Part shown: in pieces, positions 1 to 64,000 of the stretch
Layout of the letters: every line of letters begins with the position of its first letter
How positions within the stretch are numbered: position 1 is the first letter of the stretch
From: Persicimonas caeni
GTDB lineage: Bacteria > Myxococcota_A > Bradymonadia > Bradymonadales > Bradymonadaceae
Direction: 5' to 3'
Assembly (NCBI RefSeq): GCF_006517175.1
Contig: NZ_CP041186.1
Coordinates: forward strand, 6,909,074-6,973,073
Length of the DNA stretch: 64,000 nt
Notes under the pieces: generated by a model
Database searches by the model: none
What the model was told of the DNA's origin: nothing
What the model saw: only the letters and a program-made list of their open reading frames with translations
Made by a program: the position numbers and the translations under genes

Positions 1-903
1 ATCGAAGAGTACGCCTACAAGCTCTTGGTCGCCCAACCGCTCGATTCGGTGCTCGAAAAGACCGACTCGCGCGACAAGGTCATCAAGCGGCTGGCCTACC
101 AGGCGCTGGGTGAGCGGGCGGTCAAGCAGGGCAAAGGCCGCAAGGTGTTCGACAAGCTGGTCCAAGGCGCAGACAGCCGCGATGCGGCCATCCGCGGCGC
201 CTCGGCGCAAGCCATCGGCGCGTTCGCCAACGACAAGGCGCTCGAGGTGCTCGAGAAGCTCGCCGACGACAAGAGCGCGGCGGTGCGTGCCGGCGTGGCT
301 CACGGTCTGGCGAATTACAAAGGCGGCGAGATGTTCGATACCCTCGCCGGATATCTCGACGACAAGTCGCCCGAGGTCGTCGCCGCGGCCATCGACGCGA
401 TGGCGCAGCGCCGCGAGGCGACCAAGTGGAACGAGATCAAGAAGCTGACCGAGGCGAAAGACCCCAGGGTGCGCGCGAATGCGCTCCGCGCCCTGAGCCA
501 GCTCGTGTCACGTGAAGACAAGACCGGCGTGCGTAACGTCATCAGCATGCTCAGCGGCTCGGTCTCCGACGACAACCGCGCCGTGCAGCTGACCGCGATT
601 CGCCAACTGGCGACCTTCAAAGATGGCAAGGCGACGACCGGTATCGCCATTCAGCTCAACGCCGCCGATCCGAACCTGCGCGTGGCGGCCATCGAAGCGC
701 TCGGCAAGACCGGTCACGAGAGCGCGACCGAGCTTGTGCTGAGCGTGCTCGAAGATCCCAACCCGGACATTCGACGCGCGGCGATCGTGGCGCTGGGGGA
801 GCTCGACGACAAGTCCGCCGAGTCGAACCTCGAGGCGCTGCTCGACAAAGAAGAAGATCCGGACCTCAAGAAACTGATCCAGAAGACGCTTCGCAAGATA
901 TGA
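1..903 (+). CDS. HEAT-repeat protein, 5'-truncated by window edge
   Basis: The reading frame is open from the first base, so the gene begins outside the window; the first visible in-frame start-type codon is TTG at 25. About 300 residues are visible. They consist of repeated ~30-residue helical units with recurring D-x-R-A-A-A-x-A-L patterns (for example near residues 65-80, 215-235 and 250-265), typical of HEAT/PBS-lyase-like repeats. Such repeats form alpha-solenoid scaffolds for protein binding; no catalytic motif is seen. The stop overlaps the start of the next gene (ATGA at 900-903), so the two are probably translationally coupled. The partner is unknown. Confidence 0.8.
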   Translation: MEEYAYKLLVAQPLDSVLEKTDSRDKVIKRLAYQALGERAVKQGKGRKVFDKLVQGADSRDAAIRGASAQAIGAFANDKALEVLEKLADDKSAAVRAGVAHGLANYKGGEMFDTLAGYLDDKSPEVVAAAIDAMAQRREATKWNEIKKLTEAKDPRVRANALRALSQLVSREDKTGVRNVISMLSGSVSDDNRAVQLTAIRQLATFKDGKATTGIAIQLNAADPNLRVAAIEALGKTGHESATELVLSVLEDPNPDIRRAAIVALGELDDKSAESNLEALLDKEEDPDLKKLIQKTLRKI

Positions 904-1649
904 GCGTGCTCGACGACGTCGCCAACTTGATCGGAGGCAGGTTTTCTCGACCTGGTGGAAAGGCTGTCGCGCCTGGCCACCAGACTTGGAAGGTCTGCCT
1001 CCTTTGCGTCGCCGTCTTGGTCGCCGCGGTCGGGTGCGAGCAGAAGACCGCCAAAACTCGGCCCGACCAGGCTCGGGCTGAGGCCAATGGTACCGAGAAG
1101 GGGGCCGACAAAGCGGCCAGCAAGTCGGGGCCGGAGGGAGTAGGCAAGAGTTGCGCGACCATCGAGGATTGCGACAGCTACTTGTCTTGCATCGAAGGCA
1201 GCTGTCAGGTGCCTCCGGCGGTGACCGGTCGGCATGAATCGGACACGCCTCGTGTTACCTTCATCGACGGCAACGGCGACGAGGTCGCCGAGTTCTACGT
1301 CGAGCTTGCGATTACCCCGGCCGAGCAGACCAAAGGTCTGATGTTTCGCCGCGAGATGAAAGACGACTGGGGCATGCTCTTCATCTATCCCGATGAGGCG
1401 CCTCGCAGTTTCTGGATGCAGAACACCTTCATCCCGCTCGACATGATCTTCATCGACGGTCGGGGGCGCGTCGTCAACATCATCGAGGCAGCCGAGCCGC
1501 TCACGCGCGTTCGGCGCCAATCGAAGGGACCGACGCGCTACGTTCTGGAGCTCGTCGCCGGTCGCGCCGCTGAGGTGGGCATCGAGCCGGGCCAGCAGTT
1601 GCAGCTCGACCATATCGACGAAAAGCACGCGCCCCGCGCGCCAAAATAG
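900..1649 (+). CDS. DUF192 domain lipoprotein
   Basis: Residues ~115-240 form a DUF192 domain: a segment containing TKGLMFRREM, then MLFIYPDEAPRSFWMQNT and a PLDMIFID stretch, all hallmarks of this small secreted or periplasmic beta-barrel family of unknown function. The N-terminus has a hydrophobic stretch ending in VAAVGC, a probable lipobox, so the mature protein should be a lipoprotein. The ~30 residues before the hydrophobic stretch suggest the true start may lie further in. A Cys-rich linker (CATIEDCDSYLSCIEGSC) precedes the domain. The ATG overlaps the upstream stop by four bases. The domain call is strong; the function is unknown. Confidence 0.82.
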   Translation: MSVLDDVANLIGGRFSRPGGKAVAPGHQTWKVCLLCVAVLVAAVGCEQKTAKTRPDQARAEANGTEKGADKAASKSGPEGVGKSCATIEDCDSYLSCIEGSCQVPPAVTGRHESDTPRVTFIDGNGDEVAEFYVELAITPAEQTKGLMFRREMKDDWGMLFIYPDEAPRSFWMQNTFIPLDMIFIDGRGRVVNIIEAAEPLTRVRRQSKGPTRYVLELVAGRAAEVGIEPGQQLQLDHIDEKHAPRAPK

Positions 1650-1666
1650 CCTCTTCGAGACTCTGG

Positions 1667-3979
1667 ATGCAGCCTGTCCGAACCTTTTTGTCCTGGCTCG
1701 CGCCGACGCACGTGTACGCCGCTGCGTTCATCATGACCGCGTTGGCAGGCGTCCTCTCCTGCTTTATCCCCCTGGTCAACCTGCTGGGCTACGAATCGGC
1801 GGCGGTCTTTGGCGTCCTCGGCGGTATCACGACCACCTTTCTGACACTGCACGCGGTCAACGGCGACGTCCTTCGCGCGCCGCTGGCTGACGAACGCGAC
1901 GTTTCTCCGACATCCGACTTCTTCGTGCTGTTGGTGCGCCACGAGCTTCTGCTCGTCGTGCCCGCGCTCCTCTTGAGCCTCAACGCGCTTCGGGTGGTCA
2001 ACTGCGCCTATGGCACCGGCGTGGGGTTTTGGCTGGCCATCGCCGTGCCTGCGATCTTTTTGGGGCAGACCATCGGCTGGCTCGTCGCCACGCTCCTGCC
2101 CGGGCGCGGGCGTCTGCAAATCGGGCTCTGTGTGATCGTCATCGTGGCGAGCGCGGCGACTCTGTTGGCGCATCTGGCCCTCCAGCCGCCCATCGTGGGA
2201 CATCAACTCTTCTTGGGCTACTTCAGCGGGTCGATTTACGACGAGGCGCTGTCGCTTCCGTCGAGCCTGCTTTGGTATCGCGCGATGAACATGGCCGCGG
2301 CGATCGTGGTCTTGGCTGCCATCGAGGTGGTGTGGCGGCGTCGGCAGGGGCGGCCCTCGCGCTGGGTCGCCATTTGGGTGCTTCTGGGGCTGGCCGCCTT
2401 TGGGTCGATCTGGGCGTATCGTCACGACCTCGGAATTCGAATTGATCGCGAGTATATCCAGGAACAACTCGGCGGTCGGCTCGAGACCGAGCACTTCGTG
2501 ATTCACTACCCGCAGACCGGCTACTTTTTGAAGAACAGGGAGCAGTTGGCCGAGGATCACGAGTTTCGGTATGCCGAGATGGCTGACTTCTTCGGCACTG
2601 ATCCGGCGACCGAGGGCAAGATACACAGCTACGTCTATCCCGACCGCGAGGTCAAAGGTCGGCTGATGGGCGGGCGGCGCACGCTTGTGGCCAAGTTGTG
2701 GCTCCACGAGATGCACATCACCTGGCGAGGCTACGGGGACCACAAACTCGCCCACGAATTGGCGCATATCTTCACCGAGCCGTTCGGCGCCGGGCCCCTC
2801 AAGCTGAGCATGCAGGCGGGGGTGGGCGTCAATATGGGGCTCGTCGAAGGGGCCGCCACCGCGGCCGATTGGCCCACTGAGGAACTCTCACCGCACCAGG
2901 CGAGCGCGGCGCTTCGGCGTCTGGAGCTCGCCCCGAGCATCAGCTACATCGTCGACGCGTCCGGTTTTTGGACGCAGTCTTCGGGGCGCGCCTACACACT
3001 GGTGGGATCATTTGTGCGGTTTCTGATCGACGAGTACGGCGTCGAGAAGTTCAAGAGGGCGTACCCGACCGGCGACTTTCAGCAGGCCTACGGCAAACCG
3101 GCCACCGAATTGGTCGGGGAGTGGGAGGCGTTCGTCGATAAACTCGAGTTGTCGGAGCACGAGATGGAGCTCGCGCGCTATCTGTTCGACCGGCCGACGA
3201 TTTTCGACAAGGTCTGCGCCCGCGAGATTGGTGAGCTCAAGCGCCAGGCGGGGCTGGCCGCGGGCGAGGGCAACGTGGGGATGGTGACTGAGACCTACGA
3301 GCAGATCATCAGCTTCGCCCCGCGCAACATCAATCACCGCATCGCCTATGCCCACGCGCTGACCCAGGCGAGAGAATACGAGCGTGCGCAGGAAGTCGTC
3401 GAGGAACTACTCGACGACGAGCAGGCCCCGGCAGTGCGCGCGCGCTTGCTCCACCTGCGAGGTGATCTCGCTTGGCGGCGTGGGAACACAGAGGTTGCCG
3501 AGGACGCCTATCGAGATTGTCTCGGCCTCGGGGTGCCCAGTGACTCCCGCAGACTGCTGGAGGTCAAGCTCGACGCGCTGTCGCGTGCTCCCGAAAGCGG
3601 GCGCGAGCAGGCTTTCGAATACCTGCTCGGCGAGGCGTCGAACGGGGTGTCGCTGTACTATCCCATGCACTGGCACCACCAACACGATGACGACGCTCTG
3701 GCCGCGTACTTGGTGGGGCGGCGTCTGTGGGCCGAGCAATTGTGGGAGCGCGCCATTCCGTACTTGGAGCAGGCCAACGCGGGGCTTACGGACGGGATAC
3801 TCTCCCAAGAGGCGCTTCGTATGCTCGGGGCGACGGCCTATTTTCTGGACCGACTCGATCAAGCCGAGCAGACCTTCGAGAAACTCCGCGCCAGCGAGCG
3901 CCCCGCCTATCGCGCCTCGGCGCGAGAGTGGCTTGCTCGGATTGCATGGAAGCGGGGGAATAGGATAGGAACGCAGTAG
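1667..3979 (+). CDS. Membrane protein with HExxH peptidase core and TPR-like C-terminus
   Basis: A 770-residue protein. Residues 1-255 contain six or seven hydrophobic segments. A soluble part follows with HELAH at 363-367 and a downstream GLVEGAATAADW segment whose Glu could be the third zinc ligand, the arrangement of gluzincin (peptidase MA-like) metallopeptidases. From about residue 520 onward there are helical pairs resembling TPRs. It starts 17 bp after the DUF192 gene and is probably in the same operon. A second protein with HExxH and TPRs is encoded 0.7 kb downstream (4662-7502). The substrate is unknown; that it is a metallopeptidase is inferred from the motif only. Confidence 0.72.
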   Translation: MQPVRTFLSWLAPTHVYAAAFIMTALAGVLSCFIPLVNLLGYESAAVFGVLGGITTTFLTLHAVNGDVLRAPLADERDVSPTSDFFVLLVRHELLLVVPALLLSLNALRVVNCAYGTGVGFWLAIAVPAIFLGQTIGWLVATLLPGRGRLQIGLCVIVIVASAATLLAHLALQPPIVGHQLFLGYFSGSIYDEALSLPSSLLWYRAMNMAAAIVVLAAIEVVWRRRQGRPSRWVAIWVLLGLAAFGSIWAYRHDLGIRIDREYIQEQLGGRLETEHFVIHYPQTGYFLKNREQLAEDHEFRYAEMADFFGTDPATEGKIHSYVYPDREVKGRLMGGRRTLVAKLWLHEMHITWRGYGDHKLAHELAHIFTEPFGAGPLKLSMQAGVGVNMGLVEGAATAADWPTEELSPHQASAALRRLELAPSISYIVDASGFWTQSSGRAYTLVGSFVRFLIDEYGVEKFKRAYPTGDFQQAYGKPATELVGEWEAFVDKLELSEHEMELARYLFDRPTIFDKVCAREIGELKRQAGLAAGEGNVGMVTETYEQIISFAPRNINHRIAYAHALTQAREYERAQEVVEELLDDEQAPAVRARLLHLRGDLAWRRGNTEVAEDAYRDCLGLGVPSDSRRLLEVKLDALSRAPESGREQAFEYLLGEASNGVSLYYPMHWHHQHDDDALAAYLVGRRLWAEQLWERAIPYLEQANAGLTDGILSQEALRMLGATAYFLDRLDQAEQTFEKLRASERPAYRASAREWLARIAWKRGNRIGTQ

Positions 3980-4059
3980 TGTTATCAGCCCACGCGTCCA
4001 ACAGTGGGAACTTCAAGGATTACCCGATGCGAGATGCTTTGCGAATGGAGAGTGGCTCA

Positions 4060-4593
4060 ATGGCTTTGATGCGACGATTTGTGGTGGTGTTCCTGGTCAG
4101 CCTGACCGCGCTGTCGAGCGTGGCCTGCGGCAGCGACTATATCCGCTCCGAGGAACTGTACGCCGACAATCCCGGCTTCAATATCGACGAAGAAGCCGAG
4201 ATCGCCGACACGACCACCAATCGGCAGGTCATCGACGTGCTGGTTCACTACCGCCAGGCGGTCGTCAACAAAGACTTCGGAGCGCTCAAGCGTCTCATCT
4301 CCGAGGACTACTACGACAACGCGGGCACCACCGACACGACCACCGACGACTATAGCGCCGAGCATCTCGGCGAGGTCTTCGAGATGATGGCCCAGCATGC
4401 CCAGGACATTAAGTACAACGTGCTGGTCCAAGGGGTCGAAGTGTCCAAAGATCGAGCCTTTATCGATTACAAGTACGACTACGCCTACCAGTACAAGGTG
4501 GGCGAAGACGTCGCCTGGGACGCCGGCGTCGATGTCAACCGCCTCGAGTTGATCCAAGAGGGCGGCAAGTGGAGAATCGTCTCCGGCCTGTGA
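4060..4593 (+). CDS. Small lipoprotein with NTF2-like domain
   Basis: The frame is open from a GTG at 3979, but ATG 4060 is preferred. It has GGAG nine bases upstream and begins a clean lipoprotein signal (MALMRRF, a hydrophobic core, then LSSVAC). The mature ~155 residues contain VLVHYRQAVVNKDFGALKRLISEDYYDN and end in a segment with LIQEGGKWRIVSGL. This is the typical opening helix and closing strand of NTF2/SnoaL-like cone folds. Such domains bind small ligands or act as accessory domains; no catalytic residue is evident. It lies between the two peptidase-like TPR genes on the same strand. Confidence 0.65.
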   Translation: MALMRRFVVVFLVSLTALSSVACGSDYIRSEELYADNPGFNIDEEAEIADTTTNRQVIDVLVHYRQAVVNKDFGALKRLISEDYYDNAGTTDTTTDDYSAEHLGEVFEMMAQHAQDIKYNVLVQGVEVSKDRAFIDYKYDYAYQYKVGEDVAWDAGVDVNRLELIQEGGKWRIVSGL

Positions 4594-4661
4594 GGCCCAG
4601 GGTAGTGTAGTTCCTGAGTCCAGGCAGCCGCTCGAATCCGCACCCCGGCCCGTAGCGACAA

Positions 4662-7502
4662 ATGCCAAATTCGACACGCCTGTCTCTCTCGCTGACCCCT
4701 GTCTCACTGACGGCTTCGGCGGCGCTATTGCTGACCCTTCTGGTGGCGCCGTCGGCCGGGGCGCAGACTCCCTCCGACAACGCAAAAGCTGACGCCGCCG
4801 GGCCAAGCCCGGTGGAAGCAGCCTTCGCCAAAGGGGACTACGAGCGCGCCGAGGAACTCTCCCTTCGCCACGACGATACCGCCTCGCTGCTGGTGCGTGC
4901 GCGCCTGGCCGAGTACGACGACAACCTCGATCTGGCGGCGCGGTTTGCCAAGTCGGCGTTCGAGCGAGGCGTCGAGCTCGAGGACAAGGCTCGCGCCAAG
5001 GCCGCCGTTGGGCGACTCCTCAAGGCGTCCGGCGAGTGGGACAAGGCGGAAACGGAGCTTCGCACCTACCTCAAAGAGCATCCCAAGGCGCATCCGGTGC
5101 GCCTCGAGCTCGGTCGACTTCTGCTCGATCGCGGCAAGAAGGCCGAGGGCAAAGCCGTCCTCGACCAGTTCTCACGATTTTTCAACAACGGTCTCTTGGA
5201 CACGCCCTTCGAGCTTCGGCTGCTCGGCGAGGCGATGTGGGAGCTCGACAGCTTCGACGACGCGCATTACGCCTTCGAGAAGATGTACGAGAAGGACGCC
5301 AAGTACGTCGACGGACTGGTCGCTTGGAGCGAGCTGCTGCTGTCGAAGTACAATATGGCCGACGCTCATCGCACCCTCAAGGAGGCGTTGGAGGTCAACG
5401 ATAAGCATCCCGGCGCGCTCGTGGCGATGGCGCGCTTGGAGATGCAGTCGAAGAATTATTTCGATGACGCGCGCGCCTATCTCGACCGCGCCGAAGAGGT
5501 CGCTCCGGGCGACCCGCGCATGCTGACGACGCGCGCCGAGCTGTCGATCTTCGACTCCGATTGCCCCGAGGCGACTCAGATCGCCGACGGCATTCTCCAG
5601 AAACGCCCCAAGTACCTCGACGCCTATGTCATCAAGGCCGCCTGCCGCTATCTCGACGATGACGAGGAAGGCTTCGAGAAGGTGAAAAAGCAGGCGCTGG
5701 CCATCAAGCCCGATTTCGCCGAGCTCTACACGTCGACGGCCGATTACGCCAAGCTGGTGCACCGCTACGTCGAGGTTGTCGAGCTCAATCGCCAGGCGCT
5801 CTCGTTGGAGACCGGCTACGCCCCGGCGCTCTTGGGCTTGGGGATCGGCTTGACGCGCATCGGCGAGGAGAACGAGGGCGCGCGCTATCTTCAAAGGGCA
5901 TTCAACGCCGACCCGTACAACTACCGCGCCTACAACATGGTCGAGTTGTACGAAAAGACGATGCCCAAGTACGACTTCACCGCCTACGGGAAGTTCAAGC
6001 TGCGCACCCATCGCAAGCAGACCGATCCCCTCAACGTCATGGTCCCGCCGCTGGTCGAAGAGGCGATGGCGACCTTCGAGAAGAAGTACGACTTCAAGGC
6101 CAAAGAGGGCTTGGCCGTCGAGATCTATCCCAACCCGGCCACCTTCGGCATCCGAAGCGTCGGTCTGCCGCATATCAGCCCGCATGGCATCTGCTTTGGA
6201 CGAGTGGTCATCATGCGAAGCCCCAGCGACGGCAACTTCAACTGGCGCCAGGTCATGTGGCACGAGATGGCTCACGTCTACCACATCCAGAAGGCCCAGT
6301 ACCGCGTGCCGCGTTGGTTCACCGAGGGGTTGGCCGAGTACGAGACCAACATCAAAGATCCTTCGTGGATCCGTCACCACGACCGCGAGATCGTGCTGAT
6401 GATGGACGAAAAGGACTTGCCCAGCGTGGTCGAGCTCGACAAGCGCTTCACCCAGGCGCGCTCCTACAAAGGGATCTTGCGTGCCTATCACCTGTCGAGC
6501 CTGGTCATCCACTTCGTCGTCGAGGAGTACGGTTTCGAGGCGATCAACAAGATGCTCGACGAGTTCCCTCAAAAGCGTGACACCGGCAAGGTGATCAAAG
6601 CTGCGCTGGGCGTCGACGTGGCGACCTTCGACAAGAATCTCGAGGCGTGGCTTCGCAAGCGCTATTCGAATTTCAAGAACCAGTTCGTCGTCAGCATCGA
6701 GGCGATCCCGGCGGTGCGTAAGCTCGAGAAGAAGTTGTCCGCCGAGCCCAAAAACGCCGCGCTCCGCGCCAAGTTGGCCGTGGCGTTGATGCGCGAGGGG
6801 AAGATGGACGATGCCAAGAGCTCCATCGACCACGCGCTGCGTCTCGACAAAGACGACGCTACGGTGCGTTATCTGGCTGCTGTGCTCGCGCTCAACGAGG
6901 GCAAGGCCCGAGACGCCTACAAGCACGGCGAGGCGATTCTCGACTCGTTCAAGGACGGCTACGAGCTTCGCGTGGCGTTGGGTCACACGGCGATGATGCT
7001 CGAGAAGCCCGAAGACGCTCGGGTTCATCTGGAGGCGGCGACGCAGCTATACGAGGATGGCACCGAGGCGTGGATGAACTTGCTCAAGCTCGCCGAGAGT
7101 CAGTCGGACGCCAAACTCGCCGAAAAGGCCGAGCGGCGCCTCTTCGAGCTCGACCAAAACAACCCGCTGGTCGCCCGGCAGCGCATGAAGCGCATGAGCG
7201 ACCAGGAGAAGTACGTGGCGGCCATGGAGGCTGCGGAGCGCTGGGTGGCGATTCAGCCGCTCGAGGCGCGCGCGCAGCGGGCCGTCGCCGAGTTGAGCCT
7301 CGAGCTCGATAATCCTGCGCGCGCGGTCGAAGCTTATGAAGTACTCGTACGCGCGCTCCCCGAGGAGAAGAAGGCAGTGTTGCTCGAAGCCGCCGAGGCG
7401 CTCGAGGCTGCTGGATTTGCTGACCAAGCCAAGAAGTTTTCTGAGCGTGCGGCCCAAGACGGGGTCGACAAGGCCGCGGTCGACGATACGCTCGCGAACT
7501 AG
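4662..7502 (+). CDS. Secreted TPR protein with peptidase MA-like (HExxH) domain
   Basis: A 946-residue protein with a signal peptide (Arg near the N-terminus, long Leu/Ala core, SAGAQ cleavage site around residue 35). Residues ~45-440 are tandem TPR-like helical pairs. A gluzincin-like domain follows with HEMAH at 534-538 and WFTEGLAEYE about 20 residues later, giving two His and a Glu as probable zinc ligands. A second TPR block runs from ~680 to the end. Export of an active zinc peptidase held between protein-binding arms is the likely role; the substrate is unknown. It differs from the 1667-3979 protein in having a signal peptide instead of a multi-pass membrane domain. Confidence 0.78.
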   Translation: MPNSTRLSLSLTPVSLTASAALLLTLLVAPSAGAQTPSDNAKADAAGPSPVEAAFAKGDYERAEELSLRHDDTASLLVRARLAEYDDNLDLAARFAKSAFERGVELEDKARAKAAVGRLLKASGEWDKAETELRTYLKEHPKAHPVRLELGRLLLDRGKKAEGKAVLDQFSRFFNNGLLDTPFELRLLGEAMWELDSFDDAHYAFEKMYEKDAKYVDGLVAWSELLLSKYNMADAHRTLKEALEVNDKHPGALVAMARLEMQSKNYFDDARAYLDRAEEVAPGDPRMLTTRAELSIFDSDCPEATQIADGILQKRPKYLDAYVIKAACRYLDDDEEGFEKVKKQALAIKPDFAELYTSTADYAKLVHRYVEVVELNRQALSLETGYAPALLGLGIGLTRIGEENEGARYLQRAFNADPYNYRAYNMVELYEKTMPKYDFTAYGKFKLRTHRKQTDPLNVMVPPLVEEAMATFEKKYDFKAKEGLAVEIYPNPATFGIRSVGLPHISPHGICFGRVVIMRSPSDGNFNWRQVMWHEMAHVYHIQKAQYRVPRWFTEGLAEYETNIKDPSWIRHHDREIVLMMDEKDLPSVVELDKRFTQARSYKGILRAYHLSSLVIHFVVEEYGFEAINKMLDEFPQKRDTGKVIKAALGVDVATFDKNLEAWLRKRYSNFKNQFVVSIEAIPAVRKLEKKLSAEPKNAALRAKLAVALMREGKMDDAKSSIDHALRLDKDDATVRYLAAVLALNEGKARDAYKHGEAILDSFKDGYELRVALGHTAMMLEKPEDARVHLEAATQLYEDGTEAWMNLLKLAESQSDAKLAEKAERRLFELDQNNPLVARQRMKRMSDQEKYVAAMEAAERWVAIQPLEARAQRAVAELSLELDNPARAVEAYEVLVRALPEEKKAVLLEAAEALEAAGFADQAKKFSERAAQDGVDKAAVDDTLAN

Positions 7503-7590
7503 ACTCGAGCACCCCGAAGTTTCCATTGACATCAGACAGGGCGGTGGGGACATTCGGGGTGTTCTGCGGACCCCCGGATACTCAGCCCAA

Positions 7591-8205
7591 ATGAGCACTG
7601 ACCGAGACCTTTCGACTGACGAGCTCGATGCTGCCACCGACGAAGAGCTCGTCGAGTGGGCGCAACAGGGCGAGTACGCCGCCTACGAGGAGATCGTGCG
7701 GCGCTACCAGGACAAGGCCTTTCGTCTGGCCTTCAGCCTGATGAAGAACGAGACCGACGCACAGGACGTGGTTCAAGAGGCCTTCTTGAACATGTACCGC
7801 AAGCTCGACACCTTCAAAGGCCAGTCGGCCTTCGGCAGTTGGATGTACCGGGTCGTGGTCAACGCCGCGCTGATGCGACTGCGCAAAAAGAAGCGTCGCA
7901 GCGAAGTGCCTGTGAGCGACGAGGAGACCGAGTTTCGCGAAGACGACTACTACGTCGCGTCGGTCCCCGAATGGCGTGTGCGAGCCGATGAGGCTGCCGA
8001 GAACCGTGAACTTCGCCAGAAGATCATCGAGGCCGTCGACGAACTCCCACCCAAATATCAGACGGTCTTTTTGCTCAAAGAGGTCGAGGGGCTTCCACTC
8101 AAAGAGATCGCGGACGTGCTCGACTTGTCGGTCGGGGGCGTCAAGAGTCGGCTGCACCGTGCCAGGCTGCACTTGCGCGCAACACTCGAGCCCTATTTGG
8201 CGTGA
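7591..8205 (+). CDS. RNA polymerase sigma factor, ECF (sigma-70 family)
   Basis: A 204-residue protein. Region 2 spans ~residues 35-105, with the DAQDVVQEAFLNMYRKLDTF segment and a W/F-rich stretch ending in a basic RLRKKKRR. An acidic linker follows, then region 4 (LPPKYQTVFLLKEVEGL and a helix-turn-helix with SVGGVKSRLHRAR). ATG 7591 is chosen because the in-frame extension upstream to 7336 overlaps the preceding gene and shows no family similarity. No anti-sigma factor is encoded next to it; the downstream gene dnaJ is convergent. The extracytoplasmic-function class is inferred from size and domain content. Confidence 0.9.
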   Translation: MSTDRDLSTDELDAATDEELVEWAQQGEYAAYEEIVRRYQDKAFRLAFSLMKNETDAQDVVQEAFLNMYRKLDTFKGQSAFGSWMYRVVVNAALMRLRKKKRRSEVPVSDEETEFREDDYYVASVPEWRVRADEAAENRELRQKIIEAVDELPPKYQTVFLLKEVEGLPLKEIADVLDLSVGGVKSRLHRARLHLRATLEPYLA

Positions 8206-8228
8206 GAAAGGTCTGGCGTGAGGGAAAG

Positions 8229-8267
8229 ACGGGCGTGAGAAGCGGTGCGTGGGTCAGCCCGTTTTTT
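8229..8267 (+). terminator. Possible intrinsic terminator after sigma factor gene
   Basis: ACGGGC (8229-8234) pairs with GCCCGT (8257-8262) and is followed by a run of T to 8267. The loop is long, and the element overlaps the end of the convergent dnaJ gene. It is therefore a moderate candidate. Confidence 0.4.
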
Positions 8268-9372
8268 CGGAAACCTCTTCCAGCTCGGCTTTGTCCTCAC
8301 CGAGCTCAATCCCTGAAAGACGCGCGTACTCCTCGAGGAGGCGTCGCTGCTCGTCGCTCAAATCCGTGGGGGTCGCAAGACGTGCGTGAACCAACAGGTT
8401 ACCGCGTCTGGACGAGCCGAGTTGTTGAATCCCCTCGTCTCGCAAAACCTTGGTGTCGCCGTACTGGGTACCCGGCTCGAACGTGACGCGCTTGGGCTCG
8501 CCCAGGGTGGGGACTTCGACTTCGCAACCGAGGGCGGCTTGAATGAAGGAGAGTTCGGCGGTGTAGTGCAGGTCGGCGCCATCGCGCTCGAAGACCTCGC
8601 TGGGCTCGACGTGCAGGAAGACGTACAGGTCGCCGCGTTCACCGCCGGCGCGGCCCGTCTCGCCCTCACCACGCAGCCGCAGACGCGTACCGCTACCGAC
8701 CCCGGCGGGCACCTTGACGCTGACCTCGCGTTCCTCTTCGACCACTCCCGTGCCCGAGCAGTCCTGGCACTCTTCTTCGATGAGCTCACCGGCGCCGTTG
8801 CACTGCGGGCAGGTCGACGACAGGGTGAAGAACCCCTGGGTGTGCTGGACCTGGCCCTGTCCGCCGCATGTCTCACAAGAGAGCGGCTCGGTGCCGGGCT
8901 CGGCGCCCGAACCCTCGCAGTGCGCGCACTCGCTGTGGCGAGGGATGACGATCGTCTTGGTGGTGCCGAAGGCGGCTTCCTCGAAGCTCAGTTCGAGGTC
9001 GTAGCGCAGGTCGGCGCCGCGACTCTGGCCGCCGCGGCCCGAGGTGCCCGAGCCAAAGCCGAACATGTCACCGAAGATGTCACCAAACTCGGCGAAGATG
9101 TCGTTGATATCGTGGAAGCCCGGTCCTCCGGGGCCGCCACCTTGGCCCGACAGGCCTTCGTGTCCGAAGCGGTCATAGATCTGGCGCTGCTCGGCGTCCG
9201 CCAACACCTCGTAGGCCTCGGCGGCCTCTTTGAAGTTGGCCTCGGCGTCGGGATCGTCGGGGTTGCGATCCGGGTGGAACTTCATCGCGAGCTTGCGGTA
9301 CGCTCGCTTGATTTCCGACTCGGATGCGTCTCGGGACACCCCGAGCACCTGATAGTAGTCGCGCTTCGTCAT
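8254..9372 (-). CDS. dnaJ: Chaperone DnaJ (class I Hsp40)
   Basis: A 372-residue protein of full family length. It has an N-terminal J domain with the HPD tripeptide (KFHPDRNPD) that stimulates DnaK ATPase, and a Gly/Phe-rich linker (residues ~75-115). Four CxxCxGxG-type zinc motifs follow between ~145 and 205 ([32 protein letters not shown]), then the C-terminal substrate-binding domains. It acts with DnaK and GrpE in cytoplasmic protein folding; neither partner is in the window. It is convergent with the sigma factor gene. No CIRCE-type inverted repeat was noticed upstream. Confidence 0.97.
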
Positions 9373-9623
9373 GACAACCTGTCTCTAGAAACTCCTCATG
9401 CCGGCTCAACGCCCTGGAAGTCGCGAATCGTGCTGAAAGTCTAGGCACGCCGACATTCAGGTCAATGAGGGCCGCTCGAACAGCAGCAGCGGCCCGTCGA
9501 GCCGTACCTGGCGAGATCGCGGCGGTGTTGGCGGTGGCTGACTCTTGCCCCGAAAGGGCAGAGGGCAGACAAGGATAGTGTAGCCACCTGTGTGAGCCCG
9601 TAAAGGCCTGTGATGACGCGGTC

Positions 9624-10610
9624 TTAGGGCTCGAGCTCCATGCCGGGCTTCCAGTTGTCGACCACGACGATCTGGGAACGATCGCCGAGCACCGAGCAGG
9701 TGCCTGCGAACAGTTGGCCGGCCAGGTACTGCGTGAAAGGTGGGTCTTGGGCGCGTTTGGCGCGCAGCTGCGCGTTGGCTACCTCGCCATGGCGAGTCTT
9801 GGCCGCGTCCGGGCTCTCCAGGTCCATCACAAAGCGCTCGACCTCCTCACCGCGATATCCGAGCAGGGTGATGCGTCCGCCGTCGCCGTGTGCCTCGACG
9901 ATCGCGGCGTGGGTGTACCAATCGTTGTTGCGCCCGTCGTCGTTGTGGTCGCCGGTATTGTGGAAGAAGACGATGTCCCCGATGGCGGGGCGACTCGAGT
10001 GATAGATCTTGCCGCGGTCCTTGCACTCGCGAAACAGCTTCGGAAGCGAGCGGCGCGCCGCGCTGGAGAAGGTGACCCCATTGAGCTTGTAGACGCTCCA
10101 GACGTAGTCGGCCGCCAGGGCAGGGCCGCTGTCGTCCACCGGAGCCTCCGTCGTCTCCACGTCGCTGGACGCGCCCGAGTCGGTCTCGTCGCTCGCGGGC
10201 GCTCCCTTGTGCGCCTGGGTCGGGGCCTGCCTGCGCGTCGACAGAGCAGGGGGCTTGGGCGACGCGGTCGACTCGGACGGAGCAGCCTGTGCGATCTCCC
10301 TTGACTCTCCGCCCGCAGGCTCCGTCGAGCCTCCTTGGTTGGCCGCGCTCTCCTTGGCCGGACCCTGGGCGGGCCCGCCGCCCTGCGAGTCGTTTGCTGC
10401 GTAGTACGTCTTCGGTTCCGTGTGATCACCCAGCCCCAGATCGTAGGTCCGCGAGCGCGGGTAGCGCGACTCGACCCGGCCTTCGAGCAGCGGCGAGTCG
10501 TACATGTGGTAGGGGGCACCGGAGTTGCTCGAACAGCCTTGTCCAAGCACCGCAGATGCAGCGATTCCAAGGGCGGGGATGAGCAGTCGGAAACAATTCC
10601 TGAAATTCAT
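9624..10610 (-). CDS. Lipoprotein with CHAP/NlpC-like domain
   Basis: A 328-residue protein with a lipoprotein signal (MNFRNCFRLLIPALG, then VLGQGC around residue 26). A low-complexity Ala/Ser/Pro/Glu-rich linker runs to about residue 165. The C-terminal ~150 residues carry ADYVWSVYKLNGV, PAIGDIVFFHNTGD, THAAIVEAHGDGGRITLLGY. This Gly-Asp-hydrophobic plus His pattern is seen in CHAP/NlpC-type papain-fold cysteine peptidases and amidases of peptidoglycan. The catalytic Cys is not obvious at the usual place before the helix, so enzymatic activity is uncertain. It could be a degenerate or binding-only member. Confidence 0.6.
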   Translation of the reverse strand: MNFRNCFRLLIPALGIAASAVLGQGCSSNSGAPYHMYDSPLLEGRVESRYPRSRTYDLGLGDHTEPKTYYAANDSQGGGPAQGPAKESAANQGGSTEPAGGESREIAQAAPSESTASPKPPALSTRRQAPTQAHKGAPASDETDSGASSDVETTEAPVDDSGPALAADYVWSVYKLNGVTFSSAARRSLPKLFRECKDRGKIYHSSRPAIGDIVFFHNTGDHNDDGRNNDWYTHAAIVEAHGDGGRITLLGYRGEEVERFVMDLESPDAAKTRHGEVANAQLRAKRAQDPPFTQYLAGQLFAGTCSVLGDRSQIVVVDNWKPGMELEP

Positions 10611-10695
10611 GGCCTACCTCCGGCGCTCGTTGGCGAGCCCCTCGTGGCCCATCCTGGGCGGGTGACTCGACCGGGTGCGTGATTCCTTCCGTGGG

Positions 10696-10732
10696 CGCGG
10701 TTATCTGTGTGCTCGGATGTAGGATAACCGCG
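10696..10732. repeat. Perfect 10-bp inverted repeat (hairpin)
   Basis: CGCGGTTATC (10696-10705) and GATAACCGCG (10723-10732) are perfect inverted arms around a 17-nt loop. They lie between two minus-strand genes. There is no T-tract in either direction, so it is more likely an operator or RNA hairpin than an intrinsic terminator. Confidence 0.5.
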
Positions 10733-10803
10733 TCGCGCAGTTGCTAGTGTACGTAGGATCGCGCCGGTGCCAAATTTTTTTGTGGAAGTGCTTGAGCGAG
10801 CGC

Positions 10804-11724
10804 TCAATCACTCGATGTCTGCAGTACCCAGCCGTTAAAGCAGAAGAAACGGTCGAAGATCGACTCGGCCCACACCTCGACGGTGACGTCGGCCGTCTGG
10901 CCGGCCATCTCGGAGGTATCGAAGTCGATGGGCTCCCAACTCGTCTCTCGAGCCGGAATCGTCTTTTGCTGCGACCACTTCTCACCCACGCTGACGCGGT
11001 AGTGCAGGTCGGTCGCCCGTTTGCTCCGTGCGCCACGCTGGTTCAGCCCGGCGCGCAGCCGGAAGGTCTCTTGGAGGGGGACGTCGGGGAAGACGACGCG
11101 TACCTTTTTTTGGTCCGGGGGAGGGTGGGCCCAAATACACTGGTGCGGGTCCCCGCCCAGGTCGACGAACTCCCGGCCCACGTAGACCCACCTGTCGGGG
11201 CGCCCGCAGTACCAGGCTTCGTTGCGCTTGTTCCAGTTGGTGCAACGCTCGACGACCTTGTCACCCTTGGTGCGGGTGACCTTGGCTCCGTCGAGGTTCG
11301 GCAGCAGCTCGTAGGTGACCGGCGGATTCTCGGGGACGTCGATGCGCACGACGCTCACGTCGCCGAATGACTTGGTCTCAGCGGCTTCGAAGGGCATGAG
11401 TTCGAGCGCTTCGTCGATACGTTCGGTCTCGACGAGCAGCCAGATACGCTCGCGGCTCCAGGTGTCTTCGGCGAGCGGTTTGTCTTGGCGGGCGATCCGG
11501 TCGCCAACTTCGGTCAGGTAGGGATAGGGGTCGTCGGTCCAGTTGGGCTGGACGTTGATCACATCGTTGGGGCCGATGTGCTCGAGGACGTACTCGGCGG
11601 GGGCCTTCCAGTCGGAGGCCTCGACGTCGCCGGGGAGGATGGCAATCTGGGCGACAAAACTAACAATCCCGGCCACGACAAGAAGCGCAGCCGGGAACAG
11701 CCAGAGTTTCGCGTTCCCATTCAC
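10804..11724 (-). CDS. Membrane-anchored protein of unknown function at the end of the nuo cluster
   Basis: A 306-residue protein with one N-terminal membrane segment (LWLFPAALLVVAGIVSFVAQ) followed by a soluble part that I do not recognise. The soluble part has Trp/Asp-rich stretches (NVQPNWTDDPYPYLTE) and several Cys (around 160-200 and near the C-terminus). Its start overlaps the nuoI stop by four bases (11721-11724), so it is co-transcribed and probably translationally coupled with complex I genes. The early EYVLEHIGPNDVINVQPNW segment resembles a part found at the ends of membrane glycosyltransferase-like proteins, but the rest of that fold is missing. No function is assigned. Confidence 0.6.
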   Translation of the reverse strand: MNGNAKLWLFPAALLVVAGIVSFVAQIAILPGDVEASDWKAPAEYVLEHIGPNDVINVQPNWTDDPYPYLTEVGDRIARQDKPLAEDTWSRERIWLLVETERIDEALELMPFEAAETKSFGDVSVVRIDVPENPPVTYELLPNLDGAKVTRTKGDKVVERCTNWNKRNEAWYCGRPDRWVYVGREFVDLGGDPHQCIWAHPPPDQKKVRVVFPDVPLQETFRLRAGLNQRGARSKRATDLHYRVSVGEKWSQQKTIPARETSWEPIDFDTSEMAGQTADVTVEVWAESIFDRFFCFNGWVLQTSSD

Positions 11725-12260
11725 GTGCGCTCGCCACCCTGTTTGGCCATCGAAAGACCGCCGAGCTCCATGAGCAGGTCGCGCTCGTAGAACGCTTCTT
11801 TACGGTCGGTGAACGGGTGGATGTGCACACCGGAGTCCATGCGGATGGCGTCACAGGGGCACGCCTCGACGCACAGGCCGCACACGATGCAGCGAAGCTC
11901 GTCGATGACGAACACCTTGGGATACTTCTCGATGCCCGGATCGTCGTGCTCACCGGCCTCGATGTGGATGCAGTCGGCCGGGCAAATCGTCGAGCAGCAC
12001 ATGCACGCAACGCACCGCACGTTGCCATCGTCGCGCACCATCAGACGGTGCATGCCGCGGTAGCGCTCCGGGTAATAGTCGGCCGGCTCGAACGGGTAGT
12101 CGCGGGTGAAGGTGAGCCGCTTTTCTTTGTTCGGGTTCAGGTTCGTGAAGAAGTGCTTCATCGTCACGCCCAGACCGCGCGCGATCTCGGGGATATAGCT
12201 CTTCTCCCAGAGCGAGGTCTTGATGCGGTCGACTTTTTTAACTCGAACGTTGTTCGACAT
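11721..12260 (-). CDS. nuoI: NADH-quinone oxidoreductase subunit I
   Basis: A 179-residue protein with two ferredoxin-type 4Fe-4S motifs, CVACMCCSTICPADC and CIVCGLCVEACPCDA. These ligate clusters N6a and N6b in the arm of complex I that carries electrons toward quinone. Length is typical of the family. It lies 98 bp downstream of nuoH on the same strand and overlaps the following unknown gene by four bases. The gap to nuoH is rich in short pyrimidine/purine stretches. Confidence 0.95.
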   Translation of the reverse strand: MSNNVRVKKVDRIKTSLWEKSYIPEIARGLGVTMKHFFTNLNPNKEKRLTFTRDYPFEPADYYPERYRGMHRLMVRDDGNVRCVACMCCSTICPADCIHIEAGEHDDPGIEKYPKVFVIDELRCIVCGLCVEACPCDAIRMDSGVHIHPFTDRKEAFYERDLLMELGGLSMAKQGGERT

Positions 12261-12358
12261 GGCTTTGAACTCCGTATGTGCCAGCAGAGGAGCGAAGAGT
12301 GAAAAGCAGTTCTGCCTTTTTCTCCTTCGCTCTTTTGCTTTTTATCTTTTTCGCTGCC

Positions 12359-13498
12359 TTAAAAGATCGCCACGATCAGCGCCGTGATGAGCAAATTGGC
12401 GAGGCTGAGCGGCAGCAGAATCTTCCAGCCAAGCACCATGACCTGGTCGTAGCGGAAGCGCGGCAGCGTCCAGCGCATCATGAACTGCAGCCAGACCAGG
12501 ACGATGACCTTCAGGCACATCGCGAGGATGCGCAGGATGATAACCAACCAGTAGGGCACCGGAATGTGCAGCGACGGGTCGGCGATGCCGCCGAAGTAGA
12601 AGCCGTCGGCGTACAAAAACGGTACCTGCCAGCCGCCCAGGAACATGACCGCGATGAGCGCGGCGATGAAGACGGTGGCGGCGTACTCAGCCAGCTGCAT
12701 GGCGCCGAACTTCATCGAGCTGTACTCGGTGATATATCCGGCGACGATTTCCGACTCGCCCTCGGGCAAGTCGAAGGGGGCGCGCTTGGTCTCGGCCATA
12801 CCCGCCAAAAAGAACAGGAAGAAGGCGACCGGCTGGACCACGATACCCCAAAGCGGCAACCATCCACCGAGCATCTGGCCCTGCTGGATGACCATCTGGT
12901 TGAGGTCGAGGGTGCCGTAAATCATCAAGATGCCGGCCAGGCTCAGGCCCATGGAGACCTCGTACGAGATCATCTGCGCCGAGGAGCGAAGGCCGCCCAG
13001 AAGGCTGAACTTGTTGTTCGACGCCCAACCGGCAATCGCCGCGCCGTATACCGAGATACCGGCGATGGCGAAGGCGTAGAGCAGCCCGGCGTTGAAGTCC
13101 ATGATCTGGAAGTAGTTCTTCCACTCGCCGTGACAGACCTCCTGGTAGTTGGCGAGCACTTCGATCTCGCCGGCGCAATAGTGGTCCATGAACGGCACCG
13201 CCGCCCAGCCGAGCAGGGCGGGCACGAACACCAACGAGGGGGCCAACGTGTGCAAAAACTTGTTGGCACCATCGGGGATGGTGTTCTCCTTGAGGATCAT
13301 CTTGATCCCGTCGGCCAAAAAGTGGGGCAGGCCGAACAAGCTTTGGCCAAAGAACTGCGCCTGCATCGGGCCGACGCGGTTCTGGATTTTGGCCGACTGC
13401 TTACGGTCACCCAGCAGCGTCATCAGGCTCGCCAGTCCCATCACGAAGACGAAGACGATGGCGACGATCTTGATGATTGTGATCAGTACTTCCGGCAT
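12359..13498 (-). CDS. nuoH: NADH-quinone oxidoreductase subunit H
   Basis: A 379-residue polytopic membrane protein. The conserved QNRVGPMQAQFFG segment near residue 40 and the acidic RAPFDLPEGESEIVAGYITEYS loop identify it as NuoH. NuoH forms the quinone-binding chamber at the junction of the membrane and peripheral arms of complex I. It sits between nuoG and nuoI, as in several proteobacterial nuo operons. Confidence 0.97.
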   Translation of the reverse strand: MPEVLITIIKIVAIVFVFVMGLASLMTLLGDRKQSAKIQNRVGPMQAQFFGQSLFGLPHFLADGIKMILKENTIPDGANKFLHTLAPSLVFVPALLGWAAVPFMDHYCAGEIEVLANYQEVCHGEWKNYFQIMDFNAGLLYAFAIAGISVYGAAIAGWASNNKFSLLGGLRSSAQMISYEVSMGLSLAGILMIYGTLDLNQMVIQQGQMLGGWLPLWGIVVQPVAFFLFFLAGMAETKRAPFDLPEGESEIVAGYITEYSSMKFGAMQLAEYAATVFIAALIAVMFLGGWQVPFLYADGFYFGGIADPSLHIPVPYWLVIILRILAMCLKVIVLVWLQFMMRWTLPRFRYDQVMVLGWKILLPLSLANLLITALIVAIF

Positions 13499-13556
13499 GA
13501 GCCTTCCTCACTATCGAGCAGACAAAAATGGGTCTGCCATCGAAACGTTCATCAAA

Positions 13557-15251
13557 TCAATCAGCACTCGGAGCCGAGTCCTTGGGCGTCGTCGGCGCTT
13601 CTTCCTCTTTGGCCGCCGGCGCCGGCTCGACATTGTCGGCATCTTGGGCTGCGTTGGCCTCGGCGGCCTGCTTGCCCTCTTCGGTGTCCTCGGGCACGCC
13701 GGCAGGCACGCCTTCCTGGGCGCCCGGGGCTGCTTCTTGCTTGGCCTCTTCGGCTGCCTTCTCGGACGCCTGGAACATCTCCTCGCGGATCTGGTCGAGG
13801 AAGGTGTAGCCGAAGGGGCTTCCCATGGCTCGAGCCAGTCGCATGAAGATCTGCCAATCGGGCATCGAGTCGCCGTGCGGGGCGAACGCCTTGTAGGCCG
13901 GCTGAGCGATGCCGTCGTAGTTGACGTAGGTGCCTTCCTTTTCGGCGTGGCTACACGCCGGCAGCGCGATGTGGGCCTTGTCGTAAAGACCGGCGCGGTG
14001 CATCGCCTGCAGGACGAACAAGTCGAGCTTGTCGACCAGCTTGTGGAAGCGTTTTTGGGTCGCCTCGTCGGTCGGGATGTGCGTGCCCATCATGTAGAGG
14101 GCTTTGACCTTGCCGGTCTCCATGTCCTCGACGAGCTGGTCGAACGAGTCGATGTTGCCCAGGCCGCCCCATACGGCTTCGACGCCGCGGGTGTTCGGGT
14201 TCTTGTCGGCCTTGATGAGCAGGTCGTCGGCAAAGCCGTCGGGCTTGCCGCCGATGTAGAGCTTGTCGGTGCCCAGGTGCTCTTCGGCAAAACGCTTGGC
14301 CAGGTACAGGTCCTCGCAGGACGCCTGCGGCGAGACCACCAAGCCGATATTGTCCGTGCCTTTGACCTTGTCGGCCAGGGCTTCGCCCACCGCGTGCCAC
14401 GACACCTCGGCGCCGTTGGTCATCGGGTGGAGCAGACGATCGGTGTGGACCTCCTTGTAGGAGAGCCGGCCGGCGTCACACATCCAGTAGTCGTTGACCT
14501 CTGGGTTGTATCGCGGGCGGTAGCGCTGGATCTCGTTGCGGAAGTGCTCGAGGTGGATGTTGCAGCCGTTGGAGCAGCCGGTGCAGACACTGTCCGTGGA
14601 GGTCAGCAGCCAGACGCGACACTTGAATCGGAAGTCACGGCTGGTCAGCGCGCCCACCGGACAGATGTCGACGGTGCACATCGAGTAGTTGTTGTCGAGC
14701 TCGCGGCCCGGGAAGGTGCGAATCTCGGAGGTGTCACCACGCGAGGTCGTCGTCAGCTCGCCGGTGCCCGTGATCTCTTGGCAGAAGCGCACGCAGCGGG
14801 TGCACAGGATGCAACGCTCGCCGTCGTAGACCACCTCGGGCCCGATCGGATAGACCTTGACCTTTTGGACCTTTTCGGTGCGCAGGCGAGACTCCTGCGC
14901 GTCGTAGTCCATGTAGTAGTCTTGAAGTTTGCACTCGCCGGCCTGGTCGCAGATCGGGCAGTCGACCGGGTGGTTGACGAGGATGAATTCCAGAACCGCT
15001 TTGCGTGCGCGGATGACCCGCTCACTCTCGGTGTGCACGACCATGCCGTCGCTGACCTGGGTGTAGCAACCCGGCTGCAGCTTGGGCATATCCTCGACCT
15101 CCACCAGGCACATCCGGCAGTTGGCCGGGATGGACAATGCCGGGTGGTAGCAGAAGTGCGGGACCTCGTAGCCGGCCTGCGCGGCCGCCTGGAGGATGGT
15201 CGTACCCTTGTCGACCTCGATTTCGGTTCCGTTGATGGTGACTTTAGCCAT
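13557..15251 (-). CDS. nuoG: NADH-quinone oxidoreductase subunit G
   Basis: A 564-residue protein. The N-terminus has a 2Fe-2S ferredoxin fold (HFCYHPALSIPANCRMCLVE), then the His/Cys ligand motif HPVDCPICDQAGECKLQDYY, a CILCTRCVRFCQEI cluster and a CTGCSNGCNI motif of the molybdopterin-like part. This is the electron wire of the peripheral arm. It is shorter than the ~900-residue enterobacterial form and ends in a ~70-residue Ala/Glu/Pro-rich tail that looks disordered. Its usual partners nuoE and nuoF are not adjacent. Confidence 0.95.
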   Translation of the reverse strand: MAKVTINGTEIEVDKGTTILQAAAQAGYEVPHFCYHPALSIPANCRMCLVEVEDMPKLQPGCYTQVSDGMVVHTESERVIRARKAVLEFILVNHPVDCPICDQAGECKLQDYYMDYDAQESRLRTEKVQKVKVYPIGPEVVYDGERCILCTRCVRFCQEITGTGELTTTSRGDTSEIRTFPGRELDNNYSMCTVDICPVGALTSRDFRFKCRVWLLTSTDSVCTGCSNGCNIHLEHFRNEIQRYRPRYNPEVNDYWMCDAGRLSYKEVHTDRLLHPMTNGAEVSWHAVGEALADKVKGTDNIGLVVSPQASCEDLYLAKRFAEEHLGTDKLYIGGKPDGFADDLLIKADKNPNTRGVEAVWGGLGNIDSFDQLVEDMETGKVKALYMMGTHIPTDEATQKRFHKLVDKLDLFVLQAMHRAGLYDKAHIALPACSHAEKEGTYVNYDGIAQPAYKAFAPHGDSMPDWQIFMRLARAMGSPFGYTFLDQIREEMFQASEKAAEEAKQEAAPGAQEGVPAGVPEDTEEGKQAAEANAAQDADNVEPAPAAKEEEAPTTPKDSAPSAD

Positions 15252-15284
15252 GTTCGCAATACTCCGGAGCGAATCCGTCTCGGA

Positions 15285-16511
15285 TTACTTGTCGCACTCG
15301 CCGCCAATCATGTTAATCGTGTCGAAGGTCGGGATGATGTCGGCCAGAAGCCCGCCCTCGAAGAGGCGGTGGATACCACCCATCATGACCAGGCTGGGCG
15401 AGCGCACCCCCATCTTCCACGGCTTTCCGGTGCCGTTGGAGACGATGAAGAAGCCGAGCTCACCGTTGCCGGCCTCGCTGTACGAGTAGACCTCGCCTGC
15501 AGGGACTTGGATGCCCTCGAAGACGAGCTTGAAGTGGTTAATCATGCCCTCGATGCTGTTGTAGACCTTGTCCTTTTCAGGAAGGACTACGCGCGGGTCG
15601 TCGGCATTGACGGGCCCGGGCTGCATCTTTTCGAGGCACTGGTCGATGATACGCACCGACTGCAGAATCTCTTCCATGCGCACGAGGTAGCGGTCGTAGT
15701 TGTCGCCGTTCTCGCCGATGGGCACGTCGAAGTCGACTTCGTCGTACTTGAAGTAGGGGTGATCCTTACGCACATCGTACTCGAAGCCGGCCGAGCGGCC
15801 GACCGGGCCGGTGTAGCCGTAGTTGATCGCCTCTTCGCGCGTCAGGATGCCAGTGCCCTGCATGCGGTCGAGGAAGACGCGGTTACGGGTCAGCAGCTTG
15901 TGGGTGGTCTTGTGCGTCTCCATGATGCGCTCGCGCACATACTGCCAACGCTCGGCGAAGTCGGCCGGCAGGTCTTCTTTGACCCCGCCGATCCGACCGT
16001 AGCTGACGGTCAGGCGAGCGCCGGTCACCTCTTCGATAAGGTCCCAGATAAGCTCGCGTGCCTCGATGGCGTACAAAAAGGCACTCATGGCGCCCAATTC
16101 GAGCGCGCCTGCGCCCGTGGCCGTCCAGTGGTCGCTCAGGCGGCTGACCTCACCCATGAGGGTGCGGATCCACAGCGCGCGCTCGGGCACCTCGCAGTCG
16201 AGGAGCTTCTCGACGGCCTGGGCGTAGCCGAAGTTGTTGAGCAGCGGGCTGACGTAGTTGAGACGGTCGGTGTACGGAAAGACCTGAGTCCAGGTCGAGT
16301 GCTCCGACTCTTTCTCGAAACCGCGGTGCAGGTAGCCCACTTCGGTGTCGCACTTGACGACCGTCTCGCCGTCGAGCGTCAGGGTGAAGCGCACCGTGCC
16401 GTGTGTGGCCGGGTGGCTCGGACCCATCTGCAGGATCATCGGCTCGGTATGGATATCCTGGTCGATCGTTTCGACTTGTTCGCCAGGCGTCTGGTAGATG
16501 TCTTCAGCCAT
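15285..16511 (-). CDS. nuoD: NADH-quinone oxidoreductase subunit D
   Basis: A 408-residue 49-kDa-type subunit. The motifs MGPSHPATHGTVRF near the N-terminus, YLHRGFEK and a C-terminal GGIHRLFEGGLLADIIPTFD are diagnostic; it contributes to the quinone site with NuoB. It is separate from NuoC here (not fused as in E. coli). A 238-bp repeat-rich gap divides the two genes. Confidence 0.97.
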   Translation of the reverse strand: MAEDIYQTPGEQVETIDQDIHTEPMILQMGPSHPATHGTVRFTLTLDGETVVKCDTEVGYLHRGFEKESEHSTWTQVFPYTDRLNYVSPLLNNFGYAQAVEKLLDCEVPERALWIRTLMGEVSRLSDHWTATGAGALELGAMSAFLYAIEARELIWDLIEEVTGARLTVSYGRIGGVKEDLPADFAERWQYVRERIMETHKTTHKLLTRNRVFLDRMQGTGILTREEAINYGYTGPVGRSAGFEYDVRKDHPYFKYDEVDFDVPIGENGDNYDRYLVRMEEILQSVRIIDQCLEKMQPGPVNADDPRVVLPEKDKVYNSIEGMINHFKLVFEGIQVPAGEVYSYSEAGNGELGFFIVSNGTGKPWKMGVRSPSLVMMGGIHRLFEGGLLADIIPTFDTINMIGGECDK

Positions 16512-16749
16512 GTCTATTCCTTAAGGGCGACTAAAGGGAACTAAGTCGCTCGCTCGTTACTAAGGGCGACTAAAGGGAACTAAGTCGCTCGCTACGCTCG
16601 CTCGTTACTAAGGGCGACTAAAGGGACCACTTTCGACCGCAGTTCTCAGCGACTCTGAGTAGCCCTTAGTTACTCTAAGTAACCCTTAGTAACCCTTAGT
16701 TGCTCTAAGTAACCCTTAGTTACCCTAAGTAACCCTTAGTAACCCTTCT
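16512..16749. repeat. Short direct and inverted repeats between nuoC and nuoD
   Basis: The gap is built from two repeat types. The left half has tandem copies of a unit containing GGCGACTAAAGGGAACTAAG and CGCTCGCT. The right half has AACCCTTAGT repeated several times, alternating with short TAAG-containing links. CCCTTAGTAA of the right half is the inverse of TTACTAAGGG of the left half, so the whole gap can fold back on itself. No coding potential is seen. Confidence 0.75.
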
Positions 16750-17301
16750 CTAAATGTCTCGCGAGCCCGCCGAGGGCTTCTTCTTGACAAACTGCTCGAA
16801 CTCCTCGACCGAGTCGCGCTCGCGATCGAGCAACTCGATGCGGGGCTGACCTTTCTGCTTGGGGTAGTCCTTGCGCAGCGGGTGGCCCTCGAACTCTTCG
16901 TAATTGAGCACGCGACGAAGGTCGGGGTGGCCGTCGAACTGGATGCCGTAAAAGTCCCAGACCTCGCGCTCGAACCAGCCGGCGCAGCCGTACAATTCGT
17001 GGATGCTCGGCACGCTGCAATCGTCCTCGTCGACAGGCACGCGCACCGTCAGCATGTGCTTCTTGCTGGTGCTGTACATCACGTACACCACCTCGAAGCG
17101 CGGCTGGCGGCGCAGGTAGTCGACGCAGGTAACCAGGCGCAGAAAGTCCATCTGCGTGCTGTCGTCATCGCGCAGGTACTTCACAATCTCGGGCAGCCGC
17201 TCACGCTTGACGGTGACGGTGTCCTGGCCGCGCTCGGAGTGCGAGTCGAGCACCTCATCAGCAAATTCGCGCTCGACGATGTCAATTAACTTCTTAGCCA
17301 T
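16750..17301 (-). CDS. nuoC: NADH-quinone oxidoreductase subunit C
   Basis: A 183-residue 30-kDa-type subunit. The conserved C-terminal signature is clear: PSIHELYGCAGWFEREVWDF followed by YGIQFDGHPDLRR and HPLRKDYP. It stabilises the peripheral arm next to NuoD and NuoB. It has the usual single-domain length. Confidence 0.96.
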   Translation of the reverse strand: MAKKLIDIVEREFADEVLDSHSERGQDTVTVKRERLPEIVKYLRDDDSTQMDFLRLVTCVDYLRRQPRFEVVYVMYSTSKKHMLTVRVPVDEDDCSVPSIHELYGCAGWFEREVWDFYGIQFDGHPDLRRVLNYEEFEGHPLRKDYPKQKGQPRIELLDRERDSVEEFEQFVKKKPSAGSRDI

Positions 17302-17326
17302 GGGGGCTCACTTCGTTCGCTTGAAA

Positions 17327-17392
17327 GAGCGAAAAAGCAAAAGAGCGACATGAGACGTCGTCGTGGCTCTTTGGCTCTTTTGCTTGCTCGCT
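17327..17392. repeat. Imperfect inverted repeat in the nuoB-nuoC gap
   Basis: An arm beginning GAGCGAAAAAGC and ending AAAAGAGC (17327-17346) is nearly the inverse of 17374-17392 (GCTCTTTTGCTTGCTCGCT). The transcript could form a long hairpin. The nuoH-nuoI gap (12261-12358) has similar CTCTTTTGC-type words. Confidence 0.6.
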
Positions 17393-17408
17393 ACTTTGCT
17401 TGGCGTAT

Positions 17409-17957
17409 CTACTCTGCGGGTTCGAAAACCGGACGCGGCTCGCCGATGCCTTCATCTTCGCGCTCGCGCACCTTTTCTTCGTACGCGTACTTCTTCCAGG
17501 GCTCGTCCTGGATCTTCTCCTGCAGTTTCATCAAACCGTCGATGACCTGCTCGGGGCGCGGCGGACAACCCGGAATATACACGTCGACCGGGATGATTTT
17601 GTCGATGCCCTGGACGGTGGCGTAGTTGTCGTAGAAGCCACCGGTCGAAGCGCACACGCCGAAGGCCATGACCCACTTGGGCTCGGCCATCTGCTCGTAG
17701 ATGCGTCGCAGGTGCGGGGCGAGCTTGTGGTTGACCGTGCCGACGACCCACAACAGGTCGGCCTGGCGCGGGGAGAACCGCGGAATCTCGGCACCGAAGC
17801 GTGCGATATCGTAGCGCGCGGCGGCCGTGGCCATGTACTCCATGCCGCAGCAGGCCGTGACGAAGGGATACTGGAAGAGCGAATACTTTCGGGCCCAGTT
17901 GACCGCGCTTTCAAGGCGGGTGGTCAGGACCTCAGGCAGTTGGTGTTCTAGTCCCAT
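17409..17957 (-). CDS. nuoB: NADH-quinone oxidoreductase subunit B
   Basis: A 182-residue protein starting at ATG 17957 ([11 protein letters not shown]). The frame stays open upstream, but that part lies inside nuoA and has no family similarity. [32 protein letters not shown] and [15 protein letters not shown] supply the four Cys ligands of cluster N2, the last cluster before quinone. It overlaps the nuoA stop by 10 bp. Confidence 0.97.
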
Positions 17958-18325
17958 TCGAGACCTCCTTGCTTCCATTCGTAGACCAAGCCGATGGTCA
18001 GGATGGCTACGAAAATGAACATGACTCCGAACGAGTAGAGTCCGTACCCGAGCGCTTCGCTCTGGCGCCACGAGATGGCCCAGGGAACCACGAAGACCGT
18101 CTCGAGGTCGAAAAGAATGAAGCTGATGGCGACCATGTAGAACTTGACGCTGAAGCGCGTTTCGCGCGGGCTTCCGATCGGATCGGAGCCCGACTCGTAC
18201 GGCATGCGCTTTTCGCGCGTCGGGTTCTTGGGACCGAAAAATTGTCCCAGGGCGGTGACGGCCGCGCCGGCACCACCTGCCAGCAGCAACAAAATCAGAA
18301 TTCCAAGGTAATCTGCGACTTCCAT
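17948..18325 (-). CDS. nuoA: NADH-quinone oxidoreductase subunit A
   Basis: A 125-residue protein with three membrane segments. The family signature is [20 protein letters not shown] and the Asp/Glu-containing second helix ([15 protein letters not shown]). The start at 18325 (MEVADYLG) gives the usual length; the in-frame extension upstream is not conserved-looking. It is the first gene of the nuo block, so its promoter should lie in 18326-18588. Confidence 0.95.
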
Positions 18326-18588
18326 GACACCATGTCCTGCGTCGTGTGGGTACCCTCCTACGGAGGCGCGCATTCACCTATCACGGCGCTTCGACGAGTG
18401 TCAAACTGGCCCGCGTGATTTCTGCGGGTGCGCCAGCGCTCGCGCTGCCCGGGCGTCGATCTTCAAGCCAATCGGGTACGGATCCTCGAGGCCCGGGTAC
18501 ATCTTAGATACATCTACTCGCAAGAAAGAACGAAAGGCCCGCCGCGAGATTCCCGGCGAGCCCTCGATTTTCGACGTGCAGAAGCGGA

Positions 18589-19272
18589 TTAAAGCTTGCG
18601 GAACACGCCTACGACTTTGCCCAAGATGCCCGTGTCGCGGCCTTCGTCGGCGCGCACATAAATCGGCTCCATCGTGGAGTTGGCCGGCTGCAAGCGAATG
18701 CGACTGCCTTCTTTATAGAAGCGCTTGACGGTCGCCTCGCCGTCGACCATCGCCGCGACGATTTCTCCGTTGCGCGCGGTCTGCTTGCGCTCCACGAAGA
18801 TGTAGTCGCCGTCGTGGATGCCGTCCTCGATCATCGACTCGCCGGTAACCCGCAGCCCGAAGATGTCGCCGCCGCGACCCAGGAGGCTCTCGCCGACGGC
18901 CAGAAACTCCTCGGTGTTCTCGATCGCTTGGGCTGGCATGCCCGCGGCGATGCGCCCGACGACGGGCACGTTGCGCACCTGCTGGTCGTACACGGACGTA
19001 TCGTCGGTGCTCGAGACCGCCTCGCGCCCGTAGGCCGAGCCATCCGGGTTGAACAGGGGCTTGAGCGCGCGCGATTTGCCGTCTTCCCGCTCCAGATACC
19101 CCTTGCGCTCGATAGCTTTGAGGTGGTCGTTGACCCCATTGGTCGATTTGATCCCGAGGTGATCGCCGATCTCGCGAATCGTGGGCGGATACCCCTCGGT
19201 GTCGATGCAGTCGATGATGAAATCGAGCACCGCGGTCTGCCGCTTGGTCAGTTTGTCGAGTTCTTCTGCCAT
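18589..19272 (-). CDS. lexA: LexA repressor
   Basis: A 227-residue SOS repressor-protease. An N-terminal winged helix (LTKRQTAVLDFI, GYPPTIREIGDHLGIKS) is followed by the linker cleavage site in GRIAAGMP (Ala-Gly). The C-terminal S24 protease domain has the nucleophile in GESMIEDGIHDGDY and the catalytic Lys in EATVKRFY. The start at 19272 (MAEELDKL) gives standard length; the 25-residue upstream extension would run through the probable operator. LexA represses itself and DNA-repair genes until RecA filaments trigger its self-cleavage. Confidence 0.97.
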   Translation of the reverse strand: MAEELDKLTKRQTAVLDFIIDCIDTEGYPPTIREIGDHLGIKSTNGVNDHLKAIERKGYLEREDGKSRALKPLFNPDGSAYGREAVSSTDDTSVYDQQVRNVPVVGRIAAGMPAQAIENTEEFLAVGESLLGRGGDIFGLRVTGESMIEDGIHDGDYIFVERKQTARNGEIVAAMVDGEATVKRFYKEGSRIRLQPANSTMEPIYVRADEGRDTGILGKVVGVFRKL

Positions 19273-19284
19273 AAAATCTTGTCC

Positions 19285-19330
19285 GTTCAGTGAGATGTTC
19301 GGTGTCTGAACATTCGTCACGTTACTGAAC
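19285..19330 (-). promoter_or_regulatory. Probable LexA operator upstream of lexA
   Basis: TGTTC (19296-19300) and GAACA (19308-19312) form a 17-bp dyad. An outer pair, GTTCAGT (19285-19291) and ACTGAAC (19324-19330), flanks it. GTTC/GAAC half-sites just before lexA suggest autoregulation. The GTTCAG core matches what is reported for myxobacterial LexA boxes. Confidence 0.65.
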
Positions 19331-19395
19331 GGGTGTTTGGGTGTCAATGGCGGAGCTGGTCAGCGGTCGATCTGGCGTTCGAGGGCGCGAGCCCT

Positions 19396-20229
19396 CTAGA
19401 AAAGCTCGAGCTTTCCTTGGGCGAGCAGGCTGAACACGTCCATCGACACCGCCACGCTCACGTGGATGGCTACGCCGAGCCAGATGCTGCGGGTGAACAG
19501 AGACAGTACGCCCAGCGCGATGCCGGCAAAGATGGCCCCGAGGGTCTCGGGCATCGGCTTGCCGAAGTGGATCATGCAGTAGGGGACCGTCGACAGGAGC
19601 ACCGAGTAGACGCCGAAGCGATGCTTGAGGCCGTGGACCAGAAAGCCGCGAAAGAAAAACTCGAGGCTCAAAAACTGCAGGGTGTAGGTGAGCTCCCACA
19701 GCAGAAAGTCGAGCCAGCTGCGGTCGGCTTGCTCGTAGAAGGGATAGGTATTCTGAAAGCTCTCGGTGAACGAGACGGCGAAGACCGCCGGGATCACCGC
19801 CACGAACAACGCCACATAGATCCAGCTATGCTCGAGCGCACCGCGAAGCCCGAGTCCGAAGTCGCGCAGGCGCTCGCGCATCACGAACTTCACGTACAAC
19901 AGCGGGATGAGCATGTAGCCCACGAAGGTGCAGCTCGACCAGTACATCAGCCGGGCCAGGCGGGCGTACTCACTCTGGCGGAACGTGTAGGTGAGGCGCT
20001 CCTTGGCGTCGTCGAAAAAGAGGGACAGCGGGCCTTCGAGCAGCCAGAAGTCCGACGAGCCGCCAAAATACTCCAGAAAGCTGAGCACGAAGCAGCCGAC
20101 GATCACCAGCCCCACCAGTCGCCAGTCGATCCGGCGGCGGTTGGCCTCGGTCCATCGGTTGCTCTCGGTCTCGACGCGTTCGAAGGCGTCGAGAAACTGG
20201 GTGCTCCACCTATTGATTACTTCGCGCAT
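19396..20229 (-). CDS. CPBP-family intramembrane metalloprotease-like protein
   Basis: A 277-residue protein from ATG 20229 (MREVINRW), with about seven or eight hydrophobic segments. The C-terminal half has SLEFFFRGFLVHGL, a CPBP/Abi motif 1 form in which the usual Glu-Glu is reduced to Glu-Phe. It also has PYCMIHFGKPMPE (motif with His) and a final IAIHVSVA-type helix with His (WLGVAIHVSVAVSMD). CPBP proteins include Rce1-type CAAX proteases and bacteriocin self-immunity proteins. Loss of the first Glu makes activity uncertain. The role here is unknown. Confidence 0.7.
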   Translation of the reverse strand: MREVINRWSTQFLDAFERVETESNRWTEANRRRIDWRLVGLVIVGCFVLSFLEYFGGSSDFWLLEGPLSLFFDDAKERLTYTFRQSEYARLARLMYWSSCTFVGYMLIPLLYVKFVMRERLRDFGLGLRGALEHSWIYVALFVAVIPAVFAVSFTESFQNTYPFYEQADRSWLDFLLWELTYTLQFLSLEFFFRGFLVHGLKHRFGVYSVLLSTVPYCMIHFGKPMPETLGAIFAGIALGVLSLFTRSIWLGVAIHVSVAVSMDVFSLLAQGKLELF

Positions 20230-20816
20230 ACGACGGCGGGGACAGCTTGGACGTGGTCGGGAGGCCAAAAAGGGTCAAAGTCGGCACACGATCTACGCTC
20301 CCGACCGCTTTGTAAACCCCGAGGCCGCAGATTTGTTTCCGCGGCGTTTGCTGCAGGGGCGGCCTTCCGGGCTTTTGCCCCCCATAGCTCAATCTCAAAC
20401 TATCTGCATGTAGGATTGAGCAGCTTCTGTCGCCGGCCCTACCCGCTTTAAGTGACACTTTAGGTTGCGCCCGCAAGGTGTGTTTTGTGTGGGGAAAAGA
20501 GGTTGTTTAACAGGGGGTTGCGGGTTTGTGTGGGGTGCCGAAGATCGGCTTTGTACCTGTTCAGAGCGGTAAAAATGATTCGCGTGTAAGAAGTCGGGCC
20601 GAGGCTCGGCGGCGAAGAGAGCGGCAAAATCAGCCGGCGATGCCGACGGGAGACTTTTTACACACGAATCAAAAGGGGCGGGCAATGAAAACGTAATCGC
20701 GCCGGAGTGCGTGGCGTGCCCGGTCGTTTCGATGTGGGGCGCTACGCGGCAACGCAGCAGCTGTAGGTGGTTCCTGCGGGCTGCGCTACACGGAACCTAG
20801 ACTACTGGGGGGAGTT
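20230..20816. other. 587-bp intergenic region without a convincing gene
   Basis: A minus-strand frame of 96 codons (20395-20685) exists but has no recognisable domain, start signal or codon pattern. The region carries one clear structure, the inverted repeat at 20577-20670. It presumably includes the promoters of the divergent genes on either side. The last 20 bp contain a GGGGGAG stretch that may serve as ribosome binding site for the 20817 gene. Confidence 0.6.
20577..20670. repeat. 19-bp imperfect inverted repeat enclosing a GC-rich core
   Basis: The arm starting GATTCGCGTGTAA (20577) is mirrored by TTACACACGAATC ending at 20670, with two mismatches over 19 bp. The ~56-nt interior has its own GGCCGAGGCTCGGC-type self-complementarity. 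It could be a structured RNA or a small mobile repeat. Confidence 0.6.
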
Positions 20817-22589
20817 ATGTGTCACCCACCGCGGCTAGGAAGTGTCCAAGATGTTCGAGGGTTCGGGATTCGGTGTCTCTTGCTGGGCCTACTTGTCGCC
20901 TTCGGGGTCGGCGGTTGTGGTTTGTCGGACTCCGATGATCCGCGGCCTTACCGTTCGGCGGCCGAGCGAGGCCCGGGCGCAGACAAAGGCGAAGAAGAAG
21001 AGAGTGAAACCGAAGACGACGAGTGTCCGTCTCCGAGAGCCTGCCCTCACGGCGACCAGATCGACTGGGAGCGCTCGCTGATCATCCGTGACTCCGAACT
21101 GCTCGAGGGGTTTTCCTTCAAGCGCGTCATGGATCAGATCGTCGCGACCAGCGGTGAGCCGAACATGACGTCGCTCGAGTTGTACCAGCGTTGGTGGGAT
21201 ACGATGAACGCCGAGAACGAGCGCCAGCCGCTGGTCAGCTCGCCCGACGACGGCGAGCTCGCGCGCTTCGACCAGCCCTGCGATGCCGACGTGCTCGACG
21301 GGCAGACCTTCTTTAACGACTATCCCATCGAGTGTCCCCGTATCGAGGGCATCCTCGCCTACACCAACCCATTCGAAGAGACGATCGAGGTCGACGGCCA
21401 AGAGGTCGACAACCTCGATGCCTACATCCCTCTCGGGTTGTTCAACCGCATGGACCTGGCGCCCTCGGACGGCTCACACTGCGGCGAGATGCGCATCGTC
21501 TTCGCCAAAAACTCGGGGACGCTTCCCCGCAACCAGTTTTCGCCTCCCCCGGGCGGCAACCGAAACCTGCTCATCTTCGAGGCGGTCATCCCCAACCCCA
21601 ACCCCGAGTGCGGCATCAACGGCTGTCTGCCGCTGGCCCAGGAGTGGTACAAGCTGTCGAAGATCCGCAACCAGAGAGCCCTGCGCGCCCAACTGGAGAA
21701 GCTGTACTTCGAGGGCTTCGATAATTTCCCCGCGGCGATCCGCGCCGATCACCTGGGACCCAAAGGCGGCCACGTGCGCACCAACCAGTTTATGTCGGCG
21801 GTCTCGGTCGACCGCTCCACGCCTCCGCAAAGCGGCCCGCGCGGCTTCGCATTGTGGCAGTTGCGCGACTTCAAGCTCACCAAGAATTGCAGTGGCGGCT
21901 CGTGCGAGCTCGGGATCAAGCAGCTGCCGATCGATGACAACCCGTTCGGAAACCTCTTTTCTTCGGAGTCGAATTATCCGCAGGCCGATGGCTTCAAGAA
22001 GCAATTCCTCGAAGAGATCCCTAACTTGGCCATCCCAGGGCTGAAGACGATCTCGATGGACCTGGACGCCAAGTATCTCGCCGGCGAGAGTAACGCGCCG
22101 CCTGCTTGCCTGCCGCCCGGCACGCCCGGGGCTCCCCCGGGCGCGCAGATCCCCGACGACGCTTGCTACGACAAGCACTTCGACCCCGACTCGCAGTTCG
22201 CCCAGGACATCCAGCGCGAGCTCGACCAGCTGGGATCGAGCGTCACGCCCACCCAGATCGTCCAACGTGCCGACACCTTGTCGTGCGGCGGCTGCCACCA
22301 GAACGTCGAGAACGCCGACGTAGGTAACGGCGAATTCCAGTCCGAAAAGCCGATGGACTTCGTCCACATCAGTGAGGAAAACCCGATCGATGGCCGCTAC
22401 CACAGGCTGTCGACGATGATGCACGAGATGGATATCCCCCACCGACTCGAGGTGATGCGCGAGTTTATGTGCAAGGGCGAGCACCTGCACGAAGATGAGA
22501 AGAAGAAGCTCGAAGGGCGACCCGGCGTCGACCAAGAGTTTTTGGAGCGCCGCTTCGAGACCCTCGGCGGACCCGACCGCGTTCACTGA
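20817..22589 (+). CDS. Large lipoprotein with single CxxCH heme-type motif
   Basis: A 590-residue protein. A lipoprotein signal ends in VGGC around residue 34, then a short acidic linker. The body is rich in Pro/Asn/Asp and contains AYIPLGLFNRMDLAP and GEMRIVFAKNSG segments. Near the C-terminus SCGGCHQN at residues 489-496 gives one CxxCH, the covalent heme c attachment motif. No Met-ligand cytochrome fold is obvious, so it may be a heme-binding surface protein of unrecognised type. It is followed at 22.7 kb by another lipoprotein gene on the same strand. Confidence 0.65.
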   Translation: MCHPPRLGSVQDVRGFGIRCLLLGLLVAFGVGGCGLSDSDDPRPYRSAAERGPGADKGEEEESETEDDECPSPRACPHGDQIDWERSLIIRDSELLEGFSFKRVMDQIVATSGEPNMTSLELYQRWWDTMNAENERQPLVSSPDDGELARFDQPCDADVLDGQTFFNDYPIECPRIEGILAYTNPFEETIEVDGQEVDNLDAYIPLGLFNRMDLAPSDGSHCGEMRIVFAKNSGTLPRNQFSPPPGGNRNLLIFEAVIPNPNPECGINGCLPLAQEWYKLSKIRNQRALRAQLEKLYFEGFDNFPAAIRADHLGPKGGHVRTNQFMSAVSVDRSTPPQSGPRGFALWQLRDFKLTKNCSGGSCELGIKQLPIDDNPFGNLFSSESNYPQADGFKKQFLEEIPNLAIPGLKTISMDLDAKYLAGESNAPPACLPPGTPGAPPGAQIPDDACYDKHFDPDSQFAQDIQRELDQLGSSVTPTQIVQRADTLSCGGCHQNVENADVGNGEFQSEKPMDFVHISEENPIDGRYHRLSTMMHEMDIPHRLEVMREFMCKGEHLHEDEKKKLEGRPGVDQEFLERRFETLGGPDRVH

Positions 22590-22725
22590 CCGAGGGCGTG
22601 GGTCGGGGGGCCTGTGGCCCGGTCTCAGGTCGCAAGCCCTTATCCACGTTTGACACGGCCCCCCCAGTGCGCTTGACTGACGCGTGTCGAAATGAGTGAT
22701 GGATGGGCCGATGTGGTGTGGGACG

Positions 22726-24810
<2,085 letters not shown>

Positions 24811-24842
24811 GAAGTGCGGGCGCCTCGATTTCTGAAGGCCTT

Positions 24843-24927
24843 CTACATAAGCAATTAAGGACATAAGGGTTGCGAACTGGCGCATGAGGGCGATACGCAA
24901 CCCCTATGTCCTTAATTGCCTATGTAG
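24843..24927. repeat. Extragenic palindrome with 32-bp arms
   Basis: 24843-24874 and 24896-24927 are inverted copies, with two A/G differences, around a 21-nt loop. The arms contain AATTAAGGACATA and are AT-richer than the surroundings. It lies between the FGE-like gene and its terminator. Confidence 0.85.
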
Positions 24928-24998
24928 AGGGCGTCTCAATCACTGAAGGCTGGCCTCTTAGGTAATCCTCAGCTATGACTAAGCCCGGAACACCCAAC

Positions 24999-25030
24999 GC
25001 CGAGAAGTCCACGTGTCTTCTCGGCTTTTT
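24999..25030 (+). terminator. Intrinsic terminator
   Basis: A perfect 9-bp stem (GCCGAGAAG at 24999-25007, CTTCTCGGC at 25017-25025) with a 9-nt loop is followed by TTTTT. It separates the FGE-like gene from mutL. Confidence 0.8.
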
Positions 25031-25060
25031 CACTCGCCGCGATGAACGATCGAGCGAACC

Positions 25061-27091
25061 ATGCGCGACAAAGACACCATGCGCGACCTGAGCAAACTCA
25101 TCCGCAATCCAGCCCGGGACCACGCCGCCGACAGCCCGCGCACCGTCGCGGTGCTGCCGCCCGAGCTCGCCAACCAGATCGCCGCCGGCGAGGTGGTCGA
25201 GCGGCCGGCGTCGGTGGTCAAAGAGCTCGTCGAGAATAGCCTCGACGCCGGGGCGCGGCGCGTCGAGGTGACCATCCGCGAGGGTGGGCGCGAGCTGATT
25301 CGCATCGAGGACGACGGCTGCGGCATGCACCGCGAGGACGTGCTTCGCGCCGTCGAGCGCCACGCCACGAGCAAAATCTCGCGCATCGATGACCTGCACA
25401 CCATCGGCACGCTCGGGTTTCGCGGCGAGGCGCTGCCGTCGATCGGCTCGGTGTCGCGCACGGAGATTCGCACCAAGCCCCACGGCGAGGTCGAGGGCAC
25501 CCGCGTACTCATCGAGGGCGGCCAGATCAAAGAGGTCGACGCCACCGGCATGGCCGCTGGCACGCTCATCACCGTCGAGGACCTCTTCTTCAACACCCCG
25601 GCGCGCCTCAAGTTTTTGAAGACCCCGGCCACCGAGAGCCGCCACATCACCGAGATGCTCGTGCGCATGGGCCTGAGCCGGCCGGACGTGCGCATCCTGC
25701 TCAAAAAGGACGGCAAAGTACGCCTCGACTTGCCCGCGGTCGAAGACCTCAAAGACCGCGTGCTCGAGATCATGGGCCGCGAGGTCTACGACGACCTCTA
25801 CCCGACCTACGAGTACCCCGCCATCAACGGCGTGGTCGCCCGCGGCTACTTCTCGAAGCCGGGCCACTCGCAGCGCACCTCCAAGAATATCTACACCTTC
25901 GTCAACGGGCGCTACGTCAGCGACAGCACCATCCGCGCGGCGATCAAGGGCGCCTACGGCACGATGCTCGACAAGCGGCGCTACCCGTCGGTGGTGCTCT
26001 TCGTCGAGGTGCCCTTCGAGTTGGTCGACGTCAACGTGCACCCCGCCAAGACCGAGGTGCGCTTCCACGACACCCAGCCCATCTACCGCGCGGTCTACCA
26101 CGCGATCGCCGACGAGCTCGCCGAGGCGCCCTGGCTCGACCGCGAGGGGAAGAAGGTCTACTCGCTGGGCGACGGCGACAAACGCACTTGGAAGGGCAGG
26201 GGCGGCTCGGAGGGCGAGCAGAACGCAGCCGACGGCGGCGAGCGTATGGTCAAGCCGGGCATGGCGAGCTTCGAGCCGCTCAACGCGCGGCACCGACGCA
26301 TGTCGCAATTGCAGGGCCGCGGCTTTACGCCCACCGGACGCGGCGAGGTCGCCTCGCCGTTCTTCTCGAGCGACGACGACGAGAACCGCGCCCAGCAGGG
26401 CTTCTCGGCGCGCGGCGCGTCGCCGCTTCGCGAGCCGCCGCGCGTGGGCATCGGCGACACCGGCCTCGCGCCGCCCGATCAAGCGGGTGGCGACGCCGGC
26501 GCCGACAACTACTTCTCGTCGCTCAAGGTGCTCGGCCAGTTCAAGCGCGCTTATATCTTGTGCGAGGACGCCTCCGGCCTGGTCATCATCGACCAGCACG
26601 CCGCCCACGAGCGCATCGGCTTCGAGCGGCTGCGCCACCTGTACAGCCGCGAGCACAAGGAGACCCAGCCGCTGCTGTTCCCGCTGCGCCTCGAGTTCGA
26701 CACGCTGCGCGCCGATACCCTCGAAGACAGCCTCGACTTCTTCGAGCAGGCCGGCTTCGAGATCGAGCACTTCGGCGGCCAGTCCTACGCCCTCAAAGCC
26801 GTGCCCGCCGTGTTACAGAAGGCCAACCACGAGCGTCTCATCAAAGACGCCATCGACGACATGGCCGAGCTGGGCCGCTCCGACCGCGTCGAAGAAGAGA
26901 TGGAGGCGATCCTGAGCCGCATGGCCTGCCACTCGGTCGTCCGCGGCCCAACCCCGCTGACCACCGAGGAGTGCGAATCGCTCCTGGAGCAGATGGACGA
27001 GATCGACTTCAAGGCCAACTGCCCCCACGGACGCCCCGTCTACTACCGCATCCCGCTGCTCGAACTCGAAGAGTGTTTCGACCGGCGATAG
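25061..27091 (+). CDS. mutL: DNA mismatch repair protein MutL
   Basis: A 676-residue protein. The N-terminal GHKL ATPase has NQIAAGEVVERPASVVKELV, ENSLDAGA, DDGCGM and LGFRGEAL. A ~130-residue flexible linker follows, then the C-terminal dimerisation domain. DQHAAHERIGFE at ~511-522 fits the DQHA(X)2E(X)4E endonuclease motif, and NCPHGRPVYY has the CPHGRP zinc motif at ~654. This MutL therefore probably nicks DNA itself, as in species lacking MutH. ATG 25079 is an alternative start. mutS is not in the window. miaA follows on the same strand after an inverted repeat. Confidence 0.97.
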   Translation: MRDKDTMRDLSKLIRNPARDHAADSPRTVAVLPPELANQIAAGEVVERPASVVKELVENSLDAGARRVEVTIREGGRELIRIEDDGCGMHREDVLRAVERHATSKISRIDDLHTIGTLGFRGEALPSIGSVSRTEIRTKPHGEVEGTRVLIEGGQIKEVDATGMAAGTLITVEDLFFNTPARLKFLKTPATESRHITEMLVRMGLSRPDVRILLKKDGKVRLDLPAVEDLKDRVLEIMGREVYDDLYPTYEYPAINGVVARGYFSKPGHSQRTSKNIYTFVNGRYVSDSTIRAAIKGAYGTMLDKRRYPSVVLFVEVPFELVDVNVHPAKTEVRFHDTQPIYRAVYHAIADELAEAPWLDREGKKVYSLGDGDKRTWKGRGGSEGEQNAADGGERMVKPGMASFEPLNARHRRMSQLQGRGFTPTGRGEVASPFFSSDDDENRAQQGFSARGASPLREPPRVGIGDTGLAPPDQAGGDAGADNYFSSLKVLGQFKRAYILCEDASGLVIIDQHAAHERIGFERLRHLYSREHKETQPLLFPLRLEFDTLRADTLEDSLDFFEQAGFEIEHFGGQSYALKAVPAVLQKANHERLIKDAIDDMAELGRSDRVEEEMEAILSRMACHSVVRGPTPLTTEECESLLEQMDEIDFKANCPHGRPVYYRIPLLELEECFDRR

Positions 27092-27098
27092 AGAGAGA

Positions 27099-27175
27099 TT
27101 CACCACGGGGAGCACGGGGACACGGGGGAGAGGCACTTTTGTTTTTCCCCGTGTCCCCGTGTCCCCCGTGGTGAA
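27099..27175. repeat. Extragenic palindrome with 29-bp arms between mutL and miaA
   Basis: 27099-27127 and 27147-27175 are inverted copies with two mismatches. Each is made of CACGGGG-type words, around a 19-nt loop containing TTTTGTTTTT. It could stop or stabilise the mutL transcript, or be a REP-like element. Confidence 0.85.
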
Positions 27176-27187
27176 CCCAAATTACGT

Positions 27188-28207
27188 ATGGACATTGCAG
27201 ACATTTCGACATCCGGACTTCCCAAGATCCTCGTCATCGCCGGGCCCACGGCCGTCGGCAAGACGAGCCTCGCGCTCGAGGTGGCCGAGAGGTTGGACGG
27301 GGAGATCGTCAACTACGACAGCGTGCAGCTGTATCGGATGCTCGACATCGGTACGGCCAAGCCCAGCGAGGCCGAGCGTGCGCGGGTGCCGCATCACCTG
27401 TTCGACGTGCTCGACCCCGACGAGGAGAGCAACGTCGCCGACTATATCGCGATGGCCGAGGAGGCGATCGCCGATATTGTGCGTCGTGGGAAGATTCCGA
27501 TTCTGGTCGGCGGGACAGGGATGTACGTGCGTATCTTGGTGCACGGCATCTTCGAGGCGCCGCCGCCCGACGAGGAGATTCGCGCGCGACACCGCGCGCT
27601 CGCCGAGGAGAAGGGGCGCCCGTTCCTGCACGCCAAGCTCGCCGAGGTCGACCCCGACCTGGCCGAGCGCATCCATCCGAACGACCTGGTGCGGGTGAGC
27701 CGGGGCCTGGAGATCTACGAGCAGACGGGCAAGCCGCTGAGCGTGCACCAGCGCGAGCATCGCTTCCAGAAGCCCAACTACGACGCGCTCAAGATCGCGC
27801 TGTTGCGCCCGCGCGACGAGCTCTACGAGCGCATCAACCGCCGCGCCGAGCTGATGCTGGAGCGCGGGCTCGTCGAGGAGTACGAGGCGGTGATCGCGGC
27901 CGGCTATGATCGGCAGTTGAAACCCCTGCAGTCTCTGGGGTATCGGCAGATGGGTGAGCACATCTTCGACGATGTTCCGCTCGACGAAGCCGTCGAGGAT
28001 ATCAAGGGCCAGACTCGCCGGTATGCCAAGCAGCAGATCAGCTGGTTTCGCAACGAACCCCATATTCACTGGGCGCTGGCCCCGCTGGAGCGTGACGGCG
28101 AGCTGCCGGCGCAGGTGCTCGGCGATATCGAGACGTTCTTCGAGGGCGGCGAGCCCGACCTGGAGTGGGCGCAACTCGACCCGTACGACGTGTCGCGGCC
28201 AGACTAA
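27188..28207 (+). CDS. miaA: tRNA dimethylallyltransferase
   Basis: A 339-residue enzyme that adds the isopentenyl group to A37 of tRNAs reading codons beginning with U. The P-loop is in VIAGPTAVGKTSLA. It is followed by the DSVQLYRMLDIGTAKPS substrate-binding motif, LVGGTGMYVRIL and a C-terminal YAKQQISWFRNE. The start at 27188 lies 12 bp after the palindrome. Length is slightly above the usual ~310 residues because of the C-terminal tail. Confidence 0.96.
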   Translation: MDIADISTSGLPKILVIAGPTAVGKTSLALEVAERLDGEIVNYDSVQLYRMLDIGTAKPSEAERARVPHHLFDVLDPDEESNVADYIAMAEEAIADIVRRGKIPILVGGTGMYVRILVHGIFEAPPPDEEIRARHRALAEEKGRPFLHAKLAEVDPDLAERIHPNDLVRVSRGLEIYEQTGKPLSVHQREHRFQKPNYDALKIALLRPRDELYERINRRAELMLERGLVEEYEAVIAAGYDRQLKPLQSLGYRQMGEHIFDDVPLDEAVEDIKGQTRRYAKQQISWFRNEPHIHWALAPLERDGELPAQVLGDIETFFEGGEPDLEWAQLDPYDVSRPD

Positions 28208-28396
28208 GACGCGAGTTCAGAAATCGGTACGCCCGCTATTGGGGGCGAGGGCAAAAGACGCCCTCGCAAAACGTCGATTAGAGTGTTCTTTCAATGCAGC
28301 TATTGTGGTTGTCAGGGCTACACTCAAATTGTAGTTCGCGCGCAGTTCAGCGCCCCTAATAAATAGCAGGCGCAACAATTATCGAGGCCTACAAAA

Positions 28397-29524
28397 ATGA
28401 AACCGTTAGTCCAACCCTTCGTAAACGACGTCAAACCCTACGTGCCCGGCAAGCCCGTCGAGGAGCTGCAGCGCGAGTTGGGCATCACCGACATCATCAA
28501 GCTGGCCAGCAACGAGAACCCGCTGGGCACCAGCGAGAAGGTGCGCCAGGTCGTGCGCGAGGCCGCCGAGCGGCTGCACATCTACCCCGATGGCGCGGCG
28601 TATAACCTCAAGCAGGCCATCTGCGAGTTTCACGACGTCGACATGCAGGAGGTCGCCACCGGCGCCGGCTCCGACGAGCTGTTGATGCTCTCCATCGACA
28701 CGTTCATCACCCCCGGCGAAAACGGCGTCGTCAGCCAATACGGCTTCGGCTCCTACCCGATCTCGCTGGTCGGCCACGGCGCCGAGGTGCGCACGGTGCC
28801 GGTGCTCGACGGCTTCACGCCCGACGTACAGGGCATGATCGACGCGTGCGACGACGACACCAAGATGTTGTTCCTGGCCAACCCGAACAACCCGACCGGC
28901 ACCTACGTGCCCGAAGGCGAGCTCCGCAAGCTTCTGACCGAGGTGCCCGAGCACGTCGTGGTCGTCATCGACGAGGCCTACAACGAGTATATCCAGGCCG
29001 ACGACTACGCCTCGGCGCTCGACCTGCGCGACTTGCGCGACCGGTTGATGATCACGCGCACCTTCAGCAAGTGCTACGGCCTGGCCGGCCTGCGCGTGGG
29101 CTACGCCATCAGCACGCCCGAGATCATCGGGCTGATCAACCGCATCCGAAAGCCCTTCAACGTCAACCTCGTCGCCCAAGAGGCCGCCATCGCCGCGCTC
29201 GCCGACCGCGAGTTCGTCGCGCGCTCGGTCGAGGTCAACGAGGCGGGCAGGGCGCAGCTCGAAGCTGGCTTCGAGACGTTTGCCGCGTTCGGGGTTGACT
29301 GGGTGCCGAGCCAGACAAACTTCTTGTTGGTAGAGATGCCCGTCGACGGGCGCACGATCTACGACGTGATGCTTCGCCGCGGCGTCATCCTGCGCCCGAT
29401 GGCCGGCTACGGATTGCCCAACTACTTGCGTATCTCCATCGGCACCGAGGCGGAGAACGCCCGTTGCCTCACCGAACTCGCCGACGTCCTCGAAGAAGTC
29501 ACCAGCCAGGAGGCCCCCGCATGA
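28397..29524 (+). CDS. hisC: Histidinol-phosphate aminotransferase
   Basis: A 375-residue fold-type I PLP enzyme. Motifs: LASNENPLG, YPDG near the N-terminus, FLANPNNPTGTY, DEAYNEY and the PLP Lys at ~225 in TFSKCYGLAGLRVGY. HisC transfers an amino group from glutamate to imidazole acetol phosphate in histidine synthesis. Close relatives act on aromatic amino acids, so the exact substrate is not certain. Its last codons overlap the cmk start (ATGA at 29521-29524). No other his genes are nearby. Confidence 0.9.
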   Translation: MKPLVQPFVNDVKPYVPGKPVEELQRELGITDIIKLASNENPLGTSEKVRQVVREAAERLHIYPDGAAYNLKQAICEFHDVDMQEVATGAGSDELLMLSIDTFITPGENGVVSQYGFGSYPISLVGHGAEVRTVPVLDGFTPDVQGMIDACDDDTKMLFLANPNNPTGTYVPEGELRKLLTEVPEHVVVVIDEAYNEYIQADDYASALDLRDLRDRLMITRTFSKCYGLAGLRVGYAISTPEIIGLINRIRKPFNVNLVAQEAAIAALADREFVARSVEVNEAGRAQLEAGFETFAAFGVDWVPSQTNFLLVEMPVDGRTIYDVMLRRGVILRPMAGYGLPNYLRISIGTEAENARCLTELADVLEEVTSQEAPA

Positions 29525-30183
29525 TTGTCGCCATTGACGGACCCGCAGGCGCAGGAAAGTCGACGATTGCCCACCGCGTGGCCGAAGAACTCGACTTCCA
29601 GCTCATCGACACCGGCGCGATCTACCGCACGGTCGCCTACCGTGCGCTCGAAGACGGCAAAGACCTCGACTCCCCCGAGGAGGTCGCCACCCTGGCCGCC
29701 TCGTTGCACCTCGACTTCGAGCGCAACGACGACGGCGAGAACGTCTTGTATTGCGACGGCGAGCCGATGGGCAACGAGATTCGCACCCCGCACGTCACCC
29801 GCGCCTCGAGCCAGATCTCGAGCATCCCCGCGGTACGCCAAGCCCTGCTCGGCATCCAACGCGAGCTGGGCAAGCGCGAGTCGAGCGTACTCGAGGGCCG
29901 TGACATCGGCACGGTCGTCTTCCCCGACGCCGAGGCCAAGATCTTTCTGACCGCCTCCCGCGAAGTGCGCGCCCACCGCCGCCTCGACCAGATGAAAGAG
30001 CGCGGCATGGACGGCGACCTCGACGAGGTCCTGGCCGAGATCGTCGACCGCGACCGCCGCGACATGGAGCGCGACATCGCTCCGTTGAAGAAGGCCGACG
30101 ATGCGGTCGAGATCGACACGTCGGAGCTTGAGATCGAGGATGTCGTGCAGCGGATTTTGGAGGTGGTCGAGGAGAAGAAGTAG
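29521..30183 (+). CDS. cmk: Cytidylate kinase
   Basis: A 220-residue NMP kinase that phosphorylates CMP/dCMP. The start ATG 29521 overlaps the hisC stop; an in-frame extension upstream lies inside hisC. The P-loop is IDGPAGAGKSTIA. The substrate region is LIDTGAIYRTVAYRAL, and LEGRDIGTVVFPDAEAKIFL is the family core. In many bacteria cmk lies near rpsA; here rpsA is 26 kb away on the other strand. Confidence 0.96.
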   Translation: MIVAIDGPAGAGKSTIAHRVAEELDFQLIDTGAIYRTVAYRALEDGKDLDSPEEVATLAASLHLDFERNDDGENVLYCDGEPMGNEIRTPHVTRASSQISSIPAVRQALLGIQRELGKRESSVLEGRDIGTVVFPDAEAKIFLTASREVRAHRRLDQMKERGMDGDLDEVLAEIVDRDRRDMERDIAPLKKADDAVEIDTSELEIEDVVQRILEVVEEKK

Positions 30184-30197
30184 CTGTACTTACTGGT

Positions 30198-30419
30198 GGC
30201 ATTGCAGGAGTGTAGCGATGCCCCCGGCCGGCCTACGCCGGCCGCCCCCCGCGCGGAGCGGCGGGGGGCTCTATGGTCGACCTGGCGGAGGTGGTTCAGA
30301 AGCGAACCTTCGAGAATCGACCACTCCTAATAGGCCGACCATAAAGGCCCCCGTTGCTTCGCACGGGGGCCGGGGTGCGGAGGCACCCGGGAGCATTGCT
30401 GCGCATCGGCAATGCCTCC
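30198..30419. repeat. MITE-like repeat, copy 1
   Basis: Bounded by GGCATTGC (30198) and the inverse GCAATGCCTCC (30409-30419). The interior has several perfect hairpins, including GGCCCCCGT / ACGGGGGCC with an 8-nt loop at 30346-30371. 30216-30362 is nearly identical to 31116-31263. No ORF is credible inside. Confidence 0.75.
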
Positions 30420-30436
30420 AAATCGCAACGTCCCAA

Positions 30437-30542
30437 CAATCGACCAGTCCGAATAGGCCGACCATAAAGGCCCCGTAGCTTCGCACGGGGACCGGGGTGC
30501 GGAGGCGCCCCGGGGGCATCGCCGCGAACCGGCAATGCCTCC
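30437..30542. repeat. Partial copy of the same MITE-like repeat
   Basis: Repeats the right-hand half of copy 1: TAGGCCGACCATAAAGGCCC, a hairpin with the GTAGCTTCGCAC loop, and the terminal GGCAATGCCTCC. It ends three bases before the DUF559 stop codon. Confidence 0.7.
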
Positions 30543-30545
30543 ATC

Positions 30546-30941
30546 TCACTCCTCCTCGACCTCCTCCGCCTCCTCCGCCTCCTCACAAGCCTCACGTATC
30601 TGCTCCAATACCGCGTCGATCTCCGAGTAGATTTCAACGACGTCAAAGCGAAGCACACGCACGCCGTGCTTTTCTGCGAGTAGTTCGTCGCGACGCTCGT
30701 CACGCCGCGCCTGCTCCTCATTGTGGTGCCCGGGGCCGTCGACCTCGACTGCGATCCGGCACGAGGTGCAGTAAAAGTCGACGATGAACGGTTCGAGAAT
30801 GTATTGGCGCCTGAATTTCCTGCCATCGAGCTGCTTCTTGCGCAGCTTCGACCATAAGCGGCGTTCAGGTTTCGTTTGGTTCTTTCGCAATGTCTTTGCG
30901 CGCTCTGCGAGTGCTTTTCGGTGGGTGTATTGGTGTCGCAT
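30546..30941 (-). CDS. DUF559 (Vsr-like) endonuclease-domain protein
   Basis: A 131-residue protein. The N-terminal RAKTLRKNQTKPERRLWSKL is followed by FRRQYILEPFIVDFYC and IAVEVDGPGHH, with Asp and Glu-x-Asp at the places used for metal binding in the very-short-patch-repair/restriction-endonuclease-like fold. Then come HGVRVLRFDVVEIYSEID and a very acidic tail. DUF559 proteins are predicted nucleases whose biological role is mostly unknown. The gene is bracketed by copies of the MITE-like repeat, and its promoter should lie in 30942-31094. The domain call is firm; the function is not. Confidence 0.9.
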   Translation of the reverse strand: MRHQYTHRKALAERAKTLRKNQTKPERRLWSKLRKKQLDGRKFRRQYILEPFIVDFYCTSCRIAVEVDGPGHHNEEQARRDERRDELLAEKHGVRVLRFDVVEIYSEIDAVLEQIREACEEAEEAEEVEEE

Positions 30942-31332
30942 GAATCGCTCCGTTTTGCCTGTGTGATGTGAAACCTCATATAGGTTTTCGGCAAAATGGG
31001 TGGGATCGTTGCGTGCAGTTCGGCGAGATCGGGGCGTGGTGGCGGTTCGGGTGGGTTTTTTCTAGGGGGTCTCTGTTTGGGGCGGTCGACGGGTGGAGGC
31101 ATTGCGGATTCGCAACGATGCCCCCGGCCGGCCTTACGCCGGCCGCCCCCCGCGCGGAGCGGCGGGGGGCTATATGGTCGACTTGGCGGAGGTGGTTCAG
31201 AGGCGAACCTGCGAGAATCGACCACTCCTAATAGGCCGACCATAAAGGCCCCCGTTGCTTCGCCCACTCGATCCGAATCAGCGAGGAGGCGTGGGGGGCG
31301 ACCGATCGGGAGGATCGTCAAGAAAACAAAAA

Positions 31333-31395
31333 GGATGTAATGATTTTGTTCGACCAAAAACAAACCGGGCACAAAGCCTGGAAATCATTACATCC
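31333..31395 (+). promoter_or_regulatory. 14-bp perfect inverted repeat just before the transposase start
   Basis: GGATGTAATGATTT (31333-31346) is mirrored exactly by AAATCATTACATCC (31382-31395). The right arm ends directly before the GGAGA ribosome binding site (31396-31400). Such hairpins in insertion sequences can block expression from outside transcripts, or the dyad may bind transposase. Confidence 0.55.
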
Positions 31396-31405
31396 GGAGA
31401 CGATC

Positions 31406-33592
31406 ATGCCAGACACTCGCCTCAATGTCAGCCTCCAAAATCACGAGCGTTCCGAGCCGCAGCGAGCAGTGCCCGCTCACTTCAACGAGTATATCGTAGC
31501 CTGCGAGCATCTGCGCGGTGAGGGCATTTTCGACGAGATCGAGCAGCAGTTTCGGCTCGACCGAAGCGGCTACCAGTTTATCGACGCGGTGCTGGCGGGG
31601 CTGGCCTTTTTTAGCGCCCAGCCCACGTACTCGGGGCTTCGTGGGATGCTCGACGAAGTCAATGGCCGAGGGTGGTCGCAGGCCCTGGCAGCGGCAGGGG
31701 GGCGAGACAGGCTTTGCAGCCAGGCATCGATGTCGCGCGTTTTGGGCGACATTCCCGAGGAGATGGCGTGTCGATTCAAAGAGCAGTTGCTCGGAGCATG
31801 GACCCCGGCGGCGCCTTTTTCGGCCTACGAGGCTGTGCTGTGGCGCGATTGCACCGGGCAGTCCTGGCACGGCTTCGCCATCGATGGGCGCGTGCAGCCT
31901 TTTCGACGCCGGGCGCTGTGCGAGGGCGAGGAGTACCCGCCCGCCCGCCGTCGGGTCGACAGCTTGGGCGCCAAACCGGGCTATTCGGGCCGAAAGCGCG
32001 CCGACGTCCAGATGGAGACGTCGATCTTGGAGCATCTGGGAAGCGGGCTTTATCTGGCGATGAATTATGCGGCCGGAAACGGCCAGCTCAGCGATGACTT
32101 TGCGCAGGGCCTGGCACTGATAGAGCGATGGGCCAACGCCCGCGGGCTCGAGCCCGGCCGGTGTTTTCTGGCCATCGACGGCCACCAGGGAGGGTTTGCC
32201 CAGCTGCGCGCGGCGCTTCGCTCGCCGGTGCACTTTTTGACCCGGCTTCGTTACTACGAGCCGCTCAAAGATCCTGCGGTGCGCGCTCAGCTGGCCCAGC
32301 AGACATGGCAGAAGGTCGACGATTCCCGAAGCGGCCCCCAGCGCTGGGCGACCGAAATGGGCGACTACTGGCTTGGTGACGCTCGGGCCAGGCTGGTGGT
32401 CAGCTGCTTTGAGCCGACCGACGGCAAGAAGCGCGGCGCCGGATGCTTTGTCGACGGGCTTCAGTACGAGGTCTACGCCTGCGATCTCGACCCGACGGCC
32501 TATCCGGCCGCAGAAGTCGTCACCACCTACTACGCCCGGGCCGGCCGCCAGGAAAACGGCTTTGCCCGACTCGATCGGCACATGGATCTGGAGAAGATGT
32601 ACTCGGATTGCGCGCCCGGCCAGCAGGTCATGATGGCGCTGGGGGTTTGGCTACACAATTTCAGGGCCATTAGGGGCGCCGAGCTCTTCGGCGAGCTCGA
32701 GCCTATCGACGTCGAGGCTGCGCCGCGCAAGCTCGAATCGGCCGACACGCTGCCGCTCGCGCCGACCGGTGCCCCCGCACCCCACGCAGCCCCAGCGGCA
32801 GGCCGTCCGGAGCCGGCCTCGCTCGCCGTCGGCTTCGAGGCATCGCACGCCTGGTGGCAGGGTGTCACCCGAAAGGTCGAGCAGCGCATCGGTGGGCTCG
32901 ATGGATTCAGCTATGACGCTCAAACCCGCCAGATCGGCTGTGCGAAAGGCGCCTATCTGGGCCTGTCCGGAATGCGCCAGCGCGGCGGCCGTGTGATCGT
33001 CAGATTCCGCATCGGCTCCCCACAAGCCTGCCAGGGCTGCCCCTTCCGCCGCGAATGCACCTCGTCGACGTCGCCGACCTACAGAAAAGAGATCGAGATT
33101 CACATGCCGCCGCCAGCCACGCTGGGTGCGCACGACGAGCCAGCTGCGATCCAAGGCCAAGATAAGGCCGCTGACGCGCCGACGCATGGCAGTGATCCCG
33201 CTGATAAGGCGTCGCCCTCAACGGCCCTGCTAGGGCTTAGACTGTCGATTCCTGACGACTTGCCCGAACCCGGCGACCTCCACATGCGTCAGCCGGTACT
33301 GGTCGCAAGCACCTTTCGCAACGCCTTTCGAAAAGCTGCTCGAAGCCTCAAGGTCGAGGTGACAAAATCTCCACCGGATTCCTCAACTCGCCACGTAGAC
33401 TATCTGGCGATGACCGCCGCACGTCGCCAGCGACGCCGGAAAACCTGGGACGAGCGGCTACAGTGGAACAGCCTGCCCCAGCAGGCCAACATAACAATCG
33501 CCATCAGAGCCCCCTTAACTGCCGCACGTCTTTTACCGGAGGCAAATACCCCCGCATCGGATCCCCCCTTTCAAAACAAGGCGAATAGGTGA
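31406..33592 (+). CDS. DDE transposase with C-terminal cysteine cluster
   Basis: A 728-residue protein. ATG 31406 is preferred over the in-frame 31340 because GGAGA lies five bases upstream and 31340 falls inside the inverted repeat. The middle part carries an RNase H-type layout (WRDCTGQSWHGFAIDGR, CFLAIDGHQGGFAQLRAAL) and YYARAGRQENGFARLDRHMD, resembling the YxxRxxxE region of IS4/IS1380 transposases. The C-terminal third has YDAQTRQIGCAKGAYLGLS and CQGCPFRRECTSS, the Cys pattern seen at the end of IS1182-type transposases. A ~165-residue tail follows. The stop lies inside the right terminal repeat. It appears intact. Confidence 0.8.
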   Translation: MPDTRLNVSLQNHERSEPQRAVPAHFNEYIVACEHLRGEGIFDEIEQQFRLDRSGYQFIDAVLAGLAFFSAQPTYSGLRGMLDEVNGRGWSQALAAAGGRDRLCSQASMSRVLGDIPEEMACRFKEQLLGAWTPAAPFSAYEAVLWRDCTGQSWHGFAIDGRVQPFRRRALCEGEEYPPARRRVDSLGAKPGYSGRKRADVQMETSILEHLGSGLYLAMNYAAGNGQLSDDFAQGLALIERWANARGLEPGRCFLAIDGHQGGFAQLRAALRSPVHFLTRLRYYEPLKDPAVRAQLAQQTWQKVDDSRSGPQRWATEMGDYWLGDARARLVVSCFEPTDGKKRGAGCFVDGLQYEVYACDLDPTAYPAAEVVTTYYARAGRQENGFARLDRHMDLEKMYSDCAPGQQVMMALGVWLHNFRAIRGAELFGELEPIDVEAAPRKLESADTLPLAPTGAPAPHAAPAAGRPEPASLAVGFEASHAWWQGVTRKVEQRIGGLDGFSYDAQTRQIGCAKGAYLGLSGMRQRGGRVIVRFRIGSPQACQGCPFRRECTSSTSPTYRKEIEIHMPPPATLGAHDEPAAIQGQDKAADAPTHGSDPADKASPSTALLGLRLSIPDDLPEPGDLHMRQPVLVASTFRNAFRKAARSLKVEVTKSPPDSSTRHVDYLAMTAARRQRRRKTWDERLQWNSLPQQANITIAIRAPLTAARLLPEANTPASDPPFQNKANR

Positions 33593-33766
33593 TCCGAATC
33601 GAGTGGGCTTCGCACGGGGGCCGGGGTGCGGAGGCACCCCGGGGGCATCGCCGCGAACCAGCAATGCCTCCACATCGCAACCTCCCCAAGAAAATCCACC
33701 AATCCCGCCCTCCCACACGTACTACCTCCCACGACTCACCGAACCACCGTGATGGGAGGGAACGAA

Positions 33767-35413
33767 GTGCTCGACAAGACGAACTGGCTGACCGCATTGG
33801 CGATGATTCTGACGACCGTCGCCTGCAGCGACCCACCCTCACCCCCAGCCCGAGACGTGGGCACGGCGGACACCGCCGACGGCGGCCTCGCCGACGCCCT
33901 GACGACGCGGGACGAGCCCGACATCGCCACCGACGACGAGGTCGTCTTCGGGCGCGTGCCGCCCAACACCGACGATTCCAACTGGGAGGGTGAGTGGAAG
34001 CGCATGACCGTGCAGAACGTGGGCGAGGCGCCGCTTGTCATCGAGGACATCTACGTGACCGGCAGCGACAACTTTCGAGTGACGTATCCGGCACAAGGAG
34101 CCGAGGTGGGGGACGTGTCCCGTGACACCGAGAGTTGGCCCGAGACGCTCGCACCCGACGCCTCCTTCGATGTGCGCGTCTGGTTCAGGCCGGACGACAA
34201 CCTGCCCGAGCAAGCTACGCTCGTCTTCGAGACGAACGACCCCGACGAGTCGGTGCGGGAAGTTCTGCTGTGGGGCGGCTCCGGGCCGCCATGTCTGGAG
34301 GTTCGGCCTGGCGACCAGATCAACCTGGCGCAGGGCGAGCCGGGGCAGGAGGTGCGCGAGCGGGTTTACCTGCAGAACTGCAGCCGCAGCCGCCCGTTGC
34401 AGGTCTCGCGCGTCCAGATGAGCGACGATGACGAAGGGCGCTTTGGTCTCGAGAGTGCGTCGACGCCGGTCGAGGTGCCGCCCGGCGAGCGCATTTGGTT
34501 CGACGTCGTCTTTCAGTCGGTCGACGAGCAGACGCACACGGGAGAGGTGCTCATCACGAGCGACGACCCGTCCCACGGGCAGATTCGGTTGCCCGTGTTC
34601 GCCCGCGGCGCCTCGGATACCGACTGCCCGTTTGCCAGAGCCGACGCCTGGGTAGCGGGCTCCGACGAGCGAACGCGACCGATCGTGACGAGCCCGCTGG
34701 AGGGGATCATGCTCGACGCGTCGCGAAGCTTCGATTTCGACGGCTCGGTGGAGCGCTACGAGTGGACGATCTTGGAGCGCCCCGAGGGTTCCTCGGCGCG
34801 CATTCTGCCGTCGAGCGATTCTGTCGAGGCGCGCTTCTTCGTCGACCTGGCGGGCTTCTACATGGTCGGGCTCGAGGTGTACGACGACGAGGGCAACGCG
34901 AGTTGCAATGGGCGGCAACTCGTCATCGTCGAGGCGGTAGTCGCCGATGACATCTATATCGAGCTTCTCTGGGAGACGCCCGGCGACTCCGATCCAACCG
35001 ACTACGACGGGACGGACCTCGACCTGCACTACCTGCATCCGCAGGGAGAGTGGGACCAAGCGCCGTGGGATGTCTGGGGCTACAACGCCATGCCTGACTG
35101 GGGCATGCAGGGAGACCAGGAGGACGATCCGCGCCTTCTGAGCGACGACACCTACGGAGGCGGGCCCGAGGTCATCGCCCACAGTCAGCTCGAGAGTGTC
35201 GAGTATCGTCTGGGCGTCTTCTATCGCGGCGACAATGACCTCGGCCCGAGCTATGCGACCGTGCGGGTGTACGTGGGCGGGGAGCTCGAGTGGGCGTATC
35301 CCGCCAAGGAGTTAAGCCAGACCGGGGCGTTCTGGGAGGTTGCCACCATCGAAGGGCCCGATGGGAGCATCACGCCCGTCGATGAGGTGTATGAGGGGTT
35401 TCCGGAGGAGTGA
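33767..35413 (+). CDS. PKD/ASH-type lipoprotein, paralog A
   Basis: A 548-residue lipoprotein. GTG 33767 is preferred over the in-frame ATG 33752: GGAGG (33755-33759) is correctly spaced before the GTG, and the signal peptide then starts MLDKTNWL and ends TTVAC at residue 20. The domain order is two beta-sandwich repeats like ASH/SPD-2/Hydin or choice-of-anchor D (residues ~60-170 and ~180-290), then a PKD-like segment (DASRSFDFDGSVERYEWTI). The C-terminal domain contains DGTDLDLHYLHPQGEWD and ends EGFPEE. It is probably exposed on the cell surface or in the periplasm. Function unknown. The next gene is its tandem paralog. Confidence 0.82.
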   Translation: MLDKTNWLTALAMILTTVACSDPPSPPARDVGTADTADGGLADALTTRDEPDIATDDEVVFGRVPPNTDDSNWEGEWKRMTVQNVGEAPLVIEDIYVTGSDNFRVTYPAQGAEVGDVSRDTESWPETLAPDASFDVRVWFRPDDNLPEQATLVFETNDPDESVREVLLWGGSGPPCLEVRPGDQINLAQGEPGQEVRERVYLQNCSRSRPLQVSRVQMSDDDEGRFGLESASTPVEVPPGERIWFDVVFQSVDEQTHTGEVLITSDDPSHGQIRLPVFARGASDTDCPFARADAWVAGSDERTRPIVTSPLEGIMLDASRSFDFDGSVERYEWTILERPEGSSARILPSSDSVEARFFVDLAGFYMVGLEVYDDEGNASCNGRQLVIVEAVVADDIYIELLWETPGDSDPTDYDGTDLDLHYLHPQGEWDQAPWDVWGYNAMPDWGMQGDQEDDPRLLSDDTYGGGPEVIAHSQLESVEYRLGVFYRGDNDLGPSYATVRVYVGGELEWAYPAKELSQTGAFWEVATIEGPDGSITPVDEVYEGFPEE

Positions 35414-35775
35414 GGTCGAGGGTGGGGAGGCATTGCAGGCGAGGGCAAGAGGCCCCCGCACCGAACAGTTCGCGCACATTCGGTGCGAGTGCTTCCAGCT
35501 CTCGCAGGCGAGGGCAAGATGCCGCCGCACCGAACAGTTCGCGCGAAAGTCTTCCGCAAATGTGCTTGGATTGGCAGAAACGGTCGATTCTGACCCGCGA
35601 CCGCGCCCCGTAGTTGAACTGCAAAGAGCTCGCCTCTCTCACCTGCTTCAAACCCACCCAATTCGCTCGTCCGAGACCGCATTGCATTCTTGAACGCCAT
35701 GCAGCTCTAAACGGCGGGGCGCGGTCGCGGTCGCGGTCGCGGGCGCGGGGCTGCCAAGTTGAGCTCCCAAAAAAG
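35414..35775. repeat. Repeat tail of unit 1 (empty intron site and foldback element)
   Basis: Two copies of a GCGAGGGCAAGA-CCCCCGCACCGAACAGTTCGCGC type motif (35445 and 35510 areas) precede a foldback element. The foldback arms 35594-35610 and 35715-35730 are 16-bp perfect inverses of CGCGACCGCGCCCCG type. 35530|35531 is the uninterrupted counterpart of the group II intron site in unit 2. 35531-35775 is repeated at 43508-43752. No gene is seen. Confidence 0.8.
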
Positions 35776-35846
35776 CCACCAATCCCGCCCTCCCACACGT
35801 ACTACCTCCCACGACTCACCGAACCACCCTGATGGGAGGGAACGAA

Positions 35847-37496
35847 GTGCTCGACAAGACGAACTGGCTGACCGCATTGGCGATGATTCTGACGACCGTC
35901 GCCTGCAGCGACCCACCCTCACCCCCAGCCCGAGACGTGGGCACGGCGGACACCGCCGACGGCGGCCTCGCCGACGCCCTGACGACGCGGGACGAGCCCG
36001 ACATCGCCACCGACGACGAGGTCGTCTTCGGGCGCGTGCCGCCCAACACCGACGATTCCAACTGGGAGGGTGAGTGGAAGCGCACGACCGTGCAGAACGT
36101 GGGCGAGGCGCCGCTTGTCATCGAGGACATCTACGTGACCGGCAGCGACAACTTTCGAGTGACGTATCCGGCACAAGGAGCCGAGGTGCGCGACGTGTCC
36201 CGCGATACCGAGAGTTGGCCCGGGACGCTCGCGCCCGACGCCTCCTTCGATGTGCGCGTGTGGTTCAGGCCGGACGACAACCTGCCCGAGAGTGGGCAAC
36301 TCGTCTTCGAGACAAACGACCCCGACGAGTCGATTTCCGCCGTCGAGTTGTCGGCGAATGCAGGGTTCCCGTGTCTCGAACTGCTTCCAAGTGACGAGGT
36401 TCATCTGGGTGAAGGGGCGCCGGGTCAGGTCTTGCGCGAAACAGTTGCTCTGCGCAACTGCAGTCGATCGAAGCCGCTCGAGTTGGAGGACATCGGCATT
36501 CGGAACGACGATAGTGGGGTCTTTCATGTCGAAGAGGCTGAGACGCCGTTTGTGTTGGCGCCGGGAGAGCGCGCTCGGTTCGACGTGGTCGCTAGCATCG
36601 TCGACGACGGTGGGCCCTACCGAGCCGAGTTGCTCATCCAGAGCAGCGACCCGGCGAATGCGCGTGTGCGCCTTCCGGTGCTAGCGTTTGGGGTTTCCCA
36701 TACCGATTGTCCCTTTGCTCACGCGGTGGCGTGGACCGAGGACAACCGCGCTCCACGCACCGTGCTCGAAACGGCACCCCTGACCGTTGTCGAGTTCGAC
36801 GGCTCGCGCAGCTTCGACTCCAACGGTAGCGTCGAACGCTACGAGTGGACGGTGCTGTCGCGTCCCCACGGCTCGACGCAGCGGCTGGTGCCAGCCAACG
36901 ACGCCGTGAGTCCGCGGCTCTTCATCGACGTGGTTGGTACTTACGAAGTCGCACTCGAGGCGTACGACGGTGACGGCAACGCGAGTTGCAACGAGCGTCA
37001 GGTCATCGAGGTTCGCGCCGTGCCGGAAGACGACGTCTATATCGAACTCGTGTGGGACACGCCTGCAGATCCCGACCCCACTGACAACTTTGGGAGCGAC
37101 GTAGATCTGCACTACTTGCATCCGCACGGACGCTGGGACGATCCCCCTTATGATGTGTTCTGGCGAAACCCATCGCCTGACTGGGGGGACTTTGGCGATG
37201 CGTCGGACGATCCGTCGTTCGATCGTGACGACACGGAAGGCGCCGGTCCCGAGGTGGTCACCCACAACGGGCTCGAAAGTCTGAGCTACCGCATAGGCGT
37301 CTACTACTACAGCGACACGACTCTCGGCCCGAGTTATGCGACCGTGCGGGTGTACGTGGGCGGGGAGCTCGAGTGGGCGTATCCCGCCAAGGAGTTGGGC
37401 CAGACCGGGGCGTTCTGGGAGGTTGCCACCATCGAAGGGTCCGATGGGATCATCACGCCGGTTGATGAGATGTATGAGGGGTTTCCGGAGGAGTGA
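35847..37496 (+). CDS. PKD/ASH-type lipoprotein, paralog B
   Basis: A 549-residue paralog of the preceding gene with the same GTG start logic (GGAGG before GTG 35847) and the same lipobox. The first ~170 residues and last ~55 are almost identical to paralog A. The middle keeps the order (beta-sandwich repeats, DGSRSFDSNGSVERYEWTV PKD-like segment, GSDVDLHYLHPHGRWD) but differs at many positions. This sharp contrast suggests recent duplication plus replacement of the centre, or gene conversion of the ends. The function is unknown and presumably surface-related. Confidence 0.82.
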   Translation: MLDKTNWLTALAMILTTVACSDPPSPPARDVGTADTADGGLADALTTRDEPDIATDDEVVFGRVPPNTDDSNWEGEWKRTTVQNVGEAPLVIEDIYVTGSDNFRVTYPAQGAEVRDVSRDTESWPGTLAPDASFDVRVWFRPDDNLPESGQLVFETNDPDESISAVELSANAGFPCLELLPSDEVHLGEGAPGQVLRETVALRNCSRSKPLELEDIGIRNDDSGVFHVEEAETPFVLAPGERARFDVVASIVDDGGPYRAELLIQSSDPANARVRLPVLAFGVSHTDCPFAHAVAWTEDNRAPRTVLETAPLTVVEFDGSRSFDSNGSVERYEWTVLSRPHGSTQRLVPANDAVSPRLFIDVVGTYEVALEAYDGDGNASCNERQVIEVRAVPEDDVYIELVWDTPADPDPTDNFGSDVDLHYLHPHGRWDDPPYDVFWRNPSPDWGDFGDASDDPSFDRDDTEGAGPEVVTHNGLESLSYRIGVYYYSDTTLGPSYATVRVYVGGELEWAYPAKELGQTGAFWEVATIEGSDGIITPVDEMYEGFPEE

Positions 37497-37613
37497 GGTC
37501 GAGGGTGGGGAGGTATTGCAGACGAGGGCAAGATGCCCCCGCACCGAACAGTTCGCGCGCATTCGGTGCGAGTGCTTCCAGCTCTCGCAGACGAGGGCAA
37601 GATGCCCCCGCAC
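37497..37613. repeat. Repeat tail of unit 2, part before the intron
   Basis: Aligns base for base in length with 35414-35530 of unit 1, including the two GAGGGCAAGA-type motifs, and stops at CCGCAC where the group II intron begins. The tail resumes at 43508. Confidence 0.85.
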
Positions 37614-38210
37614 GTGCGCTGGAGAGTTTAGACAGCGCGATGGTGAGAGTCCATCCGGGGCAAGTTCCGCCCCGAAGTTGAAGGTAACTGCGTCGCCGCG
37701 AGGCGGGGTGGGAAGCAACCGAGGTAACGAAGAACCAGTCCGTAGCGAAAGCGAACTCGATTCAGCCAAAGGCACTCGGCGAGCCTATGTGCGGCCGGCG
37801 AAGCCCGGATGCCGACGAGCGGTAAAACAGATACGGGAGAAGGGCAAAACCCGTACCCCAAAGCCCACGGCCCCGAACAGACACGGCTCGGTTCGAGGGA
37901 ACGAAACAGGAGCGTACGCTCGAAGGAAGCCACGCGCACCAAGGAACACACGGTGACGCGATGGGAGTGCATGGTGGTTGGAGACAGAATGGTTCTTAGT
38001 GGCTGTCTAGATGAATCCAGGAGATCTGTCACAGACCGGGGTAAGTGATCGTAGCTGGTTCGCCCAAAGTGACCACGGCTGGTTCGGCCAAAGTGATCGG
38101 CCCTGGTTCGGCCAAAGTGATCGCAAAATCGGGCGGATGTCGATGACCTGAAACGCTCAGACTGGGAGAATGCAGAGCAGATGGCTTTAGCCCCTGCTCT
38201 GGAGGACCCG

Positions 38211-39803
38211 ATGAGCAATGAGAGGATCGACATGCATCGATTACAAGACCTGGTGCGGATGCACCGTGAGGGCGTTGGCTGCCGCGAGATTGCCCGCCTT
38301 CTAAAGATGAGTCCCAATACCGAGCGCAAATACCGCCACGCGCTCGATGAGGCTGGATTGCTCAAAGGCGAGCCTTCCGAGATCATCCCACTGGACGAGC
38401 TCAAGCAGGCGGTCGCAGAGCTCCTTCCGACGAGCACGCCGCCCCAGGAGACCTCCACGGTCGAGCCGTGGCGCGCACAGATTGAAGAGATGTACGAGCG
38501 CACGCGCTCACCCCGAGCCATCTGGGACAGGCTTCGGCTCGAGCACGCCGATTTCGACGGCAGCCTGTCCGCCGTCAAGCGCATGTGCGCCCGCATCAAA
38601 GCCGACAGAGGCCCACGTCCGCAAGATGTGGTCATTCGCGTCGAGACCGCGCCAGGAGAGATTGCCCAGGTCGACTTTGGCTATGTCGGCCGACTCTTCG
38701 ACCCGATGAGCGGCAAAGTCAGAAAGGCTTATGCCTTCGTGATGGTCCTGGGCTTCAGCCGTCTGATGTACGTCGACCTGGTTTTCGACCAAAAGGTCGA
38801 CACCTGGCTTCGCCTGCACGTCGACGCCTTCGAGTACTTCGGCGGCGTGCCCGAGACGGTGGTGCCGGACAATCTCAAAGCGGCGGTTGTGCGCTGCTAT
38901 TTCGGGCTCAAGGACAAACCGGAGCTCAACCGAAGCTACCGTGAGCTTGCTCGCCACTACGGCTTTATGATTGACCCGACCCCGCCGTATGCCCCTGAAA
39001 AGAAGGGCAAAGTCGAGTCGGCGGTCAAGTACGTCAAATCAAACTTCTTTGCGCCGCGCGCCCTCGAGAAGCTCGACGAGGCCAAGGAGCAATTGAGCCT
39101 GTGGCTCGACCAGATTGCCAATCGGCGAGTCCACGGCACCACTCACAGGGTGCCCCGCGAGCACTTCGACGCTGAGGAGGCAGAAGCACTTAAAGCACTG
39201 CCGCCGACGCCCTTTGTGCCGGTGGTCTGGAAGAAGGCCAAGGTCCACCGCGACAGCCACGTCGAATTCGAGCGCCGGCTCTACTCGGTGCCGTTTCGGC
39301 TCATCGGCCAGACCGTCTGGATCCGAGCTCGAGGCGCAAGCGTCGATATCTTCTATGACGACGAGCTGTGCACCTCGCACAAGCGAAGCGGTCCCAGAAA
39401 GAGCACCCATGAGGCACACCTTCCTGAGGGGCGGCGCGATCTGCGCCACCGAAGCCGTCAGTGGTGGCAGGACAAGGCTGACCGGATGAGCCCGATCGTC
39501 GGCGAATATGTCGAGGAGGTCTTCGGGGCCGACGATGTCTTCAATCAGCTGCGCGCAGTCCAGGCGATCGTGTCGTACCTCGAGCAGTTCCCCGTCGAGC
39601 GTGCCGAGGGCGCCTGCCGAAGGGCTCGCGCTTTCGGAAACTACACCTATCAAGGCATCAAGCGGATTCTGGTGGAGGGCATCGACTTAGAGCCTGCCAT
39701 CCCGCAGGCCGTCTACGTGCACGGCAAGCTCGCCCACCCGCGTTTTGCCCGAAATTTCGAGGAGCTGGCCCTGGCCGAGGAGGTCTACCATGAGCGCTCG
39801 TGA
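38211..39803 (+). CDS. istA: IS21-family transposase IstA
   Basis: A 530-residue protein; ATG 38211 is chosen for GGAGG five bases upstream. An N-terminal helix-turn-helix (GCREIARLLKMSPNTERKY) is followed by the rve-type catalytic core. Candidate DDE residues are in AQVDFGYVGR, VVPDNLKAAV and KKGKVESAVKY, and a C-terminal beta domain (YSVPFRLIGQTVWIRA) follows. It cuts and joins the element ends with IstB. It appears intact and overlaps istB by 14 bp. Confidence 0.93.
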   Translation: MSNERIDMHRLQDLVRMHREGVGCREIARLLKMSPNTERKYRHALDEAGLLKGEPSEIIPLDELKQAVAELLPTSTPPQETSTVEPWRAQIEEMYERTRSPRAIWDRLRLEHADFDGSLSAVKRMCARIKADRGPRPQDVVIRVETAPGEIAQVDFGYVGRLFDPMSGKVRKAYAFVMVLGFSRLMYVDLVFDQKVDTWLRLHVDAFEYFGGVPETVVPDNLKAAVVRCYFGLKDKPELNRSYRELARHYGFMIDPTPPYAPEKKGKVESAVKYVKSNFFAPRALEKLDEAKEQLSLWLDQIANRRVHGTTHRVPREHFDAEEAEALKALPPTPFVPVVWKKAKVHRDSHVEFERRLYSVPFRLIGQTVWIRARGASVDIFYDDELCTSHKRSGPRKSTHEAHLPEGRRDLRHRSRQWWQDKADRMSPIVGEYVEEVFGADDVFNQLRAVQAIVSYLEQFPVERAEGACRRARAFGNYTYQGIKRILVEGIDLEPAIPQAVYVHGKLAHPRFARNFEELALAEEVYHERS

Positions 39804-40542
39804 TGATCTGGTCCCCATCCTCAAGCGCCTGCGGCTGTCGGGGCTTCTCAATACGCTGGAGCTTCGCGCCGAGCAGGCCGTCGACGACAAGCTTGGCTAC
39901 GTCGACTTTGTCTATCGACTGCTCCACGACGAGGTGGAGCGCCGCGATGCCAATAAGCTGACGCGCTTGATTCGCCAGGCTGATTTCGAGGCCCACAAAA
40001 CGCTTCAGGATTTCGATTTCAGCTTCAATCCCAAGATCCCACGCGAGCGGATCATCGAGCTCGGCACCACAAGCTTTGTCGAGCGCCAAGAAAACGTGCT
40101 CCTGGTCGGCCCGGCCGGCACGGGCAAGTCGCACATCGCCCAGGCGCTGGGTCACCGGGCCTGTCGAGCCGGCTACAAGACCAGGTATGTCGCCGCACAT
40201 CAGCTTTTGAGCGAGCTTCGAGCAGCCCGCGCCGACCGCAGCTGGGACAAGCTGATGTACAAGCTGTGCGCGGTCGACCTCCTGATCATCGACGATCTTG
40301 GGCTGCGTCCGCTGGCCCAGGACGAGCCGGTCGACCTGTACGAGCTGATACGCCGCCGCTACGAGCAGGGCTCGCTCGTGATCACATCCAACCGCGCCAT
40401 CGACGAGTGGTACGCCATGTTTGGTGACGCGCTGCTCGCCAGCTCGGCGATGGACCGACTGCTACACCACTGCCACGTCGTCACGCTCGACGGGCACTCG
40501 TATCGAAACCCGCCGTCGAAAGCCCGAGCCAAGACGGCCTAA
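39790..40542 (+). CDS. istB: IS21-family helper ATPase IstB
   Basis: A 250-residue AAA+ protein related to DnaC. Walker A is in LLVGPAGTGKSHIAQAL, Walker B in DLLIIDDLGL and sensor in LVITSNRAIDEW. It selects target DNA and stimulates IstA. ATG 39790 fits family length; an in-frame start at 39745 would add 15 residues without similarity. It appears intact. Confidence 0.93.
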   Translation: MSARDDLVPILKRLRLSGLLNTLELRAEQAVDDKLGYVDFVYRLLHDEVERRDANKLTRLIRQADFEAHKTLQDFDFSFNPKIPRERIIELGTTSFVERQENVLLVGPAGTGKSHIAQALGHRACRAGYKTRYVAAHQLLSELRAARADRSWDKLMYKLCAVDLLIIDDLGLRPLAQDEPVDLYELIRRRYEQGSLVITSNRAIDEWYAMFGDALLASSAMDRLLHHCHVVTLDGHSYRNPPSKARAKTA

Positions 40543-40879
40543 ACCCGATCACTTTGGCCGAACCAGCACCTTGAGGAGAACGACGAGAAATCGCCCATGA
40601 CATCCGCCCGAAAATCGCGATCACTTTGGCCGAACTGAGCGCGATCAGTTTGCCCGTCCGTTGACAGAGATCTGCCGACGGGTCAAAAGACGCCGGCAGA
40701 AGTCAGAGCATTCGTAGTAGCGAGGAAACCTGGGAAAGCAGGTGGAGCGAAGGGATGCAGGAAAGTGGAATCAGGAAGGAAAAGAGCGATGGAAGACCAA
40801 TCGACCCCAGGTGTCAGGATAGTTGTCGCCTCTTCGATTGTTAGTTTCATGGAACGAAGGGGCAACAAGGAGATCCGAG

Positions 40880-41410
40880 ATGAGTCCATATCCTAAAGAG
40901 CTAAAAGAGCGTCTTGTTCGACGGATGCTCGACGAAAAGATCAGCCCGGAGAGCCTGGCCGAGCTGAGCGGCGTGGGCAAGACGACGCTTTGGCGGTGGA
41001 GAAAGGCGGCGCTCGATGGTGCCTTGCGTGCTGAGGCAAAGCCAGAGTCGGCACCCGAGAGACGCTCTTCGGCCGAAAAGCTGCGTCTTGTGATGGCCGC
41101 CGAGGCGCTCGAGGGCAAGGAGTTTGGCGCTTTCCTGCGCGAGGAAGGAGTGCATACAAGCGACCTTCGACGCTGGAGAGCGCAGATGTACGAGGGGCTT
41201 GATGGACGCACCAGGGCCAAGAAGGAGGCCACCCAGAAGCTGCGCCAGGCCCAACGGGACAAGCGCGAACTCGAAAGCGAGCTTCGCCGAAAGGAGGCCG
41301 CGCTGGCCGAGACGGCCGCCTTGTTGGTGCTCTCAAAAAAGGCGCGCCGGTTGTGGGGGGACGAGGACGCTCCCATGATCGGCAAGAGCGACAAGTCATC
41401 CTCGACATGA
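40880..41410 (+). CDS. IS3-family transposase OrfA
   Basis: A 176-residue protein starting at ATG 40880 after AAGGAGAT (40867-40874). An N-terminal helix-turn-helix (PYPKELKERLVRRMLDEKIS, GVGKTTLWRWRKA) binds the element ends. The C-terminal half is a charged coiled coil (KKEATQKLRQAQRDKRELES) for multimerisation. OrfA alone usually represses; fusion with OrfB by -1 frameshifting makes the active transposase. Confidence 0.88.
   Translation: MSPYPKELKERLVRRMLDEKISPESLAELSGVGKTTLWRWRKAALDGALRAEAKPESAPERRSSAEKLRLVMAAEALEGKEFGAFLREEGVHTSDLRRWRAQMYEGLDGRTRAKKEATQKLRQAQRDKRELESELRRKEAALAETAALLVLSKKARRLWGDEDAPMIGKSDKSSST
41335..41341 (+). promoter_or_regulatory. A6G slippery site for -1 ribosomal frameshifting
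   Basis: AAAAAAG is read A_AAA_AAG in the orfA frame (codons TCA AAA AAG). orfB lies in the -1 frame and starts 12 bases later, the standard arrangement for an OrfAB fusion in the IS3 family. Confidence 0.8.
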
Positions 41411-42402
41411 TCGCAGAGGCGGTCTCCCACGGCGCGCGTCAGGCCCAGGCCTGTCGGACCCTGGGCATCAGCGAGCGCACCATACAGCGGTGGCGAAAAG
41501 ACCCGCAGGCCGAGGACGCTCGCCAGGGACCCCACAGTCGGTGTGCGCACGCGCTCACCGACGAGGAGCGAGCACAGGTGGTCGCCATCGCCACAGGTCG
41601 TGAATTCTGTGATGTGAGCCCCCGGCAGATCGTATGCAGCCTGGCCGACCGGGGCGAGTATGTCGCCAGCGAGTCGACATTTTACCGCGTGTTGCGCGAA
41701 GAGAAGATGATGACCCACCGCCAGCCAAGCCGGCCGCCGAAGCCCAGGCCGAAGCCCGAATTAGTGGCCGCCAGCCCCGGCCAGGTCTGGGTGTGGGATA
41801 TCACATACTTGCCCACCCAGGTACGCGGCCGGTTTGTCTACCTTTACTGGATCATGGACTTGTTCAGCCGCAAGATCGTCGGCTTTAGCGTCGAAGACCA
41901 AGAATCGATGGAGCTGTCGAGCCGCCTCATTGAAAAGACGATCCTCGCCGAACAGGTCGAGGCGAGCGGACTTTGCATCCACGCCGACAACGGGGCTGCG
42001 ATGAAGGGCTCGACGCTTCTGGCGACGCTGGAGCGCCTGGAGGTGGCCGCTTCGTTTAGCCGCCCGGGCGTCTCCAACGACAACCCTCACTGCGAATCGA
42101 GCTTTCGCACGCTCAAATACCGGCCTGGCTACCCCAAAAAGCCGCTCGACGGCGTGCATGAATGGTCTGAGTGGGTCGAGGCGTTTGTCCGCTGGTACAA
42201 CACCGAGCACTATCACAGCGGGATCGGCTGGGTGACCCCCGAGCAGCGCCACGCGGGCGAAGACGTCGAGCTGCTACAAAGACGCCAAAAGCTCTATGAA
42301 CAGGCGCGCCAAAAGAATCCCGCACGCTGGAGTCGAAGGCCGCGAGGATGGACGCGCCCCGAAGAGGTGCGGCTTGCGCCGCTCAATTTACAAGAGACGT
42401 AG
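41353..42402 (+). CDS. IS3-family transposase OrfB (integrase core)
   Basis: A 349-residue frame, probably expressed mainly as the frameshifted OrfAB product. It has a helix-turn-helix-like start (CRTLGISERTIQRWRK) and then the rve catalytic core. The DDE residues lie in WVWDITYLPT, CIHADNGAAMKG and NPHCESSFRTLKY, and a final WYNTEHYHSGIGWVTPEQRH motif follows. It appears intact, so the element may still be active. Confidence 0.92.
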   Translation: MGGRGRSHDRQERQVILDMIAEAVSHGARQAQACRTLGISERTIQRWRKDPQAEDARQGPHSRCAHALTDEERAQVVAIATGREFCDVSPRQIVCSLADRGEYVASESTFYRVLREEKMMTHRQPSRPPKPRPKPELVAASPGQVWVWDITYLPTQVRGRFVYLYWIMDLFSRKIVGFSVEDQESMELSSRLIEKTILAEQVEASGLCIHADNGAAMKGSTLLATLERLEVAASFSRPGVSNDNPHCESSFRTLKYRPGYPKKPLDGVHEWSEWVEAFVRWYNTEHYHSGIGWVTPEQRHAGEDVELLQRRQKLYEQARQKNPARWSRRPRGWTRPEEVRLAPLNLQET

Positions 42403-42431
42403 ATAATTCAGACGCGACAACTATCTTGACA

Positions 42432-43427
42432 CATACCGACCCAAGCCGGGTCGAGCCGAGAAGCGACCGCTGGGGATTCCGACCGTAGAGGATCGGATCG
42501 TCCAGACGGCGCTCAAGATGGTGCTGGAGCCGATTTACGAGCGAGATTTTGTTCGTCATTCCTACGGCTTTCGACCTCAACGGGGAGCCAAAGATGCGCT
42601 GCGACGCGTCGACGGGCTTCTCAAGCAAGGTTATCGGTGGGTGGTGGATGCCGACCTGAAGGGGTACTTCGACACGATCGACCATGATTTGCTCATGGCG
42701 CGCGTGGAGGAGAAGGTCTCAGACGGACGCATTCTCGAGCTCATCAATGCCTTTCTTACCTGCGAGGTCGTCGACCAAGGGGAAAGCCAAAAGCCCCACA
42801 GAGGCACGCCACAGGGCGGTGTGATTAGCCCGCTCCTGGCAAATATCTTTCTCGATCCGCTCGACCACCTGATGGAAGAGCAAGGGTGTGAGATGGTGCG
42901 TTACGCCGACGATTTTGTGATTCTATGCCGGGACAAAGAGCAAGCCGACAAGGCGCTCGACGTGGTCAGAAAGTGGGTGCAAGCCAACGAACTGACGCTA
43001 CATCCGGAGAAGACCCAACTCGTCGACGAGTCCGAGGGAAGTTTCGACTTTCTGGGCTACGCCTTCAAGCGCGGGAACAAGTACCCGAGCAAGAAGGCCA
43101 AACGGAGGTTTCTTTGACCGGATTCGGCAATTGACCCCGCGCACCAGTGGCCACAGCTTGGCTACCATCATCGAGGCGATCAATCGCACCGTCCGCGGAT
43201 GGTACGAATATTTCAAGCACAGTTATTTCAACGTGTTTGACAGCCTCGACGGCAAGATCCGTAGGCGACTGCGCGCCATTCTGCGCAAGCGCTTCAAGAT
43301 CTCGGGCCACACCAATCACACCGATAATGTGCGATGGCCCAACGCCTATTTTGCCAACCACGGGCTTTTCTTTATGGCCGAAGCCCGACGGCTGGAACTC
43401 GAGTCCTTACGAAAAGGAACCCGCTGA
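42432..43427 (+). pseudogene. Group II intron reverse transcriptase/maturase, truncated and frameshifted
   Basis: The frame restarts at the IS3 border with TYRPKPGRAEKRPLGIPTVE, corresponding to the RPLGIP region normally ~80-100 residues into the protein. Upstream only a possible ATG at ~40785 and about eight codons remain before the IS. RT motifs follow: DADLKGYFDTIDHDLL, GTPQGGVISPLLANI and the catalytic YADDFVIL (~42902). The frame stops at 43117. The maturase domain X (VRGWYEYFKHSYFNVFDSLD, RWPNAYFANHGLFFM) continues in another frame to 43427, consistent with a one-base insertion near 43109. Not functional. Confidence 0.9.
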
Positions 43428-43431
43428 CTGG

Positions 43432-43465
43432 AAAGCCGTATGCGGGAAATCCGCACGTACGGTTT
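43432..43465 (+). ncRNA. Group II intron domain V
   Basis: A 34-nt hairpin with the AGC catalytic triad region, paired GCCGT...ACGGT and GCGG...CCGC segments, a GAAA tetraloop and a bulge, closely matching bacterial domain V. Domain VI and the 3' end follow to 43507. Confidence 0.88.
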
Positions 43466-43507
43466 GGAGGGAGGGGCGCCCGGCGAACCGGGGGTCCCTA
43501 CCCCTAT

Positions 43508-43752
43508 CGAACAGTTCGCGCGAAAGTCTTCCGTAAATGTGTTTGGATTGGCGGAAACGGTCGATTCTGACCCGCGACCGTGCCCGCGCCCGCGCCCCGC
43601 AGTTGAACTGCAAAGAGATCGCCTCTCTCACCTGCTTCAAACCCACCCAATTCGCTCGTCCGAGACCGCATTGCATTCTTGAAGGCCCTGCAGCTCTAAA
43701 CGGCGGGGCGCGGTCGCGGGCGCGGGCTGCCAAGTTGAGCTCCCAATAAAAC
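43508..43752. repeat. Repeat tail of unit 2 after the intron (foldback element copy 2)
   Basis: Matches 35531-35775 almost throughout, including the interior block from AGTTGAACTGCAAAGAG to GCAGCTCTAAAC. The GC-rich arms differ by whole CGCGGTCG-type words. CCACCAATCCCGCC follows at 43753. No gene lies between here and the stop of the next gene at 43778. Confidence 0.85.
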
Positions 43753-43777
43753 CCACCAATCCCGCCAAGACAGAACC

Positions 43778-48328
<4,551 letters not shown>

Positions 48329-48453
48329 CCCAAACTGCCTCGAGGTGAAGGCATACCATCAGGATGAGACTATTTTGCCCCGGCTGTCCCGACAAACGTC
48401 TTTTCTGTGCAAACGTTTGTGCAAAGATTGTGCAAGTGAATTCTGTGGATTTT

Positions 48454-48486
48454 TTGGCGAGCCGGCAGGAGGTGCCGGCTCGCCAA
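48454..48486. repeat. Perfect 14-bp hairpin between the giant paralogs
   Basis: TTGGCGAGCCGGCA (48454-48467), a 5-nt loop and TGCCGGCTCGCCAA (48473-48486). It lies just downstream of the 48510-53495 gene and may help end its transcript. However, the adjacent A/T run is on the wrong side for a classical U-tail. Confidence 0.6.
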
Positions 48487-48509
48487 GTAGGGAGGATGGC
48501 GAAGGGTCA

Positions 48510-51500
48510 TCAGTCCTCGAGCACGCGGAACTCGACGCGGCGGTTTTTGGCGCGCGCCTCGTCGGAGGTGCCTTCGACCATCGGCTTGGACTCACCGAAG
48601 CCTTTGTACTCGAGGCGCTTCTTGGCGATGTTGCCGTTTCGCACCAAGTAACGCACCACCGAGCGGGCGCGCTTGCGGCTCAGCTCGAGGTTGTCCTCGT
48701 CGTCGCCGCGGTCGTCGGCGTGGCCTTCGACCATCAGGCTCAAGTTCGGGTTCTCCTGCAGGACGCCGATGATCTCGTCGAGCACCTTGTCCGAGGCCGG
48801 CAAGAGCTTGTCGGAGCCGGTCTCGAAGCGAATGGTGTGCACGATGACGATGGAGTCCTTCTTGAACTCGTCGGGGCAGCCGTCGTCGTCCTGGAAGCTG
48901 TTCATCGTCTCGGGCTTGTCGGGGCAGTTGTCGTTGAGGTCGGCGATCTTGTCGCCGTCGTTGTCCTCGTCGGGGCAACCGTCGTCGTCCTCGAAGCCAT
49001 CTTTGTCCTCGGCTTTAGCCGGGCACTGGTCGTCGTTGTCGGCGAGGCCGTCACCGTCGTTGTCGTCGGGGCAGCCGTCGCTGTCTTCGAAGCCGTCTTT
49101 GTCCTCGGCGTCATCGACGCATTTGTCGTCGCGGTCGGCGATGCCGTCGGCGTCTGTGTCGGGCAGCGGGCAGCCGTCGGCGTCGACCGGGCCGGCGTAA
49201 TCCTCGGGGGCGTCGGGGCAGGGGTGGGGCGGCTCGGTCTCTTCGACGGGCTCGGTCTTCTCGACCGTCTCGACCGGCTCTTCGGCGGGGGCGTAGGCCA
49301 CGTCGAGGAACGCGCGCCAGGCGGGCGTTCCCGCCTCACGACCGAGGCCGGGGCCGCCACCGACGGTCGCGACCATTGGGCCGAAGCGGCTAGCCAGGCC
49401 CAGGTTGAATTGCTGGCTCGACTGCGAGCTCGCCAGGCCGTAGTGGCCGGCGTACTCGACGAGTCCTTGCAGGGTGTCGCCCATGATTTCGGTGCGCGTG
49501 CCGAGGCCAAAGCTGATCAGGTTCTCCTGCTCGCTGCCCTCGAAGGTCTGCGCCGGTCCGTGCTGGTAACCCACGTTGAAGAGGGCGAGGACAGGGCCGA
49601 AGCTGCGGTCGGCGATGAGGTTGAGGCCTCCGGCGAGTCCGCTGCGGCTCGCGAGGGCTTCGTCGCTACCGGTCGGAAAATAAGCCAGCGCTTGCGCAGC
49701 CAGGCCCAACGGGTCCTCGCCGCGGCGCATGAAACTGTATTTGACCTGCAGGCCGACGTCTCCCAGTCCGCTGGTGCCGATGGAGCTGAAGTTGGCGTCG
49801 ACGTCCTGGGTGAGCAACATCGGAGCGACCAACGTGGCGGACAGGCTGTCGATAAGCCCGACGGTCGCACGCAGCTGCATGATTTGGCTGCTGTTGATGA
49901 CCGGCGCGAGTTCCTTGGTGGGGTCGTCGCGGTCGACGAGTTGCACCGGAGAGTCGGCGTAGCTGTAGGTCAGGCCGAACCGATACTCGTACTGGCCGAT
50001 GGGGTCGGAGCCCTCGACGGTGATCGAACCGGTGTCGAGGCCGGTGGGCTGGAACTTGAGCAGGTTGTAGCTGTCCTGCGCCTGCGCAGCGCTCGGAATG
50101 CAGACGAGCAGGGCGACCGCCACGAGACCGGCCGACGCCTTGGCCTGCGGGCGGCGTCGGCGCCACAGGGCGCCTGCGGCCAGGAGCATCAGCAGAATGA
50201 TACTCGCGTCGGGGGTCGAGCCGCCGGTCGAGTCACACGCGCAGCCGGCGCCTGCCGACATCGCGTTGCCGGGGCGGCGGTGGCCCGGGTAGTCGTCGGG
50301 GTTGAGCGGATCGGTCTCCTCGTCGACCTCGACGCCGTCGTCGTAGCCGTCACCGTCGGTGTCGGGCAGCAGCGGGTCGGTGCCCAGCTCGCCTTCTTCG
50401 TCGTCGGTCAGGCCGTCGTTGTCGTCGTCGGCGTCGCACGCGTCGCCTTCGCCGTCACCGTCGGTGTCCGTCTGCTCGGGGTTGGCGACTACCGGGCAGT
50501 TGTCGTCGTCGTCGAGCACGGTGTCGCCGTCGTTGTCGTCGACGCAGGCGTCGCCGGTGCCGTCACCGTCGGAGTCGATCTGCTCGGGGTTGTTCACCAG
50601 ACGGCAGTTGTCTTGGCCGTCTTCAATGGTGTCGTCGTCCGAGTCGGGGTCTTGATAGTCGGGTACGCCGTCGCCGTTGGTGTCGATGGCGTCGGTGTCG
50701 AGGTCGTCGTCGCCGGCTTCGTCGGCGTCGGTCACGCCGTCGTCGTCGGAGTCGTCGTCGAGGGCGTCGATGGTGCCGTCCGAATCGGTGTCGACCGGGT
50801 TTTCGACGTCGTCACCGTACTCTTCGGCGTCGCCGATATTGTCGCCGTCACTGTCGACGAGCGTCGGGTCGGTGCCGTTGGCGTTCTCGATGTCGTCGCT
50901 CAGGCCGTCGCCGTCGGTGTCGTCGTCGCACACGTCGCCGGTGCCGTCGCCGTCGGTGTCGTCCTGGCTTGCGTTGGCGTCGACGCGGCAGTTGTCATCG
51001 GCGTCGACCACGCCGTCGCCGTCGGAATCGGTGTCCTGGAAGTCGGGCGTGCCGTCGCCATCGGTGTCGACGGGCTCGGTCGCCAGGTCGGCGTCACCGG
51101 CCTCGTCGGCATCGGTCGTCCCGTCGCCGTCGGAGTCGGTGTCGAGGGCGTCGAGGGTGCCGTCTTGGTCTGTGTCGTACGGGTTGTCGAGGTCGTCGCC
51201 CACTTCGTCGCCGTCAGCGATCGAGTCGCCGTCGCTGTCCGCGGTGGTCGGGTCGAGTCCGTTGTCGGTCTCCCAGGTGTCGGGCAGGCCATCGGAGTCC
51301 TCGTCGATATAGGTCACCTCGACGGTGATATCGCGCAGATCTTGGCCACCGGCCACGTCGACGACCTTGAGGTTCAGCGTGTGCGTGCCTGCCTCGTCCC
51401 ACGTCGGCGTCCAGCTATAGGCGCCGCTGGCCGAGTCGAGCGTGGCGTTGGTCGACATCGGCGAGACCGAGTAGGTCAGCACGTCGCCGGCGTCGGGGTC

Positions 51501-53495
51501 CTGGGCGTCGAGTTGGATGTCGAGCGTGTCGCCTTCGACGACCGTGAAGGTCTCGCCGTCGGCGGGCGTGGGCGCGATGAACTCGGGCGCGTCGTTGATC
51601 GCCGTCACGGTGATCGTCACCGTCACCACGTTCGAGTCGGAGGTGACGTCGTTTGCCACGTAGGTGAAGCTGTCGGTGCCGTTGAAGTCGGCGTCGGGCG
51701 TGTAGTCGAAGGACCCGTCGCCGTTCAGCGTGAGAATGCCGTTGGAGACATCGGTCTGCAGCACGGCGGTCAGGTTGTCGCCGTCGGCGTCGGTGTCGTT
51801 GTCGAGCACGCCGGGCGCCGCCACGCTAAGCGCGGCGTCCTCGTCGGTGGTGTAGGCGTCTGCGGCCGCCACCGGCACAGGGTCGCCCGCGTCGCACAGG
51901 CCGTCGCCGTCGGCATCGGGGCCGTCGTTGGCCGGGTCGATATTCGAGCCCGCCGCAAAGTCGGTGCTCGCAGTCGCCGAGCAGTCGTCGCAGCTATCGC
52001 CGTCGCCGTCGGTGCACGAGGACGGGTCGAGCGGGGCGATGTCGGCGCGGTCCAGGGCGCCATCGTTGTCATCGTCGGCGTCGCAGGCGTCACCTTCGGC
52101 GTCCGAGTCGGTGTTGGTCTGGTCGGCGTTGGCCAGCAGCGGGCAGTTGTCGGTCGCGTCGTCGACGCCGTCGCCGTCATCGTCGGTGTCGCAGGCGTCG
52201 CCGGTGCCATCGGAGTCGGTGTCGTCCTGGCTGGCGTTGGCGTCGGCAGGGCAGTTGTCCGAGCAATTGAGAACGCCGTCGCCGTCGTCGTCAGTGTCGG
52301 AGACCATCACCGTGTAGCTCTGAACGTCGGCGCCTCCGTCTCCGTCGGAGACCTCGACGGTGATGCCGTAGCTGGTGAGCTGCCGACAGGTCGGCGTCCA
52401 GGTGAGCGTGTCGCCGGAGACGCTAGCGCCCACGGGCGCAACATTGATCGAGTAGGTCAGCGGGTCCGCCGCGCCGGCCGGGTCGGTGGCGCTCATAACG
52501 TAGCTGTAGGGCTGGCCGGCGGTGGCCGACATGGTCGGCGTGGAGGTGAACGTCGGGCCGACGTTGTCGACGGTGACCGTCATCGAGTCGGTCACGCAGT
52601 AGCCGCTGCTCCCGCAGGCGCGCACGCCCAGCTCACAGGTGGACGGGCCGTCGAGCGTGGCTGCGTCGAAGGTGGCCGAGCCGCCGGTGGCGTCGTCGTA
52701 GGTGAACCCGGAGGTGCAATCGAGGTCCCAGTCGATGCTCGAGCAGCTGCCGGTGCAGTTGGCCGAGTAGCTCGCGCTGCTGCCTTCATCGACGTTCGAC
52801 GGGCCGGTAATGGTCGCGTCGATGGTCGCCGCGCTCCAGATATTGCCGAAAAAAGTGGCGTTGTCGGCCGACCCGTCGAAGCAACTCGGGCTTCCCACGA
52901 AGTTCGTGTCGCCAATCGCGATAAACCGGCCGTTGATGCCCACGAGCGTATCATTACTGCTCGGCATGCGGAGCAGGGGAGTGGCGTTGCTGATGCGACT
53001 GCCCCACCCCATGCGATAGGTACTCACGCCTGCGGTGAGCGGATGGAGGACGACGCGGCTGCCGGTTCCGCATCCGGAATCGTAATCGCCGCCGGCGAAC
53101 AGATTACCCATGCCCAGTTGGCTGGTCAGCGCGTTAAATACGGGGATTGCGCTGGGCGAGTAGCTGCCGGCCTCGACCACGCCGATGATCCAGCCGCCGG
53201 CGTTGTAAAAGTTAGCCAGCGTGTTGCGGCTCGACGCCGAAAGCGACGTGTTCGCGTACAGGACGATGATCCGATAGTTGGCCAAGTTGCTCAGGGTCGT
53301 CGAACGATCGACGCCGGCCGCGCCGGCCGCCGTCATCGCGTTCTGCAGTCGAGTTACGGAGCTGCCGATGCCGCCTTCGCCGTCGTAGACGAGCACGCGG
53401 TTGCCCTGCTGGGCGTGAGCCGTCGACGCAGTAAGAGTGATAAAAAGTGCTAAGAATACGCCAATTAGGGATTGCTGAATGCGTAACGCGTTCAT
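48510..53495 (-). CDS. Giant surface protein B: paralog with the same internal tag and OmpA end
   Basis: A 1661-residue paralog of the 43778-48328 product, encoded immediately upstream on the same strand. Same order: signal peptide (AHAQQ), ThuA-like domain (VLVYDGEGG, HPLTAGVSTY), Ig-like and TSP3 repeats, cadherin/tandem-95 block (VLDNDTDADGD) and a longer TSP3 array. At ~1080-1118 CACDSTGGSTPDAS is followed by a hydrophobic segment and WRRRRPQ. A second signal-like segment ends PSAAQAQ, followed by a barrel-like domain, an acidic TSP3 segment (DKCVDDAEDKDGFEDSDGCP) and an OmpA domain (VEGHADDRGDDEDNLELSRKR). The internal tag is conserved, with CDSTGGS in both copies. Likely role: calcium-stabilised cell-surface structure anchored to peptidoglycan. 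Confidence 0.88.
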   Translation of the reverse strand: MNALRIQQSLIGVFLALFITLTASTAHAQQGNRVLVYDGEGGIGSSVTRLQNAMTAAGAAGVDRSTTLSNLANYRIIVLYANTSLSASSRNTLANFYNAGGWIIGVVEAGSYSPSAIPVFNALTSQLGMGNLFAGGDYDSGCGTGSRVVLHPLTAGVSTYRMGWGSRISNATPLLRMPSSNDTLVGINGRFIAIGDTNFVGSPSCFDGSADNATFFGNIWSAATIDATITGPSNVDEGSSASYSANCTGSCSSIDWDLDCTSGFTYDDATGGSATFDAATLDGPSTCELGVRACGSSGYCVTDSMTVTVDNVGPTFTSTPTMSATAGQPYSYVMSATDPAGAADPLTYSINVAPVGASVSGDTLTWTPTCRQLTSYGITVEVSDGDGGADVQSYTVMVSDTDDDGDGVLNCSDNCPADANASQDDTDSDGTGDACDTDDDGDGVDDATDNCPLLANADQTNTDSDAEGDACDADDDNDGALDRADIAPLDPSSCTDGDGDSCDDCSATASTDFAAGSNIDPANDGPDADGDGLCDAGDPVPVAAADAYTTDEDAALSVAAPGVLDNDTDADGDNLTAVLQTDVSNGILTLNGDGSFDYTPDADFNGTDSFTYVANDVTSDSNVVTVTITVTAINDAPEFIAPTPADGETFTVVEGDTLDIQLDAQDPDAGDVLTYSVSPMSTNATLDSASGAYSWTPTWDEAGTHTLNLKVVDVAGGQDLRDITVEVTYIDEDSDGLPDTWETDNGLDPTTADSDGDSIADGDEVGDDLDNPYDTDQDGTLDALDTDSDGDGTTDADEAGDADLATEPVDTDGDGTPDFQDTDSDGDGVVDADDNCRVDANASQDDTDGDGTGDVCDDDTDGDGLSDDIENANGTDPTLVDSDGDNIGDAEEYGDDVENPVDTDSDGTIDALDDDSDDDGVTDADEAGDDDLDTDAIDTNGDGVPDYQDPDSDDDTIEDGQDNCRLVNNPEQIDSDGDGTGDACVDDNDGDTVLDDDDNCPVVANPEQTDTDGDGEGDACDADDDNDGLTDDEEGELGTDPLLPDTDGDGYDDGVEVDEETDPLNPDDYPGHRRPGNAMSAGAGCACDSTGGSTPDASIILLMLLAAGALWRRRRPQAKASAGLVAVALLVCIPSAAQAQDSYNLLKFQPTGLDTGSITVEGSDPIGQYEYRFGLTYSYADSPVQLVDRDDPTKELAPVINSSQIMQLRATVGLIDSLSATLVAPMLLTQDVDANFSSIGTSGLGDVGLQVKYSFMRRGEDPLGLAAQALAYFPTGSDEALASRSGLAGGLNLIADRSFGPVLALFNVGYQHGPAQTFEGSEQENLISFGLGTRTEIMGDTLQGLVEYAGHYGLASSQSSQQFNLGLASRFGPMVATVGGGPGLGREAGTPAWRAFLDVAYAPAEEPVETVEKTEPVEETEPPHPCPDAPEDYAGPVDADGCPLPDTDADGIADRDDKCVDDAEDKDGFEDSDGCPDDNDGDGLADNDDQCPAKAEDKDGFEDDDGCPDEDNDGDKIADLNDNCPDKPETMNSFQDDDGCPDEFKKDSIVIVHTIRFETGSDKLLPASDKVLDEIIGVLQENPNLSLMVEGHADDRGDDEDNLELSRKRARSVVRYLVRNGNIAKKRLEYKGFGESKPMVEGTSDEARAKNRRVEFRVLED

Positions 53496-53615
53496 CGCGA
53501 GCTACCTCACATCGAAAATTTTTCGGGTCGATGCTGAGGAGCCTAGTGCAAGCTCAGGCGTACTACAATCGTTTTTTGTAAAAAATTTACGCGCGTGGGG
53601 CTAGGAAGGCTCACT

Positions 53616-54815
53616 TCAAGCCGTTACAGGCCGCGACGGCGTGAGCCAATTGCTCAGCTTGAGCAGTGCTCCCAGCGTGTGGACGTCTTCGCCGAGCAGG
53701 GGGATGGACTGGAGCACGTGCCGGCCGACCTTCTCTCCCAAAGTCTCGATGGAGGTGCGGTCTTTGACGGCGAGCTTGGCCAACGAGCGGTAGTGGGCTT
53801 CGAGCTCGTCGCGCATGCGGGCGACCTCGTCGGCGTCCTCGAGGCCATGCTCGCGCAAGAGTTGGTCGATCTCGGCGTCTTGGACGCGCTCGACGTCGAC
53901 CTGCTGGAACTCGGGGGTGACGCGGTTGATGATGAAGGCCTGCGCCTTCTGGTCGAGCTTGGCCAGCTTCTCGTGGAAGTAGAGCGCCTCTTTGATGCGC
54001 CGAGGGTCGGCGCTGGTGATGATGAGAAAGTAGGTGGCCGGGTCGCGCAAGATGAACTCGATCATGTCGCCGCGTTCTTTGAGCACGTCGATCAAGTACT
54101 GGAAGGTGTCGAAGAACTCGACCAGGTCGGTGATGAAGTTCTCGCCGAAGATCTTGGACAGGAGCCCCTGAACAACCGAACCGGCGTTGAACACGCGGCT
54201 GAAGAAGCCGCCCGACTTCGACTTGTCGGGCAGGAACCACTTGATGATGCGCTCGTCGAAGAAGCGCGAGGCGCGCTTGGGCGTCTCGAGGAAATCGAGC
54301 GCGTTCTTCGTCGGCGGAGTGTCGAGCACGACGAGGTCGAAATAGCCGCCGGTATAAAGGTCGTGCAGCTTTTCGAGCGCCATGTACTCCTGCATGCCTG
54401 CCAAGGCGGTCGACAGCAGCTTGTAGATGTTGTTTTCCTTGGCACGCTCGAGCGCCCCGGTGTCGGGGGCGTGGCGAGCGACGAGCTCGGCCAGCGTCTG
54501 CTCTTGGTCGAGCATCATCGCCCACAACTCGCCTTCACCCGGGTCTGGCAGCTCGTCGAGGTGCTCCTCGAGCGGAATATGCTGCGGGGTATTGGTCAGC
54601 TCGGCGAGTCCGAGGCTGTTGGCCAGACGCTTGGCCGGATCGATGGTCAGCACGATGACCTTGCGGCCCATCAGCGCCCCGCGCAAACCCAGGGCGGCCG
54701 CGGTGGTGGTCTTGCCCACGCCTCCAGGGCCGCTGCAAACTATCAACCGGGCGGTCTCGAGGCAGCTGGAGACCGGGTCGTGGTCCGTTTGTCGTGTGGC
54801 GGGCGTCTCAGACAC
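53616..54815 (-). CDS. ArsA/GET3-family ATPase, second of a tandem pair
   Basis: A 399-residue P-loop protein of the deviant Walker A type (VCSGPGGVGKTTTAAALG) with IDPAKRLANSLG and a central VLDTPPTKNALDFLE switch motif. The family includes arsenical pump ATPase ArsA and tail-anchored protein targeting factor GET3. The conserved arsenite-binding Cys are not evident, so arsenic resistance is not supported. It follows the related gene 54839-55831 after 23 bp; the pair may form a heterodimer. Confidence 0.85.
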   Translation of the reverse strand: MSETPATRQTDHDPVSSCLETARLIVCSGPGGVGKTTTAAALGLRGALMGRKVIVLTIDPAKRLANSLGLAELTNTPQHIPLEEHLDELPDPGEGELWAMMLDQEQTLAELVARHAPDTGALERAKENNIYKLLSTALAGMQEYMALEKLHDLYTGGYFDLVVLDTPPTKNALDFLETPKRASRFFDERIIKWFLPDKSKSGGFFSRVFNAGSVVQGLLSKIFGENFITDLVEFFDTFQYLIDVLKERGDMIEFILRDPATYFLIITSADPRRIKEALYFHEKLAKLDQKAQAFIINRVTPEFQQVDVERVQDAEIDQLLREHGLEDADEVARMRDELEAHYRSLAKLAVKDRTSIETLGEKVGRHVLQSIPLLGEDVHTLGALLKLSNWLTPSRPVTA

Positions 54816-54838
54816 GTCTTACCCTTCGAAATCGGATG

Positions 54839-55831
54839 CTAGGAAGCGGCGGCGTTTTCGGCGCCGTCTGGCTGCGTCAACTGCTCGGCCAGCGCGTCGA
54901 CGATACGCACGCTGCTGTCATCGTAAATCACGGGCACCGGCGTCACGGGCGCGTCGACGCGCTCTTTGAGCAGGCCCAGGTAGTGCTGGTCGCGGTCGTA
55001 CCATCCCAACGCCAGTGCGTTGCCGGCGACGAGCTTGCTCAGCGCAGGGCCGTCGGCGTTGTGGATGGAGTCCTCGTCGACCTGGCCTTCGTCGCGAAGC
55101 TGGCTGAGCACGTTCTCGAAGACCTCGCGGCGTGACGGGTCGACCGGCAGGCTGTGGACCATGTTGATGATCACACCGGTCAGCTCGCGATCGAGCGACT
55201 CACGCAGGTTCTCGCTCAACTCGATGGTCTCGTTGACCGGCATCTCTTCGGGCAGACACACTGCCACGATGGCCGTGCGCCGCTCGTCGCGGATTTCATC
55301 GGCCAACTGTCGGGCGCGCTTGGCGATGGGGCCCACTTTCATCATGCCGTACAGTGTCTGCGGCACGCTCAAGAATGTGACCGCGTGGCCGCTGGCCGGC
55401 AGATCGACGATGACGTGGTCGTAGACAAACTCGCCGCCTTCCTTTCGTTCGGCCTCCTCGAAGATCTGGTCGAGGATGACGAACTCGTTGACCGAGGGGG
55501 CGGCGTTGAAGAAGACGCGGGCGACTTTGTTTTGCACGACCGCTCGCGAGATGCGCTCACTGGGTACAAAACGTGTCAGCGTGCGCACGAAGCACTCGCT
55601 GGCCTCCAAGTTCTCGGCCCACAGGTTCTCGCCGGCCGGGTCGGGACCGGTGACCTCCTTGCCAATGCCGAGCAGGTCGGGCATCGCCGAGAACGCATCC
55701 GTCTCGATGATCAACGTGCGTTTGCCCTGGTTGGCCAACGCCCGGCCCAGCGCGGCAGTGATGGTGCTCTTTCCCACGCCCCCTTTGCCGGTGACGTAGA
55801 TTAAGCGCTTTTGTCCGAGTGCTTCGATCAT
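54839..55831 (-). CDS. ArsA/GET3-family ATPase, first of a tandem pair
   Basis: A 330-residue protein from ATG 55831 (MIEALGQKRLIYVT). The frame is open further upstream but without similarity. The deviant Walker A is TGKGGVGKSTITAALG, followed by IIETDAFSAMPDLLG and VIVDLPASGHAVTFL. It is similar in plan to the following gene but shorter. No arsR, arsB or arsenic genes are nearby. A targeting or membrane-quality role is possible but unproven. Confidence 0.85.
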   Translation of the reverse strand: MIEALGQKRLIYVTGKGGVGKSTITAALGRALANQGKRTLIIETDAFSAMPDLLGIGKEVTGPDPAGENLWAENLEASECFVRTLTRFVPSERISRAVVQNKVARVFFNAAPSVNEFVILDQIFEEAERKEGGEFVYDHVIVDLPASGHAVTFLSVPQTLYGMMKVGPIAKRARQLADEIRDERRTAIVAVCLPEEMPVNETIELSENLRESLDRELTGVIINMVHSLPVDPSRREVFENVLSQLRDEGQVDEDSIHNADGPALSKLVAGNALALGWYDRDQHYLGLLKERVDAPVTPVPVIYDDSSVRIVDALAEQLTQPDGAENAAAS

Positions 55832-56020
55832 CGGTGACCTGATAGCTCCCAATCTCCTTATGTTGCCCACTCCGTCGGGGCCAGCGCGGGATGTACTGAA
55901 CGCTCGGTGAATGTAGATTTGCATCGTGACTGCCGAGGCGCAAGCTCGAATCCGGCAATCCAAAGATGCACTCGACAGCCGTTCAGTCACACTCGATCTT
56001 GTCACTGGTCGGCTCGAGGC

Positions 56021-56055
56021 AAAAAAGAAGCCCCGGGCACAAGACCCGGGGCTTC
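56021..56055 (-). terminator. Intrinsic terminator of rpsA
   Basis: Read on the minus strand: an 11-bp perfect stem GAAGCCCCGGG / CCCGGGGCTTC with a 7-nt loop, then TTTTTT. It lies 28 bp past the rpsA stop. Confidence 0.93.
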
Positions 56056-56082
56056 TCTTTCAGTCAGAAGACTGCAAGCGGG

Positions 56083-57987
<1,905 letters not shown>

Positions 57988-58351
57988 GAACGACCTTGGG
58001 TGAACCGTAAAAAGTTTGAGTTTCTGTGAATGGGCAGAGCCACCTGTTGGCGCCTGCCCGACCAAAAGTTAAACCAACCATCAAAACTACAAGGGATCTG
58101 GTTCGCGGTTCTCCCTTCCGAACCAGACACTTATGCAGTCTCAGCGGTGCGTCGCACGGGATAAATGGTGCGCACCTATGCACACACTTCCGCCCTGTAC
58201 GAAGCGCCGGCGAACTATAGAGACGGGGCAGGGGGCTGTCAATAGCAACGGCAGGACGCCGTTTTTCGCTCTTGGTCCATCGTTTTCAACGATGTTATAG
58301 GACTCTCGAAATGACGCCCCCAAGACCCCAAACCCTAGCCCCCCATCAACC
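57988..58351 (-). promoter_or_regulatory. rpsA leader and divergent promoter region
   Basis: A 364-bp gap between divergent rpsA and the PLP-enzyme gene. On the rpsA side are a hairpin with GGGCAG/CTGCCC arms (58032-58059) and another with CTGGTTCG/CGAACCAG arms (58098-58126). These are candidate structures for S1 autoregulation. No ORF or riboswitch is recognised. The promoter elements themselves are not assigned. Confidence 0.4.
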
Positions 58352-59521
58352 ATGCACAAACCAGACCACGACTACCGTGAATTCGGCTTCGGCACCCGTG
58401 CCATCCACGCCGGCCAGGAACCCGACCCCACGACCGGCGCCATCATGACGCCGATCTTCCAGACCTCGACCTACGTCCAGTCGAGCCCCGGCGAGCATAC
58501 CGGCTACGAGTACAGCCGCTCGCAGAACCCGACGCGTCATGCGCTCGAAGACTGCGTGGCCAGCCTCGAAGGCGGCAAGCACGGCATCGCCTTTGGCTCG
58601 GGATGCGCGGCGACCACGACGATTTTGCACATGCTCGAAAGTGGCGACCACGTGGTCTCGGGTGACGACGTCTATGGTGGAACCTACCGCCTGTTCACCC
58701 GGGTGTTCGACCAGATGGACGTCGACTTTTCCTTCGTCGACATGACCGACGTGGACGCCTTCGAGGCGTCGCTGACCGACAAGACCAAGCTGGTGTGGCT
58801 CGAGTCGCCGACCAACCCGCTGCTCAAGATTTGCGACATCGAAAAGATCTGCGAGATCGCCCACGCGCGAGACATCCCGGTGGTGGTCGACAACACGTTC
58901 ATGAGCCCGTACTTCCAGCAGCCGTTGGCGCTGGGCGCGGACATGGTCGTCCACTCGATGACCAAATTCATCAACGGTCACTCCGACGTGGTCGCCGGGA
59001 TGGTGGTGACCAATGACGACGACATCGCCGAGAAGTTGCACTTCTTGCAGAACTCGATGGGCGCCGTTCCCGGCCCGATGGACTGCTGGCTGGTGCTTCG
59101 CGGCCTGAAAACGCTCCACGTGCGCATGCGTCAGCACCAGGAGAATGCTCAGCGGATCGCTGCCTTTCTCGACTCTCATGACGCCGTCGAGCGGGTGATT
59201 TATCCGGGACTCGAGTCCCACCCGCAGTACGAGATCGCCCAACGTCAGATGTCGGGCCCCGGCGGCATGATCACCTTCTTCCTCAAAGGCGGCCTCGATA
59301 AGGCGCGTCGCATGCTCGAGGCGGTCGAGGTTTTCGCGCTCGCCGAGAGTCTGGGCGGCGTCGAGAGTCTCATCGAGCACCCGGCGATCATGACGCACGC
59401 GTCAGTTCCCAAGGAAGTCCGCGAGGAGCTCGGCATCACGGACGGTCTGGTGCGCCTGTCGGTCGGAATCGAGGACGGCGACGATTTGCTGGCCGATCTC
59501 GAGCAGGCTTTGGAGGCGTAA
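58352..59521 (+). CDS. Trans-sulfuration PLP enzyme (cystathionine gamma-synthase/lyase type)
   Basis: A 389-residue fold-type I enzyme of the Cys/Met metabolism family: TRAIHAGQEPDPTTGA, TGYEYSRSQNPTRHALE, FGSGCAATTTI and the PLP Lys at ~205 in VVHSMTKFINGHSDVVAG. Members include MetB, MetC, CTH and methionine gamma-lyase. Motifs seen here do not distinguish among them, so no symbol is given. The stop is two bases before the start of nfo, probably one transcript. Confidence 0.9.
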   Translation: MHKPDHDYREFGFGTRAIHAGQEPDPTTGAIMTPIFQTSTYVQSSPGEHTGYEYSRSQNPTRHALEDCVASLEGGKHGIAFGSGCAATTTILHMLESGDHVVSGDDVYGGTYRLFTRVFDQMDVDFSFVDMTDVDAFEASLTDKTKLVWLESPTNPLLKICDIEKICEIAHARDIPVVVDNTFMSPYFQQPLALGADMVVHSMTKFINGHSDVVAGMVVTNDDDIAEKLHFLQNSMGAVPGPMDCWLVLRGLKTLHVRMRQHQENAQRIAAFLDSHDAVERVIYPGLESHPQYEIAQRQMSGPGGMITFFLKGGLDKARRMLEAVEVFALAESLGGVESLIEHPAIMTHASVPKEVREELGITDGLVRLSVGIEDGDDLLADLEQALEA

Positions 59522-59523
59522 TC

Positions 59524-60381
59524 ATGTACGTCGGTGCCCACGAGTCAGCTTCAGGCGGGCCTTATACCGCGGTCGAACGCGCCCTCGACGACGAGTGCGA
59601 GGCGCTGCAGCTGTTCACCAAGAACAACAATCGGTGGACCCAGCGCATGTGGACTGAGGAGGAGGCTGCGCAATTTCGCCAGCACTACGCCAAGAGCGGC
59701 CTGAAGGGGGTGATGAGCCACAGTGCCTATCTTATCAATCTCTGCTCGAAGACGGCCAAGACCGTCGAGAAGAGCAAGGTCGCGCTCGCCGACGAGCTGA
59801 CTCGCTGCGCCATGCTGGGCATCCCATACCTCGTCCTGCACCCGGGCAGTCACACGGGGCAGGGCGAGGAGGCGGGGCTTCGGCTCATCGCCGAGAATCT
59901 CGAGCGGGTCTATGAGACCGAAGAGGATGGCCAGTGGCAGGATGTCACTCTCTTGTTCGAAAACACAGCCGGGCAGGGCACCTGTCTGGGCTGGCGTTTC
60001 GAGCATTTGGCCGACCTATTCGAGCGCGTCTTCGATCCGACGCGCTTCGGCGTCTGCTTCGACACCTGTCACGCTCACGCCGCGGGCTACGACCTTACCG
60101 AGCGCGAGTCCTACGAGGCGGTCTGGCAAGAGTTCGACGCCATCGTCGGACTCGACCACCTCAAAGCCTTCCATCTCAACGACTCCAAGAAGCCGCTCGG
60201 CAGCCGCGTCGACCGCCACGAACTCCTCGGCGAAGGCGAAGTCGGCCTCGACGCGTTCCGCTTCCTGGTCAATGACGACCGGTTTGCCGATATCCCCGCG
60301 GTCGTCGAGACCCCGCCGCTCGAGAGCGGTGAGGACAGCTTCGCGGAGATGGTCGCGCTGCTCAAAGGGTTGCGGGCATAG
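59524..60381 (+). CDS. nfo: Endonuclease IV (AP endonuclease)
   Basis: A 285-residue TIM-barrel enzyme that cuts DNA 5' to abasic sites using three zinc ions. Motifs: VGAHESASGG at the start, ALQLFTKNNNRW, YLVLHPGSHTGQG, LLFENTAGQGTCLG, FGVCFDTCHAHAAGYDL and VDRHELLGEGEVG. They supply the His/Glu/Asp ligands in the expected order. Normal length. It ends four bases from the convergent TamB-like gene. Confidence 0.96.
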   Translation: MYVGAHESASGGPYTAVERALDDECEALQLFTKNNNRWTQRMWTEEEAAQFRQHYAKSGLKGVMSHSAYLINLCSKTAKTVEKSKVALADELTRCAMLGIPYLVLHPGSHTGQGEEAGLRLIAENLERVYETEEDGQWQDVTLLFENTAGQGTCLGWRFEHLADLFERVFDPTRFGVCFDTCHAHAAGYDLTERESYEAVWQEFDAIVGLDHLKAFHLNDSKKPLGSRVDRHELLGEGEVGLDAFRFLVNDDRFADIPAVVETPPLESGEDSFAEMVALLKGLRA

Positions 60382-60385
60382 CCCA

Positions 60386-63300
60386 TCAATACACATCCCA
60401 AAAGATGTTGAACTGCCCGGTCAGCTGCTCGCTCGACTGCAGCTCGAGCTTCCAGCGCGGCGCGAAGCGGTAGTCGATCTTGAAGACGTTGAATCCCTCC
60501 CCCTCTTCGGCGCCCAGACGTAGCGAATACGACACGAAAATCTCCTCAGTGAGATAAGTGCCGACTTGGACGCGGGCGTCGCGGAAGCCCTCTTGGCCCG
60601 GCTGGACACGGACGACGTCGAGCGGAAGGGTGCCGGCGAGCTGCTGCTGGAGCAGGCTGGCGAAGATACCGCTCGCGGCCCCCAGGGCGAGGCCGGAGAC
60701 GCGCGATTCCTCACCTGCGCCCGCCTGGCCGGGGGGGCGCCCGGTCATCAGCACGAAGATAATCTCGGTTTCACTCAACAGCGGGTCACTCTCGAAGACG
60801 AGCTTGGGTTCCTGCGCGCGGCCGGTGACGCGCACGATGACGCGCGGCTCGCCTTCGCTGGGCTCGCCAATCTCCTCGGTGATCTCGCGCGGGAGGTAGT
60901 TTAGCGCGCGAATGTCGAGCACTGGATTGGGCGGCGAGGCGCCGGTGAAGCGCACCGCGTTCTCCTGCTCCGGCACCTCGAACTCTTTGCCGAGGAGCTC
61001 GGCGTTGCCGCGAACCGTGTCGACGGTGCCCAGCATGCTCACGCGCGGGCCGGCAAGGTTGACGGTGACGTCGGCGGTAAACTCGACGTTGGCGATGGGG
61101 TGGCGCAGCCAGCTTCCGCGGTCGGCGACAAACCGAATCTGCAGGGGCGTCTTGTCCTCTTCTTCTGCTTCAGGCTGCTCGAGCAGGTTCTCCAGGTCGA
61201 GCACCTGGTTCTGGTCGGTGTGGCGTTTGAGCACCACGATTTCTTCGTCGAGCTCGGTGGGGTGCAGGTCGCCACCCTCGTCTTCGGGAATCGTGACCTC
61301 CAGCTCCTTGGCGTGGGCGCGAATTCTGTCGGCCTCACCGGTGAAGTCGCCGTCGACGTCGATCGTCGAGGTCACGTAGGCGGCGAAGCCTTCTGCGAAG
61401 CCGCCGAAGTTAAACTCCTTTGACTTGATCGTCGCCTCGAGCTCGGTGGGCGTGAATCCTTCGAGGTTCAGCGTGCCGTCGGCGCGCACCCAGCTGTCAC
61501 CTTCGGCCACATTGAGCTTCTTGATGGCGACTCGCTCGCGAGTGGCCTGAACATTGAGGTCGATGTCCGTAAATCGACGCCCGTAAACGGGCAGGGTCAC
61601 CGCGCCATCTTCAATCAGCACGTTGCCGAGGATGCGAGGTTGCTCCCAGGTGCCGTTGATGTCGACGTCGATCTCGAGCAGACCTTCAGGGTCACTCACA
61701 TACTGATCCACGAGCTCCCCGGGCACCAGCGTGGCGAGTTGAATCGGGTCGCTCTTGATTCGAGCCTGAATCTGCCCCTCGTCGAGCACGCTGGCTCCTC
61801 GGGCCAGCGCCAGGATATCGGTGGTGATCGGTACGTCCGCCTCGGCGGTCATGACTTGGTTGTACCTTCGGCATACGAAAGCATCGGCTTTGAGCCGGCC
61901 GTTTTCGGCGCTGAAGCTCACCGCGATGCTGCCCGTTTGGCCGCGCGCCATCTCCGTGTCGAAGAGCCCGGCGCGCCCGTCGATGTCGGGCTCGCTCAAG
62001 GTTCCGCTGACAGTCGCGTAACCTGCGAGCACCCCTTTGTAGCGCGCAAACGAGTAGTCGATGGCCTGCAGCTTGGAAATCGGAACTTTGTTGAGCTGCA
62101 CGGTCAGGTCGATCGGCAAGTCAGCCAGCGGCTGGTCGCCCACGATGGTCTCGGTGGGCAACGGAAATTTGCCGCTGGCGACGAAGATTTCGTCGGCATC
62201 CCATTCGAAGCGGAGCTGATCGATGTGCACCATTTGGTCGCGCAAGCGCAACTCGGTGGCCACATAGATGTCGCGGTACTGCTCCCAGCCGAAGTCGTCG
62301 GCGCGAAGCTCGAGGTTGAGGCGCGGGTCCGAAAACGTGCCGGCCCCGTCGATGTCGACCACGATATCGCCCTCGGCGTCGGCCTCGGCGAAGCTCTCGA
62401 GGGGGACTTCGCCCAGGTCGAGGTTCGAAACCTCCAACGACAGCTTGAACGGGAGTTGGGCAAGCGCCTTGTCCCAGTCGGGCGTGGGGCGTGTCTCGTC
62501 GAGGGTGCGACGCACCCAGTCAGCCAGCGGCATCGGCGTCGACGCGCGCGCTTCGACCACCGGTTCGCCGCGCCACACGAGTCGGTAGCGCGCATCAATG
62601 CCGCCCCGGCCTCCGGAGGGAGGGGTGTAATCGGCTTTCAGCGAGGTGGTGACCTGCTCGATCTCCAAGTATTCCCCGCCGATATCACCTGCAAAGCCGA
62701 TATTATCCCCGGACAATTGCACTTGGATACGCGGATTTTGAATGGTGCCGGCGAGGTACAAGTTTGCGAAGATGGTGCCCGCCGCGTTGTACTCCTCGAG
62801 CACGGGCAGTGGCTCGTAGAACTCCTGGAGTGTCAGCGTCGGCACACGCATCTGCAGGTCCATCTTCCGGTTGCGTGGGATGTCGACGTCGCCGCTCAGA
62901 TTCAGGTCGAGCGGAAGCTCTCCGGAGGCAGCCAGTATCTTGGTGTCATACGCCGTCGCCGACAGTTCGGAGATGTTCAGCAAGCGGTTTCGGTAGGTAG
63001 CCAATAGTTTCGCCGACAGCGGTCCGTACCCCTCGTAGTACGCGTTGGTCACGTACAACTCGATATTGATGACGGGGTTGCGCGCGGTGCCTTCGATGCT
63101 CAGTTCGCCGTTCACCGTGGCCCGTACGGGAGGAATCATCTTCTCGAGGCCAAACTTCTCGCGAAGCTCGCCCACTTTGACGTTGCCGAGTTCGACGCGC
63201 AGGTCTTGCTTGCCGCGAGTGCGGAAGGTGCCCTCGACGGTCAAGAACTGATCGTCGGTCTCGAGTCGCAATTGGTCGAAGCGTACTCCGTCCTCGGTTA

Positions 63301-64000
63301 GCTCGACTTTGGCGCCCTCGGGGACGCTGAGCGTCGCCTCGGGCGTCTCCAGCTCGAACTGGCGCAGTTCGAATTCTTGGAAGTCGGCATCGGCCTTTCC
63401 GGCGGCCTCCAGCGAAATCGGACCCGTCTCCTTGCGTTCGGCGCGGGCGGTGATGTCGAACTGGCGATCCTCTCCGAGCTCGATCTCGGCCTGTAGGGAC
63501 TCGAGTTGCTCTCCAGCCGCCTCCACTCCGGTGGCGTCGATTCCGACGCTGCCTTCGATCGAGGGCAAGTCACCGCTCAAGTCGAGACGGAGCCTCCCCT
63601 GTTGAATTTTGTTGTCACCGGCGCGCAGGTCGGTCACGTCGGCGGTCCCTTTGGCGGAGAACCTGCCGAGCTCGGGGCCTTCGGGCGTCTGGTCGACCTG
63701 CGCGGTACCCTCGAGGTCGACCTTGGCGCTGCCGACGCGGTTGTCTTGGAATCGCCCTCCGCGCAGGCTGCCTTGAATATCCCACGAGAAGGGGCTGCCG
63801 AGTCCGCGGCGGTCGAGTTCGGCCTGGATGTCGGCTGCCTGAATGTCGATTGACGGGGTGCTCAGTCGGTCGACGCGAACGTCCCAGCTGCTCGAAAGGC
63901 TTCGCAACGCACCAAGAAAGTCGTCGACCGGCAGCTGGAGCACGCCTTGGCCTTTGGCATCCACGGCGAGCGATTGCGCTGCAAAGTCGGGCAGGTCGAC
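60386..64000 (-). CDS. TamB-like translocation/assembly protein, N-terminus outside window
   Basis: The frame runs open to the right edge; the first start-type codon inside (GTG 63964) is not the true start. About 1205 residues are visible, built of long beta-strand repeats with many LxLxGxVxIP-type strands. They end in a DUF490/TamB C-terminal domain (GRPPGQAGAGEESRVSG, then LEEIFVSYSLRLG-like strands and a final FNIFWDVY). TamB and related AsmA-like proteins span the periplasm and support outer-membrane lipid or barrel transport. The partner tamA would lie beyond the stop or elsewhere; it is not visible here. Confidence 0.85.
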   Translation of the reverse strand, partial: VDLPDFAAQSLAVDAKGQGVLQLPVDDFLGALRSLSSSWDVRVDRLSTPSIDIQAADIQAELDRRGLGSPFSWDIQGSLRGGRFQDNRVGSAKVDLEGTAQVDQTPEGPELGRFSAKGTADVTDLRAGDNKIQQGRLRLDLSGDLPSIEGSVGIDATGVEAAGEQLESLQAEIELGEDRQFDITARAERKETGPISLEAAGKADADFQEFELRQFELETPEATLSVPEGAKVELTEDGVRFDQLRLETDDQFLTVEGTFRTRGKQDLRVELGNVKVGELREKFGLEKMIPPVRATVNGELSIEGTARNPVINIELYVTNAYYEGYGPLSAKLLATYRNRLLNISELSATAYDTKILAASGELPLDLNLSGDVDIPRNRKMDLQMRVPTLTLQEFYEPLPVLEEYNAAGTIFANLYLAGTIQNPRIQVQLSGDNIGFAGDIGGEYLEIEQVTTSLKADYTPPSGGRGGIDARYRLVWRGEPVVEARASTPMPLADWVRRTLDETRPTPDWDKALAQLPFKLSLEVSNLDLGEVPLESFAEADAEGDIVVDIDGAGTFSDPRLNLELRADDFGWEQYRDIYVATELRLRDQMVHIDQLRFEWDADEIFVASGKFPLPTETIVGDQPLADLPIDLTVQLNKVPISKLQAIDYSFARYKGVLAGYATVSGTLSEPDIDGRAGLFDTEMARGQTGSIAVSFSAENGRLKADAFVCRRYNQVMTAEADVPITTDILALARGASVLDEGQIQARIKSDPIQLATLVPGELVDQYVSDPEGLLEIDVDINGTWEQPRILGNVLIEDGAVTLPVYGRRFTDIDLNVQATRERVAIKKLNVAEGDSWVRADGTLNLEGFTPTELEATIKSKEFNFGGFAEGFAAYVTSTIDVDGDFTGEADRIRAHAKELEVTIPEDEGGDLHPTELDEEIVVLKRHTDQNQVLDLENLLEQPEAEEEDKTPLQIRFVADRGSWLRHPIANVEFTADVTVNLAGPRVSMLGTVDTVRGNAELLGKEFEVPEQENAVRFTGASPPNPVLDIRALNYLPREITEEIGEPSEGEPRVIVRVTGRAQEPKLVFESDPLLSETEIIFVLMTGRPPGQAGAGEESRVSGLALGAASGIFASLLQQQLAGTLPLDVVRVQPGQEGFRDARVQVGTYLTEEIFVSYSLRLGAEEGEGFNVFKIDYRFAPRWKLELQSSEQLTGQFNIFWDVY

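Follow-up and report, generated by a model that had tools for sequence, protein, structure and literature searches.

Near-identical ends around an old, diverged centre in two tandem lipoprotein-like genes of Persicimonas caeni: a probable record of repeated gene conversion

Organisation of the locus

The window, meaning the whole 64,000 nt stretch of Persicimonas caeni DNA analysed (contig NZ_CP041186.1, positions 6,909,074 to 6,973,073), comes from a genome of 8,047,206 bases in one contig. It contains two tandem genes on the forward strand, A and B, the starts of which are 2,080 nt apart. These genes and the features relevant to their comparison are, in window coordinates:

33752-35413, + strand: gene A, encoding a 553 aa lipoprotein-like protein; likely donor of the ends
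35832-37496, + strand: gene B, encoding a 554 aa tandem paralogue of A; likely recipient
33696-34210, + strand: putative 5' converted tract in A (partner 35776-36290; 9 mismatches in 515 positions)
35776-36290, + strand: putative 5' converted tract in B (partner 33696-34210)
34253-35251, + strand: diverged centre of A, comprising the second Ig domain, the PKD domain and the first part of the C-terminal domain
36333-37334, + strand: diverged centre of B, with a GC3 of 0.72, below that of its own ends and of A
35252-35530, + strand: putative 3' converted tract in A, the last 162 bp of the gene and 117 bp downstream (13 mismatches in 279 positions)
37335-37613, + strand: putative 3' converted tract in B (partner 35252-35530)
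35435-35545, + strand: dispersed 69 bp hairpin repeat, two units, within which the 3' homology of A ends; more than 100 matches genome-wide
35531-35789, + strand: dispersed element of about 250 bp forming the A-B spacer; second copy at 43508-43766

Both translations read MGGNEVLDKTNWLTALAMILTTVAC followed by SDPPSPP. In A, a signal peptide with a Cys at residue 25 is followed by choice-of-anchor-D/HYDIN-like Ig domains, a PKD domain and a C-terminal beta domain, and both proteins look like lipoproteins of this architecture, although their putative lipobox, with a Thr at -3, is weaker than the consensus. The C-terminal domain is conserved, having invariant W, D, H, P and E positions, and no Pfam model scored above its cut-off for this domain in A or B. 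About a dozen clear relatives are encoded in the genome, the closest of which is paralogue C (genome positions 4,092,186-4,093,700), bearing an extra N-terminal domain missing from A and B. Against the NCBIfam model for choice-of-anchor D proteins, NF012200, A (46.3) and C (74.4) score above the curated cut-off of 45 bits and B (38.3) falls below it; relative to NF012200 proteins, the A/B family has an additional PKD domain and the conserved C-terminal domain. The predicted structure model has a mean pLDDT of 87.8, and the Foldseek matches, HYDIN/Ig-type chains of several domains, have a low overall TM and provide no functional lead.

Each gene is followed by the 69 bp tandem repeat, containing a GCACCGAA...TTCGGTGC hairpin (35435-35545 after A, 37518-37613 after B). 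The last 24 bp or so of the spacer element overlap the start of the 5' homology; its two copies are 87% identical, and partial copies are found elsewhere, for example at G000:3173600-3173749. Another dispersed intergenic repeat is present in both orientations upstream of A (33607-33689) and between nearby genes (30356-30543, 31077-31160 and 30194-30259).

The pair is flanked by mobile element genes (31340-33592, 38181-40542, 40823-42402 and 42518-43117), including a DDE transposase-like ORF, an IS21-like istA/istB pair, an IS3-type pair and a group II intron reverse transcriptase fragment. Further downstream, on the reverse strand, are two large tandem proteins with thrombospondin-3-type repeats and an OmpA C-terminus (43778-48328 and 48510-53495), the first of which is partly similar to the outer membrane exchange protein TraB (206 bits, against a cut-off of 700). 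No conversion tract was found between these two, their identity being fairly even at around 50-81% per 50 codons.

Distribution of identity between A and B

The identity of A and B, computed in 50-base windows, climbs from background to 92-100% at around 33685-33696, 57-67 bp ahead of the ATG of A at 33752. As the preliminary description of this DNA had stated, the beginnings of the genes are almost the same from 33696 to 34210. The newest part of this tract, or core (33750-34108), contains a single mismatch, at 34005; it is followed by an older shoulder, with seven mismatches in 34109-34180 and an identity of about 93% over 34109-34210. Identity collapses at 34211 and, apart from a 33 bp island at 34220-34252, has gone from 34253. 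Through the centre it is 44-74% per window and around 60% overall, with only one in-frame 3-base indel in the alignment, in keeping with the strong divergence and retained order described before. Near-identity returns at 35252 and continues at about 95% to 35530, 117 bases beyond the stop codon of A, with seven mismatches in the 162 coding bases and six in the 117 non-coding bases. Hence the likeness previously ascribed to the last 160 bp or so of the genes is real, but the tract is longer, at around 279 bp. Similarly, the borders, described as sharp, are indeed localised, but that at the 5' side is stepped, divergence rising from around 0.3% to 7% and then to 40% or more.

Up to 84 consecutive codons are identical, whereas 20,000 shuffles produced at most 28, and a three-segment model, which was strongly better, divides the codons at residues 168 and 497. 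On the predicted structure model, the 5' border (residues 163-168) is at the junction of the first and second Ig domains, whereas the 3' border (around 495-500) lies inside the C-terminal domain; hence the borders do not follow modules in general. The similarity of both A and B to paralogue C likewise drops at residue 166, which may mean either that this junction has been used before or that the first Ig domain is more constrained. Both tracts run outwards as far as A and B remain homologous, and different dispersed repeats take over at these points.

Synonymous divergence and the ages of the parts

Substitution rates were estimated by the Nei-Gojobori method for separate residue segments. Between A and B, dS is 0.00 over residues 1-100 (S=74), 0.21 over residues 101-156 and 0.16 over the last 65 residues (490-554), whilst the three parts of the centre give 1.18, 1.09 and 1.60, near saturation. 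A synonymous-rate plot was among the checks proposed initially, and the divergence of the centre is evidently old, with the ends having been reset. As the non-coding flanks of the tracts are also near-identical, the contrast between ends and centre is present at synonymous and non-coding sites alike, indicating recombination rather than constraint. In the centre, dN (0.34-0.49) is well below dS, hence this region is under purifying selection.

The flanks differ in age. The 5' core has one mismatch in 358 positions, compared with 12 in 279 for the 3' tract (Fisher p = 0.0003), and a recount of the latter as 13 in 279 makes the contrast stronger; synonymous differences number none in 74 sites and about six in 44, respectively (p = 0.002). 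It is unlikely that the 5' core, the 5' shoulder and the 3' tract all result from one event, and their differing ages point to repeated conversion of the ends.

Origin of the diverged centres

When the whole genome was searched at the DNA level with either centre, no possible donor exceeded around 71% identity over any length. The best match elsewhere in the 8.05 Mb sequence, at 71%, is a full-length paralogue, and no silent partial copies of either centre, of the type that the preliminary description suggested looking for, were found in this single-contig genome. A scan of genome contigs for close relatives returned only one distant locus.

The protein was divided into four segments, each given its own tree: the N domain, the second Ig domain, PKD plus the first C-terminal part, and the final 63 residues. 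In quick trees A groups with B as its sister in all four (SH-aLRT 97-99), and careful trees of the two centre segments gave this pairing bootstrap/SH-aLRT values of 100/98 and 100/99. Pairing C with B or with A was rejected both for the second Ig domain (p-AU of 0.031 and 0.044, respectively) and for the PKD and C-terminal segment (0.001 and 0.0008). Over residues 396-485 the raw identity of B to C exceeds that of A to B, yet the trees reject an alliance of the B centre with C, and the excess would simply reflect a longer A branch. The path from A to B measures 0.05 at the N end, 1.46 in the second Ig domain, 0.96 in the PKD and C-terminal segment and 0.18 at the C end. A single topology with such unequal branch lengths argues for an old tandem duplication, the ends of which were later homogenised, with no outside cassette; since A and B are sisters throughout, the centre requires no foreign donor, and a foreign cassette there is rejected on the trees.

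The preliminary description had raised the swapping of central cassettes as an alternative to conversion of the ends. A would have been duplicated in tandem recently, and one centre then replaced by a divergent cassette from a paralogue or an outside source, as in antigenic variation. Such an exchange could account for the sharp borders, and potential sources might be sought among the dozen or so paralogues; furthermore, GC3 is 0.84 in the ends and centre of A and in the ends of B but 0.72 in the centre of B (B ends against B centre, p = 0.0017), which could be read as the mark of an imported centre. However, with neither a match above 71% nor a silent fragment in the genome, and with A and B closest to one another in both centre segments, a swap would call for an A/B-like donor gene that has since been lost. 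A single swap into a fresh duplicate also gives flanks of one age, whereas those observed differ, and the centre has a dN far below a dS exceeding 1. Cassette swapping is therefore an improbable origin for the pair.

Tandem pairs in related genomes

Many genomes of the class carry members of the A/B protein family as tandem arrays. Three species of the sibling genus g13 (G013, G016 and G018) have a common tandem pair, independent of A and B. The copies in G013 are 90-100% identical in most windows of the middle, but only 51-77% in the outermost parts, and the pattern is reversed in the comparison between species. Informative sites, summed over bins, group the G013 and G016 copies within species at 68 positions of the middle, against one that groups orthologues (three have the third pattern), whilst in the ends 57 group orthologues and six group copies within species (third pattern, eight). 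G013 and G018 agree, with corresponding counts of 56 against 6 in the middle and 55 against 8 in the ends; for G016 and G018 the middle is mixed (26 against 17) and the ends are orthologous (45 against 5). This shows conversion in tandem pairs of the A/B family, with the converted part placed oppositely, as a mirror image. The within- versus between-species comparison comes from this pair, the grouping of A and B themselves being that of one genome.

Elsewhere, identity is patchy in one array (G008), uniform in one pair (G005) and patchy without long identical tracts in four others (G002, G023, G025 and G033). At locus L061, two adjacent relatives (G000:2110797-2111864 and 2112219-2113244) carry PKD and C-terminal domains in one and Ig domains in the next, an arrangement resembling a family member broken into two genes.

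As the homogenised part in g13 is the middle, the centre cannot be regarded as a cassette dedicated to variation. In the silent-cassette systems of antigenic variation, such as Borrelia vlsE, Neisseria pilE/pilS and Anaplasma msp2, constant ends likewise surround a differing centre. However, A and B have no silent cassettes and no donor, their divergence is old and under purifying selection, and in species related to P. caeni it is the middle that stays constant. The likeness to variable surface antigens drawn initially is consequently not borne out.

The g13 pair also bears on whether successive unequal crossovers in a tandem array, through the birth and loss of hybrid copies, made the ends of A and B alike. 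Both tracts reach the edge of A-B homology, as copy loss would also produce, and dispersed repeats are found at those edges. Nevertheless, transient third copies would be needed twice, once per side, with the right copy lost each time, and in g13 the ends keep their orthologous order around the homogenised middle, which demands a double exchange or conversion; we regard crossovers as a very improbable route. A single duplication, after which the ends were held by strong purifying selection and the centre was under relaxed or diversifying selection, would suit the location of the signal peptide and anchor region in the ends, and the N-domain being also the part nearest to paralogue C (70%, against 36% in the second Ig domain), but has a negligible chance of being correct, as selection alone is refuted by the near-identity of the ends at synonymous (no differences in 74 sites) and non-coding positions, and by the high synonymous divergence of the aligned end segments from C.

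Conversion between A and B

From the patterns of divergence, it is very probable that the ends of A and B were overwritten by gene conversion after an old duplication, with the middles diverging. Conversion of the ends, one of the possibilities raised at the outset, is upheld by the contrast in synonymous rates, by A and B being sisters throughout and by the between-species demonstration in the sibling genus.

An old tandem duplication would have given rise to A and B, in a lipoprotein family found across the bacterial class. Homologous recombination between the neighbours, presumably RecA-dependent, would then have copied sequence without making the entire genes alike. At least two separate events, and probably three, of different ages appear to have overwritten the 5' end with its leader and the 3' end with its trailer, whilst the middles would have been spared, continuing to diverge under purifying selection. 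Copying was likely from A onto B, the GC3 values pointing to A as the source of the ends. The same figures would fit the writing of a B-type centre into a copy of A, a reading disfavoured because it needs a lost donor and leaves the different ages of the flanks unexplained.

Parallels and significance

The closest published parallel is in Helicobacter pylori, where the paralogous surface protein genes homA/homB and babA/babB exhibit segmental concerted evolution with borders within the genes (PMC2795765 and the work of Pride et al. that it cites). In these pairs, as in A and B, one segment groups within a strain through gene conversion whilst another evolves separately. However, strains were compared directly in H. 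pylori, and the middle is allele-rich there, whereas A and B come from one genome, in another phylum; in addition, both ends of A and B are converted, the proteins are unrelated, and A and B are not known to vary between alleles. In outline, the report on a duplicated PE_PGRS gene pair of tubercle bacilli describes rearrangements by gene conversion (PMC1762029), hence also recombination between copies of duplicated surface-associated genes, although in a different family and as strain-level events. No close case of concerted evolution among tandem lipoproteins of bacteria emerged from a literature search. A and B are thus a new instance in an unrelated family, a known process recorded in a new gene family.

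They reveal no new variation system, and are not a case of antigen switching. Rather, two tandem bacterial genes here preserve a clean natural trace of gene conversions that recurred at different times, accompanied by the mirror-image case in the sibling genus. They also serve as a warning that, in this expanded lipoprotein family, trees and domain comparisons based on whole genes will combine different histories. A broader idea, which we consider doubtful, is that segmental conversion in tandem arrays is a lasting, lineage-wide means of reshuffling surface choice-of-anchor-D/PKD lipoproteins. Were this true, export and anchor parts would be kept alike in some lineages and functional middles in others, and new surface mosaics would arise without silent cassettes.
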